64,000 nucleotides of DNA from Desulfuromonadales bacterium (lineage in GTDB: Bacteria; Desulfobacterota; Desulfuromonadia; Desulfuromonadales; Geopsychrobacteraceae), in contig JAHYIY010000008.1 in assembly GCA_019429255.1 (NCBI GenBank), forward strand, positions 1-64,000, written 5' to 3'. The notes under the pieces were generated by a model. That model was given only the letters and a program-made list of their open reading frames with translations, ran no database searches and was not told the DNA's origin. Both the position numbers and the translations under genes were made by a program. This document shows positions 1 to 64,000 of this stretch, piece by piece (position 1 is the stretch's first letter; every line of letters starts with the position of its first letter).

Positions 1-198
1 TGGGTGATGCATCTGCGCCATCCACGTTTGAACCGCGGTGCCGAGGTCGAGGTGCCCGGTATCAGTTATCTGCACATTGCTGCTGATGGCCGGGTTGATG
101 AGCACCGCGATTACTTCGACCTGGGCGCATTGCTGTACGAGCGGTTACCCCTGCTGGGCCCGCTGGTGCGGGCAGTCAAAAGGAGGTTTGCGGCATGA
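1..198 (+). CDS. C-terminal end of NTF2/SnoaL-like family protein (5' partial)
   Basis: Open frame from the window edge; GISYLHIAADGRVDEHRDYFD resembles NTF2-like proteins seen upstream of this SDR/FAD/DUF1365/Cfa operon type; stop overlaps the next ATG. Confidence 0.6.
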   Translation, partial: WVMHLRHPRLNRGAEVEVPGISYLHIAADGRVDEHRDYFDLGALLYERLPLLGPLVRAVKRRFAA

Positions 199-911
199 AC
201 ATCCTGATTAGCGGAGCAACCTCGGGTATCGGCAGGCAACTGGTTCTTGATTACCATGCCGCGGGGCATGAAGTGTGGGCTTTGGGGCGTTCACCGGCAG
301 CGCTGGCCGAGCTTGAGACGCTGGGGATTCATTCCGCTCAGGTTGACCTGGAAGACCGTGAGGCGACGCTGGAGTGGTTTGCCGGTCTTGAGACCCTTGA
401 TCTGGCGATCCTTTCAGCCGGCAACTGCGAATATATCGATCTGCCCGCCTTCGATAGTGCCTTGGTGGCGCGAGTGATGCGTGCCAACGTTGAATCGCTG
501 GCCCACTCCATCGAAGGCGCTTTGCCGGCACTGCGTCGAGGCAAAAATCCCCATCTGGTCGGCATCGGCTCTTCCGCCGCCTATCTGCCCTTGCCGCGTG
601 CCGAGGCTTACGGCGCCTCGAAGGCGGCGGTAGCTTACATGCTCGATACCCTGCGCATCGATCTGGCGGCAGAAGGGATCCGCGTCAGCCACGTTGCTCC
701 CGGTTTCGTCAAAACGCCCTTGACCGATCGCAACGATTTTCCCATGCCCTGTCTGGTCACGGTGGAGCAGGCCAGCACGGCGATCCGCAAAGGGATCGCC
801 GCCGGCAAAAAGGAGATTCATTTCCCCAAACGCTTTACCGGTACGATGAAACTCTTGTCACTGCTGCCACGTTCACTTTGGCTTGCTCTAGCCAGAAAGA
901 TGGTCAGATGA
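195..911 (+). CDS. SDR family NAD(P)-dependent oxidoreductase
   Basis: N-terminal SGATSGIG nucleotide-binding motif, YGASK catalytic motif; ATGA overlap with next gene. Confidence 0.9.
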   Translation: MNILISGATSGIGRQLVLDYHAAGHEVWALGRSPAALAELETLGIHSAQVDLEDREATLEWFAGLETLDLAILSAGNCEYIDLPAFDSALVARVMRANVESLAHSIEGALPALRRGKNPHLVGIGSSAAYLPLPRAEAYGASKAAVAYMLDTLRIDLAAEGIRVSHVAPGFVKTPLTDRNDFPMPCLVTVEQASTAIRKGIAAGKKEIHFPKRFTGTMKLLSLLPRSLWLALARKMVR

Positions 912-2149
912 TGAAACGTATTGCTGTCGTTGGCTCCGGTATCGCCGGCTTAACCACTGCCTATTATTTGAGCCGCAAACATCAGGTGACCCTGTTTGAA
1001 GCGGATAGTCGCCTGGGTGGTCATACCCATACCACCAGGGTTGACTGGCAGGGAGAACAGAGCGCCATCGACACCGGTTTTATTGTTTTCAATGATCGTA
1101 CCTATCCAGGCTTTATCCGTTTGATGACCGAATTGGGAGTGGATTATCAACCCACTGAGATGAGTTTTTCCGTGTGTAATCCGGCGATCGGCCTGGAATA
1201 CAACGGCAATAACCTCAGCAGTTTGTTTGCCCAGCGGCGTAATCTGGTCAACGTCAGTTTCTGGCGTATGCTGGCGGATATTGTCCGCTTCAACCGCCAG
1301 GTTCGGCTGGCCGCTGCCGGGGCTCCTGCGACGCTGACCCTGGGGGAATTTCTCGATCGCCAGAGCTACGGTGCCCTGTTTATCGATAATTACCTGCTAC
1401 CGATGATCTCGGCGATCTGGTCGACGGATTTAGAGCAGACGCGCGAATTGCCGCTGCTCTTTTTTGTCCGTTTTTTTGAAAATCACGGCCTGCTCAATCT
1501 GGTTGACCGTCCCCAGTGGTACACCATCAAGGGGGGATCGAGCAGCTATATTGAGCCGTTGACCGCTCCCTTTAAAGATGAGATTCATCGCGCCAGCAGG
1601 GTGACGTCGATCAAGCGGCAGCCCGATACCGTCAAGCTGGTGGCCGGCGATCAGGTGTATAGTTTCGATGAGGTGGTGCTGGCCTGTCATGCTGATCAGG
1701 CCCTGCGTCTTCTTGCTGAGCCCACCACGGCTGAACGTCAGATCCTCGGCGCTTTTCGTTTTTCTGCCAATGATGTGATTCTGCATACCGACCAGCGCTG
1801 GTTACCCCAAACCCCGCGCGCCCGGGCGAGCTGGAATTATCATCTGCAGCAGCCGGGACTGGGGGGCTCAACGGTCACCTACTACATGAATCGCTTGCAA
1901 CGTCTGGAGAAAAAACATGCCTACCTGGTCACCCTGAACGAGGAGGTTCCGGCGGCGGCGGTCATTGGCCGTTACCAGTATGACCATCCAATCTTTGATC
2001 TGGAATCCATCGCCGCCCAGCAGCAGTGGTCTACTATCTCCGGTATTGACCGGATCCACTATTGCGGGGCCTGGTGGCACAACGGTTTCCATGAAGATGG
2101 CGTGCAGAGCGCTCTGCGCGTCTGCTCTGCTCTGGGGGTGTCGCCATGA
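908..2149 (+). CDS. NAD(P)/FAD-dependent oxidoreductase (amine-oxidase-like, DUF1365-cluster type)
   Basis: MKRIAVVGSGIAGLTTAYYLSRKHQVTLFEAD FAD-binding motif; start set at ATGATG overlapping the SDR stop. Confidence 0.9.
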   Translation: MMKRIAVVGSGIAGLTTAYYLSRKHQVTLFEADSRLGGHTHTTRVDWQGEQSAIDTGFIVFNDRTYPGFIRLMTELGVDYQPTEMSFSVCNPAIGLEYNGNNLSSLFAQRRNLVNVSFWRMLADIVRFNRQVRLAAAGAPATLTLGEFLDRQSYGALFIDNYLLPMISAIWSTDLEQTRELPLLFFVRFFENHGLLNLVDRPQWYTIKGGSSSYIEPLTAPFKDEIHRASRVTSIKRQPDTVKLVAGDQVYSFDEVVLACHADQALRLLAEPTTAERQILGAFRFSANDVILHTDQRWLPQTPRARASWNYHLQQPGLGGSTVTYYMNRLQRLEKKHAYLVTLNEEVPAAAVIGRYQYDHPIFDLESIAAQQQWSTISGIDRIHYCGAWWHNGFHEDGVQSALRVCSALGVSP

Positions 2150-2883
2150 GCTCAGCTCTTTACGTCGGGCGAGTGACGCACCAGCGCTTTATTCCGCGTC
2201 AGCACAGCTTTTCCTACCCTTTTTTCATGTGGTTTCTCGACCTCGAACAGGTTGATGAAGTGCCCGATCTCGGCCGCTGGTTTTCGGTCAAACACGTTGC
2301 CTTAAGTCGGTTTTTGCGCTCCGATTATCTGGGGCCGGCAGATGAGCCCTTGCACCTGTCGGTCAAACAGCGGCTGCTCGAATTGACCGGCGTGCCGGTG
2401 ACCGGCACTGTGTGCGCGCTGCTGAATCTGCGCACCCTGGGATTATATTTCAGCCCGGTCAATTTTTACTTCGGCTACGATCTTGTTGGCCATTGCACCC
2501 ACATGCTTGCCGAGGTATCGAACACCCCATGGAACCAGCGTCATCATTATGCCCATCTGCTGGATCCGGGACTGAATCAGCGCGAAAACCCCAAGGCTTT
2601 TCATGTGTCGCCCTTTAACCCGGTCCAGCAACACTATCGCTGGCAGATTGAACCACCGCAAGATAATGCAAGAATTGTCATCGATGTTGATGATGAGCGT
2701 GGTCATCTGTTCCGGGCGCTGATCAACCTGAAGCGCCAGCCCCTGACCTTGTCGTCGGTGCGCCGGCAGTTGTTCCGCAAACCGGTGATGACCCTGTCGA
2801 TCCTGGCGGGAATCTATTGGCAGGCGCTTAGATTGTATCTGAAAAAAGTTCCTTACGTTCCGTATCGAAAGGAGTTGTCATGA
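2146..2883 (+). CDS. DUF1365 domain-containing protein
   Basis: YVGRVTHQRFIPRQHSFSYPFFMWFLDL ... YFSPVNFYFGYD, VSNTPWNQRHHY typical of DUF1365; operon position. Confidence 0.9.
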   Translation: MSSALYVGRVTHQRFIPRQHSFSYPFFMWFLDLEQVDEVPDLGRWFSVKHVALSRFLRSDYLGPADEPLHLSVKQRLLELTGVPVTGTVCALLNLRTLGLYFSPVNFYFGYDLVGHCTHMLAEVSNTPWNQRHHYAHLLDPGLNQRENPKAFHVSPFNPVQQHYRWQIEPPQDNARIVIDVDDERGHLFRALINLKRQPLTLSSVRRQLFRKPVMTLSILAGIYWQALRLYLKKVPYVPYRKELS

Positions 2884-4142
2884 TTTCTTCAACGGCAAGT
2901 TCGCGCATGATGATTGAAAAGGGAATGAGAGTCACCAGGGCACAAGCCTGGTCACGCACCATGTTGCATCGTTTATTGCAGCACCTGCACTACGGACAGA
3001 TCAGCTTGATTGAAGGCGATCAGCGGGTGACCTTCGGCCACGACGCCGATTTCCACGCGCAGATCCGGGTCAATAATCCGGTCTTTTATCCCACAGCGGT
3101 TTTCGGTGGCTCCATCGGCGCCGGGGAATCCTATGTCGCTGGTGACTGGGATGTGGACTGTTTGACCACCCTGGTGCGCATCGTCGCGCGCAACGGTAAA
3201 CTCCTCGATCGGCTGGAAGAACGCTGGGCCTGGCTGGCGCGCCCCTGGCAGCGGGCGAAGCATCTGCTGCGACCAAATAATCGCTCCGGCTCCAAAAAAA
3301 ATATCCTTGCCCACTATGACCTCGGCAACCGCATGTACGAAAGTTTTCTCGACCCGACCATGATGTATTCAGCGGCGATTTACCCCGACGCTGAGAGCAG
3401 CCTTGAAGAAGCCGCCGTTTATAAACTCGACCACATCTGCCGCCGCCTTGATCTGCGTCCTGGCGACCGTGTCGTTGAAATCGGCAGTGGCTGGGGAGGT
3501 TTTGCCATCCATGCTGCGACCCATTACGGCTGTCAGGTTACGACCACGACCATTTCCGATGCTCAGTATGAAGAAGCTGGCCGCAGGATCTCCGCGGCCG
3601 GTCTGCAAGATCGCATCACCCTGTTGAAACAGGATTACCGCGATCTGGAAGGTACCTACGACAAGCTCGTCAGTATAGAAATGATCGAAGCAGTGGGATT
3701 TCGCTATCTGCCGCAATTTTTTGCGCAATGTACACGTCTGCTCAAACCGGATGGCATGATGTTGGTGCAGGCGATTACCATTCAGGATCAACTCTACAAG
3801 CGTTATCTGGACAGTGTCGATTTTATCCAGGAGTACATTTTCCCTGGTGGTTGTCTACTGTCCAATCAGCACTTGCTGAAACTGGTGAGCGAAAAAACGG
3901 ACATGGTGGTGCGCGGTCTCGAAGATTTTGGTCTGGACTATGCCAGAACCTTAAAAGATTGGCATGATCGTTTTATTGCAAACTTCAAGAAAATTGAACA
4001 AATAGGGTATGATGAAAGGTTCAAGCGCTTATGGAAATACTATTTCTGTTATTGTGAGGGCGGATTTCGCGAAAGAAGCATCAGTGTTGTGCAATTGACG
4101 GCAACCCGCCCCGGTTACCTGCAGCCCATCTCCAGACCATGA
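2880..4142 (+). CDS. Cyclopropane-fatty-acyl-phospholipid synthase family SAM methyltransferase
   Basis: AHYDLGNRMYESFLDPTMMYSAAIYPD, VVEIGSGWGGFAIHAA SAM motif, SIEMIEAVG. Confidence 0.93.
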   Translation: MISSTASSRMMIEKGMRVTRAQAWSRTMLHRLLQHLHYGQISLIEGDQRVTFGHDADFHAQIRVNNPVFYPTAVFGGSIGAGESYVAGDWDVDCLTTLVRIVARNGKLLDRLEERWAWLARPWQRAKHLLRPNNRSGSKKNILAHYDLGNRMYESFLDPTMMYSAAIYPDAESSLEEAAVYKLDHICRRLDLRPGDRVVEIGSGWGGFAIHAATHYGCQVTTTTISDAQYEEAGRRISAAGLQDRITLLKQDYRDLEGTYDKLVSIEMIEAVGFRYLPQFFAQCTRLLKPDGMMLVQAITIQDQLYKRYLDSVDFIQEYIFPGGCLLSNQHLLKLVSEKTDMVVRGLEDFGLDYARTLKDWHDRFIANFKKIEQIGYDERFKRLWKYYFCYCEGGFRERSISVVQLTATRPGYLQPISRP

Positions 4143-4657
4143 ATCCGCTGCTGAATATCGCCATTTATCAGCTGATCTGGTTCATTGCGGTGATGGGTGG
4201 GGAATCGCTGGCATGGCTGGCTTTTGTCCTGATTTTTGTGCATTTTCTGCTAACGCCGTTACCAAAAACCGACCTCGTGCTGGCTTTTTTGGTGTTGCTC
4301 ATTGGTATGGTGGTCGACGGGACCTTGCGCCAGTCGGGTTTTTTCATCTTTGCCGAAGATCGCTTTCCGATCCCCTTGTGGCTGGGATGTATCTGGATCG
4401 CCCTGGCGACATTGTTCAATCACAGTCTTCACTGGTTGAAAAAACGGCTGGTTCCGGCCGGACTGCTGGGCGCGATTGGCGGACCGCTTGCTTATCTCGC
4501 CGGTGTGCGGTTTGGCGTGGCTGAGTTCAGTTGGTCATTGCCCTGGTCGATTACTGTATTGGCGATCGTCTGGGGGGTGCTGGTGCCGGGTTTGGTTTGG
4601 CTGAGCGGGAAGATTGTGATTGCCGGAGATCGGCCGTTGTGGGTGTTGCTGAGATGA
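4139..4657 (+). CDS. DUF2878 domain-containing membrane protein
   Basis: Small multi-TM protein (NIAIYQLIWFIAVMGGESLAWLAF) immediately following the cfa-like gene with overlapping start. Confidence 0.8.
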   Translation: MNPLLNIAIYQLIWFIAVMGGESLAWLAFVLIFVHFLLTPLPKTDLVLAFLVLLIGMVVDGTLRQSGFFIFAEDRFPIPLWLGCIWIALATLFNHSLHWLKKRLVPAGLLGAIGGPLAYLAGVRFGVAEFSWSLPWSITVLAIVWGVLVPGLVWLSGKIVIAGDRPLWVLLR

Positions 4658-4677
4658 GAAGTGGCTGCTGTGTGTTT

Positions 4678-4726
4678 GACCACCCCGTCAGGCTGCGCCT
4701 GTCACCCCTCCGGAGGAGGGGAATTT
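4678..4726 (+). repeat. DUF559-associated palindromic element R1
   Basis: gaccaccccgtcaggctgcgcctgtcacccctccggaggaggggaattt; internal hairpins caggc-tgc-gcctg and cccctcc-ggaggagggg. Confidence 0.85.
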
Positions 4727-4820
4727 GTCGCTTGCTGTTCCCTCGGGTTTGCGGTTTGTCGACTGTTTTGGCAGATGCTGCTGTTCTTCAATGAAAAACA
4801 AATTTATCGTCTGTCAGTTA

Positions 4821-5450
4821 TTAATTCCCCTCCTCCGGAGGGGTGGCGCGAAGCGACGGGGTGGTCCTCAAGGCCTCCATCACTGCATCTAAATTCTGTA
4901 AAACATCTTTCGCCCTGATATGCAATACACGCAATCCAAGTCCTTCCAAATAGGCATCACGTTCTTGATCGTATTCTGCTTTGTCTTCATGGCTACTGCC
5001 ATCGATTTCAATGACCAACGACGCGCCGGCACAGAAAAAATCCACGATATAGTTACCAATAATTTTTTGCCGGTCAAAATCAAGTCCAAGTAACTGTTTC
5101 TTTTTTAAATGTTGCCACAGTAATACTTCGTGTAGCATTCCTGCCTTGCGGAGTTCACGAGCTCGTTCGCGAAGTGCAGGATTGTAGGGAAGAGACTTGT
5201 ATGACTTGGTGTTGCGTTTGACCACCCCGTCAGGCTGCGCCTGCCACCCCTCCGGAGGAGGGGAACTGGTATCCTCGTTTTTAGAGGTCGTTTGCTTCTC
5301 CTGTTGCTTTCTACCAAGCCTGCTCATGAGCCCTCCAGTAGTAAAATCTGTCCCCTGAAGATAAAAAAACGAAGAGGAAGTTAAATTCCCCTCCTTTGGA
5401 GGGGTGGCGCGAAGCGACGGGGTGGTTAGATCCTCCATCATTACACCCAA
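4821..5450 (-). CDS. DUF559 domain-containing (Vsr-like PD-(D/E)XK) endonuclease; N-terminus, interior and C-terminus partly encoded by palindromic repeats
   Basis: Core YNPALRERARELRKAGMLHEVLLWQHLKKKQLLGLDFDRQKIIGNYIVDFFCAGASLVIEIDGSSHEDKAEYDQERDAYLEGLGLRVLHI is DUF559-like; the flanking TPSLRATPPKEGN / SPPPEGWQAQPDGVVK peptides are translations of the repeats, so the true start is uncertain. Confidence 0.85.
   Translation of the reverse strand: MGVMMEDLTTPSLRATPPKEGNLTSSSFFYLQGTDFTTGGLMSRLGRKQQEKQTTSKNEDTSSPPPEGWQAQPDGVVKRNTKSYKSLPYNPALRERARELRKAGMLHEVLLWQHLKKKQLLGLDFDRQKIIGNYIVDFFCAGASLVIEIDGSSHEDKAEYDQERDAYLEGLGLRVLHIRAKDVLQNLDAVMEALRTTPSLRATPPEEGN
4822..4865 (-). repeat. DUF559-associated palindromic element R2 (inverted relative to R1)
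   Basis: aattcccctcctccggaggggtggcgcgaagcgacggggtggtc; reverse complement matches R1 except for the hairpin core. Confidence 0.85.
5220..5266 (+). repeat. DUF559-associated palindromic element R3
   Basis: gaccaccccgtcaggctgcgcctgccacccctccggaggaggggaac. Confidence 0.85.
5384..5427 (-). repeat. DUF559-associated palindromic element R4 (inverted relative to R3)
   Basis: aattcccctcctttggaggggtggcgcgaagcgacggggtggtt. Confidence 0.85.
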
Positions 5451-5461
5451 TTTACATCAAA

Positions 5462-6175
5462 TCACAGTGCCATCCAGATCATGCGCAGCGCCAGCACCGT
5501 CAGCAGAAATTTAATCACCCAACGCAGAAAATCTCCGGGGGCGCGACGTCGTATTCTGGTGCCGAACCAGGAACCGGCAGTTACAGAGATAACCATCCCG
5601 GCAATGAGGGGGAGGTAGGAAGCAAAGGCGAAGCCGATCAGACCGAAGATGGCAATCTTCACCAGATGTACAGCTGTCATCAGGGCGGCCATGGTGGCGA
5701 CCGCCTGACTGCTGCTAAGTCCGTGGCGCAGCAGTACCGGCATATTTAATGGACCGGTGGCACCGACGAACAGGGTAATAAAGCCGTTGACCAGTCCCAG
5801 GGTGAAAAACTTGCCCGGTAGCTTGAGGGTTGCCGGCCCTTGCGGGAGCCAGGTCAGCAGCAGGATAAACAGCCCGAGGGGAATGGGAAGAACTGCGGCC
5901 GGAAACGACTGCAATACGGGGAAACCAGACACGCCACCTAACACTACACCAATTGCAAAGGGGATGACCGGGCCAATGACCAGGTCGCTGCGTCCAAACC
6001 AGGCACGGGTGAGATTGCTGCACAGTTGTACCATGCCATGAAGCGGAATCACCGCGATGGGTGGTAGCATGATCGCCATGACCGCCAGCAGCAGTAAGCC
6101 GCCACCAAGTCCGACCACTGCCGTCAGGGTCGAGGTGAAAAATGCGACGATTATCAGCAGCAATTCGCTGACCAT
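5462..6175 (-). CDS. Sulfite exporter TauE/SafE family membrane protein
   Basis: Multi-TM; AVVGLGGGLLLLAVMAIMLPP, FVGATGPL motifs; start set at MVSELLLIIV. Confidence 0.85.
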   Translation of the reverse strand: MVSELLLIIVAFFTSTLTAVVGLGGGLLLLAVMAIMLPPIAVIPLHGMVQLCSNLTRAWFGRSDLVIGPVIPFAIGVVLGGVSGFPVLQSFPAAVLPIPLGLFILLLTWLPQGPATLKLPGKFFTLGLVNGFITLFVGATGPLNMPVLLRHGLSSSQAVATMAALMTAVHLVKIAIFGLIGFAFASYLPLIAGMVISVTAGSWFGTRIRRRAPGDFLRWVIKFLLTVLALRMIWMAL

Positions 6176-6216
6176 AAAGATGTTTCCCGTTGTGTCTTTT
6201 GCGTAAACCCTTGAAA

Positions 6217-6302
6217 CGTCATTCCCGAAGCGATTTTGGTCGGGAATCCAGATTTTCACGAACTTACAGACTGGATTCCCGATAAAGGCATTCAGGAGTG
6301 AC
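6217..6302. repeat. CGTCATTCCCG-type dispersed palindromic repeat
   Basis: cgtcattcccgaagcgattttggtcgggaatccag...ctggattcccgataaaggcattcaggagtgac, inverted arms. Confidence 0.6.
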
Positions 6303-6325
6303 CATCTCTTTGCATAAACTTCGGT

Positions 6326-7471
6326 TTAAACGCGATTTTTACGCAACTCCGCCAAGGGGTAAAATGTGCCGCGCCAATAGATTCCGCCCTGCAGCAGGTT
6401 GAGTAGCATCGTCCGCAATGAGATGGCGCACAGCACTACCACGGCAAAGGGAAAGCCGAGCAGTTGCCGGTAGGTGGTGTTAAAGCGCCGCGCGCTGATC
6501 CCTATCAGCAGGCTCAAGGTCAGTACGCTCAACAGTGATAGTAGCCGGGTGGTGCCACTGGCTAAAAGCAGAGCCACATAGGGGTAGACGAACAGGGTCA
6601 AAGCCACTGCGATGCCGCCAAGGGTTGCCCCTATTCGGTAGTCGGATCCGGCAAAGAGGTTTTTCTCCAGGCCAACAACCATCTCCCTGAAACTGCCATA
6701 CCACTGCACGTTAATGAGTTCGTGACCATAGGCAAATTGCTGCCGAAAGCCGGCGTCTTTGATGATTTTACCCAGCTTCAGATCATCGTCGGGGCGCAGG
6801 CGGATGCGGCGGTGGCCATCAATCTGCCGGTAAGTGGAAGCACGAACCAGATTAAATGCGCCAACGCCGATGTGGCAACGGTTGCGCGGATCGGCGACTT
6901 TCCACGGGCGGGTATAGAGGCCGAAAAAAAATCCAAAACAGGCAGCAAGCAGCGTCAGCAGCATTCCAGGCATTTTCAACCCCGGGCTGACAGCAAGATG
7001 ATCGATTTGTTGTTGTTCCAGCAGGCTGACCGCCTTTTGCAAGGTCTCAGGGGCCATGATGATGTCAGCGTCGGTGAAAAGCAGCAGATTGCCGCCGGCA
7101 ATTCGGCTGCCCTGCCACAGGGCATGATTTTTTCCGAGCCAGCCGTCGGGCAAATCATCAATGGTAAGCGTCTTCAGTTGCGGGTGGTTTGTCGTCATCT
7201 GCGCCAGAATTTTGCCGGTGCCATCGCTGGAGCGATCATTGACGACAATTATCTCGAGTTCGGGGTAATCGATTTGCAGTAAAGACGTCAGAGCCGCTTC
7301 CATCTGTTCTTCTTCATTGCGGGCAGCAACAATGATTGACAGGGGAGGGAGTTGTGAGGGCGCAAGGGGAGTAACCTGGCGCAGGTTGATCAGATGACGG
7401 GCACGATAAATCAATTCTAGTGCAATCAACAGATGAATCGTGAGTATTGTCAGTGCCGGTAAGGTAAACAT
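6326..7471 (-). CDS. Glycosyltransferase family 2 membrane protein
   Basis: LSIIVAARNEEEQMEAALTSLLQIDYPELEIIVVNDRSSDGT, FTDADI; C-terminal TM segments. Confidence 0.9.
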   Translation of the reverse strand: MFTLPALTILTIHLLIALELIYRARHLINLRQVTPLAPSQLPPLSIIVAARNEEEQMEAALTSLLQIDYPELEIIVVNDRSSDGTGKILAQMTTNHPQLKTLTIDDLPDGWLGKNHALWQGSRIAGGNLLLFTDADIIMAPETLQKAVSLLEQQQIDHLAVSPGLKMPGMLLTLLAACFGFFFGLYTRPWKVADPRNRCHIGVGAFNLVRASTYRQIDGHRRIRLRPDDDLKLGKIIKDAGFRQQFAYGHELINVQWYGSFREMVVGLEKNLFAGSDYRIGATLGGIAVALTLFVYPYVALLLASGTTRLLSLLSVLTLSLLIGISARRFNTTYRQLLGFPFAVVVLCAISLRTMLLNLLQGGIYWRGTFYPLAELRKNRV

Positions 7472-7551
7472 TGGATCTCCGGAGAAAACAAAACAGCTCT
7501 GTCTCAGAATGTAGGGCAGGGCTGCGGGCGTGTCAAAGTAAAGCGTGATTA

Positions 7552-7971
7552 CTAATCTTCGGCCATGTTATCCGTCCCCAGCGGGGTCAACTGCGCCTGG
7601 GATTTCTTCAGAAACTCAACCATGCCGGCATCCACCATGATCCGCAGGATCTCAGCAAACTCATCCAGCCGCTGGCGTAGAGTTTTCGGTGAGGGAACCT
7701 TGGTCGGTCCCAGGGAATGACGGAAGAATTCATCCTCCTCAAAAAAAGGATGGATGGCGGCAAAATCGCTCTTCCCCCGGCACAGCAGGCCCAGATAGCT
7801 GCGTAGCACATCCGCTGTGGCAATGCCTCGTTTGGGAGCGGCCTTGTCCGTTTGGTAAGCCAGTTTGGTAAAGCGATTCAGCGCAATACCAACCAACGCC
7901 GGACCGGATGTTGAGGTGTAGAACTCTTTGTCAGACTACTCAAGCTTGAACCGGGGAAATGTCACAACAAA
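7552..7971 (-). pseudogene. IS1380-family transposase N-terminal fragment (decayed)
   Basis: VGIALNRFTKLAYQTDKAAPKRGIATADVLRSYLGLLCRGKSDFAAI... resembles IS1380 transposase N-termini; upstream in-frame PRFKLE-TAG-SDKEFYTSTSGPAL has a premature stop, and the C-terminal catalytic part is missing. Confidence 0.75.
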
Positions 7972-8301
7972 ACTCCTTGGGTGAATTTCAATACGGCGCA
8001 ATAATAGCAGAAAAGCATAATAAAATCAGATGATTGAAAAAGATCAAAGGTGTTTTTTAAGTACAATCAGTCACGGATTCAGGTTACCGGTGATGATGAC
8101 CTCGCTCAGGTCGGCAAAGAATGGCTTATTGAAATGTTTACTGGGTTTCGGCATCAGATATAGCTCCCGTAATCTGCACGTTTCTTGTCGCCTTTGCCTT
8201 TGTTGACATATTTTCATCTGTTGAAAGGCGATGGGTTAAGGCTGGTTCCTGCAGTGGGATATGTTCCTTTTACCCATTACACAGCTGGGATTCTTGTCGA
8301 A

Positions 8302-8742
8302 TCAAAAGAATAGCTCAGGACTGATACTGAACCGTTTTGTCAGATTGGCGATATGTGCCCTGGTTAAATTCTTCGACCCACTCAGGATTTGTGATACCAG
8401 AGATTTTGAGCCTATCTCTTCCTTGAGATCGGAATATGACAATTTGTGCTGATTAATGAGCACCCTCAGGGTAGAAACTCCAGGATCTAAATTCTCAACT
8501 TCCTGGATGAAGCTGCTCATACTCTCAAGGTTGCTTTCGTATTTATCGATTGCGTCAGCAACCATGTCGATCATACGAAGCAGTGGTTCCCCCTCACGGT
8601 CCTCAGCCTTCGTCATCAAGTGCTCAATAAGATCGATAGCAAATTTGTAATCTTCTTCGTTTTTGATTTCAATTACCCGGTGTGCAGTCTTGAAGAAAGA
8701 GAGAAACGAAGTTTCAAGTTTTATTGCTGTTGCCGTATTCAT
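8302..8742 (-). CDS. higA: HigA-like type II antitoxin (HTH domain)
   Basis: Acidic N-terminal region plus HTH LSYSDLKEEIGSKSLVSQILSGSKNLTRAHIANLTKRF; 4-nt overlap with upstream toxin. Confidence 0.82.
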   Translation of the reverse strand: MNTATAIKLETSFLSFFKTAHRVIEIKNEEDYKFAIDLIEHLMTKAEDREGEPLLRMIDMVADAIDKYESNLESMSSFIQEVENLDPGVSTLRVLINQHKLSYSDLKEEIGSKSLVSQILSGSKNLTRAHIANLTKRFSISPELFF

Positions 8743-9050
8743 TGTTTCTCCTTTCTATATTTCCTGCAAAGCTTGTCATATTCAGCGTGCGTGACAATGT
8801 GCTTGACGTAAAATTTCTGGTTGGTGAACAGAACCATCGCCAAGATCCGCAGATTATTGCCGCCAATGTCGATCACGTACCACTTGTCCTTGTACTTGAA
8901 GTTGTCAAGGGATGGAAATATTTGTTTCAGCTCCTCCGGAGTGTTAAATGTCCCATTATTCAAGACCCGATAAGCGTCCATGATTGCTGTTTTGTCATTG
9001 GAAAACCTTCTAGCCGCTTCCTCGAAAGCCCTCTTACGAATAACGTGCAT
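8739..9050 (-). CDS. higB: HigB-like type II toxin (mRNA interferase)
   Basis: MHVIRKRAFEEAARRFSNDKTAIMDAYRVLNN...WYVIDIGGNNLRILAMVLFTNQKFYVKHIVTHAEYDKL; toxin-before-antitoxin order typical of hig loci. Confidence 0.85.
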   Translation of the reverse strand: MHVIRKRAFEEAARRFSNDKTAIMDAYRVLNNGTFNTPEELKQIFPSLDNFKYKDKWYVIDIGGNNLRILAMVLFTNQKFYVKHIVTHAEYDKLCRKYRKEKQ

Positions 9051-9448
9051 TCCTTCTCCACCACTGCTCAGGGTTTACCTTGGGTAAACAGTATCATGTC
9101 TTTGTTGAGTTTACAAGAAGTGAACCTGGCAGATCAACACAATCCGAAAACCCGCATGACCTACGCTCTAAACTTGTAAGTTTTGATTTCGAATTATGAT
9201 CCTGGATTTTGATTCACATTGTATTCTGATCCGAAAAGCCGAGTTGATAGAATCTTACTGAATACCCTGATTTATAGGATTCAATAGTAAGTTTGAAAAG
9301 TCATTTGCTTCTTTTTGCGGTATTTAAGGTGCCGATTGAAATAACGTTTAACAGTCGGACAATAATGAGGAAGCTTCCAAAAATGTATCCGTGTTATACA
9401 ATGAATGTGTAGAATTTTTCTGATCGCTGTTTATCAAGGAGGATCCGG

Positions 9449-11620
9449 TTGAAAGAGATTACAGAACGCATCCTTGCCTTATTGGCTGACGGCAAAAAAC
9501 TCGATCGTCGCGCTATGGCGGAGCTTCTTGATTTGCGCGGTGCCGAGCGCAAAAAACTCACCCACACTCTCAACCAGTTGACCACTGCCGGAACGTTGGA
9601 GCGGCGACGGGGGAGCTACAGGTTGAATGCTGACAGGCAGGCTGTTGAGGGAATTTTTAAGCGTACCGATCAGGATTATGGTTTTGTCAGCATAGCTGGT
9701 CGTGAAGATATATTTATTCCGGCTCAGTATGTCGGTTCCGCTATGGATGGGGATAGGGTCCAGCTTGAAGTGCGTCAATCGTCCCATGACCGACGGCCTT
9801 TTGGGGTGATTACGGCGATACTGGATCGGGCCCGGTCACATCTGGTTGGGGTGCTGCGGACCAGCAGTGAGGGTGGATTGGTTGTTCCCCAGGATCGTTT
9901 TGCCGGCCCGCCAGTGCGGGTTGGAAGGACGCAGAATTGTCAGGAGGGCGATCTGGTCGAGGTGCTGATTGAACAGTACGCAGAGCGGGGGCATGCAGCA
10001 CAGGGAAAAATAGTCGAGCGTCTGGGGCGTTTCGGTGATCCCCATACTGATGTGATCAGTGTCTTGCGCAGTAAAAAAATTCCCGAGGCTTTTTCGGCCG
10101 AAACCCAGGCGGCTGTTGCTACGATACCCACTCAGGTCGAGGAAGCAGATCTGGTCGACAGAACCGATCTTCGTCAGTTGCCCCTGGTGACCATCGATGG
10201 CGAAACTGCGCGCGATTTCGACGATGCGGTGCTCGTAGAAAAGCAACAGAATGGCAACTATTGCCTGTGGGTCTGTATTGCTGATGTTGCCCATTATGTG
10301 CCGGTGCGTGGCGCCATCGACCTGGATGCCCGTGAACGCGGCACCAGTGTGTACTTTCCCGGATTTGTCGTACCCATGCTGCCGGAGGCGTTAAGCAATG
10401 GTATCTGCTCCCTCAACCCGGATGTTGATCGTCTGGTCATGACGGCCGAGCTGATTATCAGTCGAGAGGGCAAGACCCTGAAGACACGATGTTATCCGGC
10501 CGTCATGAACAGTCATGCGCGCCTGACCTATACCCAGGTTGCCGGCTACCTCGAAGACGGCGATAAAGAGGCAGTGCCGGCCGGCATTCAGGAGTCGTTG
10601 CAACAGATGGCGGAGCTGGCCCGGATCCTGATGCAGATGCGCTATGCCCGGGGCAGCCTCAATCTGGATCTGCCCGAAGTGGAAATCCGCGTTGATGCCA
10701 GTGGTCGTCCACTGGAGCTGGTCAAGGTTGAGCGCAACATCGCCCACCACCTGATCGAGGAACTCATGCTCGCGGCCAATGAAGCCGTCGCCCACTATCT
10801 AGCAGTGCAGGACTGGCCATTGCTCTACCGGGTACATGGGGAGCCGGACGAGGCCAAGCTGGAAGATTTGCAGCAGCTGGCTGCCAATTGCGGACATGGC
10901 TTGGTACTGGGAAAAAATCTTCATCAGTCACTACAGCAATTGCTGACCGAGGTGGCCGATAAACCGGAAGGACGTCTAGTCAGCGAGCAGTTGCTGCGCA
11001 GTTTACAGCAGGCGGTTTACACTCCTCACAATGAGGGGCATTTCGGGTTGGCGGCGGAAGAATACTGTCATTTTACTTCACCCATCAGACGTTATCCTGA
11101 TCTGCTTGTGCACCGCGTTCTCAAGCAGGCGCTGACTGGTGCAGCTAAAAACAGTGCGCCGGGGGTGGCGTTGCTCGAAACCCTGGGCGCCGAATGTTCG
11201 ACCCGCGAACGACGCGCCATGGAGGCCGAACGCGATCTGGCCGATTTGCGGCGTTGTCAGTTGATGGAAGACCGGGTGGGCGAAACCTTCACCGGGGTTA
11301 TTTCCTCCGTAACGGAATTCGGATTTTTTGTTGAGCTGGATGACCTTCTCGTTGAGGGGCTGGTCCATGTGCGCACCTTGACCGGCGATTTTTATCATTT
11401 TGATCCAACCACCCTGGCATTGACCGGTGAGCGCAGCCGCCAACAGTTTCGCGTCGGAATGTCTCTGGAGGTCAAACTGGAGCGGGTTGACACGGTGCGG
11501 CGGCGTATCGATTTCAGCCCGTTGGTGATTTCGGAAAGCAACAGGGATGACGTGCGCAAGAAGAAAACAGAGAAAACCAAAAAGCATAAAAAGCCGGCTT
11601 CAGGTCGCAGAAACAAGTAA
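9449..11620 (+). CDS. rnr: Ribonuclease R
   Basis: RNB domain: DARERGTSVYFPGFVVPMLPEALSNGICSLNPDVDRL, HFTSPIRRYPDL, C-terminal S1 domain; TTG start with AAGGAGGA upstream. Confidence 0.95.
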   Translation: MKEITERILALLADGKKLDRRAMAELLDLRGAERKKLTHTLNQLTTAGTLERRRGSYRLNADRQAVEGIFKRTDQDYGFVSIAGREDIFIPAQYVGSAMDGDRVQLEVRQSSHDRRPFGVITAILDRARSHLVGVLRTSSEGGLVVPQDRFAGPPVRVGRTQNCQEGDLVEVLIEQYAERGHAAQGKIVERLGRFGDPHTDVISVLRSKKIPEAFSAETQAAVATIPTQVEEADLVDRTDLRQLPLVTIDGETARDFDDAVLVEKQQNGNYCLWVCIADVAHYVPVRGAIDLDARERGTSVYFPGFVVPMLPEALSNGICSLNPDVDRLVMTAELIISREGKTLKTRCYPAVMNSHARLTYTQVAGYLEDGDKEAVPAGIQESLQQMAELARILMQMRYARGSLNLDLPEVEIRVDASGRPLELVKVERNIAHHLIEELMLAANEAVAHYLAVQDWPLLYRVHGEPDEAKLEDLQQLAANCGHGLVLGKNLHQSLQQLLTEVADKPEGRLVSEQLLRSLQQAVYTPHNEGHFGLAAEEYCHFTSPIRRYPDLLVHRVLKQALTGAAKNSAPGVALLETLGAECSTRERRAMEAERDLADLRRCQLMEDRVGETFTGVISSVTEFGFFVELDDLLVEGLVHVRTLTGDFYHFDPTTLALTGERSRQQFRVGMSLEVKLERVDTVRRRIDFSPLVISESNRDDVRKKKTEKTKKHKKPASGRRNK

Positions 11621-11661
11621 CTTTCACAAAAATTAGAAACTATCTATATTGAAAAAATAAT

Positions 11662-11817
11662 CTAGCTATTCAGCTTTATCCTTGCGCAGGGCCTTTGGAT
11701 CCTGTGGCAAGGGTGTTTGTCGCCATGGACGGCGACAAAAAGCGGTCATAGATGACCCAACGGGAAACCATCGCGTCCCTTGACATAGGATTCAAAGGCC
11801 CGGTGCTGAACAGATAC
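11662..11817 (-). repeat. 156-bp structured TIR repeat, copy A
   Basis: ctagctattcagc...gctgaacagatac ends; internal arms gggcctttggatcctgtggcaaggg / cccttgacataggattcaaaggccc. Confidence 0.88.
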
Positions 11818-11845
11818 AAAACAATTAAATTGAACAGATATTGCT

Positions 11846-13486
11846 TCAATCTAGGGTCTTGCATGCGTTAATTAACGCATTTGTCGAGCTGTCATGACTG
11901 GTTACCGGTCCTTCTGTGGTTAGATCCTGTAAGATTGATTTGGCCAGTTGCTTGCCCAATTCAACCCCCCATTGATCAAAAGGATTCAGGTTCCAGATTG
12001 CCCCCTGAGTAAATATTTTATGCTCATAAATGGCAATCAGGCTGCCCAGGGCATGGGGCGTCAGTTGATCCATCAAGATTGCTGTGCTGGGGCGGTTGCC
12101 CGGGAAAACCTTGTGGGGGAGCAGCAGCTTGATGTCTTCTTTGCTGCGTCCTTCAGCTTCAAGTTCCTGCAGTGCTTCTGCTTGTGATTTGCCGCGCATC
12201 AGGGCTTCAGGTTGAGCAATAAAGTTGGATAGCAATAATTGTTGATGGTCATCCAGGGGATTATGGCTTTTCACCGCGGCAATAAAATCGCTGGGAATCA
12301 GTTTGGTACCCTGATGGATCAGTTGATAAAACGCATGCTGGCCGTTGGTTCCCGGCTCCCCCCAGATAATCGGGCCGGTTGAATAATCGACAGATTCACC
12401 GCTTAAGGTCACTGATTTGCCGTTGCTTTCCATATCCGCCTGTTGCAGGTAGGCGGCAAAGCGGTGGAGGGACTGGTCATAAGGGAGAATCGCCAGGGAG
12501 TCAGTGCCAAAAAAATTGTTGTACCAGATGCCGATCAGCCCCATCAAAACCGGAATATTCTTTTCAAATGGCTGGGTCCTGAAGTGCTCATCGGCCAGAT
12601 GTGCCCCCTCGAGCAAATCCTCAAATTGATCCATGCCGATGGACAGGGCGATGGACAGGCCAATAGCAGACCAGAGGGAATAGCGACCACCAACCCAATC
12701 CCAGAAAACAAACATATTGGCCGGGTTAATGCCAAACTCACACACCTTGTCGCGGTTGGTCGAGATGGCGACAAAATGCCTGGCAACCGCACTTTCGTCA
12801 GCAAGCTTCTCGACCAGCCAGCGGCGAGCCGAATGGGCATTGGTCATGGTTTCCTGGGTGGTAAAGGTTTTTGAAGCAATCAGAAACAGGGTCGTTTCAG
12901 GGTTCAGCTCGCGTAAGGTGTCGCACAGGTGGGTGGCATCGACATTGGAAACAAAATGAACCTTGAGGCGCTCATGCCGGTAAGGTTTGAGTGCTTCCGT
13001 CACCATCAAGGGACCCAGATCGGAACCGCCAATGCCGATATTGACAATATCGCAAATTGCTTTGCCGGTGGCACCGCGCCATTGACCATTACGCACCTGA
13101 TCGCTGAAGGTCCGCATCTGACCTAGCACCCGGTTGATCTCCGGCATGACATCATGGCCATCGACCAGAATCGGGTGGTTCCTTCGATTGCGCAGGGCGG
13201 TATGGAGTACGGCGCGATGTTCAGTGGTATTGATGATGTCCCCGCGGAACATTGCCTTGATTTTGTCTTCCAGGAGACACTGTTGAGCGAGATCAACAAG
13301 CAATTCAAGGGTTTTGTCAGTAATACGGTGCTTGGAAAAATCGAACAGAGTGCCATCCAGGCGAAAAGAAAAACGCCTGCAACGATCAGGATCCTCTGTG
13401 AACAGGTTGCCTAAATGGATGGATTCCATGGCTTCAAAATGCTGCTGCAGGGACTTCCAGGCTGGTAAGCTGGTTAGTGCGGACAT
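11846..13486 (-). CDS. pgi: Glucose-6-phosphate isomerase
   Basis: [49 protein letters not shown]; start set at [10 protein letters not shown]. Confidence 0.96.
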
Positions 13487-13661
13487 GAACACCTCATCGT
13501 AAGGGTATGGGCGGTAGGGAACAGGGATACAGACCTGTACATCATAGCAGACCTTACTGATAATTTGCCAGGTTAAAGAAATCACATGACAGTTGAATGA
13601 AAACACGGCATAATGTCTATTTTTTGCCATTCTATTGGTGTGCAAGAGGAGTTGCCAGATC

Positions 13662-14306
13662 GTGAAAACATCTATTTTACGGCGCTTCTGGGTTGGTATC
13701 AGCGCTGTAGTGATCGCCTTTTATGCGACGGTGATTAACCGCTGTCAGATCGTCGGTGGGGAACAGGTTCCACCACAGGGAGGGGTTTTGTTTGTTGCCA
13801 ACCATATATCGGCTTTTGATACCGTCCTGCTGCCGGCAGCCATTCTCAAACAGCGCCCCTGGAAGATGGTGTGGGCACCGGCCAAAGAAGAGCTGTTTCG
13901 TCACCGCTTGCTGGGAGCGATTTTTCGTTCCTGGGGGGCATTTCCGGTTAAGCGTGGTCGGGATCTGCGCGCCGGCAAGGAATTGGGGCGCCTGTTGCAG
14001 GGCGACGCTGTGATGCTCTTTCCCGAAGGAACCAGGCATAAGGATGGCCAGCTCGGGATCGGAAACCGTGGCGTTGGAAAGTTGATTTATGAGCATCGAC
14101 CGGTGGTCATACCGGTTTCTTTGGTTGGGTTAAATCATTGGCGTGTAGGTGCCTGGGGACAGCAGGCAGTGGTGCGATTCGGGGCTCCCATTGACTGTAC
14201 CGATCTGTTTGTTTTGGCTGATGAGAAGGCTACCCATATTCTGATTGTCGGGCGCGTCATGGCCGCCATCGCTGCCGGAATTACCAGCGCGCGCCCGGCT
14301 GGGTGA
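13662..14306 (+). CDS. plsC: 1-acyl-sn-glycerol-3-phosphate acyltransferase
   Basis: [13 protein letters not shown] (HX4D), [13 protein letters not shown] start. Confidence 0.88.
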
Positions 14307-14421
14307 TGGGATGGCGATACTTGGCGGTATTGTCAATCGATTGACCAGTAAAGTAAATACCGGCAATGACAGCTGCCAGAACGACCAGCAGCGCCAGCAA
14401 CTTGATGAGATCCTTGAACAT
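14281..14421 (-). CDS. Small single-TM hypothetical protein (46 aa)
   Basis: [46 protein letters not shown]; aaaggag RBS upstream; overlaps the 3' end of plsC convergently. Confidence 0.6.
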   Translation of the reverse strand: MFKDLIKLLALLVVLAAVIAGIYFTGQSIDNTAKYRHPITQPGARW

Positions 14422-14480
14422 TGATACTCCTTTAGTTGCTATTGCTTAGGCGACAAAACAGTTAAAAGTTGAACTCACAT

Positions 14481-14564
14481 CGTCATTCCCGCGAAAGCGG
14501 GGATCCAGTGAGATTTTAGGCTGTTAAAGAATGGATCCCCGACTAAAGCACGCGGGGATGACAG
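14481..14564. repeat. CGTCATTCCCGCG-type dispersed palindromic repeat
   Basis: cgtcattcccgcgaaagcggggatcca...tggatccccgactaaagcacgcggggatgacag. Confidence 0.75.
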
Positions 14565-14619
14565 GTTATTACCTCACCGGAGTAATAACTTGTCGACTTT
14601 TTCTCCTGATAAGTTTAAT

Positions 14620-14655
14620 CGCCCCGAGCTACCTTTAAACCGGCAACTCGGGGCG
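14620..14655 (-). terminator. Hairpin downstream of asd
   Basis: cgccccgag ... ctcggggcg 9-bp perfect stem immediately after the asd stop. Confidence 0.6.
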
Positions 14656-14662
14656 AAATGTT

Positions 14663-15772
14663 TCAGCGTTCAGCAAGAATACGCAGCATTCGCCGCAACG
14701 GTTCTGCCGCGCCCCAAAGAAGCTGGTCGCCGCAGGTAAAGGCTGACAGATATTGCCGACCCATCTTCATCTTACGTAAGCGGCCGATGGGGATAGTCAG
14801 GGTTCCGGAGACCGCCGCCGGAGTCAGCTCGGCGAGGGAATCCGCTTTGCTGTTGGGGACCACTTTGGCCCACTCATTGCTCTGGGCGATGAGCTGCTCA
14901 ATTTCACTGATGGGGACATCCCTGGTGAGTTTGATGGTCAGGGCCTGACTGTGACAGCGCATGGCACCGACACGGACGCAGATACCGTCAACCGGAATGG
15001 GTGTCATGTTGCCGAGAATCTTGTTGGTTTCGGCAAGGCCTTTCCACTCTTCGCGGCTCTGGCCGTCTTCCACCTCGCGATCGATCCAGGGGAGCAGGTT
15101 GCCGGCCAGTGGAAAACCGAATTCGGCCGTCGGCATGGTGCTGCTGCGCAATGCCGAGGTAACCTTGTGGTCGATTTCAAGGATCGCCGAACCGGGGTTC
15201 TGCAGCTGCTCGGCGACCGAATGGTGGAGGTTGCCCATCTGCAGCAACAGTTCGCGCATGTTGGGCGCCCCAGCTCCCGAGGCCGCCTGATAGGTCATGG
15301 AGCTGACCCATTCAACCAGGCCGGCGTTGAACAGCCCGCCAATGGCCATCAGCATCAGGCTGACGGTACAGTTGCCACCGATGAAATCCTTGTACCCATT
15401 GTCCAGGGCTTCATCAATGACCTTGCGGTTGATGGGGTCGAGGATGATGACGGCGTTGTCGTCCATGCGTAAGGAGGATGCTGCATCGATCCAGTAACCG
15501 TCCCATCCGGCAGCACGTAGCTTGGGGTGAATTTCGTTGGTGTAATCACCACCCTGACAGGTAATGATGATATCCAGCTCTGCGAGTTTGCCAAGGTCAG
15601 ATGCACTCTCCAGGGTACTGTTGCCAAGCTGACCAAACTGGGGTGCCTTCTCTCCGGCCTGGGAGGTTGAAAAGAAAACCGCTTCGACTCCAGCAAGGTC
15701 GTTTTCTTCCAGCATCCGTTGCATCAGAACGGAACCGACCATGCCGCGCCAACCGACCAATCCGACTTTCAT
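14663..15772 (-). CDS. asd: Aspartate-semialdehyde dehydrogenase
   Basis: [47 protein letters not shown]. Confidence 0.96.
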
Positions 15773-15914
15773 AATGTTTCTCCATGTTGACGGGTAAAAG
15801 AAATAAAACTATTCTCAAACAGAATCTTCTGTTTGCGTGTCAGCCGTCAATCATAGCATTTCTGCAGTGTTAGTGGAAATCGATTTTCTTTGCGTTGAAC
15901 CCCTGGGAATAAAA

Positions 15915-16745
15915 ATGTCAGATATTGAGCAGTGTCTACCGCTGGGTAAGCCAACCCGTTATCAGGACAGTTATGATCCAACGTTACTCTGCCCTTTTCC
16001 GCGCCAAATCAAACGCGATGAGATCGGCCTGGCTAAAGAGCTGCCTTTTGGTGGTTTTGATCTGTGGACCGCTTATGAACTGTCCTGGCTGAATCGTACA
16101 GGCAAGCCGGTGGTGGCGGTGGGGGAGTTTCGATTTGCCTGTGATACCCCTTACCTGATCGAATCCAAGTCATTCAAACTCTATCTCAACTCTTTTAACC
16201 AGACCCGCTACCCTGATGTAGCGGTGGTGGCGGAGCAGATGCGTGAGGATCTCAGTCGCGCCAGTGGCGGCGAGGTGAAGGCCGAATTGTGGGGTGTGGA
16301 AGATTCTTCTCGCTTGCAGGTAGGCGTACTCCCCGGTGATTGTATTGATGACCTCGACATTGAAGTTGCTGACTATCGACTCAATCCGCAGGTGCTGGTC
16401 GGTGCGGCGGATGATGAGTCAGTTGTGGCGGAAGAGCTGCACAGCCATCTGCTCAAAAGCAATTGTCTGGTGACCAGCCAGCCTGACTGGGGGAGCGTGC
16501 TGATCCGCTACCAGGGGGGAAAAATCGATCGCGAGGCGTTGTTGCGCTATCTGATCTCTTTCCGCCGGCACAACGAATTTCACGAACAGTGCGTTGAACG
16601 GATTTTTGTCGATCTGCTGCGTTTCTGCCGCCCGCAAAAACTCACGGTCTACGCCCGTTATACCCGTCGCGGCGGGCTGGATATCAATCCCTTCCGATCA
16701 AACTTCGAAGAGGATATCGACAGTATCCGTCTGGTGCGTCAATAG
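15915..16745 (+). CDS. queF: NADPH-dependent 7-cyano-7-deazaguanine reductase
   Basis: LGKPTRYQDSYDPTLLCPFPR, LIESKSFKLYLNSFNQTRY, HNEFHEQCVERIFVDLL. Confidence 0.95.
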   Translation: MSDIEQCLPLGKPTRYQDSYDPTLLCPFPRQIKRDEIGLAKELPFGGFDLWTAYELSWLNRTGKPVVAVGEFRFACDTPYLIESKSFKLYLNSFNQTRYPDVAVVAEQMREDLSRASGGEVKAELWGVEDSSRLQVGVLPGDCIDDLDIEVADYRLNPQVLVGAADDESVVAEELHSHLLKSNCLVTSQPDWGSVLIRYQGGKIDREALLRYLISFRRHNEFHEQCVERIFVDLLRFCRPQKLTVYARYTRRGGLDINPFRSNFEEDIDSIRLVRQ

Positions 16746-16765
16746 CAGATTGCCGGGCTTATGTA

Positions 16766-16801
16766 AGGGTGTTGAACATCATCTTTCAGGTTCAACACCC
16801 T
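16766..16801. terminator. Bidirectional hairpin between queF and the tautomerase gene
   Basis: agggtgttgaac/gttcaacaccct 12-bp perfect stem. Confidence 0.7.
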
Positions 16802-16809
16802 GAAGAAGC

Positions 16810-17010
16810 TCATGCCTGCTGGCGCAGAATAGTGACTGTCTCTCCGCCGATCCCCCAGTTGTCGGTATCGACTTCATCAATGACAACGACGGTGGTTTTG
16901 GGATTTTTTCCCAGCACCTCGACCAGCAGATCCGTTGCTCCTTTGATCAGGCGTTTTTTCTGTTCCGGGGTAGCTCCTTCACGGGTAATTTTGATGTTGA
17001 CGTAGGGCAT
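16810..17010 (-). CDS. 4-oxalocrotonate tautomerase family protein
   Basis: MPYVNIKITREGATPEQKKRLIKGATDLLVEVLGKNPKTTVVVIDEVDTDNWGIGGE. Confidence 0.93.
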   Translation of the reverse strand: MPYVNIKITREGATPEQKKRLIKGATDLLVEVLGKNPKTTVVVIDEVDTDNWGIGGETVTILRQQA

Positions 17011-17012
17011 GG

Positions 17013-18212
17013 TTATTTTCCTTTCTGTCGATGGGTGAGTGATCCGGAGAAATGCGGATCTAAAACGGTAACAATCAGGCTGACACCAACGCAAGCCGTT
17101 GCCAGCAGTAAGGGCAGGGCAAAGCCGTCGCGCAAGTCAGCCAGGCGCCCGGCGACTATTGGTCCGAGAACCTGACCGATCCCGAAGGCGGCGGTTAAAA
17201 AGGCGGCTATCCAGCGACTGTCGGCAGGCATGCGCCGCTGTCCTTCGGCAAGGGTTATGGCGACAATTCCCATGAAGGTGCCACCGAAACTGGCAGCAGC
17301 GAACAGCAGACCAATAACGGAGGTTGAAAAGACACTCACCAGGATGCCGCTAACCTGCAGGCTGTAGGCTGCCAGCAAAGCTGTGCGTGCAGAGGAGCGT
17401 CGTGCCAGCCAGGGCCAGAACAGGGTCGATGGTGCTGCCGCCAGCCCGACCGCCACCCAGCTCCAGGGAGCCAGCTGTAAAAGGTCGGGGGTAGCAGCAA
17501 TCAGGGCGACGATAAAGGTTGCTGACACCACATAACCTAGCCCTTCGAAAAAGTAGGCCAGTGCCAGAGGGTAGACGCTGGTGCGTTTGCTGTTGATGGG
17601 TGTGTCGACTGCCGGCGCTGTTAGTGCACCCTGTTGACGACCGATAAGAATACCGGCTCCGGCCAGCAGGGCAGCAGCGATGCCGGCACCAATCCAGGCC
17701 CCGCTCCAGCTCCAGTAGTGATCCAGTACGGGAATCAGCAATCCGGTCAAGGCGATCCCCAGACCAACCCCGCTGTAGAGCATACCCATGCGCTGGGCAA
17801 GGCCATGACGCCTGAGTACATCGCCAACCTCAGCGGAGATCAGTACAAAGAGTACAGCACTGGTCATGCCACTGATCAGGCGTAATCCACCCCACCAGAA
17901 AGCGGACAGGGTCAGCCCCATCAAGGCGGTGGTAAGGATGCATAAAATCAGTGAAGACCCGGTAAAAAGACGCATCCCCAGCAGGCGTGGGGAAACGGAA
18001 CAGAGGACGGCGCCGGCCAGATAGCCGAGATAATTGAGCCCAGCCAGCCAGCCGGCGAGGGTGTTGCTCATCCCCAGATCGCGCTGCATCAAAGGTAGAA
18101 TCGGCGTATAGGCAAAGCGACCGATCCCCATGGCCACCATCAGGCCGAGAATACCCCCGACAAGAACCAGATAGGCTGAAAAGTGATGAACCTTTTGATC
18201 AGGCATGGCCAT
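17013..18212 (-). CDS. YbfB/YjiJ family MFS transporter
   Basis: GRFAYTPILPLMQRDLGMSNTLAGWLAGLNYLGYLAGAV motif typical of the YbfB/YjiJ family. Confidence 0.88.
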   Translation of the reverse strand: MAMPDQKVHHFSAYLVLVGGILGLMVAMGIGRFAYTPILPLMQRDLGMSNTLAGWLAGLNYLGYLAGAVLCSVSPRLLGMRLFTGSSLILCILTTALMGLTLSAFWWGGLRLISGMTSAVLFVLISAEVGDVLRRHGLAQRMGMLYSGVGLGIALTGLLIPVLDHYWSWSGAWIGAGIAAALLAGAGILIGRQQGALTAPAVDTPINSKRTSVYPLALAYFFEGLGYVVSATFIVALIAATPDLLQLAPWSWVAVGLAAAPSTLFWPWLARRSSARTALLAAYSLQVSGILVSVFSTSVIGLLFAAASFGGTFMGIVAITLAEGQRRMPADSRWIAAFLTAAFGIGQVLGPIVAGRLADLRDGFALPLLLATACVGVSLIVTVLDPHFSGSLTHRQKGK

Positions 18213-18304
18213 CTTTTGAGTTAAGAGATGTGGACAGGATATTTCCTTGTTTCTGACCTTGAATATCGGTTACTTTGATTCGTCGTTGCAATGCTTTTTC
18301 GAGG

Positions 18305-18760
18305 ATGCGTGTTGTGAAAAAATTAATTATTTATGCCTTGTTTGTTGTTTTAACTGCCGTTGGCATCTATTTCGGTTATGGCTATATGCAGGGGAAACGT
18401 TTTGATCCGACGGTTATTCCTTATGTTGAGCAGGCCATCCCCCAATTAAGTCGTTGGGACGTGGCTGCTACCAGGGCGCTGCTTGACGAGGAAGCCTTAA
18501 GACGGGTCAGTGATGACGATCTGGCCAAGATGATGGATTATCTCACCCGCATCGGTGAGCTGCAGTCCTTTGACAAGCCGCGCTTCAGGTCAACCAGTAA
18601 AGCCATGACTACCGGTGCCATTGAACGGGATGTCGTAACCTACCGGGTCAAGGCCAACTATAGCTCGGGTCCGGTGGAAATCACCTTGAGTCTGGTTGAG
18701 CGGAGCGGCGACTATGCCCTGCTGCATTTTAATTTTCAGTCGCAGGCGCTGGCACCCTGA
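18305..18760 (+). CDS. Hypothetical membrane-anchored protein
   Basis: N-terminal TM KKLIIYALFVVLTAVGIYFGYGYMQG; coding-like, start uncertain. Confidence 0.6.
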   Translation: MRVVKKLIIYALFVVLTAVGIYFGYGYMQGKRFDPTVIPYVEQAIPQLSRWDVAATRALLDEEALRRVSDDDLAKMMDYLTRIGELQSFDKPRFRSTSKAMTTGAIERDVVTYRVKANYSSGPVEITLSLVERSGDYALLHFNFQSQALAP

Positions 18761-18846
18761 CCATCTTGCCTGGAAACACTACCAGCGCTAGAATCATTCT
18801 AAATCAGTAGTGGTATAATAGGAAGGCCAACTGAAAAGGACTGGTT

Positions 18847-19341
18847 ATGAGCTATCTGCGCACCCTGAATCTTTGTACATTTCTCCTTTTTTTCCTGTTC
18901 TTAAGTGGTTGTCAGTCAACTACCGGGCATTACCTGGGCGCCCTCGCAGATGAGGAGGCAGTCACAGCAATTACCCCGGTTGTGGATGCCCAGCAGCACT
19001 GGGAAGAACTCTATGTGACGGTTGATAGTCGCCTGATGCGCGAAGAAGACCAATTCCGGATGACGGGATGGCTGTCTTTTTCTCAGCATTCACGGATGAT
19101 GTATACCCGGGTTGCCGATGTCGAATTGACATTGTTTCTGCTGGATACTGACGATCTGGTGGTTGATTATCGCAAGGCGACTCATTTTAAGGGCTTAAGC
19201 ACTGAGGATCGAATTCCCTTTACCGTGACCCTGCCTCTGGCTGATCAGGCTGTCGCCTATACCTTCGGTTATCAGATTACCCTTATTGATGATGAGGGGG
19301 TCTCTACGACTAACTGGTTTTATCCCCGTACCCGCCACTAG
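18847..19341 (+). CDS. Hypothetical lipoprotein
   Basis: Lipobox FLFLSGCQST; RBS upstream (aaaagga). Confidence 0.65.
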   Translation: MSYLRTLNLCTFLLFFLFLSGCQSTTGHYLGALADEEAVTAITPVVDAQQHWEELYVTVDSRLMREEDQFRMTGWLSFSQHSRMMYTRVADVELTLFLLDTDDLVVDYRKATHFKGLSTEDRIPFTVTLPLADQAVAYTFGYQITLIDDEGVSTTNWFYPRTRH

Positions 19342-19465
19342 CTGAAGGACCTCAACGCGAAGAAGGCATTTTTTTGATCCGGTTTCTAGTTTGTCTGGCC
19401 GGACAGTGATTTTCTGCGTACAATGTCCCGCTATGTCTGATTGATCACCTCAATGTTTCTTCTTT

Positions 19466-19621
19466 GTAGCTGTTCAGCACCGGGCCTTTGAATCCTATGT
19501 CAAGGGACGCGATTGTTTCCCGTTGGGTCATCCATGACCGCTTTTTGTCGCCGTCCATGGCGACAAAAACCCTTGCCACAGGATTCAAAGGCCCTGCGCA
19601 AGGATAGAGCTGAATAGTTAC
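19466..19621 (+). repeat. 156-bp structured TIR repeat, copy B
   Basis: gtagctgttcagc...gctgaatagttac (13-nt imperfect TIR); 25-nt arms gggcctttgaatcctatgtcaaggg / cccttgccacaggattcaaaggccc. Confidence 0.92.
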
Positions 19622-19643
19622 CTTCTTTTTTTATAGGACACCA

Positions 19644-21953
19644 ATGACTCAATTACCCCCGTTGGATGTGATCGCCCTGCTGCGCGAGGATACCGGCCTG
19701 GCGCCGGGATCAATCAAGCAGACTGTTGCCTTGCTGGAAGAAGGGGCCACGGTTCCCTTTATTGCCCGCTACCGCAAAGAGGCAACCGGTGAGCTGGATG
19801 AAGTGCAGATTCGTCTGATTGAAGAACGCCTGGCCTACCATAAGGAACTGGACGAGCGGCGCCGAACGATCCTTAAAACCATTGATGAACAGGGCAAGCT
19901 GACGCCGGAATTGCAGGCACGTATTCTCGCCTGCCGGCAGAAGACCGAGCTGGAAGATCTCTATCTGCCCTACAAGCCGAAGCGCCGCACCAAGGCGACC
20001 ATCGCCAAAGAACAGGGGCTCGAACCCCTGGCGCAACAGCTTCTTGCTGCTAAGGGCGCTGCGATTGATCTGCACCAGTTGGCTGCACCTTTTGTTAACG
20101 CCGAACTGGGGGTTGCGGATGAGGCTGCGGCCTTGCAGGGAGCCGGTCATATTGTTGCCGAACAGTTTGCCGACACCGCCGCGGCCAGAGCACTGGTTCG
20201 GGAGCTGACCTGGGAACAGGGGATCTTCCGTTCTGGGCCGGCCCGTGGCAAGGAAGGGGCGGTAAGTAAATACGAGATGTACTACGATTTCAGCGAACCG
20301 CTAAAACAGATCCCCTCCCATCGCATGCTTGCCATGCGCCGGGGTGAAAAAGAAGAGTTTCTGCGCTTGCAGATCGAGGCGCCGGAGGAGGAAATTCTCG
20401 GACGTCTGGCGCAGCTGCTGATACCCAAGGGTTCCGCCTGCCGGGAATGGTTGCTGGCGGTTGTTGCTGATGCCTACGCGCGCCTGATCACCCCTTCCAT
20501 CGAGGTGGAGTTGCGCCTGCAGGCCAAGCAGCAGGCTGATGAAGAGGCGATCCGGGTGTTTGCCGAGAACCTGCGCAATCTGCTTCTCGCCGCTCCGGCC
20601 GGGAGCCGTCGGGTGCTCGGGGTTGATCCTGGTTTACGAACCGGGTCCAAATTGGCGGCGGTGGATGACACCGGACGTTTTCTCGACCATGTTACCATTT
20701 ACCCCCATACCGGGGGTGGTCGGGCAGGCAGTGCCGGGAAGGATCTGTTGCAGCTGATCAATAAGCATGACATTGAGATGGTGGCGATTGGCAACGGCAC
20801 CGCCGGGCGTGAAATGGAGCAGTTTGTCCGCGCGGCGCTCAAGGAGGCTGGTAAAAAACTACCGGTAGTTATGATTAGTGAAGCTGGTGCCAGCGTTTAT
20901 TCGGCTTCCGATATCGCCCGCGAGGAGTTCCCTGATCTTGATCTGACCGTGCGCGGCGCCATCTCCATCGCCCGACGCCTGCAGGATCCCCTGGCCGAGT
21001 TGGTCAAGGTCGATCCTAAAAATATCGGTGTTGGTCAATATCAGCACGATGTCAGCCAGAGCGCGTTGAAAAAATCCCTCGATCAGGTGGTCGAATCGTG
21101 CGTCAACTATGTCGGCGTTGATCTCAATACCGCCAGTTGGGCCCTGCTCGGGTTCGTTTCGGGAATTGGTGAACATCTGGCGAAAGGGATTGTCCGCTAT
21201 CGTGATGAGCAGGGAGCTTTTGCTACCCGCAAACAGTTGCTCAAGGTTCCCCGTTTTGGTCAGAAGGCCTTTGAACAGGCTGCCGGCTTTCTGCGCATTC
21301 GTCAGGGCAGTGAACCCCTCGATAATACCGCGGTTCACCCCGAGCGCTACCAGTTAGTGGCGACCATGGCCAGGGACGCGGGGATTGATGTGGCGACCCT
21401 GATCCGTCGCCCGGAGCTGCTCGATCAGATTGATCTGAAAGCCTATGTGCGTGAAGATGTCGGTCTACCGACCTTGCGCGATATTGTCGCCGAGCTGAAA
21501 AAACCCGGTCGTGATCCGCGTGAATCCTTTGTTGCCAGTAGTTTTCGTGAGGATGTCACCGGCATGGATGATCTTAAGGAGGGGATGACCCTGAGTGGTA
21601 TCGTCACCAACGTTGCTGCTTTTGGCGCTTTTGTCGACATCGGCGTTCATCAGGATGGGCTGATGCATGTCAGCCAGCTCGCCGATCGCTTTATCAAAAA
21701 TCCGGCTGAGGTGGTCAAGGTTGGCCAGCAGGTGCAGGTACGGGTATTGGAGGTGGATACCCAGCGTAAGCGGATTTCACTGACGATGCGCAGTGGCGAG
21801 GTTAACAGGGAGAAGCCGGTCGCTATGCGTTCAAGCAAGGATACGATGAGCCCTAAAGCGCAAAACAAGCAGCAGACTTCTGCTCCGGCGGGACCGACGA
21901 ATCTGGCCGCAGCGCTGAAAAAGTCGGGCTTTCGGGTGAGCAAGAAGAAATAG
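19644..21953 (+). CDS. tex: Tex family transcription accessory protein (S1 RNA-binding)
   Basis: VALLEEGATVPFIARYRKEATGELDEVQIR, GVGQYQHDVSQ, C-terminal S1 domain. Confidence 0.95.
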   Translation: MTQLPPLDVIALLREDTGLAPGSIKQTVALLEEGATVPFIARYRKEATGELDEVQIRLIEERLAYHKELDERRRTILKTIDEQGKLTPELQARILACRQKTELEDLYLPYKPKRRTKATIAKEQGLEPLAQQLLAAKGAAIDLHQLAAPFVNAELGVADEAAALQGAGHIVAEQFADTAAARALVRELTWEQGIFRSGPARGKEGAVSKYEMYYDFSEPLKQIPSHRMLAMRRGEKEEFLRLQIEAPEEEILGRLAQLLIPKGSACREWLLAVVADAYARLITPSIEVELRLQAKQQADEEAIRVFAENLRNLLLAAPAGSRRVLGVDPGLRTGSKLAAVDDTGRFLDHVTIYPHTGGGRAGSAGKDLLQLINKHDIEMVAIGNGTAGREMEQFVRAALKEAGKKLPVVMISEAGASVYSASDIAREEFPDLDLTVRGAISIARRLQDPLAELVKVDPKNIGVGQYQHDVSQSALKKSLDQVVESCVNYVGVDLNTASWALLGFVSGIGEHLAKGIVRYRDEQGAFATRKQLLKVPRFGQKAFEQAAGFLRIRQGSEPLDNTAVHPERYQLVATMARDAGIDVATLIRRPELLDQIDLKAYVREDVGLPTLRDIVAELKKPGRDPRESFVASSFREDVTGMDDLKEGMTLSGIVTNVAAFGAFVDIGVHQDGLMHVSQLADRFIKNPAEVVKVGQQVQVRVLEVDTQRKRISLTMRSGEVNREKPVAMRSSKDTMSPKAQNKQQTSAPAGPTNLAAALKKSGFRVSKKK

Positions 21954-21958
21954 GAGTT

Positions 21959-22101
21959 GTCGGTTGGAGCCGGGTCGGGGATCCTGTGCCAAGGGACGCT
22001 TTTCGTCATCCATGACCGCTTGACTGTCGCCGTCCATGGCGACAGACACCCTTGTCACAGGCCCCCCGACCCGCCGGCAACAAGGATGGGTTTAAAATAG
22101 T
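21959..22101 (+). repeat. Structured repeat, copy C (left TIR lost; tandem with copy D)
   Basis: cgggtcggggatcctgtgccaagggacgc...tgtcgccgtccatggcgaca...cccttgtcacaggccccccgacccg. Confidence 0.85.
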
Positions 22102-22247
22102 GTATCTGTTCAGCACCGGATCGGGGATCCTATGTCAAGGGACGCTTTTCGTCATCCATGACCGCTTGACTGTCGCCGTCCATGGCGACAGACACCCTTG
22201 TCACAGGCCCCCCGACCCGGCAACAAGGATGGTTTTAAAATAGTTAC
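22102..22247 (+). repeat. Structured TIR repeat, copy D
   Basis: gtatctgttcagc...aaaatagttac; core nearly identical to copy C. Confidence 0.88.
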
Positions 22248-22260
22248 AATAGGAGAAGTT

Positions 22261-22671
22261 ATGTACGGCGAAAAAACCCACTCACTGCTGATCGGCTATG
22301 TCCTGTGGATCTTCGGGTTTATGGGGTCACACCGTTTTTACTACGGACGCTCCATCAGCGGCACCATCTATTTTTTCACCCTGGGTCTGTTCTTTATCGG
22401 CTGGATTGTTGATCTGTTTCTGATTCCCGGAATGGATCGGGACGCCGATCTGCGCTACAGTCATGGCATCAAAGACTATAACGTCACCTGGATTCTCATG
22501 ACCTTCCTCGGTATCTTCGGGGTGCACCGCTTTTATCTGGGTAAGTGGATCACCGGACTCATCTGGTTTTTTACCGGCGGCCTGTTTCTGGTCGGTTACC
22601 TCTACGATTTCTGGACCCTCAACGAACAGGTGGATGAGGTCAATCGTCATAAATTTATCCAGATCGTCTGA
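22261..22671 (+). CDS. TM2 domain-containing protein (two TM2-like units)
   Basis: GFMGSHRFYYGRSISGTIYFFTLGLFFIGWIVDLF and GIFGVHRFYLGKWITGLIWFFTGGLFLVGYLYDFW. Confidence 0.9.
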   Translation: MYGEKTHSLLIGYVLWIFGFMGSHRFYYGRSISGTIYFFTLGLFFIGWIVDLFLIPGMDRDADLRYSHGIKDYNVTWILMTFLGIFGVHRFYLGKWITGLIWFFTGGLFLVGYLYDFWTLNEQVDEVNRHKFIQIV

Positions 22672-22685
22672 GCCTCTGCTATTTC

Positions 22686-23810
22686 TTATCTCAACGCCAG
22701 GGCGGCATAGATCCGCGCGGCATCTTCAACCTCGGCAAAACTGGTCTGTTCATCGGCGGTATGGGCAGTTTCGAGGGAGCCGGGACCGAGGATCAGCGGT
22801 TTGCTGCCGGCCTGAAAAAACAGGTTGCCGTCTGAATGGGAGCGAAAGGGTACCAGATTTAATGGCAGGTTGAGGCGCGGATAAACCTCTTCCAGAATGC
22901 TGATGGTGTTGTCCTCCGGCGCAAGTTGATAGCCACCGGCCTCAAAGTTAAAAACCACCTCAAGATCCAGCCCTTTGATTGAACTGCGGGCCTGCTCCAG
23001 GGTTTTTTCGATGATGGTACGCACCGTCACCGGGCTTAAATCGGGCGACAGATGCAGGTCGATCATCGCTTCACAACGGTCAGGTACGACAAATCCTGCC
23101 CGCGATGAGCTCATTTCACGAATTGAATAAACCAGTTTGGTCGCCTGCTGACGAAATGCGGTTGATCGTTCGATCTGCAACAGTACCCGCAGCATCGACT
23201 CGATGGCATTGTGCCCAAGTTCCGGCAGGGAGGAGTGGATGCGCCGCCCCTGGGTGATGAGGGTGACCTCCATATAGCCGTAGTGGTCGAAGGCCGGGAG
23301 CAGGGCGGTCGGTTCACCGATAATCACCGAACGCGGGCAGCACTCTTCAAGAAACCGGGCGCTGCCGTCACCATTCTCCTCCTCACCGACAACCAAGAGC
23401 AGCCCGAGGGACGGACGCTGATCTTCCGGCAGGGTGGCCAGGGCGGTCCAGGCTTCCACCATGGCAGCGCAGCCACCTTTCATGTCAGCACTGCCTAAGC
23501 CCCGAATAACGCCCCATTCTTCAACCGCTGCATACTCATCAATATCCCAGGCGGGAACCGTATCAACATGGCCGACCAGATAGAGGTCAGGGCTGTCACT
23601 GCCCATGGTGGCAATCAGATTGAAGCGCTCTTCTTCATCGACGATCTGGCGTCGTACCTGGGTTCCAGTGGCGCGTAACTGCTCTTCAAGGAACAGCTGA
23701 ATATCCTCCTCTTTGCCGGAAGGGGAATAAATATCGATCATGTCGATGAGGTTTTTTTTCAGGCGGTCAGGATCAATGTTATGCCAAACCTGTTCGAGGC
23801 GCGATGTCAT
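22686..23810 (-). CDS. M20 family metallopeptidase (ArgE/DapE/CPG2-like)
   Basis: LYLVGHVDTVPAW, GLGSADMKGGCAAMVEA, VVGEEENGDGSA. Confidence 0.9.
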   Translation of the reverse strand: MTSRLEQVWHNIDPDRLKKNLIDMIDIYSPSGKEEDIQLFLEEQLRATGTQVRRQIVDEEERFNLIATMGSDSPDLYLVGHVDTVPAWDIDEYAAVEEWGVIRGLGSADMKGGCAAMVEAWTALATLPEDQRPSLGLLLVVGEEENGDGSARFLEECCPRSVIIGEPTALLPAFDHYGYMEVTLITQGRRIHSSLPELGHNAIESMLRVLLQIERSTAFRQQATKLVYSIREMSSSRAGFVVPDRCEAMIDLHLSPDLSPVTVRTIIEKTLEQARSSIKGLDLEVVFNFEAGGYQLAPEDNTISILEEVYPRLNLPLNLVPFRSHSDGNLFFQAGSKPLILGPGSLETAHTADEQTSFAEVEDAARIYAALALR

Positions 23811-23813
23811 CAG

Positions 23814-24368
23814 CTAGTCCTTTTTTCTCTTTTTTTTGCGTGAACGAGACAGGTTCAAGGTCATATAGACGTGTTTCTGGATATGACCGAAGCCAAGTTT
23901 TTCAAAGAAGCGAATACCGGCCTGGTTGTCGGCATCGGTATCAATAATAATCATCCGTACCCCTTGATCCTTCATACGCCCTTTAAGTTCATCGAACAAC
24001 TTTTGACCGGTTCCCCCCTTTTGCAGACCAGGGCGAACGCCGATCCAGACCAGGTAGCCATATTTCCATGACGAATGCTGCTTTTCGACGGTGGTTCCCA
24101 GGGCAAAACCGATAATTTCGTCCGCTAATTCGGCCACCAGACAGAGTTCACTGTCGGAGTTGAACAGGGTGGTAATTTCGTACTCATCCCAGGTGCGGTA
24201 CATGCTGGGTGAAAAGTCGGAGGTGAACAACCGTTCCCCCAGGTGAAATACCGCCGCCATATCGTCGATGGTCATCTGGCGGATATCCAGTTCGTCAGCA
24301 AATTCTTCTTTGTTCATTGCGGGCACCATCAGCAATTGTAAAAGGGTAAAATCAGAATCAATACTCAT
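23814..24368 (-). CDS. GNAT family N-acetyltransferase
   Basis: YLVWIGVRPGLQKGGTGQKLFDELKGRMKDQGVRMIIIDTDADNQAGIRFFEKLGF. Confidence 0.9.
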   Translation of the reverse strand: MSIDSDFTLLQLLMVPAMNKEEFADELDIRQMTIDDMAAVFHLGERLFTSDFSPSMYRTWDEYEITTLFNSDSELCLVAELADEIIGFALGTTVEKQHSSWKYGYLVWIGVRPGLQKGGTGQKLFDELKGRMKDQGVRMIIIDTDADNQAGIRFFEKLGFGHIQKHVYMTLNLSRSRKKKRKKD

Positions 24369-24637
24369 AGATAGCAGAAAAGCCTAGCCAAGATAAGATT
24401 CCTTTGTACAATGTTTGCGATAAATTTTGTCCGGTAGTCGAGGATACGGTTTTTTGATATACCGGTGGCGGTGATGGGAACAGGCAATCCGTCGTCGCTG
24501 TTGTTTTCCAGTTCCTTCAAACGGGTTAACGGCATATTAACACCGCTGCAGATGAGTCGGTCGTTGCGGCATGGGGGGAGTCTGTAGCAGGTGACTATCT
24601 TTTTCTCACCCTGCAGATACTGGATTTGAGATTTGAA

Positions 24638-24672
24638 ATAACAAGGCACCCTTGAACAGGGTGCCTTGTTAT
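24638..24672 (-). terminator. Hairpin downstream of bacterioferritin gene
   Basis: ataacaaggcaccct-tgaac-agggtgccttgttat, 15-bp perfect stem. Confidence 0.85.
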
Positions 24673-24677
24673 AGCGG

Positions 24678-25178
24678 TTATCCGGCTGCGCCACCCATGG
24701 TGCGGCGGGCTTTACTGCGCTCAATCGACTGCAGGGCCAGGTATTCCGTGCCGAAGCGGGCAATATTATCAATCTCGTTGTCATATTGATCGTAGTGGCG
24801 TTCTTCATCAACAACCAGCTGTTCAAACAGTCTCTTTGATACCGAGTCGGCATTGTTGCCGCACTCATTCGCCCAGCGGTTGTAGTCAAGGGCGCTCTGC
24901 TCTTCCATGGCCTTGGCCATCTGCAGCATCTCTTTGACCTCGGTCACTTTCTTCACATCACCGGAAGCCTTCATTTCCACATCGCCGCCGAGAAAGAGGA
25001 TGCGCTCGGCCAGATTTTCAACGTGCATCATTTCCTCGATGGCGGTTTTCTTAAACAGATCGGCGAGCAGGTCATAGCCCTGGTCGTCGCAGTGAAAATG
25101 AAAATACATGTACTGGTGCAGAGCAGTGATTTCCTCGGCCACAGCCTGGTTGAGCAGAACGACACTTTTCTCATGCAT
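24678..25178 (-). CDS. bfr: Bacterioferritin-like ferritin
   Basis: LLNQAVAEEITALHQYMYFHFHCDDQGYDLLADLFKKTAIEEMMHVENLAERILFLGG. Confidence 0.9.
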   Translation of the reverse strand: MHEKSVVLLNQAVAEEITALHQYMYFHFHCDDQGYDLLADLFKKTAIEEMMHVENLAERILFLGGDVEMKASGDVKKVTEVKEMLQMAKAMEEQSALDYNRWANECGNNADSVSKRLFEQLVVDEERHYDQYDNEIDNIARFGTEYLALQSIERSKARRTMGGAAG

Positions 25179-25213
25179 AACAATATCTCCTTAATGATTG
25201 TCGGGGTGGATTG

Positions 25214-26449
25214 CTACTTGCCCCAGGTGTCACGAATCCGTTGTACAGCAGTCTCGACATTGCTGCGCTCGCCAAAAGCCGAAAGACGGAAATAGCCTTC
25301 GCCGCTGGGCCCGAAACCGCTGCCCGGCGTGCCGACGACGTGGCATTCGTTTAACAGTTTATCAAAAAAATCCCAGCTGCTTAGTCCTTCAGGGGTTTTT
25401 AGCCAGATGTAGGGAGCATCGACGCCACCATAACATTCGATACCGGCGGCCTGTAGTCCTTCACGGATAATCCGGGCGTTTTCCATGTAGTAATTGATGA
25501 TGTCACGGGTCTGCTGCCAGCCCTCATCCGAGTAGACCGCAGCCGCAGCACGCTGTACCGGGTAGGAAGCCCCATTGAACTTGGTAGTGACGCGGCGCTT
25601 CCAGAGCTTGTTGATGCTGTACTCTTCGCCGCTTGCAGTCGTTCCGGTGAGTTGCTCCGGCACCACCACCAGGCCGCAGCGCACACCGGTAAAACCGGCG
25701 GTTTTGGAGAAGGAGCGGAACTCAATGGCACACTCCTTGGCACCTTCAATTTCGTAAATAGAGTGGGGGATGTCGGGGGTGGTGATAAAGGCTTCATAGG
25801 CGGCATCGAAGAAGATGATGGCATCATTGGCACGGGCGTAATCGACCCACTTTTTCAGCTCTTGCTTGCCGGCGACGGTGCCGGTCGGATTGTTGGGGAA
25901 GCACAGGTAGATGATGTCGACTTTTTCCTTGGGCAGATCGGGAATAAAGTTATTTTCGGCGGTAAAGGGCATGTAGACGATCCCTTTATAGTAGCCCTTT
26001 TCATCAGCTTCACCGGTGCGCCCCACCATGACGTTGGTGTCGTTGTAGACCGGATAGACCGGATCGCCGATAGCAACAATGTTATCGAGGGCAAAGATGT
26101 CGAGAATGTTAGCACAGTCGCACTTGGAACCGTCGGAAATGAAGATTTCGTTGGTAGTCAACTCAACACCCAACGGCTTATAACTTTTGTCGATAATCAC
26201 CTGTGACAGCCATTCATAGCCTTGTTCCGGGCCGTAACCGGCGAAGTTTTCTGTTGTTGCAAGATCATCAATGGCCTGATGGAAAGCTTGAATAACCGCC
26301 GGCGCGAGGGGACGAGTGACATCGCCAATCCCTAAGCGAATGACCTTGGCTTGCGGGTTTGCTTTGCTGAATTCAGTTACCCGGCGACCAATTTCAGGGA
26401 ACAGGTAACCGGCTTTAAGTTTCAGATAGTGATCATTGATACGTGCCAT
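25214..26449 (-). CDS. dapL: LL-diaminopimelate aminotransferase
   Basis: [48 protein letters not shown]. Confidence 0.96.
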
Positions 26450-26517
26450 GTTTAGAACTTTCTCTCTGGTAAAATACAATGAAATGATTCGGGACATGAA
26501 AATATCAGTACGGTTTT

Positions 26518-27318
26518 TTAGCGTAGCCCCAGCACATCCTGCATATCATACAGTCCTGGCGGTTGACCCTCCAGCCACTGGCAGGCGCGGGCAGCGCCGC
26601 GGGCGAACATATCACGGCTCATGGCGCGATGACTGATCTCGATGCGTTCTCCCATGCCGATAAAATAGACTGTGTGCTCACCGACAATATCGCCACCGCG
26701 CACTGTTTGCATGCCGATTTCGGCGTGGCTGCGTTCACCGCACATTCCCTCACGGTGATAATTAGCGACCTGGTTGTAATCACGCCCAAGGGTTTCAGCG
26801 ACCACTTCGCCCATGCGCACTGCAGTGCCGGAAGGGGAGTCCTTCTTTTTATTGTGGTGCAGTTCGACAACTTCGACATCGAAATCATCACCAAGGATCC
26901 TGGCGGCTTCCTTGAGCAGCTTGAAGCAGGCATTGACGCCGACGCTCATGTTGGGCGCCAGCACCACAGGAATCGTCCTGGCAAACTCCTCGACCTGCTG
27001 TTTCTGCTCAGGGGTAAAGCCGGTTGAGCCGCTGACCAGCATCTTGCCGTGCCGTGCGCAGACGGCGAGATTGTTCAGGGTCACTTCCGGGAAGGTAAAA
27101 TCGATGAGGACATCGGCTGTTGCAACCGCAGCATCAAGTTCGCTGGTCAGAGGGACGCCGATATTGCCGGCGCCGGCAATCAGTCCGGCATCCATCCCCA
27201 GTTGTGGGTGACCATCCCGTTCAACAGCGCCAGATAAGGTAAGCCCTTTTGTTTCACACACCGCCTGGATCAGGCGCGTACCCATGCGCCCGGCGGCGCC
27301 GATGATGGCAACATTCAT
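26518..27318 (-). CDS. dapB: 4-hydroxy-tetrahydrodipicolinate reductase
   Basis: [37 protein letters not shown]. Confidence 0.96.
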
Positions 27319-27347
27319 GATGATTTTTCCTTGTGTTGCGAAGCTGT

Positions 27348-28223
27348 TCAAATCAGTTGGTGCTTGCTTAAGACTTCTTTGAGCTTGATCAGGTTTTCAG
27401 GCTGCAGGCCAACCAGGGGCAGCCGCACTGCAGGACGACATTTGCCCATTAAAGAGGCGGCGGTTTTAACCGGTACCGGATTGGCCTCTATGAACATGGC
27501 CTGGTGAACATCCAGCAGTTGCAGGTGCAGCTTTCTGGCATCGTCCCAGCGATTTTCCTGCGCTGCCACCACCATCTGCTTGACCTGCCTGGGGATAATG
27601 TTGGCGGACACGGAAATAATCCCTTTGGCGCCGCAGGCCATCAGCGGCAGGGCGAGGAAATCATCACCGGACAGGACATCGATCTTGTCACCGGCTTTGG
27701 CGATAATTTCACTGGCCTGGGTAACATCGCCGGAGGCTTCCTTGATGGCGACAATCTGCTTGAATTCTGCCAGGCGGATAGTGGTCGCAGCAGTTATGTT
27801 GCTGCCGGTACGACCAGGCACATTGTAAAGGACCTGCGGCAGGGCGACCTGCTCGGCAAGCGCCTTATAATGCTGATAGATCCCTTCCTGCGATGGTTTG
27901 TTGTAGTAGGGCGACACCAGCAGCAAACCGTCAGCGCCGGCTTCTTTGGCATGGCGTGAGATCTCAATCGCCTCGGCGGTGGAGTTGGAGCCGGTTCCGG
28001 CAACAACCGGGACCCGTTTGTTGACCTGGGCGATGCAGACGTCGATCACCCGGTTGTGTTCATGATAGTTGAGGGTAGCTGACTCTCCGGTGGTACCACA
28101 GGGGACGATCACATCGGTACCGTTTTCGATTTGGAATTCGATCAGCTGGCGGTAGCTTTCTTCATCAAGGTTCCCCTGTTCATCAAAGGGGGTGATGAGG
28201 GCGGTCATGGATCCGTGAAACAT
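27348..28223 (-). CDS. dapA: 4-hydroxy-tetrahydrodipicolinate synthase
   Basis: MFHGSMTALITPFDEQGNLDEESYRQLIEFQIENGTDVIVPCGTTGESATL, YYNKPSQEG, YNVPGRTG. Confidence 0.97.
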   Translation of the reverse strand: MFHGSMTALITPFDEQGNLDEESYRQLIEFQIENGTDVIVPCGTTGESATLNYHEHNRVIDVCIAQVNKRVPVVAGTGSNSTAEAIEISRHAKEAGADGLLLVSPYYNKPSQEGIYQHYKALAEQVALPQVLYNVPGRTGSNITAATTIRLAEFKQIVAIKEASGDVTQASEIIAKAGDKIDVLSGDDFLALPLMACGAKGIISVSANIIPRQVKQMVVAAQENRWDDARKLHLQLLDVHQAMFIEANPVPVKTAASLMGKCRPAVRLPLVGLQPENLIKLKEVLSKHQLI

Positions 28224-28332
28224 ATTCTCCTCCAATAAAAAAGAAAAGTGGACGCCGATATTGCTAACATACTGGCTGGGCAAAGTAAAGGGCAGTGGCA
28301 TTCACGGATGCAATAAAAAACATATAAAACAG

Positions 28333-28491
28333 TCAGTTAGATTGTTTTTTTTGCTCGCCGGAGTTCTCCTCCAGGGGCGCGGCAGGTTGCTCAACCGCTG
28401 CCTTGTTGACCGGACGAACGGGCCCCTTTGTGCCGCAGGCAGACAGCAACAGCGCGCTAATGATCAGGACCAGAATCAGTTGTAGGCGCAT
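28333..28491 (-). CDS. Small lipoprotein (LptM/YifL-like)
   Basis: [52 protein letters not shown], lipobox LLSACG followed by GTKGP; located after argH. Confidence 0.75.
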   Translation of the reverse strand: MRLQLILVLIISALLLSACGTKGPVRPVNKAAVEQPAAPLEENSGEQKKQSN

Positions 28492-29867
28492 CAGATTACC
28501 CCGCCGTTCAACCGCGCCAGTTCCCGTTCCACCGCCGTGCGGGCGGTGCCGCCGGTGGCCTTGCGGGCGTTGACCGAGGCTTCGAGGGTAACGAAATCAT
28601 AAATGTCCCGGTCAATCAATGCAGAGAAGCTGCGAAATTCTTCCAGAGTCAACTCAGGGATATCCTTGCCGGTTTCAACGCAATAGCGCACCGTCTTGCC
28701 AACCACCTCGTGGGCTTGACGGAAGGGCATCCCTTTGCGCACACAGTAATCGGCAACATCGGTTGCCGTCGAAAATCCCCGCGCTGCCGCAATACGCATG
28801 TTGTCACTTTTGACCCGCATTTCAGCAATCATGTCGGCGAAAACCTTCAGGCTCCCTTTAACCGTGTCGATGGTGTCAAACAGGGGTTCCTTGTCTTCCT
28901 GCATGTCTTTGTTATAGGCCAGCGGCAGGGACTTCATCAGGGTCAAGAGGGCGATCAGGTTGCCGTAAACCCGGCCGGTTTTGCCGCGCACCAGTTCCGG
29001 TACATCCGGGTTTTTCTTTTGTGGCATGATCGAACTGCCGGTACAAAAAGCATCCGACAGTTCAATAAAGTTGAAATCGGCGCTCGACCAGAGGATCAGT
29101 TCTTCCGACAAACGCGACAGGTGCATCATCAGGATTCCGGCACAGGCGCAGAACTCAATGGCAAAGTCGCGATCAGACACGCTGTCAAGGCTGTTGCGGG
29201 TGACACCATCAAAACCAAGCTGCTGCGCCACCCACTCGCGGTCGATGGGGAAGGTGGTACCGGCCAGGGCTCCCGCGCCCAGGGGCAGAACATTAAAACG
29301 TTTGCGCAGATCCTGCAGGCGGCTGGTATCACGGGCGATCATCTCACGATAAGCGAGCAGGTGATGGCTGTAGAGCACCGGCTGGGCGGTTTGCAGATGG
29401 GTATAGCCGGGCATGATGACATCCAGATGGTTCTGCGCCTGGTGGATCAGCGATTGCTCAAGTTTGCCCAGATATCCCAGAATCGTGTCAATTTCATCGC
29501 GCAGGTAGAGGCGGATATCGAGCGCCACCTGATCGTTGCGGCTGCGCCCGGTGTGCAGTTTGCCACCGACCGGACCGATCCGTTCGATCAACCGCGCCTC
29601 GATGTTCATGTGGATGTCTTCGAGGGCAACGGAGAATTCGATCTTGCCGGCCTCAATCTCGGCAAGGATCGCGTCAAGGCCGGCGATGATCTGCTGCGCT
29701 TCATCGACAGCAATAATTCCCTGACGTCCGAGCATCTCGGCATGGGCTTTTGAGCCCTGGATATCGTAGCGATAAAGACGCTGATCGAATGCGATGGAGG
29801 CGGTGAATTCCTCGACAAATTTGTCGGTCGGTTGGGTGAAGCGACCACCCCATAGTTTGCTGCTCAT
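28491..29867 (-). CDS. argH: Argininosuccinate lyase
   Basis: [43 protein letters not shown]. Confidence 0.97.
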
Positions 29868-29899
29868 TTTTCACTCTTTCTTGCTGGACAAAAACTCAG

Positions 29900-29970
29900 C
29901 CACCAAGGCACCAAGCGCACCAAGGGGGCAATCCCATTTGGTTTTCTTGGAGTCCTTGGTGCCTTGGTGG
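29900..29970. repeat. CCACCAAGGCACC palindromic repeat
   Basis: ccaccaaggcaccaagcgcaccaag...cttggagtccttggtgccttggtgg inverted arms. Confidence 0.75.
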
Positions 29971-29982
29971 CAACGTGACTTA

Positions 29983-31203
29983 TTATTTTTTAGCTGCCCG
30001 CTGAATCGCCGCAATCCGCAAGCGCAACGCATTCAGCTTGATGAAGCCTTCCGCATCGGCCTGGTTGTAGACCTCATCGGCCTCAAAGGTAGCAAAGTCG
30101 ACATTGAACAGACTGTCAGTGGCTGAATCGCGGCCGACAACGCGACAGTGCCCCTTGTAGAGTTTGATCCGCGCTTTGCCGTTGACGGTCTGCTGGGTAT
30201 TATCGATCAGGGCTTGCAGGGCGAGACGCTCGGGAGCGAACCAGTAGCCGTTGTAGATCATAGCGGCATAGCGCGGTACCAGAGAGTCGCGCAGGTGCAT
30301 GACCTCACGGTCCATGGTGATCGATTCCACTGCCCGGTGGGCTTCTTCGAGGATGGTGCCGCCGGGGGTTTCATAGACACCGCGGCTTTTCATGCCGACG
30401 TAGCGATTTTCCATCAGGTCGACGCGACCGATGCCGTGCTTACCGCCCAGTTCATTGAGCTTGGCCATCAGCTTGGCCGGCGACAGACGCTCGCCGTTCA
30501 CCGCCACAGCGTCCCCCTGTTCAAACGCGATTTCAACAAATTCCGCTTGATCGGGAGCATCTTCCGGGCGCACGGTAAGCACGTACATTTCTTCCGGTGC
30601 TTCGGCCCAGGGATTCTCGAGAACATCCCCTTCAAAGGAGATGTGGAGCAGATTGCGGTCGGAGCTCCAGGGGAACTTTTTACTGGTCGGAACCGGAATG
30701 CCGTGTTTTTTGGCGTACGCTTCCAGTGCGCTACGGCTCTTCATGTCCCACTCACGCCAGGGAGCGATGACCTTGATCGCCGGATCGAAATGGTAATAAG
30801 CGATTTCAAAACGCACCTGATCATTGCCCTTGCCGGTGGCACCATGGGAAACGGCGTCCGCCCCTTCTTTGGCGGCAATCTCCATCTGCGCCTTGGAGAT
30901 CAGCGGACGGGCAATGGAGGTGCCAAGGAAGTAGCGTCCCTCGTAGATGGCGTTGGCCCGGAACATGGGGAAAACAAAGTCGCGGGCAAATTCTTCCTTC
31001 AAATCGACGATATGACAGGAAGAGGCACCGGTTTTTTTGGCCTTGTCAGGAACATGATCCAGTTCTTCCCCCTGGCCGAGATCGGCGCAGTAGGCAACGA
31101 CTTCGCAGCCGTATTCCTCTACCAGCCATTTAAGGATAATGGAGGTATCAAGCCCTCCTGAATAAGCCAGAACCGCTTTTTTAACCTGTCCTTTTTTGCT
31201 CAT
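29983..31203 (-). CDS. argG: Argininosuccinate synthase
   Basis: [32 protein letters not shown]. Confidence 0.97.
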
Positions 31204-31282
31204 TATAGATACTCCTGTGGGTGAAAAAGGGTGGAAACTTCCACCGCTAACGTTTGATGTAGTTACAAAACACCCTAAAGTA

Positions 31283-31408
31283 GATGGCTAGGCAAAAAAC
31301 GTCAAATGCAAGGCGCGCAATTGTCGAACAATGAGGCGTACTTATGTACGTCGAAGCAGTGAGACGATTGCAGCAATGCAGCAGTTGGCGATTTTTTGTG
31401 ACGCCATC
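31283..31408. repeat. 126-bp GATGGC-terminated palindromic (MITE-like) repeat
   Basis: gatggctaggcaaaaaacgtcaa...ttggcgattttttgtgacgccatc inverted ends with central gaggcgtacttatgtacgtcg. Confidence 0.75.
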
Positions 31409-32144
31409 AAAGTTTGATGACGTAGGTGTCTGCCAAACGATCATGGAGGGCACGTTTCTGTTCGTCAAAGATCACCATCAGGTAGCCGATACCGAAAATA
31501 ATACCTGACAGAAACTTCGCCGGCACCTCACGAAAAGCCGCGCGCCCGTAGCTGATCGGAGAGCCGTCCTGACGCACGACCTTGATGCGCAACACCATTT
31601 TGCCCGGGGTCTGGCCGCAGTAGCCGGTGAAAAAGATGTAATAGGTAAAACTGATCAGGTAGCTGAAGAAATGGACGATAAAGGCGGTTTCACCACCGCC
31701 GCCATCACTGCCAACCACGGTTACCGTGCCGGCCAGGGCTAATATCCCGCCAAGGATCATCTGCAGACCGAAAACAATGGCAGCATCGACCAGGGTAGCG
31801 ACGGCGCGCATCCAGAAGGTTGCTTTGGGTACTGCATCCATTGGGTTGGAGTATACCCCGGGCATGGGCGGATGCGAAGGTGCTCCGTTCTGCTGCCATG
31901 GCTTGTTTACCGATGGCTGCTGAGGGGCAGCAGGTGAATCCTCTTCGGCTTGTTGTTGCGGTTGTTCGTCGTGTCGGACAGATTCACCGATCTCCTGTGT
32001 TTCGTTCTGTTCCTGCTGATCCTGTTGCTGCGGCAGCTCAAATGCCTTTGCACACAAGGGGCATTTGACCCGGATTGTGCCGGCAGGAATCTGTTGCGGA
32101 TCGATGGTGCGGCTGTATTCACAGTGGGGGCAGGTTAATTTCAT
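31407..32144 (-). CDS. RDD family membrane protein with N-terminal zinc-ribbon
   Basis: MKLTCPHCEYSRTIDPQQIPAGTIRVKCPLCAKAFEL (2x CXXC) plus RDD-type FWMRAVATLVDAAIVFGLQM. Confidence 0.85.
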   Translation of the reverse strand: MKLTCPHCEYSRTIDPQQIPAGTIRVKCPLCAKAFELPQQQDQQEQNETQEIGESVRHDEQPQQQAEEDSPAAPQQPSVNKPWQQNGAPSHPPMPGVYSNPMDAVPKATFWMRAVATLVDAAIVFGLQMILGGILALAGTVTVVGSDGGGGETAFIVHFFSYLISFTYYIFFTGYCGQTPGKMVLRIKVVRQDGSPISYGRAAFREVPAKFLSGIIFGIGYLMVIFDEQKRALHDRLADTYVIKL

Positions 32145-32148
32145 TGTT

Positions 32149-33060
32149 TTAACCTGCCATCAGGGTGGCCATAATGGCCTTCTGAACGTGGAGACGATTT
32201 TCCGCTTCGTCAAATATAATCGATTGCGGTCCCTCCATCACCTCGTTGGTAATTTCCTCATCGCGGTGGGCTGGCAGGCAGTGCATGACCAGGGCATCCC
32301 TGGCGGCGATACCAAGCAGTTCACTGTTTATCTGGAATCCGGCAAAGTCTTTGGCGCGGATTTGTTGTTCCCCTTCCTGGCCCATGCTCGCCCAGACATC
32401 GGTGTTAAGAATGTCAGCGCCTGCTGCCGCTTCACGCGGGTCGTTGGTCAGCATCAGACGGGCACCAGCCTGGCGGGCTTTTTCAACAACGCCGGCATCC
32501 GGTTCGTAGCCTTGCGGGGTAGCGATACGCAGCTCAAACCCGAACACTGACGCGGCATTGATCCAGCTGTTGGCCATATTATTGCCATCGCCAATCCAGC
32601 AATAAACGAGCTCACGATAATCAGGACGGTGTTCGCTGACGGTGAACAGATCGGCCATCAGCTGACAGGGGTGATTCAGGTCGGTAAGACCGTTGATAAT
32701 CGGCACGCTGCTGTGGGCCGCAAATTCTTCAACGATAGAGTGGGCAAAGGTGCGGATCATGATACCGTCGCAGTAGCGCGCCATGACCTTGGCGCTGTCA
32801 CGGATCGGTTCGCCGCGCCCCATCTGGGTGTTGCCGGAATGGAGAAACAGGGCGTGGCCACCCAGTTGATACATGCCGACCTCGAAGGAGACCCGGGTAC
32901 GGGTGGAACTTTTTTCAAAGATCATCGCCAGGGTTTTTCCTTCCAGCAAGCGATGAGGTTTGCGGTGCTGCTGCTTGGTCTTCAGCTCACGGGTCAGGGC
33001 AAAAATGCTCTCAAGATCACTTAATGACCAGTCGGAGAGGGAGAGGAAATCTTTTTTCAT
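32149..33060 (-). CDS. argF: Ornithine carbamoyltransferase
   Basis: FEKSSTRTRVSFEVGMYQLGG, MHCLPAHRDEEIT. Confidence 0.97.
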   Translation of the reverse strand: MKKDFLSLSDWSLSDLESIFALTRELKTKQQHRKPHRLLEGKTLAMIFEKSSTRTRVSFEVGMYQLGGHALFLHSGNTQMGRGEPIRDSAKVMARYCDGIMIRTFAHSIVEEFAAHSSVPIINGLTDLNHPCQLMADLFTVSEHRPDYRELVYCWIGDGNNMANSWINAASVFGFELRIATPQGYEPDAGVVEKARQAGARLMLTNDPREAAAGADILNTDVWASMGQEGEQQIRAKDFAGFQINSELLGIAARDALVMHCLPAHRDEEITNEVMEGPQSIIFDEAENRLHVQKAIMATLMAG

Positions 33061-34270
33061 GCTGTTGTTGCTCCTGCACTATGTTCACTTAAAATGGCAT
33101 CCAGAATGTCGATTGCTTGCATGATCTCGGTGCGGCTGATGATCAGCGGTGGGACAAAACGCAGTACATTGCCGGCGGTACAGTTGATCAGCAGGCCACG
33201 TTCCAGCGCTTTGTTGACTATAGGAGCCCCTTCACAGCTCAGTTCAACGCCGATCATCAGGCCGCGGCCACGAACCGACTGGATGACAAGGTGGCGCTCT
33301 TGAAGTTGTTCGAGGTGCTCAATAAAAAAAGCTCCGACAGCGTTGCAGTGCTGGAGTAGTTGGGGCCTGTTGAGCTCGTTAAAGGCGGCCACAGCAGCGG
33401 CCGTTGCCAGTGGATTGCCGCCGAAGGTGGAGCCGTGGGTGCCGGAGCCGAGGACTTCGGAGTAGGGGGCGCGGGCGATCATGGCACCGATGGGGACCCC
33501 GCCACCCAGGGCTTTGGCCAGGGTCATGACATCGGGCTCAATCTCTTCTTGTTGATAAGCAAACAGGCTCCCGGTCCGACCGAGGCCGGTCTGGATTTCG
33601 TCAACAATCAACAGCAGCCGGCGCTCGTTACAGAGTTCACGAACCGCCTTGAAGTAGCCGGAGGGTGGAATGCGTATGCCTCCTTCGCCCTGAATCGGCT
33701 CGAGAAGGACAGCGCAAGTGTTGGGCCCAACCGCCTGGTGCAGAGCCTCGATGTCACCAAAGGCAACATGCTTGAAGCCGGGGAGCAACGGGGCAAAACC
33801 GGCCTGGACTTTTTCCTGTCCGGTAGCGCTGACCGTTGCCAGGGTGCGCCCGTGGAAAGAGGCGATAGTGGAGATGATTTCGTGGCGCTGCGGGCTGAAG
33901 TTGTCGCTGCTCCATTTGCGGGCCAGTTTGAGCGCTGCTTCATTGGCTTCAGCCCCGGAATTACAAAAAAATACCCGATTGCCGAAGGAATGTTTGCATA
34001 ACAGTCGCGACAGTTCGATCTGGGCAGGAATATGATAGAAGTTGGAGCAGTGGATCAGGGTGCCGGCCTGTTCACGGATGGCGTCCACCACCGCCGGATG
34101 ACAGTGACCGAGGTTATTGACTGCCACTCCGGCGAGAAAATCGAGATAACGCTTGCCGTCGTTATCGGTCAGCCAGCAGCCTTCGCCCCGTACTGCCACC
34201 AACGGGTAACGCCCGTAAGTGCCGGCAACCGTGGTCAGACCCTGCTCAATCCATTGATCGGAGGTGGTCA

Positions 34271-34271
<1 letters not shown>
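33057..34271 (-). CDS. argD: Acetylornithine transaminase
   Basis: DFLAGVAVNNLGHCHPAV, LLIVDEIQTGLGRTG, GSTFGGNPLATAAA. Confidence 0.96.
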
Positions 34272-35242
<971 letters not shown>

Positions 35243-36571
35243 CTACAGGATATAGCGCGACAGATCTTCGTTCTGGCTGATTTTTGCCAGACGTTCGCGC
35301 ACCTGTTCGGCGCCGATCATCACCTTTTCGCCGGAATGTTCAGGCGCGTTGAAAGAGAGGTCTTCCAGGAGTTTTTCCATAATTGTGTGCAGGCGGCGAG
35401 CGCCGATATTCTCCGTGTTTTCATTGACCATTTTGGCAATTTTAGCCATTTCACGGATGGCTGAATCATCAAACTGCAGGTCGATGGATTCGGTTTTCAT
35501 CAGCTCACGGTACTGGCGGATCAGGGCGTTTTTGGGCTCGGTCAGAATTCGGTAAAAATCATCTTCGCCGAGGCTGTCCAGTTCCACGCGGATCGGGAAG
35601 CGTCCCTGGAGTTCGGGAATTAGATCCGAGGGTTTTGCCATGTGGAAGGCACCGGCGGCGATAAACAGAATATGGTCGGTTTTGATGGCACCATGCTTGG
35701 TGTTGACAGTGCTTCCTTCGACAATCGGCAGAATGTCACGCTGCACCCCCTCGCGTGAGACTTCCGGCCCATGTATCCCTTGGCGGCTGGCAATTTTGTC
35801 AATTTCGTCGACGAAGATGATCCCACTTTGTTCGGCACGCTCTTTGGCCAGGTTCGTAACGTTCTCCATGTCGACCAGTTTTTCCGCTTCGCTCGCGGTT
35901 AGAATGTCGCGCGCCTCGTTGACTTTGACACGTTTGCGTTTGGCGCTTTTGGGGAAAAGGTTGCCGAACATTTCCTTGATGTTAAACCCCAGTTCCTCGT
36001 TCCCCTGGGGGGTGAAAATCCCCATGGCCGGCAAGCTGCTGACTTCGACATCGAGCTCAACAAAACGCTCGTCCAGTTCTCCCAGGCGCAGCAATTTACG
36101 CAGGCGGTCACGGGTGCCCTGGCGCTGTTCCTCTTTGTCGGGAGAACGGTCAGTTTCGCCGGGCAGGAGCAGGTCCAGCAGTCGTTCTTCGGCATTGGCC
36201 TCGGCCTTGATCTGCATTTTTGCGGTTTCTTCCGCCTTAACCATGTTAATGGCCAATTCGAGCAGATCGCGCACCATGCTCTCGACATCGCGACCGACAT
36301 AGCCGACCTCGGTAAATTTGCTCGCTTCCACCTTGATGAACGGTGCCTGGGCGAGTTTGGCCAGGCGCCTGGCGATTTCGGTTTTGCCAACGCCGGTCGG
36401 GCCGATCATGATGATATTTTTCGGAGCGATCTCATCTCGTAACTCGGTCGGTACCTGCTGGCGGCGCCAGCGGTTGCGTAAGGCCACAGCGACGGCGCGC
36501 TTGGCATCTTTCTGGCCGATGATGTAGCGATCCAGTTCAGAAACAATTTCGCGGGGGGTAAAGTTGTTCAA
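35243..36571 (-). CDS. hslU: HslU ATPase subunit of HslUV protease
   Basis: [54 protein letters not shown]. Confidence 0.97.
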
Positions 36572-37098
36572 GAAAGTACCTCGATAGCAATCCGGTCGTT
36601 AGTGTAGATACAGATGTCTGCGGCAATTTTCAGGGCTTCTTCAGTGATGCCGGCAGCATCAAGGGTCGAATGGGCGACCATCCCACGCGCTGCAGCGAGG
36701 GCAAAGCTGCCGCCGGAACCGATGGCGGCCACTCCGTCATCGGGTTCAATGACATCACCGGCACCGGAAATAATCAGGGTGACATCCTTGTCGGCGACAA
36801 TCAGCAGGGCTTCAAGGCGCCGCAAAATGCGGTCAGTGCGCCAATCTTTGGCCAGCGCGACGGCAGCTCGGGGCAGGTTACCGCGAAACTCCTGGAGTTT
36901 GGCCTCAAACTTTTCAAACAGGGTGAAGGCATCAGCCGTGCTACCGGCGAACCCCGCCAATACCTTATCTTCATACAACCGCCTGATTTTTCGCGCGCCG
37001 TGTTTCATCACGGTATTGCCGAGGCTGACCTGTCCGTCGCCACCCAGGGCGACCTGATGGTTGTGGCGAACAGAACAGATGGTTGTGCCTTTAAACAT
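36568..37098 (-). CDS. hslV: HslV protease subunit
   Basis: [41 protein letters not shown]; exact start ambiguous (37098 or 37110). Confidence 0.95.
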
Positions 37099-37299
37099 GA
37101 ATGGCTCCATAAAAATGAGTCCTAATGACAACAGGAATGCAAGCTGTTGCAGCGACAAACAAAAGATGCACCATAACACAAAAACGCCCCAATTAAAAAG
37201 GCCAATGTCGCCTGTCCACAAGGCTTTAATAAGGGGGTTGGCAGGGTGCAGAAAAACGATTTTTACCGCGACTGCAGCAAGGCTGGAACGATTTGTGGG

Positions 37300-38415
37300 T
37301 TATTTTTCCGGCAGCGGGAACTCGATGGTCGCCGTCGTACCAATTCCGGGTCGGCTGTCGATTTGCAGCTGCCCGCCCATGGCGCGAATAAAATTGCGGG
37401 CATAGTAGAGCCCCAGCCCAAAACCGCGCACCTGACCGGTGCTATGCGGGTCAATTTGATAAAACTTATTAAAAATTTTAGCCAGTTCCGGTTCGGGAAT
37501 GCCAATGCCGTTATCCCTAAAGGTGAGCCTGACCCGATTCCCCTGTTGATCGCCACGCACGTCAATAATTCCTTGCTGTGGGGTAAATTTGATCGCGTTG
37601 TCGAGCAGGGCGCGGACGGCAAAATGAATTTTTTGCGGATGCACCAATAACAAGGGATCGGACATGGGGACAGGGATCTGCGTGTTTATCTGTTGTGCAT
37701 TCCCAAGGGCCGTCGGCTGCAGTTCCTCGATGACCTGCGTGGTGACCTGACCGAGGTCCGTCAGTTCAAGGGTCATTTCATCTTCCTGCAAGGTCGCTTC
37801 ACTGAAATAGAGCAGGTCCTGAATCAGTTTTTCCAGATAGGTCGATTCTGCCTGAACCATGGTCAGAACCTGGAGGAAGTTTTCATCTTTTGGGCTTTCC
37901 ACCCCTTCGGCAAGATTTTGGAGAAACAGGGAAATAGCGGTGGTGGGGGTTTTCAACTTGTGGGAAATCAGCCCGAGAAATTCGTTTTTGAGGCGGTCAA
38001 TATGGCGCAAATCAGCAATCTCACTGCGCAGGGCGTGACGTTCGAGAACTCTTTCCACCGTCGTAGTCAATTGCAGGACGCTGATCGGTTTGGTGATGAA
38101 ATCATCCGCTCCGGCTTTAAGGGCGTTAAGAACCAGTTCCTTGTCGGAATAGCCGGTCATCAGGATGACCGGAAGATCAGGCTGTTCCTGGCGGACGATA
38201 CGCAGAAACTCCAGACCGTCAATGTTGGGCATATTGACGTCGGTCAACACGATGTCGACGTCCTCGTGGTTGAGAAATTTCAACGCATCGAAACCGTCTT
38301 CCGCCTGCAGTACCTTATAGGTATCGAAGACACTGGCGCAGAGATCGCGGATCAGGGGTTCATCGTCGACAATCAACAGTTTTCTTGCCGGTTGTCCATT
38401 GCCATTGGCAGGCAT
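37300..38415 (-). CDS. Response regulator receiver / histidine kinase fusion
   Basis: KLLIVDDEPLIRDLCASVF ... DVNMPNIDGLEFL ... LMTGY receiver, HisKA EFLGLISHKLKTPTTAISL, HATPase DNGIGIPEPELAKIFNKFYQ, GFGLGLYYARNF. Confidence 0.92.
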   Translation of the reverse strand: MPANGNGQPARKLLIVDDEPLIRDLCASVFDTYKVLQAEDGFDALKFLNHEDVDIVLTDVNMPNIDGLEFLRIVRQEQPDLPVILMTGYSDKELVLNALKAGADDFITKPISVLQLTTTVERVLERHALRSEIADLRHIDRLKNEFLGLISHKLKTPTTAISLFLQNLAEGVESPKDENFLQVLTMVQAESTYLEKLIQDLLYFSEATLQEDEMTLELTDLGQVTTQVIEELQPTALGNAQQINTQIPVPMSDPLLLVHPQKIHFAVRALLDNAIKFTPQQGIIDVRGDQQGNRVRLTFRDNGIGIPEPELAKIFNKFYQIDPHSTGQVRGFGLGLYYARNFIRAMGGQLQIDSRPGIGTTATIEFPLPEK

Positions 38416-38416
38416 G

Positions 38417-41065
<2,649 letters not shown>

Positions 41066-41239
41066 GATGGATCAGCCTTTCAGTCAGGATATAGTCATTT
41101 TCTTGGATTGTTAGTGCAACCGAGCTGCTGCTGCCGGGGTCAACGGCAGTGACATAGCAACAGCGAATTCACCGGTTGTCCGGTGGAAAATCGTGCCGGA
41201 CACGAAATTCTAATGGAAGTGGTTTGATTTGAAAAGGGT

Positions 41240-41725
41240 TTATAGATCAGAAACCGACGTTTGTTGCAACCAGGTGAAAATATCGCTCAAGGGAAAGCCG
41301 CGGCGCTGGAAATAACTGATCAGTCGCCGGCGTTCATTGGCGGTCGCAGCGGCATAGCAGAAGTCGGGAAAGCGGCGGGACAGTTCCTGATTGAAAAGGT
41401 CTTCCAGGCTGAACTCGCTGCCGGCTTGGTCCAGTACGGCCCGCGCCAGATCGTCAGCGATCCCGCGTTGGCGGAGATCGGCGAGGATCCGCCCCCCCAC
41501 CCCTTTGCCGTTACGCATCAGGGTGCGCGCACGACCCAGAGCATAACGGTGGTCATCAAGATAACGGTATTCATAGCAACGCTCAATGGCCGTGGCGATG
41601 GCGCTACTGGAAAAGCCGCGCTGTTTCAGCTTTTCACGGATCTGCGTTTCGCTGCGATCACAGCGCCCGAGCAGGCGCAAGGCCACACTGAAGGCATCAG
41701 AAGCGCTGGAAGGGGGAGTCGTCAT
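41240..41725 (-). CDS. recX: Regulatory protein RecX
   Basis: ALRLLGRCDRSETQIREKLKQRGFSSSAIATAIERCYEYRYLDD. Confidence 0.92.
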   Translation of the reverse strand: MTTPPSSASDAFSVALRLLGRCDRSETQIREKLKQRGFSSSAIATAIERCYEYRYLDDHRYALGRARTLMRNGKGVGGRILADLRQRGIADDLARAVLDQAGSEFSLEDLFNQELSRRFPDFCYAAATANERRRLISYFQRRGFPLSDIFTWLQQTSVSDL

Positions 41726-42884
41726 TGTTCTGGTCTTCCGCTACTGCTTCAGCGGCTTTGCTGTCTTCCTGCTCTTTACCGCGTTCAAAATCACTCCACG
41801 AGGAATCGGATGTCGAGTCGATGCCGGAGAACTTGAGTTTGAAGTCATCGGGATTGGAGCTTTGGCGCAGGGCCTCTTCGTAGGTGATGATGTTGCGTTT
41901 GACCAGATCCATCAACGCCTGGTCAAAGGTTTGCATACCGTAAGTGGTGTACCCTTGAGCAATGGTGTCCTTAAGCAGAACGGTTTTTTCACGGTCATCG
42001 ATCAGTTCACGAATGCGTGCGGTGGTGAGCATGACTTCAACCGCAGCAACCCGCCCTTTGCCTTCCGCACGGGGAAGCAGGCGCTGGGAAACGACTGCCC
42101 GCAAGACATTGGCAAGTTGCAGGCGAACATGACGCTGCTGGTGCGGGGGGAACATGGAGATGATCCGGGCGATGGTTTCGGTGGCGTCGATGGTGTGCAA
42201 GGTCGAGAGCACCAGGTGGCCGGTTTCAGCGGCCGCCAGCGCCGTTTCTGCGGTCTCAAGGTCGCGCATCTCACCCACCAGAATAACATCAGGGTCCTGA
42301 CGCAGGGCGCTTTTCAGCGCCGGGGCAAAGCCGGCGGTATCAAAACCGACTTCACGCTGGTTGATGATGCATTTGCGATCGCGGTGGAGGTATTCGATCG
42401 GATCTTCAACTGTCACAACGTGGGCAGTGCGGTTGCTGTTAATGTGGTCGATCAGTGCAGCCAGGGTGGTCGATTTACCCGAGCCGGTGGCACCGGTGAC
42501 CAACACCAGCCCGCGTTGCTCCTCGGCAATCTTTTTCAGCACCTTGGGCATCAACAGCTCATCGAGGCTTGCCACCTTGAAGGGGATCACCCGAAAGACC
42601 GCGGAAACGGAATTGCGCTGCATGAAAACATTGACACGAAAGCGCCCGAGGCCGGGAACGCCGTAGGCCAGATCGACTTCGTTGTTTTCCTCAAAGCGTA
42701 CCCGCTGTTTTTCATTCATGATGCCTTCGCACATGATGCGCAGGTCATCTGCCGTCAACCGTGGCGCTTTGGGCAGGGGACGCAGGCTGCCATCAACCCG
42801 GAATACCGGGGGAAGACCGGCTTTGAGGTGGATATCCGAGGTGTTGGATTTTAACGCCAGGGTGAGAATCTGGTTCAGTTCCAT
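41697..42884 (-). CDS. pilT: Type IV pilus twitching motility ATPase PilT
   Basis: VTGATGSGKSTTLAALIDHIN, EDPIEYLH, RQDPDVILVGEMRDLETAETALAAAETGHLVLSTLHT. Confidence 0.94.
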   Translation of the reverse strand: MELNQILTLALKSNTSDIHLKAGLPPVFRVDGSLRPLPKAPRLTADDLRIMCEGIMNEKQRVRFEENNEVDLAYGVPGLGRFRVNVFMQRNSVSAVFRVIPFKVASLDELLMPKVLKKIAEEQRGLVLVTGATGSGKSTTLAALIDHINSNRTAHVVTVEDPIEYLHRDRKCIINQREVGFDTAGFAPALKSALRQDPDVILVGEMRDLETAETALAAAETGHLVLSTLHTIDATETIARIISMFPPHQQRHVRLQLANVLRAVVSQRLLPRAEGKGRVAAVEVMLTTARIRELIDDREKTVLLKDTIAQGYTTYGMQTFDQALMDLVKRNIITYEEALRQSSNPDDFKLKFSGIDSTSDSSWSDFERGKEQEDSKAAEAVAEDQNNDDSPFQRF

Positions 42885-42911
42885 GGTGTTTCCTCACATT
42901 TCAATTGGTTA

Positions 42912-43940
42912 TTATTCGTCGTCGGCAGCGCTTTGGAGTTTGGCGGCACCAACACCGTAAAGTTCGCGCAGAGTTGCTTCAATTTCATTGGTCATGTCGG
43001 GGTGCTCCTGTAGATATTGCTTGGCATTCTCGCGCCCCTGACCAACCCGTTCGCCCTTGTAGGAGAACCAGGATCCGCTTTTTTCGACAATGTCGTTATC
43101 TACCCCGAGATCAAGGATGTCACCTTCGCGAGAGATGCCAAGGCCATACATGATGTCGAATTCAGCCTGTTTGAAGGGTGGCGCCACCTTGTTTTTGACC
43201 ACCTTGACCCGGGTTCTGCCACCAACCACATCCTGCCCCTGCTTCAGTGCGGCAATCCGCCGGATATCGAGGCGTACCGAAGCGTAGAACTTGAGGGCGT
43301 TGCCGCCGGTGGTGGTCTCCGGATTGCCGAACATGACACCGATCTTCATGCGGATCTGGTTGATAAAGATGATGCTGCAGTTGGACTTGCTGACAATTCC
43401 GGTCAGCTTGCGCAGTGCCTGGGACATGAGACGGGCCTGCAGCCCCATGTGAGAATCCCCCATTTCCCCTTCGATTTCAGCGCGTGGCGTCAGGGCGGCA
43501 ACGGAATCGACGACAAGCAGGTCGATGGCACCGCTGCGCACCAGCATTTCGGTGATTTCCAGCGCCTGTTCGCCGGTGTCCGGCTGGCTGACCAGCAGGT
43601 CGTCGGCTTTGACTCCAAGGTTCTGGGCGTACTGGATATCGAGAGCGTGTTCGGCGTCAACAAAAGCCGCCACGCCCCCCTGCTTCTGGACTTCAGCCAG
43701 AATATGCAGGGCCAGGGTGGTTTTGCCCGACGATTCCGGGCCAAAAATCTCGATGATGCGTCCTTTGGGGATGCCACCGACGCCGAGGGCCAGATCGAGA
43801 CTTAAGGAGCCGGTGGGGATGGTGGAGATAGCGGGCATCTGGTAGTCGGAGCCGAGGCGCATGATGCTCCCTTTGCCGAATTGTTTTTCAATCTGCCCCA
43901 TGGCCAGTTCGAGAGCGCGGTTGCGGTTTTGATCGGACAT
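42912..43940 (-). CDS. recA: Recombinase RecA
   Basis: [42 protein letters not shown]. Confidence 0.98.
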
Positions 43941-44225
43941 GAAATGCTCCTTGATGGTGTAGTAAATTGGTTAATGTCAGCTATTAAAGATTGGTGTTTG
44001 CCCAATCTTCCCCTCTCCATGTGACATAGTAAGTCGTTGTGGTGGTGGAGGCGACTTTTTAATCAAAAAAACTGTCGCCTTCGCTCTTTGCTGCATTCAA
44101 AAATCCAGGAGACAGAATAAAGAATACAGAATTAAAACTGCAGAAATGACAATCTTTTTTCTGGCTTCTGCCTTCTGCCTTCTGCCGAGCCAGAGTAAAA
44201 CGATTGGTGTGTCTCTGTCGAGAGC

Positions 44226-45473
44226 TTAATCAGCTAGGCGCTGCAGAGCAAATCGCCGTAGCCATTCCAGCGCCATAAATGCGCTCAGCTTCTGAACACG
44301 GGCGCGATCGCCACTAAAAAGATAACGTTGAACATCAACCCCGGCGGCGCTTGCCAGGGCGAGATAGACGGTGCCCACCGGTTTGTCTGCCGTGCCGCCA
44401 TCCGGACCGGCAATGCCGGTAATCGCCAGTGCCAGATCGGTACCACTTTCGTGGCGCAGACCGGTGGCCATGGCGCGGGCGCAGGGTTCGCTGACGGCGC
44501 CATGTTGCAGCAGGATGGCCTGCGGTACTTTAAGCCAGTGCTGTTTGGCGGCATTGGCGTAGGTGACCCCGGCGCGGTCGAGAAAGGCTGAGGCACCGGG
44601 GTTGCGGGTCAGCATACTGCTGAGCAAGCCACCGGTACAGGACTCTGCTAACGACAGGGTCAGGCCGGCGCGGGTCAGGAGTTGAGCGACGTTGCCTTCG
44701 GCACTCTGCCCGTCACGCGCCATCAGATGGTCACCAAGTAGCTGCAGGATCAATGCTTCAGCCTGGTCCAGGCGCTCTTCTGCCCCTTCGCCGTAGGCTT
44801 TGAGGTTCACCAGCACGAGCGGGAAGTCGTGGCTGTAATTGACCCTGACCCCTTCCGGCAGGCGCCCGGCAGGGATCATGGTGCGGATACGAACCTCAGT
44901 CAGGCCGAACAGTTTCAGGGTGCGACGGTGCAGGCGCTGCTCCTCCGGATAATCCTGTTGAAGTTGCGGCAGCACCGATTGTTTCAGCATGGCACGCAGT
45001 TCAGCAGGGGCAGCGGGTAAAAAGAACATCCGGCACTGGTGATGGCTCAAGGTAAAGCCCGGCGTCATTCCTTGGGGATTGGCAAGCAACTGCGCCGTTT
45101 GCGGCAGCAGCGCCAGGCGTTCATTGGCCGGATCCGGCGCCTGGTGACGCGTGTGACACCAGGCGCGCACCATCTCCAGGGCTTCCTCATGAATGACCAG
45201 TGGTAACTCCAGAGCACGAGCGGCAGCGCGGGCGGTGAAGGCGTTGCTGCCGGGTCCCAGCCCGCCACTGACAATGACAAAACGTGCCTGCCGGGAAAGG
45301 TAGTTGAGCGCCGCAAAGATTTCCTTTTCATTGTCCGAAACAGCCAGGGAGCAACGCGGGCGGTAGCCATGTCGGGTGAGCATGTCAACGACGACAGCAC
45401 TGATAGAATCGGTGGAGTCGCCACTGAGCAGATCTTCTGCGGTGGTCAGGATAGCAATATCAAAACTGGGCAT
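44226..45473 (-). CDS. cinA: CinA family nicotinamide-nucleotide amidohydrolase
   Basis: LSLAESCTGGLLSSMLTRNPGASAFLDRAGVTYANAAK, DLALAITGIAGPDGGTADKPVGTVYLAL. Confidence 0.92.
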   Translation of the reverse strand: MPSFDIAILTTAEDLLSGDSTDSISAVVVDMLTRHGYRPRCSLAVSDNEKEIFAALNYLSRQARFVIVSGGLGPGSNAFTARAAARALELPLVIHEEALEMVRAWCHTRHQAPDPANERLALLPQTAQLLANPQGMTPGFTLSHHQCRMFFLPAAPAELRAMLKQSVLPQLQQDYPEEQRLHRRTLKLFGLTEVRIRTMIPAGRLPEGVRVNYSHDFPLVLVNLKAYGEGAEERLDQAEALILQLLGDHLMARDGQSAEGNVAQLLTRAGLTLSLAESCTGGLLSSMLTRNPGASAFLDRAGVTYANAAKQHWLKVPQAILLQHGAVSEPCARAMATGLRHESGTDLALAITGIAGPDGGTADKPVGTVYLALASAAGVDVQRYLFSGDRARVQKLSAFMALEWLRRFALQRLAD

Positions 45474-45498
45474 AGATAGTTTCCAGCAAAGAAAAAGT

Positions 45499-45652
45499 GT
45501 ATCTGTTCAGCACTGGATCGGGAATCCTATGTCAAGGGACGCGATGGTTTCCCGTTGGGTCATCCATGATCGCTTGTTGTCGCCGTCCATGGCGACAAAC
45601 ACCCTTGCCACAGGAATCCCGACCCTGCGCAATGACAGTGGTGAATAGTTAC
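45499..45652 (+). repeat. Structured TIR repeat, copy E
   Basis: gtatctgttcagcac...gtgaatagttac; arms ggatcgggaatcctatgtcaaggg / cccttgccacaggaatcccgaccc. Confidence 0.92.
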
Positions 45653-45659
45653 GAAAAAG

Positions 45660-46139
45660 TCAGCTAAACAAAGCGAGGCACAGGCGCACCGCAATGGCAG
45701 CGTAAACTCCGGCCAGCACATCATCACAGGTGACACCAAAACCGTTTTTAAAATTGCGATCAATGTAGCCGATCGGGGGTGGCTTTAAAATGTCAAACAA
45801 TCGAAACCAGAAAAAGGCCAGCAGCGCCGTTCCCCAGGTAAAGGGCAGAAAGGCGACGGTCACCAGATAACCGGCGAGCTCGTCAATCACGATGCGCCCG
45901 TCATCGGCTTCACCGAAATAGCTGCCGGCATGTTGGCAAATGTAGACGCTGAAAGTGATGACAGCGACGAGAATGACAAACTGGAGCAAGCCGGGCAATA
46001 ACGACAGGTAATAAAAGGCCGGAATTCCCGCCAGGGTGCCGAAGGTGCCGGGGGCAAGCGGGGCGAAACCCAGCCCGCCATTGGTGGCAAAAAAGATCGT
46101 CGCGCAGTTTTTGCGCCTGCGTGATGCTGGTTCAATCAT
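45660..46139 (-). CDS. pgpA: Phosphatidylglycerophosphatase A
   Basis: GLGFAPLAPGTFGTLAGIPAFYYLS, IVIDELAGYLVTV. Confidence 0.93.
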   Translation of the reverse strand: MIEPASRRRKNCATIFFATNGGLGFAPLAPGTFGTLAGIPAFYYLSLLPGLLQFVILVAVITFSVYICQHAGSYFGEADDGRIVIDELAGYLVTVAFLPFTWGTALLAFFWFRLFDILKPPPIGYIDRNFKNGFGVTCDDVLAGVYAAIAVRLCLALFS

Positions 46140-47331
46140 GGTTCATCTCCTTAAGGAGCTGTGGCAGCTGGTCGTAAGCGCTATTTTCAACCAGGCGGTA
46201 GACCTGTTGCAAGGGCAGATTGTGCTGCCGGGCCAGGCGCCGGCAATCGTCGTACTCGGCACTCAGGCGCAGAAATTGGTTATTGTCGAACAGCAGCTTA
46301 ACGCCCGCTGTACCGAGGGTGGTTGTGATGGTAACCTCGTGGCGCTGCAACCGATAACGGCGGCAGGGCTGAGAGCGAACGCCGATGGCGCTGCTGTGAT
46401 GCATGATCAGGGTCGCCAGCGTCTGGCTGTGCGCCGGCTGACAGACCACCTTGAGAAGTTGCCCGGGGCGGTTCTTTTTCATCTGTAAGGGGGAATAGGC
46501 GGCATCCAGGGCACCGGCTTCAAAGAGTCGTTCGAGCAGGTCGCTGAGCTGTTCCGGGGTACTGTCGTCGATATGGGATTCGAGCAGGTCGACTTGGTCG
46601 TTTGGGCTTGATGTTTGCTTTTGATCGTAAAGAATACCACGCAGCAGGTTGGGGCGATCGGCAAGCTCCCAGCCGCCGACACCATAGCCACTGCGGCCCA
46701 GGGGCAGGCTGGGGAGATCGCAAAACTCTGCCAGTTCCCTGACAATCGCAGCGCCGGTGGGGGTGACCAGTTCCTTGTCACAGCCACTGTCGTAAACCGG
46801 TCGCCCCTGCAGGATCTCCAACGTTGCCGGTGCCGGTAGCGGAAGAGCGCCGTGGGCACATTGGCTGATGCCGCGTGACAGGGGCAGTGGCGCGCAGAGG
46901 ACCTTGTCGATCTGTAGCAGATCGATGCCGATGGCCGCTCCGGTGAGATCCACGATAGCGTCGACGGCGCCGACTTCATGAAAGTGAACCTCATCAATAC
47001 TGATGCCATGAACCCTGGCTTCGGCTTCACCGAGGCGGTGGAAAAAGCGCCGTGCCAGCTCCTTGCTGCGCTCACTTAAGTGACTGTCCGCCAGCATCTG
47101 ATCGATGCGGCTCCAGCTGCGATGGTGGTGATCTTCTTTGTGGTTAACGCTAAAGCGGCATCCTTCAATCCCGTGCCGTCGCTCACGTTTGATGTTGAGC
47201 TGGTAATCGCTGACCGGCAGTTTGGCCAGTTCGGCTTTAAGTTGCTCCACATCAAGACCCAGGTCACAGAGCAGACCCAAAAACATGTCGCCGGAGATGC
47301 CGGAGAAGGTATCAAGATAAAGGGTTTTCAT
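46132..47331 (-). CDS. larC: Nickel pincer cofactor biosynthesis protein LarC
   Basis: LYLDTFSGISGDMFLGLLCDLG, HFHEVGAVDAIVDLTGAAIGID. Confidence 0.95.
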   Translation of the reverse strand: MKTLYLDTFSGISGDMFLGLLCDLGLDVEQLKAELAKLPVSDYQLNIKRERRHGIEGCRFSVNHKEDHHHRSWSRIDQMLADSHLSERSKELARRFFHRLGEAEARVHGISIDEVHFHEVGAVDAIVDLTGAAIGIDLLQIDKVLCAPLPLSRGISQCAHGALPLPAPATLEILQGRPVYDSGCDKELVTPTGAAIVRELAEFCDLPSLPLGRSGYGVGGWELADRPNLLRGILYDQKQTSSPNDQVDLLESHIDDSTPEQLSDLLERLFEAGALDAAYSPLQMKKNRPGQLLKVVCQPAHSQTLATLIMHHSSAIGVRSQPCRRYRLQRHEVTITTTLGTAGVKLLFDNNQFLRLSAEYDDCRRLARQHNLPLQQVYRLVENSAYDQLPQLLKEMNHD

Positions 47332-47374
47332 TCAGTTGATCCTTAAAAATTGAGGGCTGCCACAACATCAGGAA

Positions 47375-50300
47375 TTATATCTGCCCCCCTACGCCTTTAA
47401 ACTTCTCAACAAAGGCGGCAATTTTCTGGAAGACGCTTTGTTTCATCGTCAGATACTGTGGATTGAGCGGACTCATCTTCGGCAGAATGGCGTTCAGCTC
47501 GGTGCCGTTGTCGCTGGCGAATTCCCGCTTTAACGAGATGGCGATATAGCGTCTGGCCGCATCGGCATTGAGCTGTTCGCTATTAATAAGCTCCTCTGCA
47601 TCACGTTGTTGCTCCCCTCGGGCAAAAGTGAAAAAGGCATCAATCACGCTTGCCTTGTCAGGGATCTCATCCAGATTCGCCTGGTTGATAAAATCCACTA
47701 CCAGGCTTTCCTTGGCGCGATTGCCAAGGCTGCCACGAATCAGGCGCCGTACTTCATCAATCAATTCGGCCTTGCCCTTGTTTTTCTTGTTGTGCTCAAA
47801 AATCAGCTCCAGGATGTAATCCAGATTGATCTCCTGTGACTTGAGCAGGTCCACCTCAAACACCACGTCATCCCAGTCGAGGGTGGACTGGTCTTGCTCG
47901 TTGGCTGATTTTTCACGCCGTAGCCAGTCACGGATATCGTTATAGGTAGAGCGGTAATCCTGAACCTTGCGCTCAGATGGTATCCGGGTTGCCTGCAGTA
48001 TGGCAAGATCATCATCGCTTAGGTGATGTTGCGTTTTGAAGACCTCGATCGCCTCCGGGTCATTGCGGTCAACGGATTGCAGGGCTTTTAACGCGGCAAA
48101 TTCATCGTAGTTTTGCAGGATGTTCTCAATCCGCAGGTATTCTCCAAAGAGTTTGGCAAATTCTTTTTTGTCTTTTTCTTTAACAATCTCGACCGGGTCA
48201 GGAAAGCGCCGTTCCAGCTCCGTTACCACAACCTTGAAGCCGCGCCGCGCTTCACCGGTGACAATATCGGTGAAGCCTTCCAGGTACTCCTTGTAGCTCT
48301 TTTCCAGGACCACATTCTTGGTGTTCTTGTCGCCAAACAGGGTGATGGCGTCGATGGTGGCCTGTTCCAGATCACGAAAGGTGATGATATTGCCAAAGGT
48401 TTTGGTGGCGTCATAAATGCGGTTGGTGCGCGAATAGGCCTGGATCAGTCCGTGGTAGCGCAGGTTCTTGTCCACAAACAACGTGTTGAGGGTTGGTGCG
48501 TCGAAACCGGTGAGGAACATCCCGACGACAATCAATAAATCCACCTTTTCCTCTGGTCTAAATTGAAGGCCTTTGCTGTCTTCTCCTTTTACCCGCTTGG
48601 CCAGGTCGCGGTAGTAGTTTTGAAACCCCTTGCTGTCAACGCTGAAACTGGTCTTAAAAAGGGCGTTGTAATCAGCAATCGCCGCGCTCAAAAACTCCTT
48701 GGCACTGCTGTTCATGGCAGCCACATCAAAGCTCTCATCGGCAATGTCGCCTATGGCATCCTGCTCCTCGTTGGCGGCAAAGGAAAAGATGGTGGCAATG
48801 TTCAGCGGTTTGTCGCAATCAGCCTGCAGCCTGTTCAGCGCTTCGTAATAGCATTTTGCCGCATCCACGTTGCTGACCGCGAACATGGCGTTAAATCCCT
48901 TGCCGCCTGGCTGCAGACGGTGGGTTTTCTGCCGGTAGTGATTCAGAATGTATTGGGATATTTCGCGGATACGTTCGGGATGCAGCAGGGCCTGGCGATT
49001 CTCCGCAGCGGTCAGTTTCTGTACATCCTGCTCGGTTTCAAGTGCCTTGAATTGAGGGCGCACAGCGTTGTAGTCGACCTTGAATTTGAGCACCTTCTCA
49101 TCGCGAATGGCATCGGTGATCACATAGGAATGCAGTTCACGGCCAAACACGCTGGCGGTGGTTTCCGCGCCCAGGGCGTTCTGCGGAAAGATCGGCGTGC
49201 CGGTAAAACCGAACTGATAGAACCTTTTGAACTTCTTCTTCAGATTCTTCTGTGCCTCACCAAACTGGCTGCGGTGGCATTCGTCAAAGATAAACACCAC
49301 CTGTCCGGCATAAATTGGCAGCTCCCCTTCGCTCTTCATCAGGTTGTTAAGCTTCTGGATCGTGGTGACAAGGATCTTGTTGTCGTCCTTATCCAGATTA
49401 CGTTTGAGGCCGGAGGTAGAGTCTGAGCCGTTGACGCTCTCAGGTGAAAAGCGCTGGTACTCCTTCATGGTCTGGTAGTCCAGATCCTTGCGATCCACCA
49501 CAAAAAAGACCTTGTCGATAAAGTCCAACTCAGTGGCCAGGCGCGCCGCCTTGAAACTGGTCAGGGTTTTACCGGAACCGGTGGTGTGCCACACATAGCC
49601 ACCGCTTTCCGGATTGCTCCAGTTTTTGGCGGTATGGGAGCTGTTGATCTTCCACAAAATGCGCTCGGTGGCGGCAATCTGATAGGGGCGCATCACCAGC
49701 AGGGTGTTGCTGACGTCAAACACCGAATACTTGAGCAGCACTTCCAGCAGGGTGTTTTTCTGAAAGAAGGTGGCGGTAAAGTCCTTCAAATCCCTGATCA
49801 GGCCGTTATCGGCCTGCGCCCAGTGCATGGTGAAGTCAAAGCTGTTCTTGTCGCGCCGGGTGGTATTAGCAAAATAACGGGTATCAGTGCCGTTGGAGAT
49901 AACAAACAGCTGCAGGTATTTGAACAGGGAGTGCTCGCTGTTGAAGCTCTCCTTACTGTAACGATGCACCTGGTTAAAGGCCTCACGAATGGCCACGCCG
50001 CGCCTTTTCAGCTCTATCTGGACCAGCGGCAGGCCGTTGACGAGGATGGTGACGTCGTAGCGGTTGGCCTGGTTGCCGGGTTGCTCGAACTGCTTGATCA
50101 CCTGTACCTTGTTGCGGGCCAGGTTCTTTTTGTCCAGCAGGTAGATGTTCTGAATACGGCCATCGTCAAAGACGAAATCGTGGATATAGTCATCGTGAAT
50201 CTTGCGGGCTTTATCGACGATGCCTTCACTGGGTCTGTCCAGAAAGGTTTCCCCAAAGCGCAGCCATTCGCCGTCAGAAAACTGCACCTTGTTCAAGGTT

Positions 50301-50512
50301 TGCAGTTGGATGCGCACATTGGCCAGCAGGGCTTCCGGGGTGCTTAAATTGCGCAGGTATTCATAACCCTGATGTTCCAGATCGCTGATAAACTCCCGCT
50401 CCAGATCGTATTCGCTCTGATAGCTTTCAGCAACCTGCCATTCCCTCGTATACCTTTCGAGGACGATAAAACGGTTGGTTTCGGCGATGGGTTTGTAATC
50501 AGTCATTTTCAT
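47375..50512 (-). CDS. hsdR: Type I restriction endonuclease subunit R
   Basis: [44 protein letters not shown]; start overlaps RAYT stop. Confidence 0.96.
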
Positions 50513-51144
50513 CCTTGTTCAGGGTGCAATTGAACCTGCTGCCAGCGAAGAGGATTGTCGTTAATGTAGTGTTGAATGCGGTTTAAGTCATCCTCATTAC
50601 GCACAATATGCTCGTAATAATTGCGTTGCCATAAGCGTTTATGAAAGGGTTGCCAATGATGATGTTTGACACCATCAATATACGCATTGGTGGTCATGGT
50701 TTTAAACCATTGCACAACCCGTGGTAGGGGCGAACCTGCGTGTTCGCCCTGGTTCACCCGTATTTCGTTTCGTAGGGGCGAACCTGTGTGTTCGCCCATG
50801 TTTGAATTGCCGTCACCATTCGGGCAGACATTGTAGGGGCAGACACATAGGTCTGCCCCTACAGCGCCTACGTTGATTACGATAAAATGGACATGGTTGG
50901 GCATACAGATAAAATTGCCGCATTGTATATCCGGGAATTTCTGTTCCAATTCCCAATACCATCGTTCAATCATGTGACCGGCATCATTTAAACCCATGAT
51001 CCCATCGACGATATCGCCAAACAGACATTCACCATTTTGGGTGGAGATGGTCACAAAATACGCCCCACATTGGGCATAGTCATACCCACGCAATCGTATT
51101 GATCGACGATGATGAATTTCAGGATTAAATGACATTTTATTCAT
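50509..51144 (-). CDS. REP-associated tyrosine transposase-like protein (RAYT, HUH/Y1), with repeat-derived insert
   Basis: [36 protein letters not shown] motif [40 protein letters not shown]; interior [27 protein letters not shown] is encoded by palindromes. Confidence 0.9.
50724..50863. repeat. BIME-like palindrome cluster inside the RAYT coding sequence
   Basis: ggggcgaacctgcgtgttcgccc; taggggcgaacctgtgtgttcgccca; gtaggggcagac-acatag-gtctgcccctac (12-bp perfect stem). Confidence 0.88.
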
Positions 51145-51150
51145 CGTGTA

Positions 51151-51245
51151 TCGTAGGGGCGAACCTGCGTGTTCGCCCTGGTTTGAATTGCCGTCACCAT
51201 TCGGGCAAACCCCATTCGGGCAGACACATAGGTCTGCCCCTACGA
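51151..51245. repeat. BIME-like element, copy 1 (two attcgggca units)
   Basis: tcgtaggggcgaacctgcgtgttcgccctggtttgaattgccgtcaccattcgggcaaaccccattcgggcagacacataggtctgcccctacga. Confidence 0.9.
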
Positions 51246-51330
51246 TGGTCGTCCCGTTTCATCCGTTTTCGTGAATCAACCATTCGGGTGGCACGCGTCC
51301 GATTCCCCGCCCAATGTTCCGTTTTTCGTT

Positions 51331-51485
51331 TCGTAGGGGCGAACCTGCGTGTTCGCCCTGGTTTGAATTGCCGTCACCATTCGGGCAAACCCCATTCGGG
51401 CAAACCCCATTCGGGCAAACCCCATTCGGGCAAACCCCATTCGGGCAAACCCCATTCGGGCAGACACATAGGTCTGCCCCTACGA
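51331..51485. repeat. BIME-like element, copy 2 with 15-bp tandem array (six attcgggca units)
   Basis: Same ends as copy 1; ccattcgggcaaacc repeated in tandem at 51378-51462. Confidence 0.92.
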
Positions 51486-52757
51486 TGGTCTGGGGAAATT
51501 CAACAATTGATCCCGATAATATTCGTATTGCTTCCGGCGCAACGCAATTTCGCGGGGCAAGCCTTCGCTGATGGAAGTTGTGAGGGTGTCGAATTTGTCG
51601 AGAATGGCGACGATCTGTTCTTTTCTCTCTGGTGAGGGGTTCGGAATCGGAATGCTCTCTAAATTCTTTTTATTCAGCTTTGGTTGGGCTGCGCCCGATA
51701 TGTATGGAATCAAGTCAATACTGTTCAGATAATACTCAACATATCTTCGCTCGGCATAGGTATCAAACTTAAGGACGTGAGCATGATTGTTAACCCACGT
51801 CTTCCCGCTGATACTGAACGCTATAGGCGTATTGCGAGCCAATAAATTTGCACCATCTTCAGAAACGAGTAGAAAGTCCCCATCGAAAATGTAGTCTTTT
51901 ACATAATCGACAATGCCAGATGCCCCGTAATAAGGAATACTCCCTTGTTGCCTTAAGCCGCTTTTGATTGGCTTTCTTCTAGAATCGAGATTTTCTGCCA
52001 TTTCCCCCAGCGTCTTCCACTCCACTTCCCGACCACCCCGCCCTTCGGGCACCCCTCCAGAGGAGGGGAATTCAAAACTCAACAACTGGTCACGATAGTA
52101 GTGGTACTGCTTTTTCCGCATGGTCAGCTCGGCGGTCAGCTCGGCGGTCAGCTCGGTAAATGCGTCCAGAATGCGAACGATTTCACCCTGGATCTGAAGG
52201 GATTTTTGCGGGTTTTCGGGGCATGGGATGGGGATTTTTATCTTGGCCATGTCTGTGGCTGACACATCAATGACCTTGGTGCCCTTGGCATACTTCCTTT
52301 TTTCGGAGGCGAATTCGCTCGTCTGAGTAAAATAGGCAAAGTACTTTCCGAGTATGCATCTACCCGGTCTGAATATGGTTGCATGACCACCTGTAACGGC
52401 TTGACGCTCACCGAGATAGACCAGCGCTTTGCCTACGTCTTCAAGGTTCTCGCTGGTATTTGTAATTACAACATCCCCATTATCAACCTTGCGCAACTGC
52501 TTGGCCAGATCAGGGGAAACAAACGATTTAGTCGTGGTTGCAGATAAGCCGTAATACGTATAAATCTGTCCATAATGAATGGCAGGTACGCCATCCTCAA
52601 CGAAGTCTTTTTTTTGGAGGCCGTTACCGCGAACCAGCTGGCCAACTTCCCCCAACGCCTTCCACTCCACCGCAACCCCATCCAGCAGCTTTACCAGAAA
52701 GTCTGGTATTCGCTGAGATTCACATTCGTGTTTATTCGTGTTCATTCGTGGTTCCAA
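51480..52757 (-). CDS. hsdS: Type I restriction-modification specificity subunit S
   Basis: Two TRD-type halves with conserved RKKQYHYYRDQLLSF / RRKQYEYYRDQLLNF; TELTAELTAELT linker. Start is TTG 52757 or ATG 52745. Confidence 0.93.
   Translation of the reverse strand: MEPRMNTNKHECESQRIPDFLVKLLDGVAVEWKALGEVGQLVRGNGLQKKDFVEDGVPAIHYGQIYTYYGLSATTTKSFVSPDLAKQLRKVDNGDVVITNTSENLEDVGKALVYLGERQAVTGGHATIFRPGRCILGKYFAYFTQTSEFASEKRKYAKGTKVIDVSATDMAKIKIPIPCPENPQKSLQIQGEIVRILDAFTELTAELTAELTMRKKQYHYYRDQLLSFEFPSSGGVPEGRGGREVEWKTLGEMAENLDSRRKPIKSGLRQQGSIPYYGASGIVDYVKDYIFDGDFLLVSEDGANLLARNTPIAFSISGKTWVNNHAHVLKFDTYAERRYVEYYLNSIDLIPYISGAAQPKLNKKNLESIPIPNPSPERKEQIVAILDKFDTLTTSISEGLPREIALRRKQYEYYRDQLLNFPRPS
52031..52072 (+). 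repeat. DUF559-associated palindromic element R5, in frame inside hsdS
   Basis: gaccaccccgcccttcgggcacccctccagaggaggggaatt; same flanks as R1-R4 with a gccc-ttc-gggc core. Confidence 0.85.
52124..52159 (-). repeat. 12-bp tandem repeat encoding TAEL units in hsdS
   Basis: gtcagctcggcg gtcagctcggcg gtcagctcggta. Confidence 0.9.
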
Positions 52758-52987
52758 CCCTACAACTCCTCAATCCTGTACTCGCTATAACCTTCATAGA
52801 AATAACTCACATCGATCCCTTTCATAAACAGGGCGCGGTCATCAATCTGATCGGTAATGCCCAGTTTGTTTGCTGGAATCATCCGTGTGCTCCATCAGCT
52901 TGCATTTTGTCGCTGAGTGCGTGTTCAGCCAGCCAGGTACAGCAGTCTTCCGGTCGCTCGGTTAAGGCGATGGGTTGATCATTCATC

Positions 52988-53353
52988 TCAAGCCCTTCCC
53001 AGTTTTTTAATACTGCTGTCTTCGGTCAACAGGCGCATCTGTTGAATGGCGGTGTTGTTCAGCAGTGTTAAGCGTTCATGCTGAGGAAGTGCCTGCTGGA
53101 TAAAGTGGGCATTCAGTCCAGCCTGTTTTCTAAACCCCTCGAATTCGAGGGGTTTGAAATTCGGGTTGTACAAGGTTTCCCAAACACCAAGAAACTCGAT
53201 GGTGTTGCGGTTGCGCATCCAATTGCCAATGGTTGCACTGCTGTCATCCGTCTTATGCTTGGCGATATCAGTCAGCGAAATATAATCCTGCTGATCCATT
53301 TGAAAGAAGGATATTTCGCTGCCCTGCACCTGTATTTTTTTGTTTTTGGCCAT
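52988..53353 (-). pseudogene. KilA-N domain protein with apparent internal deletion
   Basis: N-terminal KilA-N (ISFFQMDQQDYISLTDIAKHKTDDSSATIGNWMRNRNTIEFLGVWETLYNPNFKPLEFEGFRKQAGLNA) joined directly to a C-terminal tail HFIQQALPQHERLTLLNNTAIQQM; middle part missing, reading frame intact. Confidence 0.7.
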
Positions 53354-53438
53354 CAGCACGCTCCTTGGTGTTGCCACGATTTTAATTGTGGCGAAATCGC
53401 CATAATTGCCGAAGAAAAAGATAAGCGCTTAGGTGTTT

Positions 53439-54989
53439 TCACACAGATTCACCTTCGATTTCTGCCACGATCAAGTCAATTTCTGAGCGCAGTTGCTCGA
53501 TTCTGGCGACCGTGGTTTTCAGTTCGGCATTGAGCTGGGTGATGTTGACCTGTTCGCGGGTGTCTTTGGCGTCGACATAGCTGCTGACGGAGAGGTTGTA
53601 GTCGTTGGCGGCGATTTCTTCCAGGGGCACGGAGCGGGCGAAGTGGTTGATGTTTTCCTTGCTGTCGAATACCGCCATGATCTGGGCAATGTGCTCATCG
53701 GTCAGCAGGTTGTTGTTGGTTTCTTTCTTGAACAGGCCGCTGGCATCAATAAACTGGGTGCTGGTTTCGGTTTTGTTTTTTGCCAGCACCAGAAGGGTTA
53801 CGGCAATGGTGGTGCCGTAAAACAGGTTGGGGGCCAGCGAGATGACGGTTTCCACATAGTTGTTATCCACCAGGTACTGGCGGATTTTCTGCTCGGCGCC
53901 GCCACGATAGAAAATGCCGGGGAAGCAGACGATGGCGGCGCGCCCCTTGCTGGACAGGTAGCTGAGCGCATGCAGCACAAAGGCAAAATCGGCCTTGGAT
54001 TTGGGCGCCAGCACGCCGGCCGGGGCAAAACGGTCGTCGTTGATCAGGGTCGGGTCATCCGAGCCGATCCATTTCACCGAGTAGGGCGGATTGGAGACGA
54101 TGGCGTCGAAGGGTTTGTCTTCCCCAAAGTGCGGGTCGATCAGGGTGTTGCCCAGCTGGATGTTGAACTTGTCGTAGTTGATGTTGTGCAAAAACATGTT
54201 CATCCGCGCCAGGTTGTAGGTGGTGTGGTTGATCTCCTGGCCGTAGAAGCCCTCTTCGATGATGTGGGCGTCGAAATGTTTTTTCGCTTGCAGCAGCAGT
54301 GAACCGGAACCGCAGGCGGGGTCGTAAATCTTGTTGACGTTGGTTTGCTTGTGCATGGCCAGCTGGGCGATCAGTCTGGAGACATGTTGCGGGGTGAAAA
54401 ACTCGCCACCGGATTTGCCGGCATTGGCGGCGTAATTGGAAATGAGGAATTCGTAGGCATCGCCGAACAGGTCGATCTGGCTGCCATGAAAATCACCGAA
54501 GTTCAGCCCGGCTACGCCTTTAAGCACGGCGGCCAGGCGGGTGTTTTTATCCTTTACGGTATTGCCGAGGCGGTTGCTGGTGGTGTCGAAATCGGCAAAC
54601 AGGCCTTTGATGTCCCCTTCCGACGGGTAGCCGTTGGCGGAAGCTTGAATGGCGGCAAAAATGGCGGCCAGATCGGTGTTCAAGCTGTCGTTGTTGTTAG
54701 CATGTTTGGCGATATTGACAAACAACTGGCTCGGGTAGATGAAATAACCCTTGGTTTTGATGGCGTCGTCCTTGATCTCAGGGGTGATGACGTTGTCGGG
54801 GAGCTGGGCGTAGTTGATACTGTCGTCATCGGCTTCGATGTAGTCGGCAAAATTTTCGCTGATAAAGCGGTAAAAGAGGGTGCCAAGCACGTATTGTTTA
54901 AAATCCCAGCCATCAACTGAGCCGCGGACATCATTGGCGATTGACCAGATCTGGCGTTGCAGGGCGGCGCGTTGTTGGGTGCTTGTCAT
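53439..54989 (-). CDS. hsdM: Type I restriction-modification methyltransferase subunit M
   Basis: [48 protein letters not shown]. Confidence 0.97.
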
Positions 54990-55011
54990 GGTGTTGTTCC
55001 TTGATTTGAAC

Positions 55012-55156
55012 AGTAACTATTCATCTGTCGTCCAAAAAACGTCATCCCCGAATGATCTCGTCGGGGATCTACGACGTTTAACGGCGAAAAATCAGGCCGC
55101 TGCAGGAGTCGTCTTCAGGCACGATGATCGCCGTTAAAGCGGCTCCTGCAGAGATA
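55012..55156. repeat. Composite intergenic palindromic element
   Basis: catccccgaatgatctcgtcggggatc hairpin; tttaacggcga...tcgccgttaaa and ctgcaggag...ctcctgcag nested arms. Confidence 0.6.
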
Positions 55157-55181
55157 CCCAACAGTTACTGGGAGATAAGCA

Positions 55182-55937
55182 TCAGCTCTCGGTCCGATTA
55201 ATACGGTTGGCGGCAAAAGCAGCGCCAAAACCGTTGTCAATGTTGACCACAGTCACGCCGGAGGCACAGGAATTGAGCATGCCGAGCAGGGCGGCAACGC
55301 CGCCAAAGGCGGCACCGTAACCGACCGATGTCGGCACGGCGATGACCGGTGCCGCCACCAGGCCGCCGACCACTGAAGGCAGCGCCCCTTCCATGCCGGC
55401 AACGACAATCACCACTGCGGCCTGGTGCAGTTGTTCCTGACAGCTCAATAGCCGGTGGATACCGGCCACCCCGACATCGACCAGTTCCTCTACTTCGTTG
55501 CCGAGCATGCGTGCGGTGATGACCGCCTCCCGGGCTACCGGCAGGTCTGAAGTACCGGCACAGATCACCAGAATCTTGCCCCGCCCCTGGTTGACGGCAG
55601 GCTGATGGACCAGGCAGAAGGTGCGGGCCAGTTCATCGTACTCTCCGCCAGGAAACTGCCGGGTCAGGGTTTCTCCTTTATGCTGATCAAGGCGGGTGAC
55701 CAGAACATTGCGTTGTCTATCATCCAGGGCGGTGATGATAGTGCTCAACTGATCGAGGGTTTTGCTCTGACCGAGAATGACCTCGGCCACCCCCTGGCGT
55801 AACTCGCGGTGATGATCAATGCGGGCAACGCCCAGATCTTCGTACGGCAGATGCTTAAGCTGGTTGACCGCGTCGCTGACAGTGAGATTGCCGGAAACAA
55901 GTTGTTCCAGCAGGGTGGTCAATTGGTTCTGATTCAT
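55182..55937 (-). CDS. larB: Nickel pincer cofactor biosynthesis protein LarB
   Basis: AGTSDLPVAREAVITARMLGNEVEELVDVGVAGIHRLL, VVVAGMEGALPSVVGGLVAAPVIAVPTSVGYGA. Confidence 0.95.
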   Translation of the reverse strand: MNQNQLTTLLEQLVSGNLTVSDAVNQLKHLPYEDLGVARIDHHRELRQGVAEVILGQSKTLDQLSTIITALDDRQRNVLVTRLDQHKGETLTRQFPGGEYDELARTFCLVHQPAVNQGRGKILVICAGTSDLPVAREAVITARMLGNEVEELVDVGVAGIHRLLSCQEQLHQAAVVIVVAGMEGALPSVVGGLVAAPVIAVPTSVGYGAAFGGVAALLGMLNSCASGVTVVNIDNGFGAAFAANRINRTES

Positions 55938-55958
55938 AGAAATATTTTCTGCCGGAGG

Positions 55959-56525
55959 TTACAGTCCCAGCTCAGGGGCTATGTCCTGCATGGCCTGAAG
56001 GCTTAAATCACAAAAATCCGGAACACTGACGCCGATTTTTTCGCACTCGCTGATGATTTCCCGGTTAGCTCCCGCAGCAAAGAGTTTTTCCTTGAAGCGT
56101 TTGCGGACCGACTTGGGTTTGACGCCGGCCAGCTTTTTGTCGGGATAGACCAGGGCGGTGGCGGTGATCAGGCCGGTGATGGTTTCGCCAGCCGCCAGGG
56201 CGTGGTGGAGTGGTTGGCTGCGGCGTTGGTCATGGGCTTGTTCATTATGCAGGCAGATGGCCTCGATAATCTCTTCGACAACACCTTCTTCACGCAGGAT
56301 GCGGGCGGTTTCATGGGTATGACGGCGCATGTCGTCCTTGGTCAGTTCGGCGTCCAGGTCGTGCAGCAGCCCGGTCAGGCGCCACAGGGTTTCATCAGCG
56401 CCCAGATGTTGAGCCAGTTTCCCCATCACCGCCTCAGAGGCCAGACTGTGGTTAATCAGATTGGTTTGTGTCAGATATTGCCGGAGTAGTTCAAGGGCGT
56501 GTTCGCGGGTGATGCCGTAATTCAT
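55959..56525 (-). CDS. HD domain-containing protein
   Basis: HSLASEAVMGKLAQHLGADETLWRLTGLLHDLDAELT ... ICLHNE. Confidence 0.9.
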   Translation of the reverse strand: MNYGITREHALELLRQYLTQTNLINHSLASEAVMGKLAQHLGADETLWRLTGLLHDLDAELTKDDMRRHTHETARILREEGVVEEIIEAICLHNEQAHDQRRSQPLHHALAAGETITGLITATALVYPDKKLAGVKPKSVRKRFKEKLFAAGANREIISECEKIGVSVPDFCDLSLQAMQDIAPELGL

Positions 56526-56712
56526 TTGTTTTTTAGACTCCTGTAAAAAAGTAACTCGGGCCATCATAACAAAAAGCGGATATTGTTGCCAAAACAACTA
56601 TCGTTTCGTCTCCAGGCGTTGACTTAGGTGGATGCGCGCAGTAGCTTGCAGATGAACGACGAGTCCACACAGATCGGAGACCACATAAAGTGCTCCGGTT
56701 GGGAGAAGTAAA

Positions 56713-57210
56713 ATGACCGCAGAACGAGATGATGATCAGCCCTTGAGCAGAACCAAAAAGAAACAGCAGGCACAACAGATTGCCGATCTTGCCGGGCAGC
56801 TGTGTGAGTTGTCGGATAATCGCTTCGGACGCATTGACCTGCCGGCTGAGATAGTTGCCGAAGCCCAGACGGTGCGCCAGACCGGCGGACGCGGATCACA
56901 CAAACGGCAATTGAAATATCTGGCGGGGTTGTTGCGGGAACATCCTGATGCCGTTGAATCTCTGAGGTTACAGCTGGAGGGGATGGATCAGGTTGATCGC
57001 AGCGACAAAAAGCAGTTTCATGCCCTGGAAAAAATGCGCGACCGTCTTTGTGACCCTGAGCAGTTTGACCAGGCTTGTGCAACGTTGCAGGATCAAGCAC
57101 CGCAACTCGACATGAAAACCATCATGCGCCTGGCCAGGTCGGTTCATCAGCATGGTGACAAGCGCGCTTATCGCGACATTTTCAAGCGGCTGCGGGAAGG
57201 GATGGCCTGA
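56713..57210 (+). CDS. yjgA: DUF615 / ribosome-associated protein YjgA
   Basis: EAQTVRQTGGRGSHKRQLKYLAGLLREHPDAVESLR; FKRLREG C-terminus. Confidence 0.85.
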   Translation: MTAERDDDQPLSRTKKKQQAQQIADLAGQLCELSDNRFGRIDLPAEIVAEAQTVRQTGGRGSHKRQLKYLAGLLREHPDAVESLRLQLEGMDQVDRSDKKQFHALEKMRDRLCDPEQFDQACATLQDQAPQLDMKTIMRLARSVHQHGDKRAYRDIFKRLREGMA

Positions 57211-57248
57211 TCAGTATTTATTGCCGGCTATATCGTTTTTCTGCCTAT

Positions 57249-57287
57249 AAACAACAGCCACCGTTAAAAACAGGGTGGCTGTTGTTT
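57249..57287 (+). terminator. Hairpin downstream of yjgA
   Basis: aaacaacagccacc...ggtggctgttgttt 14-bp perfect stem, followed by T-rich sequence. Confidence 0.8.
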
Positions 57288-57343
57288 ATGTATTTATGTT
57301 GATTTAGGTCTGTCTGACGAAGGTCAGGCAATTTCTTTGTTGG

Positions 57344-57835
57344 TTAGTAGGGAGCTTTAATCTTGGACAGTTGTTCCTTGCTGATTCCCGGAGTGTCGCC
57401 CCTGGCATTAAAGCGATTCAGATTCCAGGCACCTTCACCCATCCATGTTTTGATGGTCTGCAGGTTTTTGGCGCGTTCCTCATCATTGCTGCCTAAGTAT
57501 TGATACATATTGCCGGGTTTGCCGCCGGATGCGCTGCCATCGTCAAGGCGTCTCATCATGGCGCCGGTTTCCGGCCAGACGACAAAGCTCATGAAATGGG
57601 GGTAGGTGTTCATGCGCGGGGCAGTGGTTTTGCGTTCCTCACCGAGCAGGTTCCATTCGTTGACCTCGGGAGCATGGTCACCATGGCACATGGCACATTT
57701 TGCCTCTACGATGGGGGCAATGGCGTTTCTCCAGGTGGGGCCTGAGCCGTGACTGGAGGCGATAACAAGACCGGAAACGCCCAGGGTGATAAAACTCGCA
57801 ACGGTAGCCAACAGCAAAATTTTTCTTTTCAACAT
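57344..57835 (-). CDS. Monoheme c-type cytochrome-like secreted protein
   Basis: Signal peptide plus a single CAMCH (CXXCH) motif: VEAKCAMCHGDHAPEVNEW. Confidence 0.7.
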   Translation of the reverse strand: MLKRKILLLATVASFITLGVSGLVIASSHGSGPTWRNAIAPIVEAKCAMCHGDHAPEVNEWNLLGEERKTTAPRMNTYPHFMSFVVWPETGAMMRRLDDGSASGGKPGNMYQYLGSNDEERAKNLQTIKTWMGEGAWNLNRFNARGDTPGISKEQLSKIKAPY

Positions 57836-58010
57836 GCATTCTCTCCTTTAGTTGATAAGAATGAACTTCAATAAAATAATCGTGCGTATAATAACGGGTT
57901 TTTTACGCAAGATCAAGTTTTAATGAAAAATCCTTTCAAGATAGCAAGATCTAACCGCAGTCTTTGTATTAAATCGTTGCTTGGTTAGAAAGGACTTTCG
58001 TATCCTATCC

Positions 58011-58134
58011 TTGCATCGGGTCGGGAATCCTATGTCAAGGGAAGCGATTGTTTCCCGTTGGGTCATCCATGACCGCTTGTTGTCGCCGTCCATTGCGCCA
58101 AACACCCTGCGCAAGGATAGTGCTGAATAGTTAC
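58011..58134 (+). repeat. Structured repeat, copy F (degenerate)
   Basis: tcgggaatcctatgtcaagggaagcgattgtttcccgttgggtcatccatgaccgcttgttgtcgccgtccattgcg...tgcgcaaggatagtgctgaatagttac; right arm deleted. Confidence 0.85.
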
Positions 58135-58162
58135 GTTCAACTTAGAGAATACGAGGGACAAG

Positions 58163-58891
58163 ATGGGTTATGGTACCAGCAGGGCCCCTGTTGCCTGGGC
58201 GGGGTTGGGGCTTGCAGCGCTGATCGTGATAGCGTTCTTTTGGGCCTGGTGGGCTGATGTCGGGGCCTGGCTGGAACCTGAACGTTTATCCGGCTGGATT
58301 GAAGGTTGGGGGGTGTTTGGACCCTTGCTGTTGATGCTGGTTATGGTTCTGGCCGTTATTGTCGGTCCGATACCGACCATACCGATAAGCATGACTGCGG
58401 GTTTGGTCTGGGGGGTCTGGCTGGGCGCCTTGTATGCCGCAGCCGGGGCCTTGGTCGGCGCCTTAGTGGCTTTCTGGATTGCTCGCAAAGCTGGTCGTGA
58501 ACTGATTGTTCGCATGGTTGGAGGCCATGTCATTTACTGTCGTGAGTGCAGTGATACCATGTTGTTCGGTGTTGTGCTGGGGGCGCGACTCATTCCCATC
58601 GTTTCTTTCGCTTTCGTCAGTTATGGCGCCGGATTGACGGCGATGTCGGCACGTGCTTTTGCTGTTGCTACATTGATAGGGATGATGCCGATGACCATTG
58701 TTTACACGGGTTTTGGTGCCGTTATCACAACAGGTCACCTCCCGCTGGTGGTCGCCGGATTGTTTTGCGTGCTGTTGATGTTGTTGCTTCCACGAGCTGT
58801 TGAGCGTTATAACCTCTTCGGTATGCGCCGGTTTTTTGCTCATCTGCGGCAACAATCAGGGTCTGAAAATACCCATAAATCCGGCAAATGA
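58163..58891 (+). CDS. TVP38/TMEM64 family membrane protein
   Basis: VGPIPTIPISMTAGLVWGVWLGALYAAAGALVGALVAFWIARKAGRELI, GARLIPIVSFAFVSYGAGLT. Confidence 0.9.
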   Translation: MGYGTSRAPVAWAGLGLAALIVIAFFWAWWADVGAWLEPERLSGWIEGWGVFGPLLLMLVMVLAVIVGPIPTIPISMTAGLVWGVWLGALYAAAGALVGALVAFWIARKAGRELIVRMVGGHVIYCRECSDTMLFGVVLGARLIPIVSFAFVSYGAGLTAMSARAFAVATLIGMMPMTIVYTGFGAVITTGHLPLVVAGLFCVLLMLLLPRAVERYNLFGMRRFFAHLRQQSGSENTHKSGK

Positions 58892-59125
58892 AACAGAAGT
58901 GGTGATCAATGCCATCATGACACCAGGCCAACCATTGCATGGCTCCCAGGCTCAGAGCCTTCAGATCGACAATTTGGTGGTAAACGGGGAACACAATACC
59001 AATGAAGCTCATCGTTGGTTTTGTGTTGCCCGTTTACGAAAAACCCTGTCGGGCGCGTGTCCGCCCCGGCAGGGTAAAGCCGTCTTCCTGGCGCGCCGCC
59101 CGCTTCAGTGGCGGTGCTGTCGATG

Positions 59126-60127
59126 TTAGGGCTGGGCGCAGGTGCCGATATTGACAACCCCCGAAGCATTGAACACGTTGATGCAGTAGTCATCCCGGTT
59201 CACTCCCAGCCAGAGATTAGCATGGGATTCGTCGCTGCCGGTATACTTAATGAGTCCATCGTAGACCGGGGCAAATTCGTTATGGGGGACAAATATGACT
59301 TCCTCGGTGATGAAGTCGACATAACCATAATCGTTGCTGTAGTAACGGCCACTGATGGTACTTGCAGTGCCATCGTAATTATCATTATTCAAGTTCACAT
59401 AAGTCTCAAAAGAATCGATCTTGTAGTTTCTGAGCCAGTAAGTTTTTCCGGAGGGCTCTTCCAGGGTCATGTTGATGGTTGTGTGACTGACCACGTCCCA
59501 TTCATTGATTTTGCTAACGAGTTTGCCGTACAGAGCGTACCTGTCGACACTGTCGTCCAGGTAGAGGGGATTCGCCGTAAAGGACAGCGTTAGCAGCTCC
59601 CCGTCATAATCTATGGAGAGGGTCATTTTGCCGTTTAAGATTATGATGTCGAGCCCCTCCCCAACATTGCAGTCAAAAAAGGTGATGTCACCTTTGACGC
59701 TGGTCTCTGTTTCTTTCAGTGTGTCGGTTGTGTATCCGTCCGGATAGTTGCTGCACAATTCCCCGGGTTCAAGCAGCCCGAGCGGTGCTACCCGGTTGCC
59801 CGGTTGTGTCATGAAAAGGATCTGCTTGATCAGGGTCACCAGGTGATAGGGATCATCGATCCGGGTTGCCGAGGGGGCGGACGTTTCCAGGGACAAAGGC
59901 ATAATGTCGGCGTAGTCAAAGCCGCCGTAGGCGCCGAGGATCAGACCTTCGGCATTGTCCGCATCGAGGTACGCCATGGTGCGATCGCCGGTGTAGGCCG
60001 AGGAGGCGATATCCTTGCTTCCGCCACCCCCACCGCCACCACCGCAGGAAATTAGAAGCACAGGTAAAAAAAGGAAGAAAACCAACAGCACAACCAGATG
60101 AAATGACGGCGTTTTTGTGCTTCTCAT
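59126..60127 (-). CDS. Hypothetical lipoprotein
   Basis: Signal/lipobox LLISCGGGGGGGG; open frame with coding character. Confidence 0.65.
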   Translation of the reverse strand: MRSTKTPSFHLVVLLVFFLFLPVLLISCGGGGGGGGSKDIASSAYTGDRTMAYLDADNAEGLILGAYGGFDYADIMPLSLETSAPSATRIDDPYHLVTLIKQILFMTQPGNRVAPLGLLEPGELCSNYPDGYTTDTLKETETSVKGDITFFDCNVGEGLDIIILNGKMTLSIDYDGELLTLSFTANPLYLDDSVDRYALYGKLVSKINEWDVVSHTTINMTLEEPSGKTYWLRNYKIDSFETYVNLNNDNYDGTASTISGRYYSNDYGYVDFITEEVIFVPHNEFAPVYDGLIKYTGSDESHANLWLGVNRDDYCINVFNASGVVNIGTCAQP

Positions 60128-60554
60128 GACAGCCTCCTTTTATGATGTTAATTCTGGGATCCATGTGAAAGTGTAGTACGGAAACTGCCTTTATCAAGAA
60201 TCTTTTTTTAATCATAAATTATTGTTTTATAATGATTTTCTTGGTCAAGGAAGGGCGTGGAAGTAGCTGGAGTGCGGCATAAACAGTGCGCTTCGCAATG
60301 CCTCTGCTACGGGGTATTCCGCATTGTGACTTGATGCACTAAAGCGACCGGCATCAGGCCTGATTTAAGAGGGCGGATTGGTATATAATTCGTTGAAGAT
60401 TGACAGCCTCATCTTTTTATCCAACAGCAGGGTCCTGCCGTTGTCTTCGCCGATTTCTGCCAGGGCCTGCTCCAGCCCTTTCAGAATGGTTTCGGTCATC
60501 CACTGGTTGCTACGCAAACAGTGGATGACCCATGGTCAACTTCTTTCCTGGGCA

Positions 60555-60584
60555 TAAAAAAGCCCCGATCGCAGGGATCGGGGC
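60555..60584 (-). terminator. Hairpin downstream of the CigR-like gene
   Basis: gccccgatc-gcagg-gatcggggc preceded on + by aaaaaa (T-run on the minus strand). Confidence 0.75.
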
Positions 60585-60657
60585 GGTGGCAGTCAATGCC
60601 CAGGGTGGACAACGGCAAGAAATGCCCGGTTCAACTGTTTTATGTTGAAGCACAGTC

Positions 60658-61158
60658 TTACTGGCTATAATTGCCCCAGTTCTCAATGGCATCAATTACC
60701 GTACCATTTCCCGTTGCGATCATCAGAATGTCGTTGGCCACTCGCACATAGCGCTGCCCGGCCGGCGGCGGTCCAAATTGCTCGGCAACCTCTCTCGGCA
60801 GATTATGGAAGATGACATCCCTTGGCAACGGCTTGCCTAGCGTCCACTTTTTAGCTTGGCCGGGTGGCATACAATTATTGTTCTTTTTGGCAAGTCCCGG
60901 CGGGCAATGACCGGAGTTAAAACGACTGGAAGAGTAATCCTGTACGATCGTCCGGTGGCGGTCATTGAAATGGGTACTTGTCCTGTTCTCTCTGTAATTG
61001 TCTCTCTGACTGAGGTGCCTTTCCTTCTGTTCGGATTTGTTGCCCTTTTTGTCGTCTCCATCCCACTTGTTTTTATCTGCGAGGGCAGGGGATGCAGCGA
61101 GTACTCCGACGACTATCAATGCCAGGATGCGACTTTTCTGCAATGAAAAATTCTGCAT
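60658..61158 (-). CDS. RcnB/CigR-like secreted protein
   Basis: Signal peptide; CPPGLAKKNNNCMPPGQAKKWTLGKPLPRDV ... PPAGQRYVRVANDILMIATGNGTVIDAI. Confidence 0.75.
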   Translation of the reverse strand: MQNFSLQKSRILALIVVGVLAASPALADKNKWDGDDKKGNKSEQKERHLSQRDNYRENRTSTHFNDRHRTIVQDYSSSRFNSGHCPPGLAKKNNNCMPPGQAKKWTLGKPLPRDVIFHNLPREVAEQFGPPPAGQRYVRVANDILMIATGNGTVIDAIENWGNYSQ

Positions 61159-61440
61159 GTTTTTTCTCCATTTAAAATAATTGAATCGGACAGAAGTGTG
61201 TCTTTGATATTTTTCCGTATCAACATTGAGCAGTCATTTTATCAGCAATAAACGCACCAGTTGAAGGAACACCATATGTTTATTGCAAGGTATCGATTAT
61301 CAACAACAAAATATTGATTGTGATTAACAGAGAGGCTGAGACTGCTTGTTGGATTTGCCATATTTGAGAGTTTTGTTAAATATGACGGATCCCATGAATG
61401 ACCTGCTTTGATTCCGTCTCTCTTGTCTGATCATCATTGA

Positions 61441-61638
61441 CTCGCTTTTTTTCATTCCACTGTCGCCCGCGATTATCGCCGTGGTTGCCGCGAGTGCGAT
61501 TCCTGCCAGCTGCGGCCGGTGTGCGGTGGCTGCCTGGCAGTGGCCTACGGCCGCGGGCTCATCCCGTTGCGGAACAAGGATCCCGGCTGCTTCCTGACAC
61601 CTCCCGCAGAGATGGGGACAGGTCTTGCCAGTTGTTGA
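61441..61638 (+). pseudogene. C-terminal remnant of a radical SAM/SPASM protein
   Basis: ARDYRRGCRECDSCQLRPVCGGCLAVAYGRGLIPLRNKDPGCFLTPP ending in a stop; TGA directly upstream and no radical-SAM core. Confidence 0.65.
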
Positions 61639-61738
61639 TGCGGATCATAGTGAGCTCCTTTCAGTGGGCATAAAAAAGCCCCGATCACAGGGATCGAGGC
61701 TGGGGTGTCGAGAGTGGGTTTTTGAGGCGATAGGTGTA

Positions 61739-62380
61739 TTACTTGACCAAATCTGGCTGGTGTTTTTCTACAAGCTTCTGGGCCTTCTCAAGTATTCCGT
61801 CGTAAAGCTCGACATCGTTCATGTCAATAGGCTGCTTCAGCTTTTTTACTTCCAAGATTTGTTTCGGGCGAAAGATTATTTCCTTGTCCCACTCAAGGTA
61901 GGGGAGACCGCCATCACTCGGTTTGCGAAAAATCTTGGGTATCATGGCTCCAATCTTGAGGTAAGGTTTATTGCTGTCGTCGATTTCGGCGAAGTCAAAT
62001 TCAACGATGTCACAGTGCGGGGTTTTGCCTTTTTTGTATATGACAAGGTGCTGATCACCAGGCACACACCGCTGTTCCCATTTGTTGCGCTCATCTATCA
62101 ATGCATTACCGTATTCTTCCCGTTCTTCATCTTCCATCAGAGCTTCCTCCTCGGATATGTAAAGCTCCTCAATGGCCTTCAGTTTCGGGTTTTGTAGGGC
62201 CTCTTCGATCATCTGGGCAACGTAGCGATAGCCCATATCTGGGGTTATTTCAAGGCCCAAGCGGGCACATGTATGGCGCTGTTTTGTGTTTGGCTTTGAC
62301 TGATTAGCGGGTTGCTTGGCTGTCTGGTTGGTAGGTTTCTGTAGTTTTTTAAAGAAGTTCAGCATGACACGACCCTCCAT
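61739..62380 (-). CDS. Hypothetical protein
   Basis: ORF 213 aa with coding-like composition (MLNFFKKLQKPTNQTAKQ..., CARLGLEITPDMGYRYVAQMIEEAL); terminator-like hairpin at 61674-61700. Confidence 0.55.
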   Translation of the reverse strand: MEGRVMLNFFKKLQKPTNQTAKQPANQSKPNTKQRHTCARLGLEITPDMGYRYVAQMIEEALQNPKLKAIEELYISEEEALMEDEEREEYGNALIDERNKWEQRCVPGDQHLVIYKKGKTPHCDIVEFDFAEIDDSNKPYLKIGAMIPKIFRKPSDGGLPYLEWDKEIIFRPKQILEVKKLKQPIDMNDVELYDGILEKAQKLVEKHQPDLVK

Positions 62381-62473
62381 TTTTTGGACTAAAAAACAAC
62401 AATATCAGTGTATATTCAGGGACGTCCACGCTGAATGATATTCTCATTCCTATATGGCAACCCTGACATTCAT

Positions 62474-63133
62474 TCATTTTATTAATTCGGATATTTCATA
62501 AGAAAATGTTGACAATGTTATACCAAAAGTAAGCCAAATAAGACCTATAAGAGACACTAAAATACCATCAGTATGTGTTTCTTCAAGTTTAATATTTAAA
62601 TATTCTTTAATTGTTTCTGTGCTTTCTTCTACATCATCTTTAACCTTTAGATGTTCTTCAATGATTTTATAAACTTGATGGTCAGTATGTCTCTGATTAA
62701 TTTTAAGGATTTCTTGGTTCTTCAGGACAGCTTCAAATCTTTTTTCCAGACTTAAATCTGGATTGTCAGTAGACAATACATAGAGATTTCCTGTTCTAAT
62801 CTTTGTGCTGACATGAACAGAAGGACTTTCAACGAGTCCTTGTTTCCGCCACTTGGGAAAATTTTTCAACCAAGAGCCAATCATGAACATTAGTTTTGGT
62901 TGCATGAAATACTCACGAATTTTTAAAACGCCCCTAATAGCAAGTATCATTCCTAATAGTTGAAGTATATAGCCAGATATTCTGATTGATTCTTCTGATT
63001 GACATACATAAACTGGCATTAAAATAGCAAAGATAAGAACTAAAACAAATACAAATCCAAGCCTGGCATCAAGTAGCCAAATGTAAATTTCTCTCAAATA
63101 GTTAAAATATGATTTAATCTTCTTGAGTTTCAT
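62474..63133 (-). CDS. Hypothetical membrane protein
   Basis: AT-rich ORF 219 aa with several TM segments (LGFVFVLVLIFAILMPVYVC; GILVSLIGLIWLTFGITLSTFSY). Confidence 0.6.
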   Translation of the reverse strand: MKLKKIKSYFNYLREIYIWLLDARLGFVFVLVLIFAILMPVYVCQSEESIRISGYILQLLGMILAIRGVLKIREYFMQPKLMFMIGSWLKNFPKWRKQGLVESPSVHVSTKIRTGNLYVLSTDNPDLSLEKRFEAVLKNQEILKINQRHTDHQVYKIIEEHLKVKDDVEESTETIKEYLNIKLEETHTDGILVSLIGLIWLTFGITLSTFSYEISELIK

Positions 63134-63373
63134 TTATTTTGTAGCCTAGCTTGTTAACAGACAGTCTGAATAGTTAATAGCGGATTTTATCTCCTCCCTG
63201 ACTGAAAACCAAGAAGTTTCACTTCCGGTCCAAAAAGTCATCATCAACCATCATCTCAAGTTTTCAGGACTTCAGTTTTCCAACCGCTGCAAACCAACCA
63301 ACCTACGACCAACCTAAGCGGAAAAATCCACAAAAAAAGCCCTCCCACTTGCGTGAAAGGGCCATTTCATTTT

Positions 63374-63394
63374 TGGCGTCCCCAGGGGGATTCG
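63374..63394 (-). repeat. 21-bp duplicate of the tRNA-Glu 3' end
   Basis: tggcgtccccagggggattcg identical to 63568-63588. Confidence 0.85.
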
Positions 63395-63567
63395 CCCACT
63401 GCGTCACCCGCATCACGCGGGTTCCTGCGTCGGCTCCCCTGCGCTCGCTGACGCGGCCGTCCATGGCCGCTTTTCTGACATTCAGTCAGCGCTCGCTTCG
63501 CTTCGAATCCCGATGACCAGATAAAGAAAAAGGCCCTACCATAAATGGCAGAGCCTTTTTCTTTAGT

Positions 63568-63645
63568 TGGCGTCCCCAGGGGGATTCGAACCCCCGTCGC
63601 CGCCGTGAAAGGGCGGTGTCCTGGGCCAGGCTAGACGATAGGGAC
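63568..63645 (-). tRNA. tRNA-Glu (TTC), CCA encoded
   Basis: Reverse complement GTCCCTATCGTCTAGCCTGGCCCAGGACACCGCCCTTTCACGGCGGCGACGGGGGTTCGAATCCCCCTGGGGACGCCA folds as tRNA with anticodon TTC. Confidence 0.97.
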
Positions 63646-63696
63646 TTGAAACTCAAGCCCCTGCGGGAAATGACCCCGCAGGTGGTACTTTTTAAA

Positions 63697-63772
63697 TGGT
63701 GAGCCGGACTGGGATCGAACCAGTGACCATCTGATTAAAAGTCAGATGCTCTACCAACTGAGCTACCGGCCC
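63697..63772 (-). tRNA. tRNA-Lys (TTT), CCA encoded
   Basis: Reverse complement GGGCCGGTAGCTCAGTTGGTAGAGCATCTGACTTTTAATCAGATGGTCACTGGTTCGATCCCAGTCCGGCTCACCA; anticodon TTT. Confidence 0.97.
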
Positions 63773-63824
63773 GTAGCAACGGAAAGCTTTTATACGTGAA
63801 TCGCTGCAGAGCGTCAACCTTTTT

Positions 63825-64000
63825 TCACGACTTTTTTGTGAAAGGGTTGCTGCGCTGCAGGGTCTGGTCGCGGCGTGGGCCGACAGATACCAGCACGACG
63901 GGGCAACCGGTCCAACTCTCTATTTTATCAACATAGTCGCGCACCTGCTGCGGCAGATCGGCGTAGTTTTGCAGCTCGCTGATGTCGGATTGCCAGCCGG
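63825..64000 (-). CDS. purA: Adenylosuccinate synthetase, C-terminal part (runs off the window)
   Basis: GWQSDISELQNYADLPQQVRDYVDKIESWTGCPVVLVSVGPRRDQTLQRSNPFTKKS*, typical PurA C-terminus. Confidence 0.9.
   Translation of the reverse strand, partial: GWQSDISELQNYADLPQQVRDYVDKIESWTGCPVVLVSVGPRRDQTLQRSNPFTKKS

Follow-up and report, generated by a model that had tools for sequence, protein, structure and literature searches.

DUF559 nuclease genes bracketed by putative BoxC-type triplex repeats: a candidate mobile unit

Why should a small nuclease gene of the DUF559 family stand between two inverted pairs of a palindromic element, and do the gene and the repeats belong together? The window, by which we mean the whole stretch of 64,000 nucleotides that was analysed, contains such a locus (Table 1). 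The initial annotation gave the order R1(-), R2(+), DUF559, R3(-), R4(+), two inverted pairs of a ~45-bp palindrome, and its coordinates are correct. The DUF559 core does lie between R2 and R3, R2 does supply the last codons before the stop, and translation returns the same peptides for R3 and R4. The palindrome arms are 91–100% complementary over 23–24 nt. The direct copies are closely alike, R1 and R3 being 93% and R2 and R4 95% identical, and since R1 and R3 are of one subtype and R2 and R4 of another, the inverted pair on either side of the gene joins two subtypes. R2 encodes the final codons TPSLRATPPEEGN together with the TAA stop, R3 and R4 are translated as SPPPEGWQAQPDGVVK and TPSLRATPPKEGN, and GTG codons in the tail of R3 are possible alternative starts of the gene. 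Beyond that annotation, R1–R4 all fit a three-strand 'intrastrand triplex' rule, a solo copy of the repeat is found in hsdS, and R4 is followed by a remnant of another DUF559 gene. The remnant translates as LGVMMEDL, as compared to LDAVMEAL in the intact gene, hinting at a former tandem copy at this locus. Extra DUF559 fragments near the gene were found at 3 of 139 loci, in a search too strict for the 22-nt remnant of the window itself, and tandem remnants may therefore not be a general feature.

Table 1. Positions in the window of the DUF559 locus, its repeats and related features.
Feature	Position	Strand	Basis
R1, triplex-type palindrome, subtype with mini-hairpin CAGGCTGCGCCTG	4679-4725	minus	repeat search and triplex rule
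R2, triplex-type palindrome, subtype with mini-hairpin GCGAAGC	4823-4865	plus	repeat search and triplex rule
R3, subtype of R1, within the open frame upstream of the DUF559 domain	5221-5265	minus	repeat search and triplex rule
R4, subtype of R2	5384-5426	plus	repeat search and triplex rule
DUF559 nuclease gene	4821-5327	minus	168 aa from ATG at 5327; PF04480
DUF559 domain	4869-5174	minus	Pfam E 3.7e-32; within the R2-R3 gap 4866-5220
Single open frame	4821-5450	minus	ORF list
27-bp remnant of another DUF559 3' end, following R4	5427-5453	minus	direct repeat D4, 77% over 22 nt
Stretch that congeners G203 and G101 lack at the orthologous site	4640-5455		BLAST of window against L226 and L227; edges approximate
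Y1_Tnp (RAYT-like) gene, between hsdR and hsdS	50509-51144	minus	E 7.8e-6
Solo repeat copy, in frame inside hsdS	52032-52072	minus	core-pattern match, sequence, ORF 51480-52757 minus

The alignment of the DUF559 family has invariant E, D, ExDG, H and D residues, and the family profile finds PDB 3hrl as well as I-Bth0305I, a homing endonuclease. A predicted model (pLDDT 82) matches 3hrl, I-Bth0305I and Vsr in its fold; the match to 3r3p has an E value of 4.8e-4 by sequence and 2.6e-4 by fold, and Vsr (1cw0) is matched with a probability of 1.00. Together with the invariant residues of EDxHD type this bears out the Vsr-like fold assigned earlier, and the window protein is thus predicted to be a Vsr/EDxHD-type nuclease with the corresponding active-site pattern. 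By both profile and fold the nearest characterised relative is the EDxHD homing endonuclease I-Bth0305I, an intron-borne enzyme whose selfish mobility is established. The DUF559 proteins share fold and active-site pattern with this enzyme and with Vsr, but they are free-standing, ~110–170 aa long, have no intron, intein or long DNA-binding domain, and are situated between multicopy palindromes. A Caulobacter DUF559 protein triggers a DNA damage response in vivo when the cytosine methyltransferase is absent (PMC12907096), so members of the family can act on DNA in vivo.

The repeats vary in sequence between DUF559 loci and have one plan throughout, a C-rich arm, a short loop, a G-rich arm and a mirrored second G-rich stretch. 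The triplex rule, with mismatches allowed, recovers R1–R4, and at 122 of 138 loci it finds elements next to the gene, in 87 on both sides. Such elements are 22-fold denser beside DUF559 than in more distant DNA, and the third arm points toward the gene in 167 of the 204 nearest ones. R1–R4 consist, consecutively, of the pyrimidine arm, complementary purine arm and mirrored purine arm of BoxC/TM, and judged from their sequence the repeats beside DUF559 appear to be the published BoxC/PIT/TM intrastrand-triplex motif. Triplex formation in vitro was demonstrated for the E. coli sequence (PMC4666352), and R1–R4 are putative triplex formers by their sequence. Besides the arms, intergenic copies and inverted pairs joining two subtypes are common to both, and BoxC/PIT/TM is likewise polymorphic between E. 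coli strains and widespread in bacteria. In the published survey (Holder et al. 2015, PMC4666352) the motif was reported with neither an enzyme nor a partner gene; the difference is that at the present loci the repeats enclose a DUF559 gene, and clade-specific versions, among them that of the window, are added to the motif. A CCCCGTC match had suggested that R1–R4 were CGTC REPs, which are defined by a CGTC tag, an 8–9 bp stem starting with AT and a CCA tail (PMC3733652). This was rejected, as R1–R4 have neither the AT-starting stem nor the CCA tail. CGTC REPs and the Rickettsia palindromic elements (PMC3733652) do resemble them in being small palindromes that are sometimes found inside genes.

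The bracketing is not particular to the window. The 300 bp to the left were aligned locally with the reverse complement of the 300 bp to the right, and the best alignment served as flank score, with a threshold of at least 14 and other positions in the same DNA as controls. A flanking inverted repeat was present by this measure at 48 of 57 DUF559 loci of the window's class (3 of 1579 control positions) and, in a set drawn from many phyla, at 55 of 79 (14 of 1359), while 9 and 24 loci, respectively, fell below the threshold. ParE toxin genes, used as a gene-anchored control, gave 0 of 30 by the same statistic. DUF559 genes are consequently far nearer to such repeats than other positions and other genes are, as had been anticipated, and the association is near certain. 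Many of the loci come from draft or metagenome assemblies, so that chance or an assembly artefact could be thought to produce the pattern, but with the low control rates, and the same features in complete genomes and thousands of complete E. coli chromosomes, this has practically no probability. The distribution of DUF559 is patchy, with 0–11 copies per genome, and matches in plasmid and phage collections were few and distant.

The repeats also occur away from the gene. An early search in the window's own genome with a 34-nt R2 pattern matched only R2 and R4 and was read as 'no solo copies', a negative caused by the long pattern. It was overturned by the shorter core pattern CCCCTCCNNNGGAGGGGTG, which with at most one mismatch found the four R copies and six other places, one of them within the window, so the dispersed solo copies that the initial annotation expected do exist. 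The copy within the window lies in an hsdS frame (Methylase_S, Pfam E 2.2e-35). Genomes of Chryseobacterium and Flavobacterium that carry related DUF559 genes have 9 to 34 matches to the same pattern, and the reversed control pattern had zero matches in the same genomes. Solo inverted pairs were observed in both orientations, 13 with tails out and 28 with tails in, and a single orientation of the dimers was not found. Of 121 genomes with a strong DUF559 match, 63 have at least five copies of the class-wide palindrome pattern, CYCTCCCN5GGGAGRG, as compared to 9 of 112 without such a match, and the excess holds within families (0 of 5000 within-family permutations). Solo repeats are accordingly not equally common without the gene, with G099 and, among the matches listed, E. 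coli as exceptions. G099 is a near-complete genome with 63 class-wide palindromes and no DUF559, and two other genomes without a DUF559 match, G040 and G084, are also rich in palindromes (23 and 13). In these genomes DUF559 may have been lost, a divergent relative may have been missed, or there may be another mobiliser. Old repeat copies can evidently outlive the gene.

A comparison of DUF559 protein similarity with repeat similarity over 115 loci gave a Mantel Spearman correlation of 0.37 (0 of 300 permutations), and between the two locus collections it was 0.34 (0 of 500). Repeat families thus covary with DUF559 clades, another of the earlier expectations. The window protein is 36–46% identical to proteins of its own class and 61–69% to proteins from Melioribacteraceae, Nitrospinota, a MAG and an IMG/VR contig. 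R1–R4 resemble the repeats of those closer relatives and of Bacteroidota, and not the repeats of their own class. As relatedness of the hosts does not confound this case, the gene and its repeats have most likely travelled together. It was also possible to observe an empty site in close relatives, as the annotation had foreseen. In the congeners G203 and G101 both neighbour genes are present with a short intergenic stretch between them, which holds no element and no pre-existing repeat; divergence of the intergenic DNA blurs the edges of the site.

At 12 of 148 loci, mostly on draft or metagenome contigs, the DUF559 domain lies within an open frame of at least 300 aa. The host Pfam domains sharing the frame are a class I tRNA synthetase in a Rickettsiales genome, which we take to be of the valyl type, a GHMP kinase, presumably IspE, an M14 peptidase, HsdM, HsdS and a methylase. 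The in-frame repeats are stop-free and would be translated as Pro/Gly-rich linkers in one frame, and for this reason units can settle in frame in protein genes. DUF559 with repeat peptides in frame was seen in the host proteins of L175, L164, L156, L113, L103, L104, L068, L029 and L169; the divergent DUF559 copies of L113 and L156 seem to occupy one and the same site in one host gene. Units or repeats of the window type recur in or beside restriction-modification genes (hsdS, hsdR and methylases; L103, L104, L182 and the window's 51480-52757), which are perhaps a preferred landing place for them.

The main rival to a mobile unit is homing, where the repeats are target sites spread by other means, and a selfish gene cuts solo repeats and recombines into them via its repeat-bearing flanks. 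The kinship with I-Bth0305I fits such a history, and so does the position of the window gene between two direct copies of the inverted pair, which is expected if the pair is the empty target. Against it, the empty sites of the two congeners have no pre-existing repeat, the repeat type tracks the DUF559 clade across phyla, units are also present in frame in unrelated genes, and the spread of the repeats themselves is left unexplained. We regard homing as rather improbable. Still less probable, to our minds, is a cellular repair nuclease of Vsr type beside which the repeats act as terminators, expression controls or insertion hot spots, or are simply neighbours in repeat-rich islands. The Vsr-like fold and the mismatch repair role proposed for the Caulobacter DUF559 protein VsrA (PMC12907096) agree with this. 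Inverted copies on both sides of the gene, clade covariation and the local enrichment do not, and the patchy copy number and the in-frame units in unrelated genes are unlike a fixed repair gene.

The initial annotation saw a counterpart of RAYT/REP in the locus, which is true of architecture and dispersal but not of enzyme and tag. In RAYT (TnpA-REP)/REP/BIME systems, of the GTAG superfamily, a single gene is flanked by inverted palindromes, and there are solo copies and inverted dimers, some in coding frames; at DUF559, too, the flanking inverted palindromes recur as dispersed solo copies. However, the gene between R2 and R3 is PF04480 with its Vsr/EDxHD fold, unrelated to the Y1/HUH tyrosine transposase, which is not present there, the GTAG tag at the palindrome end is absent from R1–R4, and these have a third, mirrored G-rich arm. 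As transposase and tag are both missing, the DUF559 unit is not a member of RAYT/REP. An ordinary RAYT/REP locus does occur in the window, a Y1_Tnp gene whose surroundings (50724-51490) have GTAG-tagged palindromes GTAGGGGCGAACCTGCGTGTTCGCCC, and whose repeats, GTAGGGGCG...CGCCC, are unrelated in sequence to R1–R4. Because the GTAG palindromes are unlike R1–R4, the genome harbours both kinds of system, each with repeats of its own. RAYTs have been proposed to move GTAG REPs (PMC3733652), and with such a gene in the window the DUF559 unit could be conceived as moved in trans by a RAYT or IS transposase, DUF559 being a passenger. But this RAYT-like gene has repeats of its own, the repeat type follows DUF559, and transposase or integrase remnants were never found at E. 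coli BoxC sites (Holder et al., PMC4666352), which makes trans-mobilisation highly unlikely.

A joint mobile unit of DUF559 gene and repeats is very likely. We consider it probable, if far from settled, that the gene and its palindromic ends are one such unit, with the nuclease most likely acting on the ends and the solo repeats being non-autonomous derivatives. The palindromes would be the ends of the unit, with the third arm mostly turned toward the gene, and each end could fold on one strand into a hairpin plus a third strand. The nuclease would most likely recognise the end, possibly in its folded form, and nick or cut the DNA there or at a target, after which host repair would help to copy or insert the unit or its ends. 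The solo elements and inverted pairs at other places of the genome would have arisen from the unit, and the stop-free linkers would allow it to settle within protein genes. The annotation had proposed an autonomous element with non-autonomous repeats; bracketing, solo copies, abundance, empty site and clade covariation support this, and from them we infer movement by the nuclease, which is the simplest account of the repeat spread. DUF559 is a strong candidate for what spreads BoxC-type repeats. If this is true, an enzyme of unrelated fold follows the RAYT/REP principle, and one source of plasticity in genomes, and of insertions that keep the frame of housekeeping genes, would be explained. 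In the literature searched, subscription papers and preprints being mostly outside the search, the link between DUF559 and the repeats was not found. It suggests a role both for a widespread nuclease family of 'unknown function' and for the BoxC repeats of E. coli, which have long lacked an explanation.

E. coli K-12, with ycjD as a single gene and, according to Holder et al. 2015 (PMC4666352), 23 copies of the motif, allows a direct test of the link. YcjD is a named DUF559 protein in NCBIfam PRK09767 and in the E. coli annotation. Much as in the window, its neighbourhood holds a BoxC element, a second, degenerate copy and a remnant 3' end of ycjD. In 3334 of 5426 E. coli genomes the sapF-ycjD-fabI query block is covered to 80% or more, and others have the eef operon at that place, as published (PMC12817139). 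BoxC abundance showed no clear difference between genomes with and without ycjD among the matches listed. Between pstB and pstA some genomes have a BoxC copy that others lack; the 92-bp indel is edged by an 8-bp direct repeat and may be a gain or a loss. In the search for a target duplication of constant length, the other four of the five BoxC loci compared, ypfG-tkt, zntA-tusA, cpxA-yiiM and yjdP-phnP, were not clean, which leaves pst as the one clean indel. The lack of a consistent duplication, the DUF559 loci with a flank score below the threshold, the palindromes without DUF559 in G099, the similar BoxC abundance with and without ycjD among the E. coli matches listed and the two orientations of solo pairs speak against the mobile-unit reading. 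The BoxC-pair locus cpxA-yiiM (L366) is covered to at least 80% in one place in only 156 of the 5426 genomes, and most have an ordinary REP-type stretch instead.

More tentatively, and with somewhat less than even confidence, these units may be an unrecognised, transposase-free class of mobile DNA in many phyla, in which a small Vsr/EDxHD nuclease mobilises triplex-forming ends, seeds BoxC-type repeats and settles in frame even in essential genes with the repeats as linkers, and some GIY-YIG genes may do likewise with CGTC-like repeats. CGTC REPs are said to have no dedicated transposase (PMC3733652). They differ from R1–R4 in their tag, stem and tail, and some GIY-YIG genes, not DUF559, adjoin such repeats. 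The best-scoring GIY-YIG genes were tried as a second positive and rejected for that subset, with a flanking inverted repeat at 1 of 30 by the same flank statistic. Several lower-scoring stand-alone GIY-YIG genes do carry flanking repeats, with palindromes of the CGTC or the CTTCGACTNCGCTCAG type (L225/L318, L313, L314, L316, L317, L319, L321, L326 and L257). This may be a second case of a nuclease paired with repeats, and such genes are candidate partners of the CGTC REPs. L225/L318 belongs to the congener G004, where a GIY-YIG gene with other palindromes adjoins the ortholog of the window's right-hand neighbour gene.
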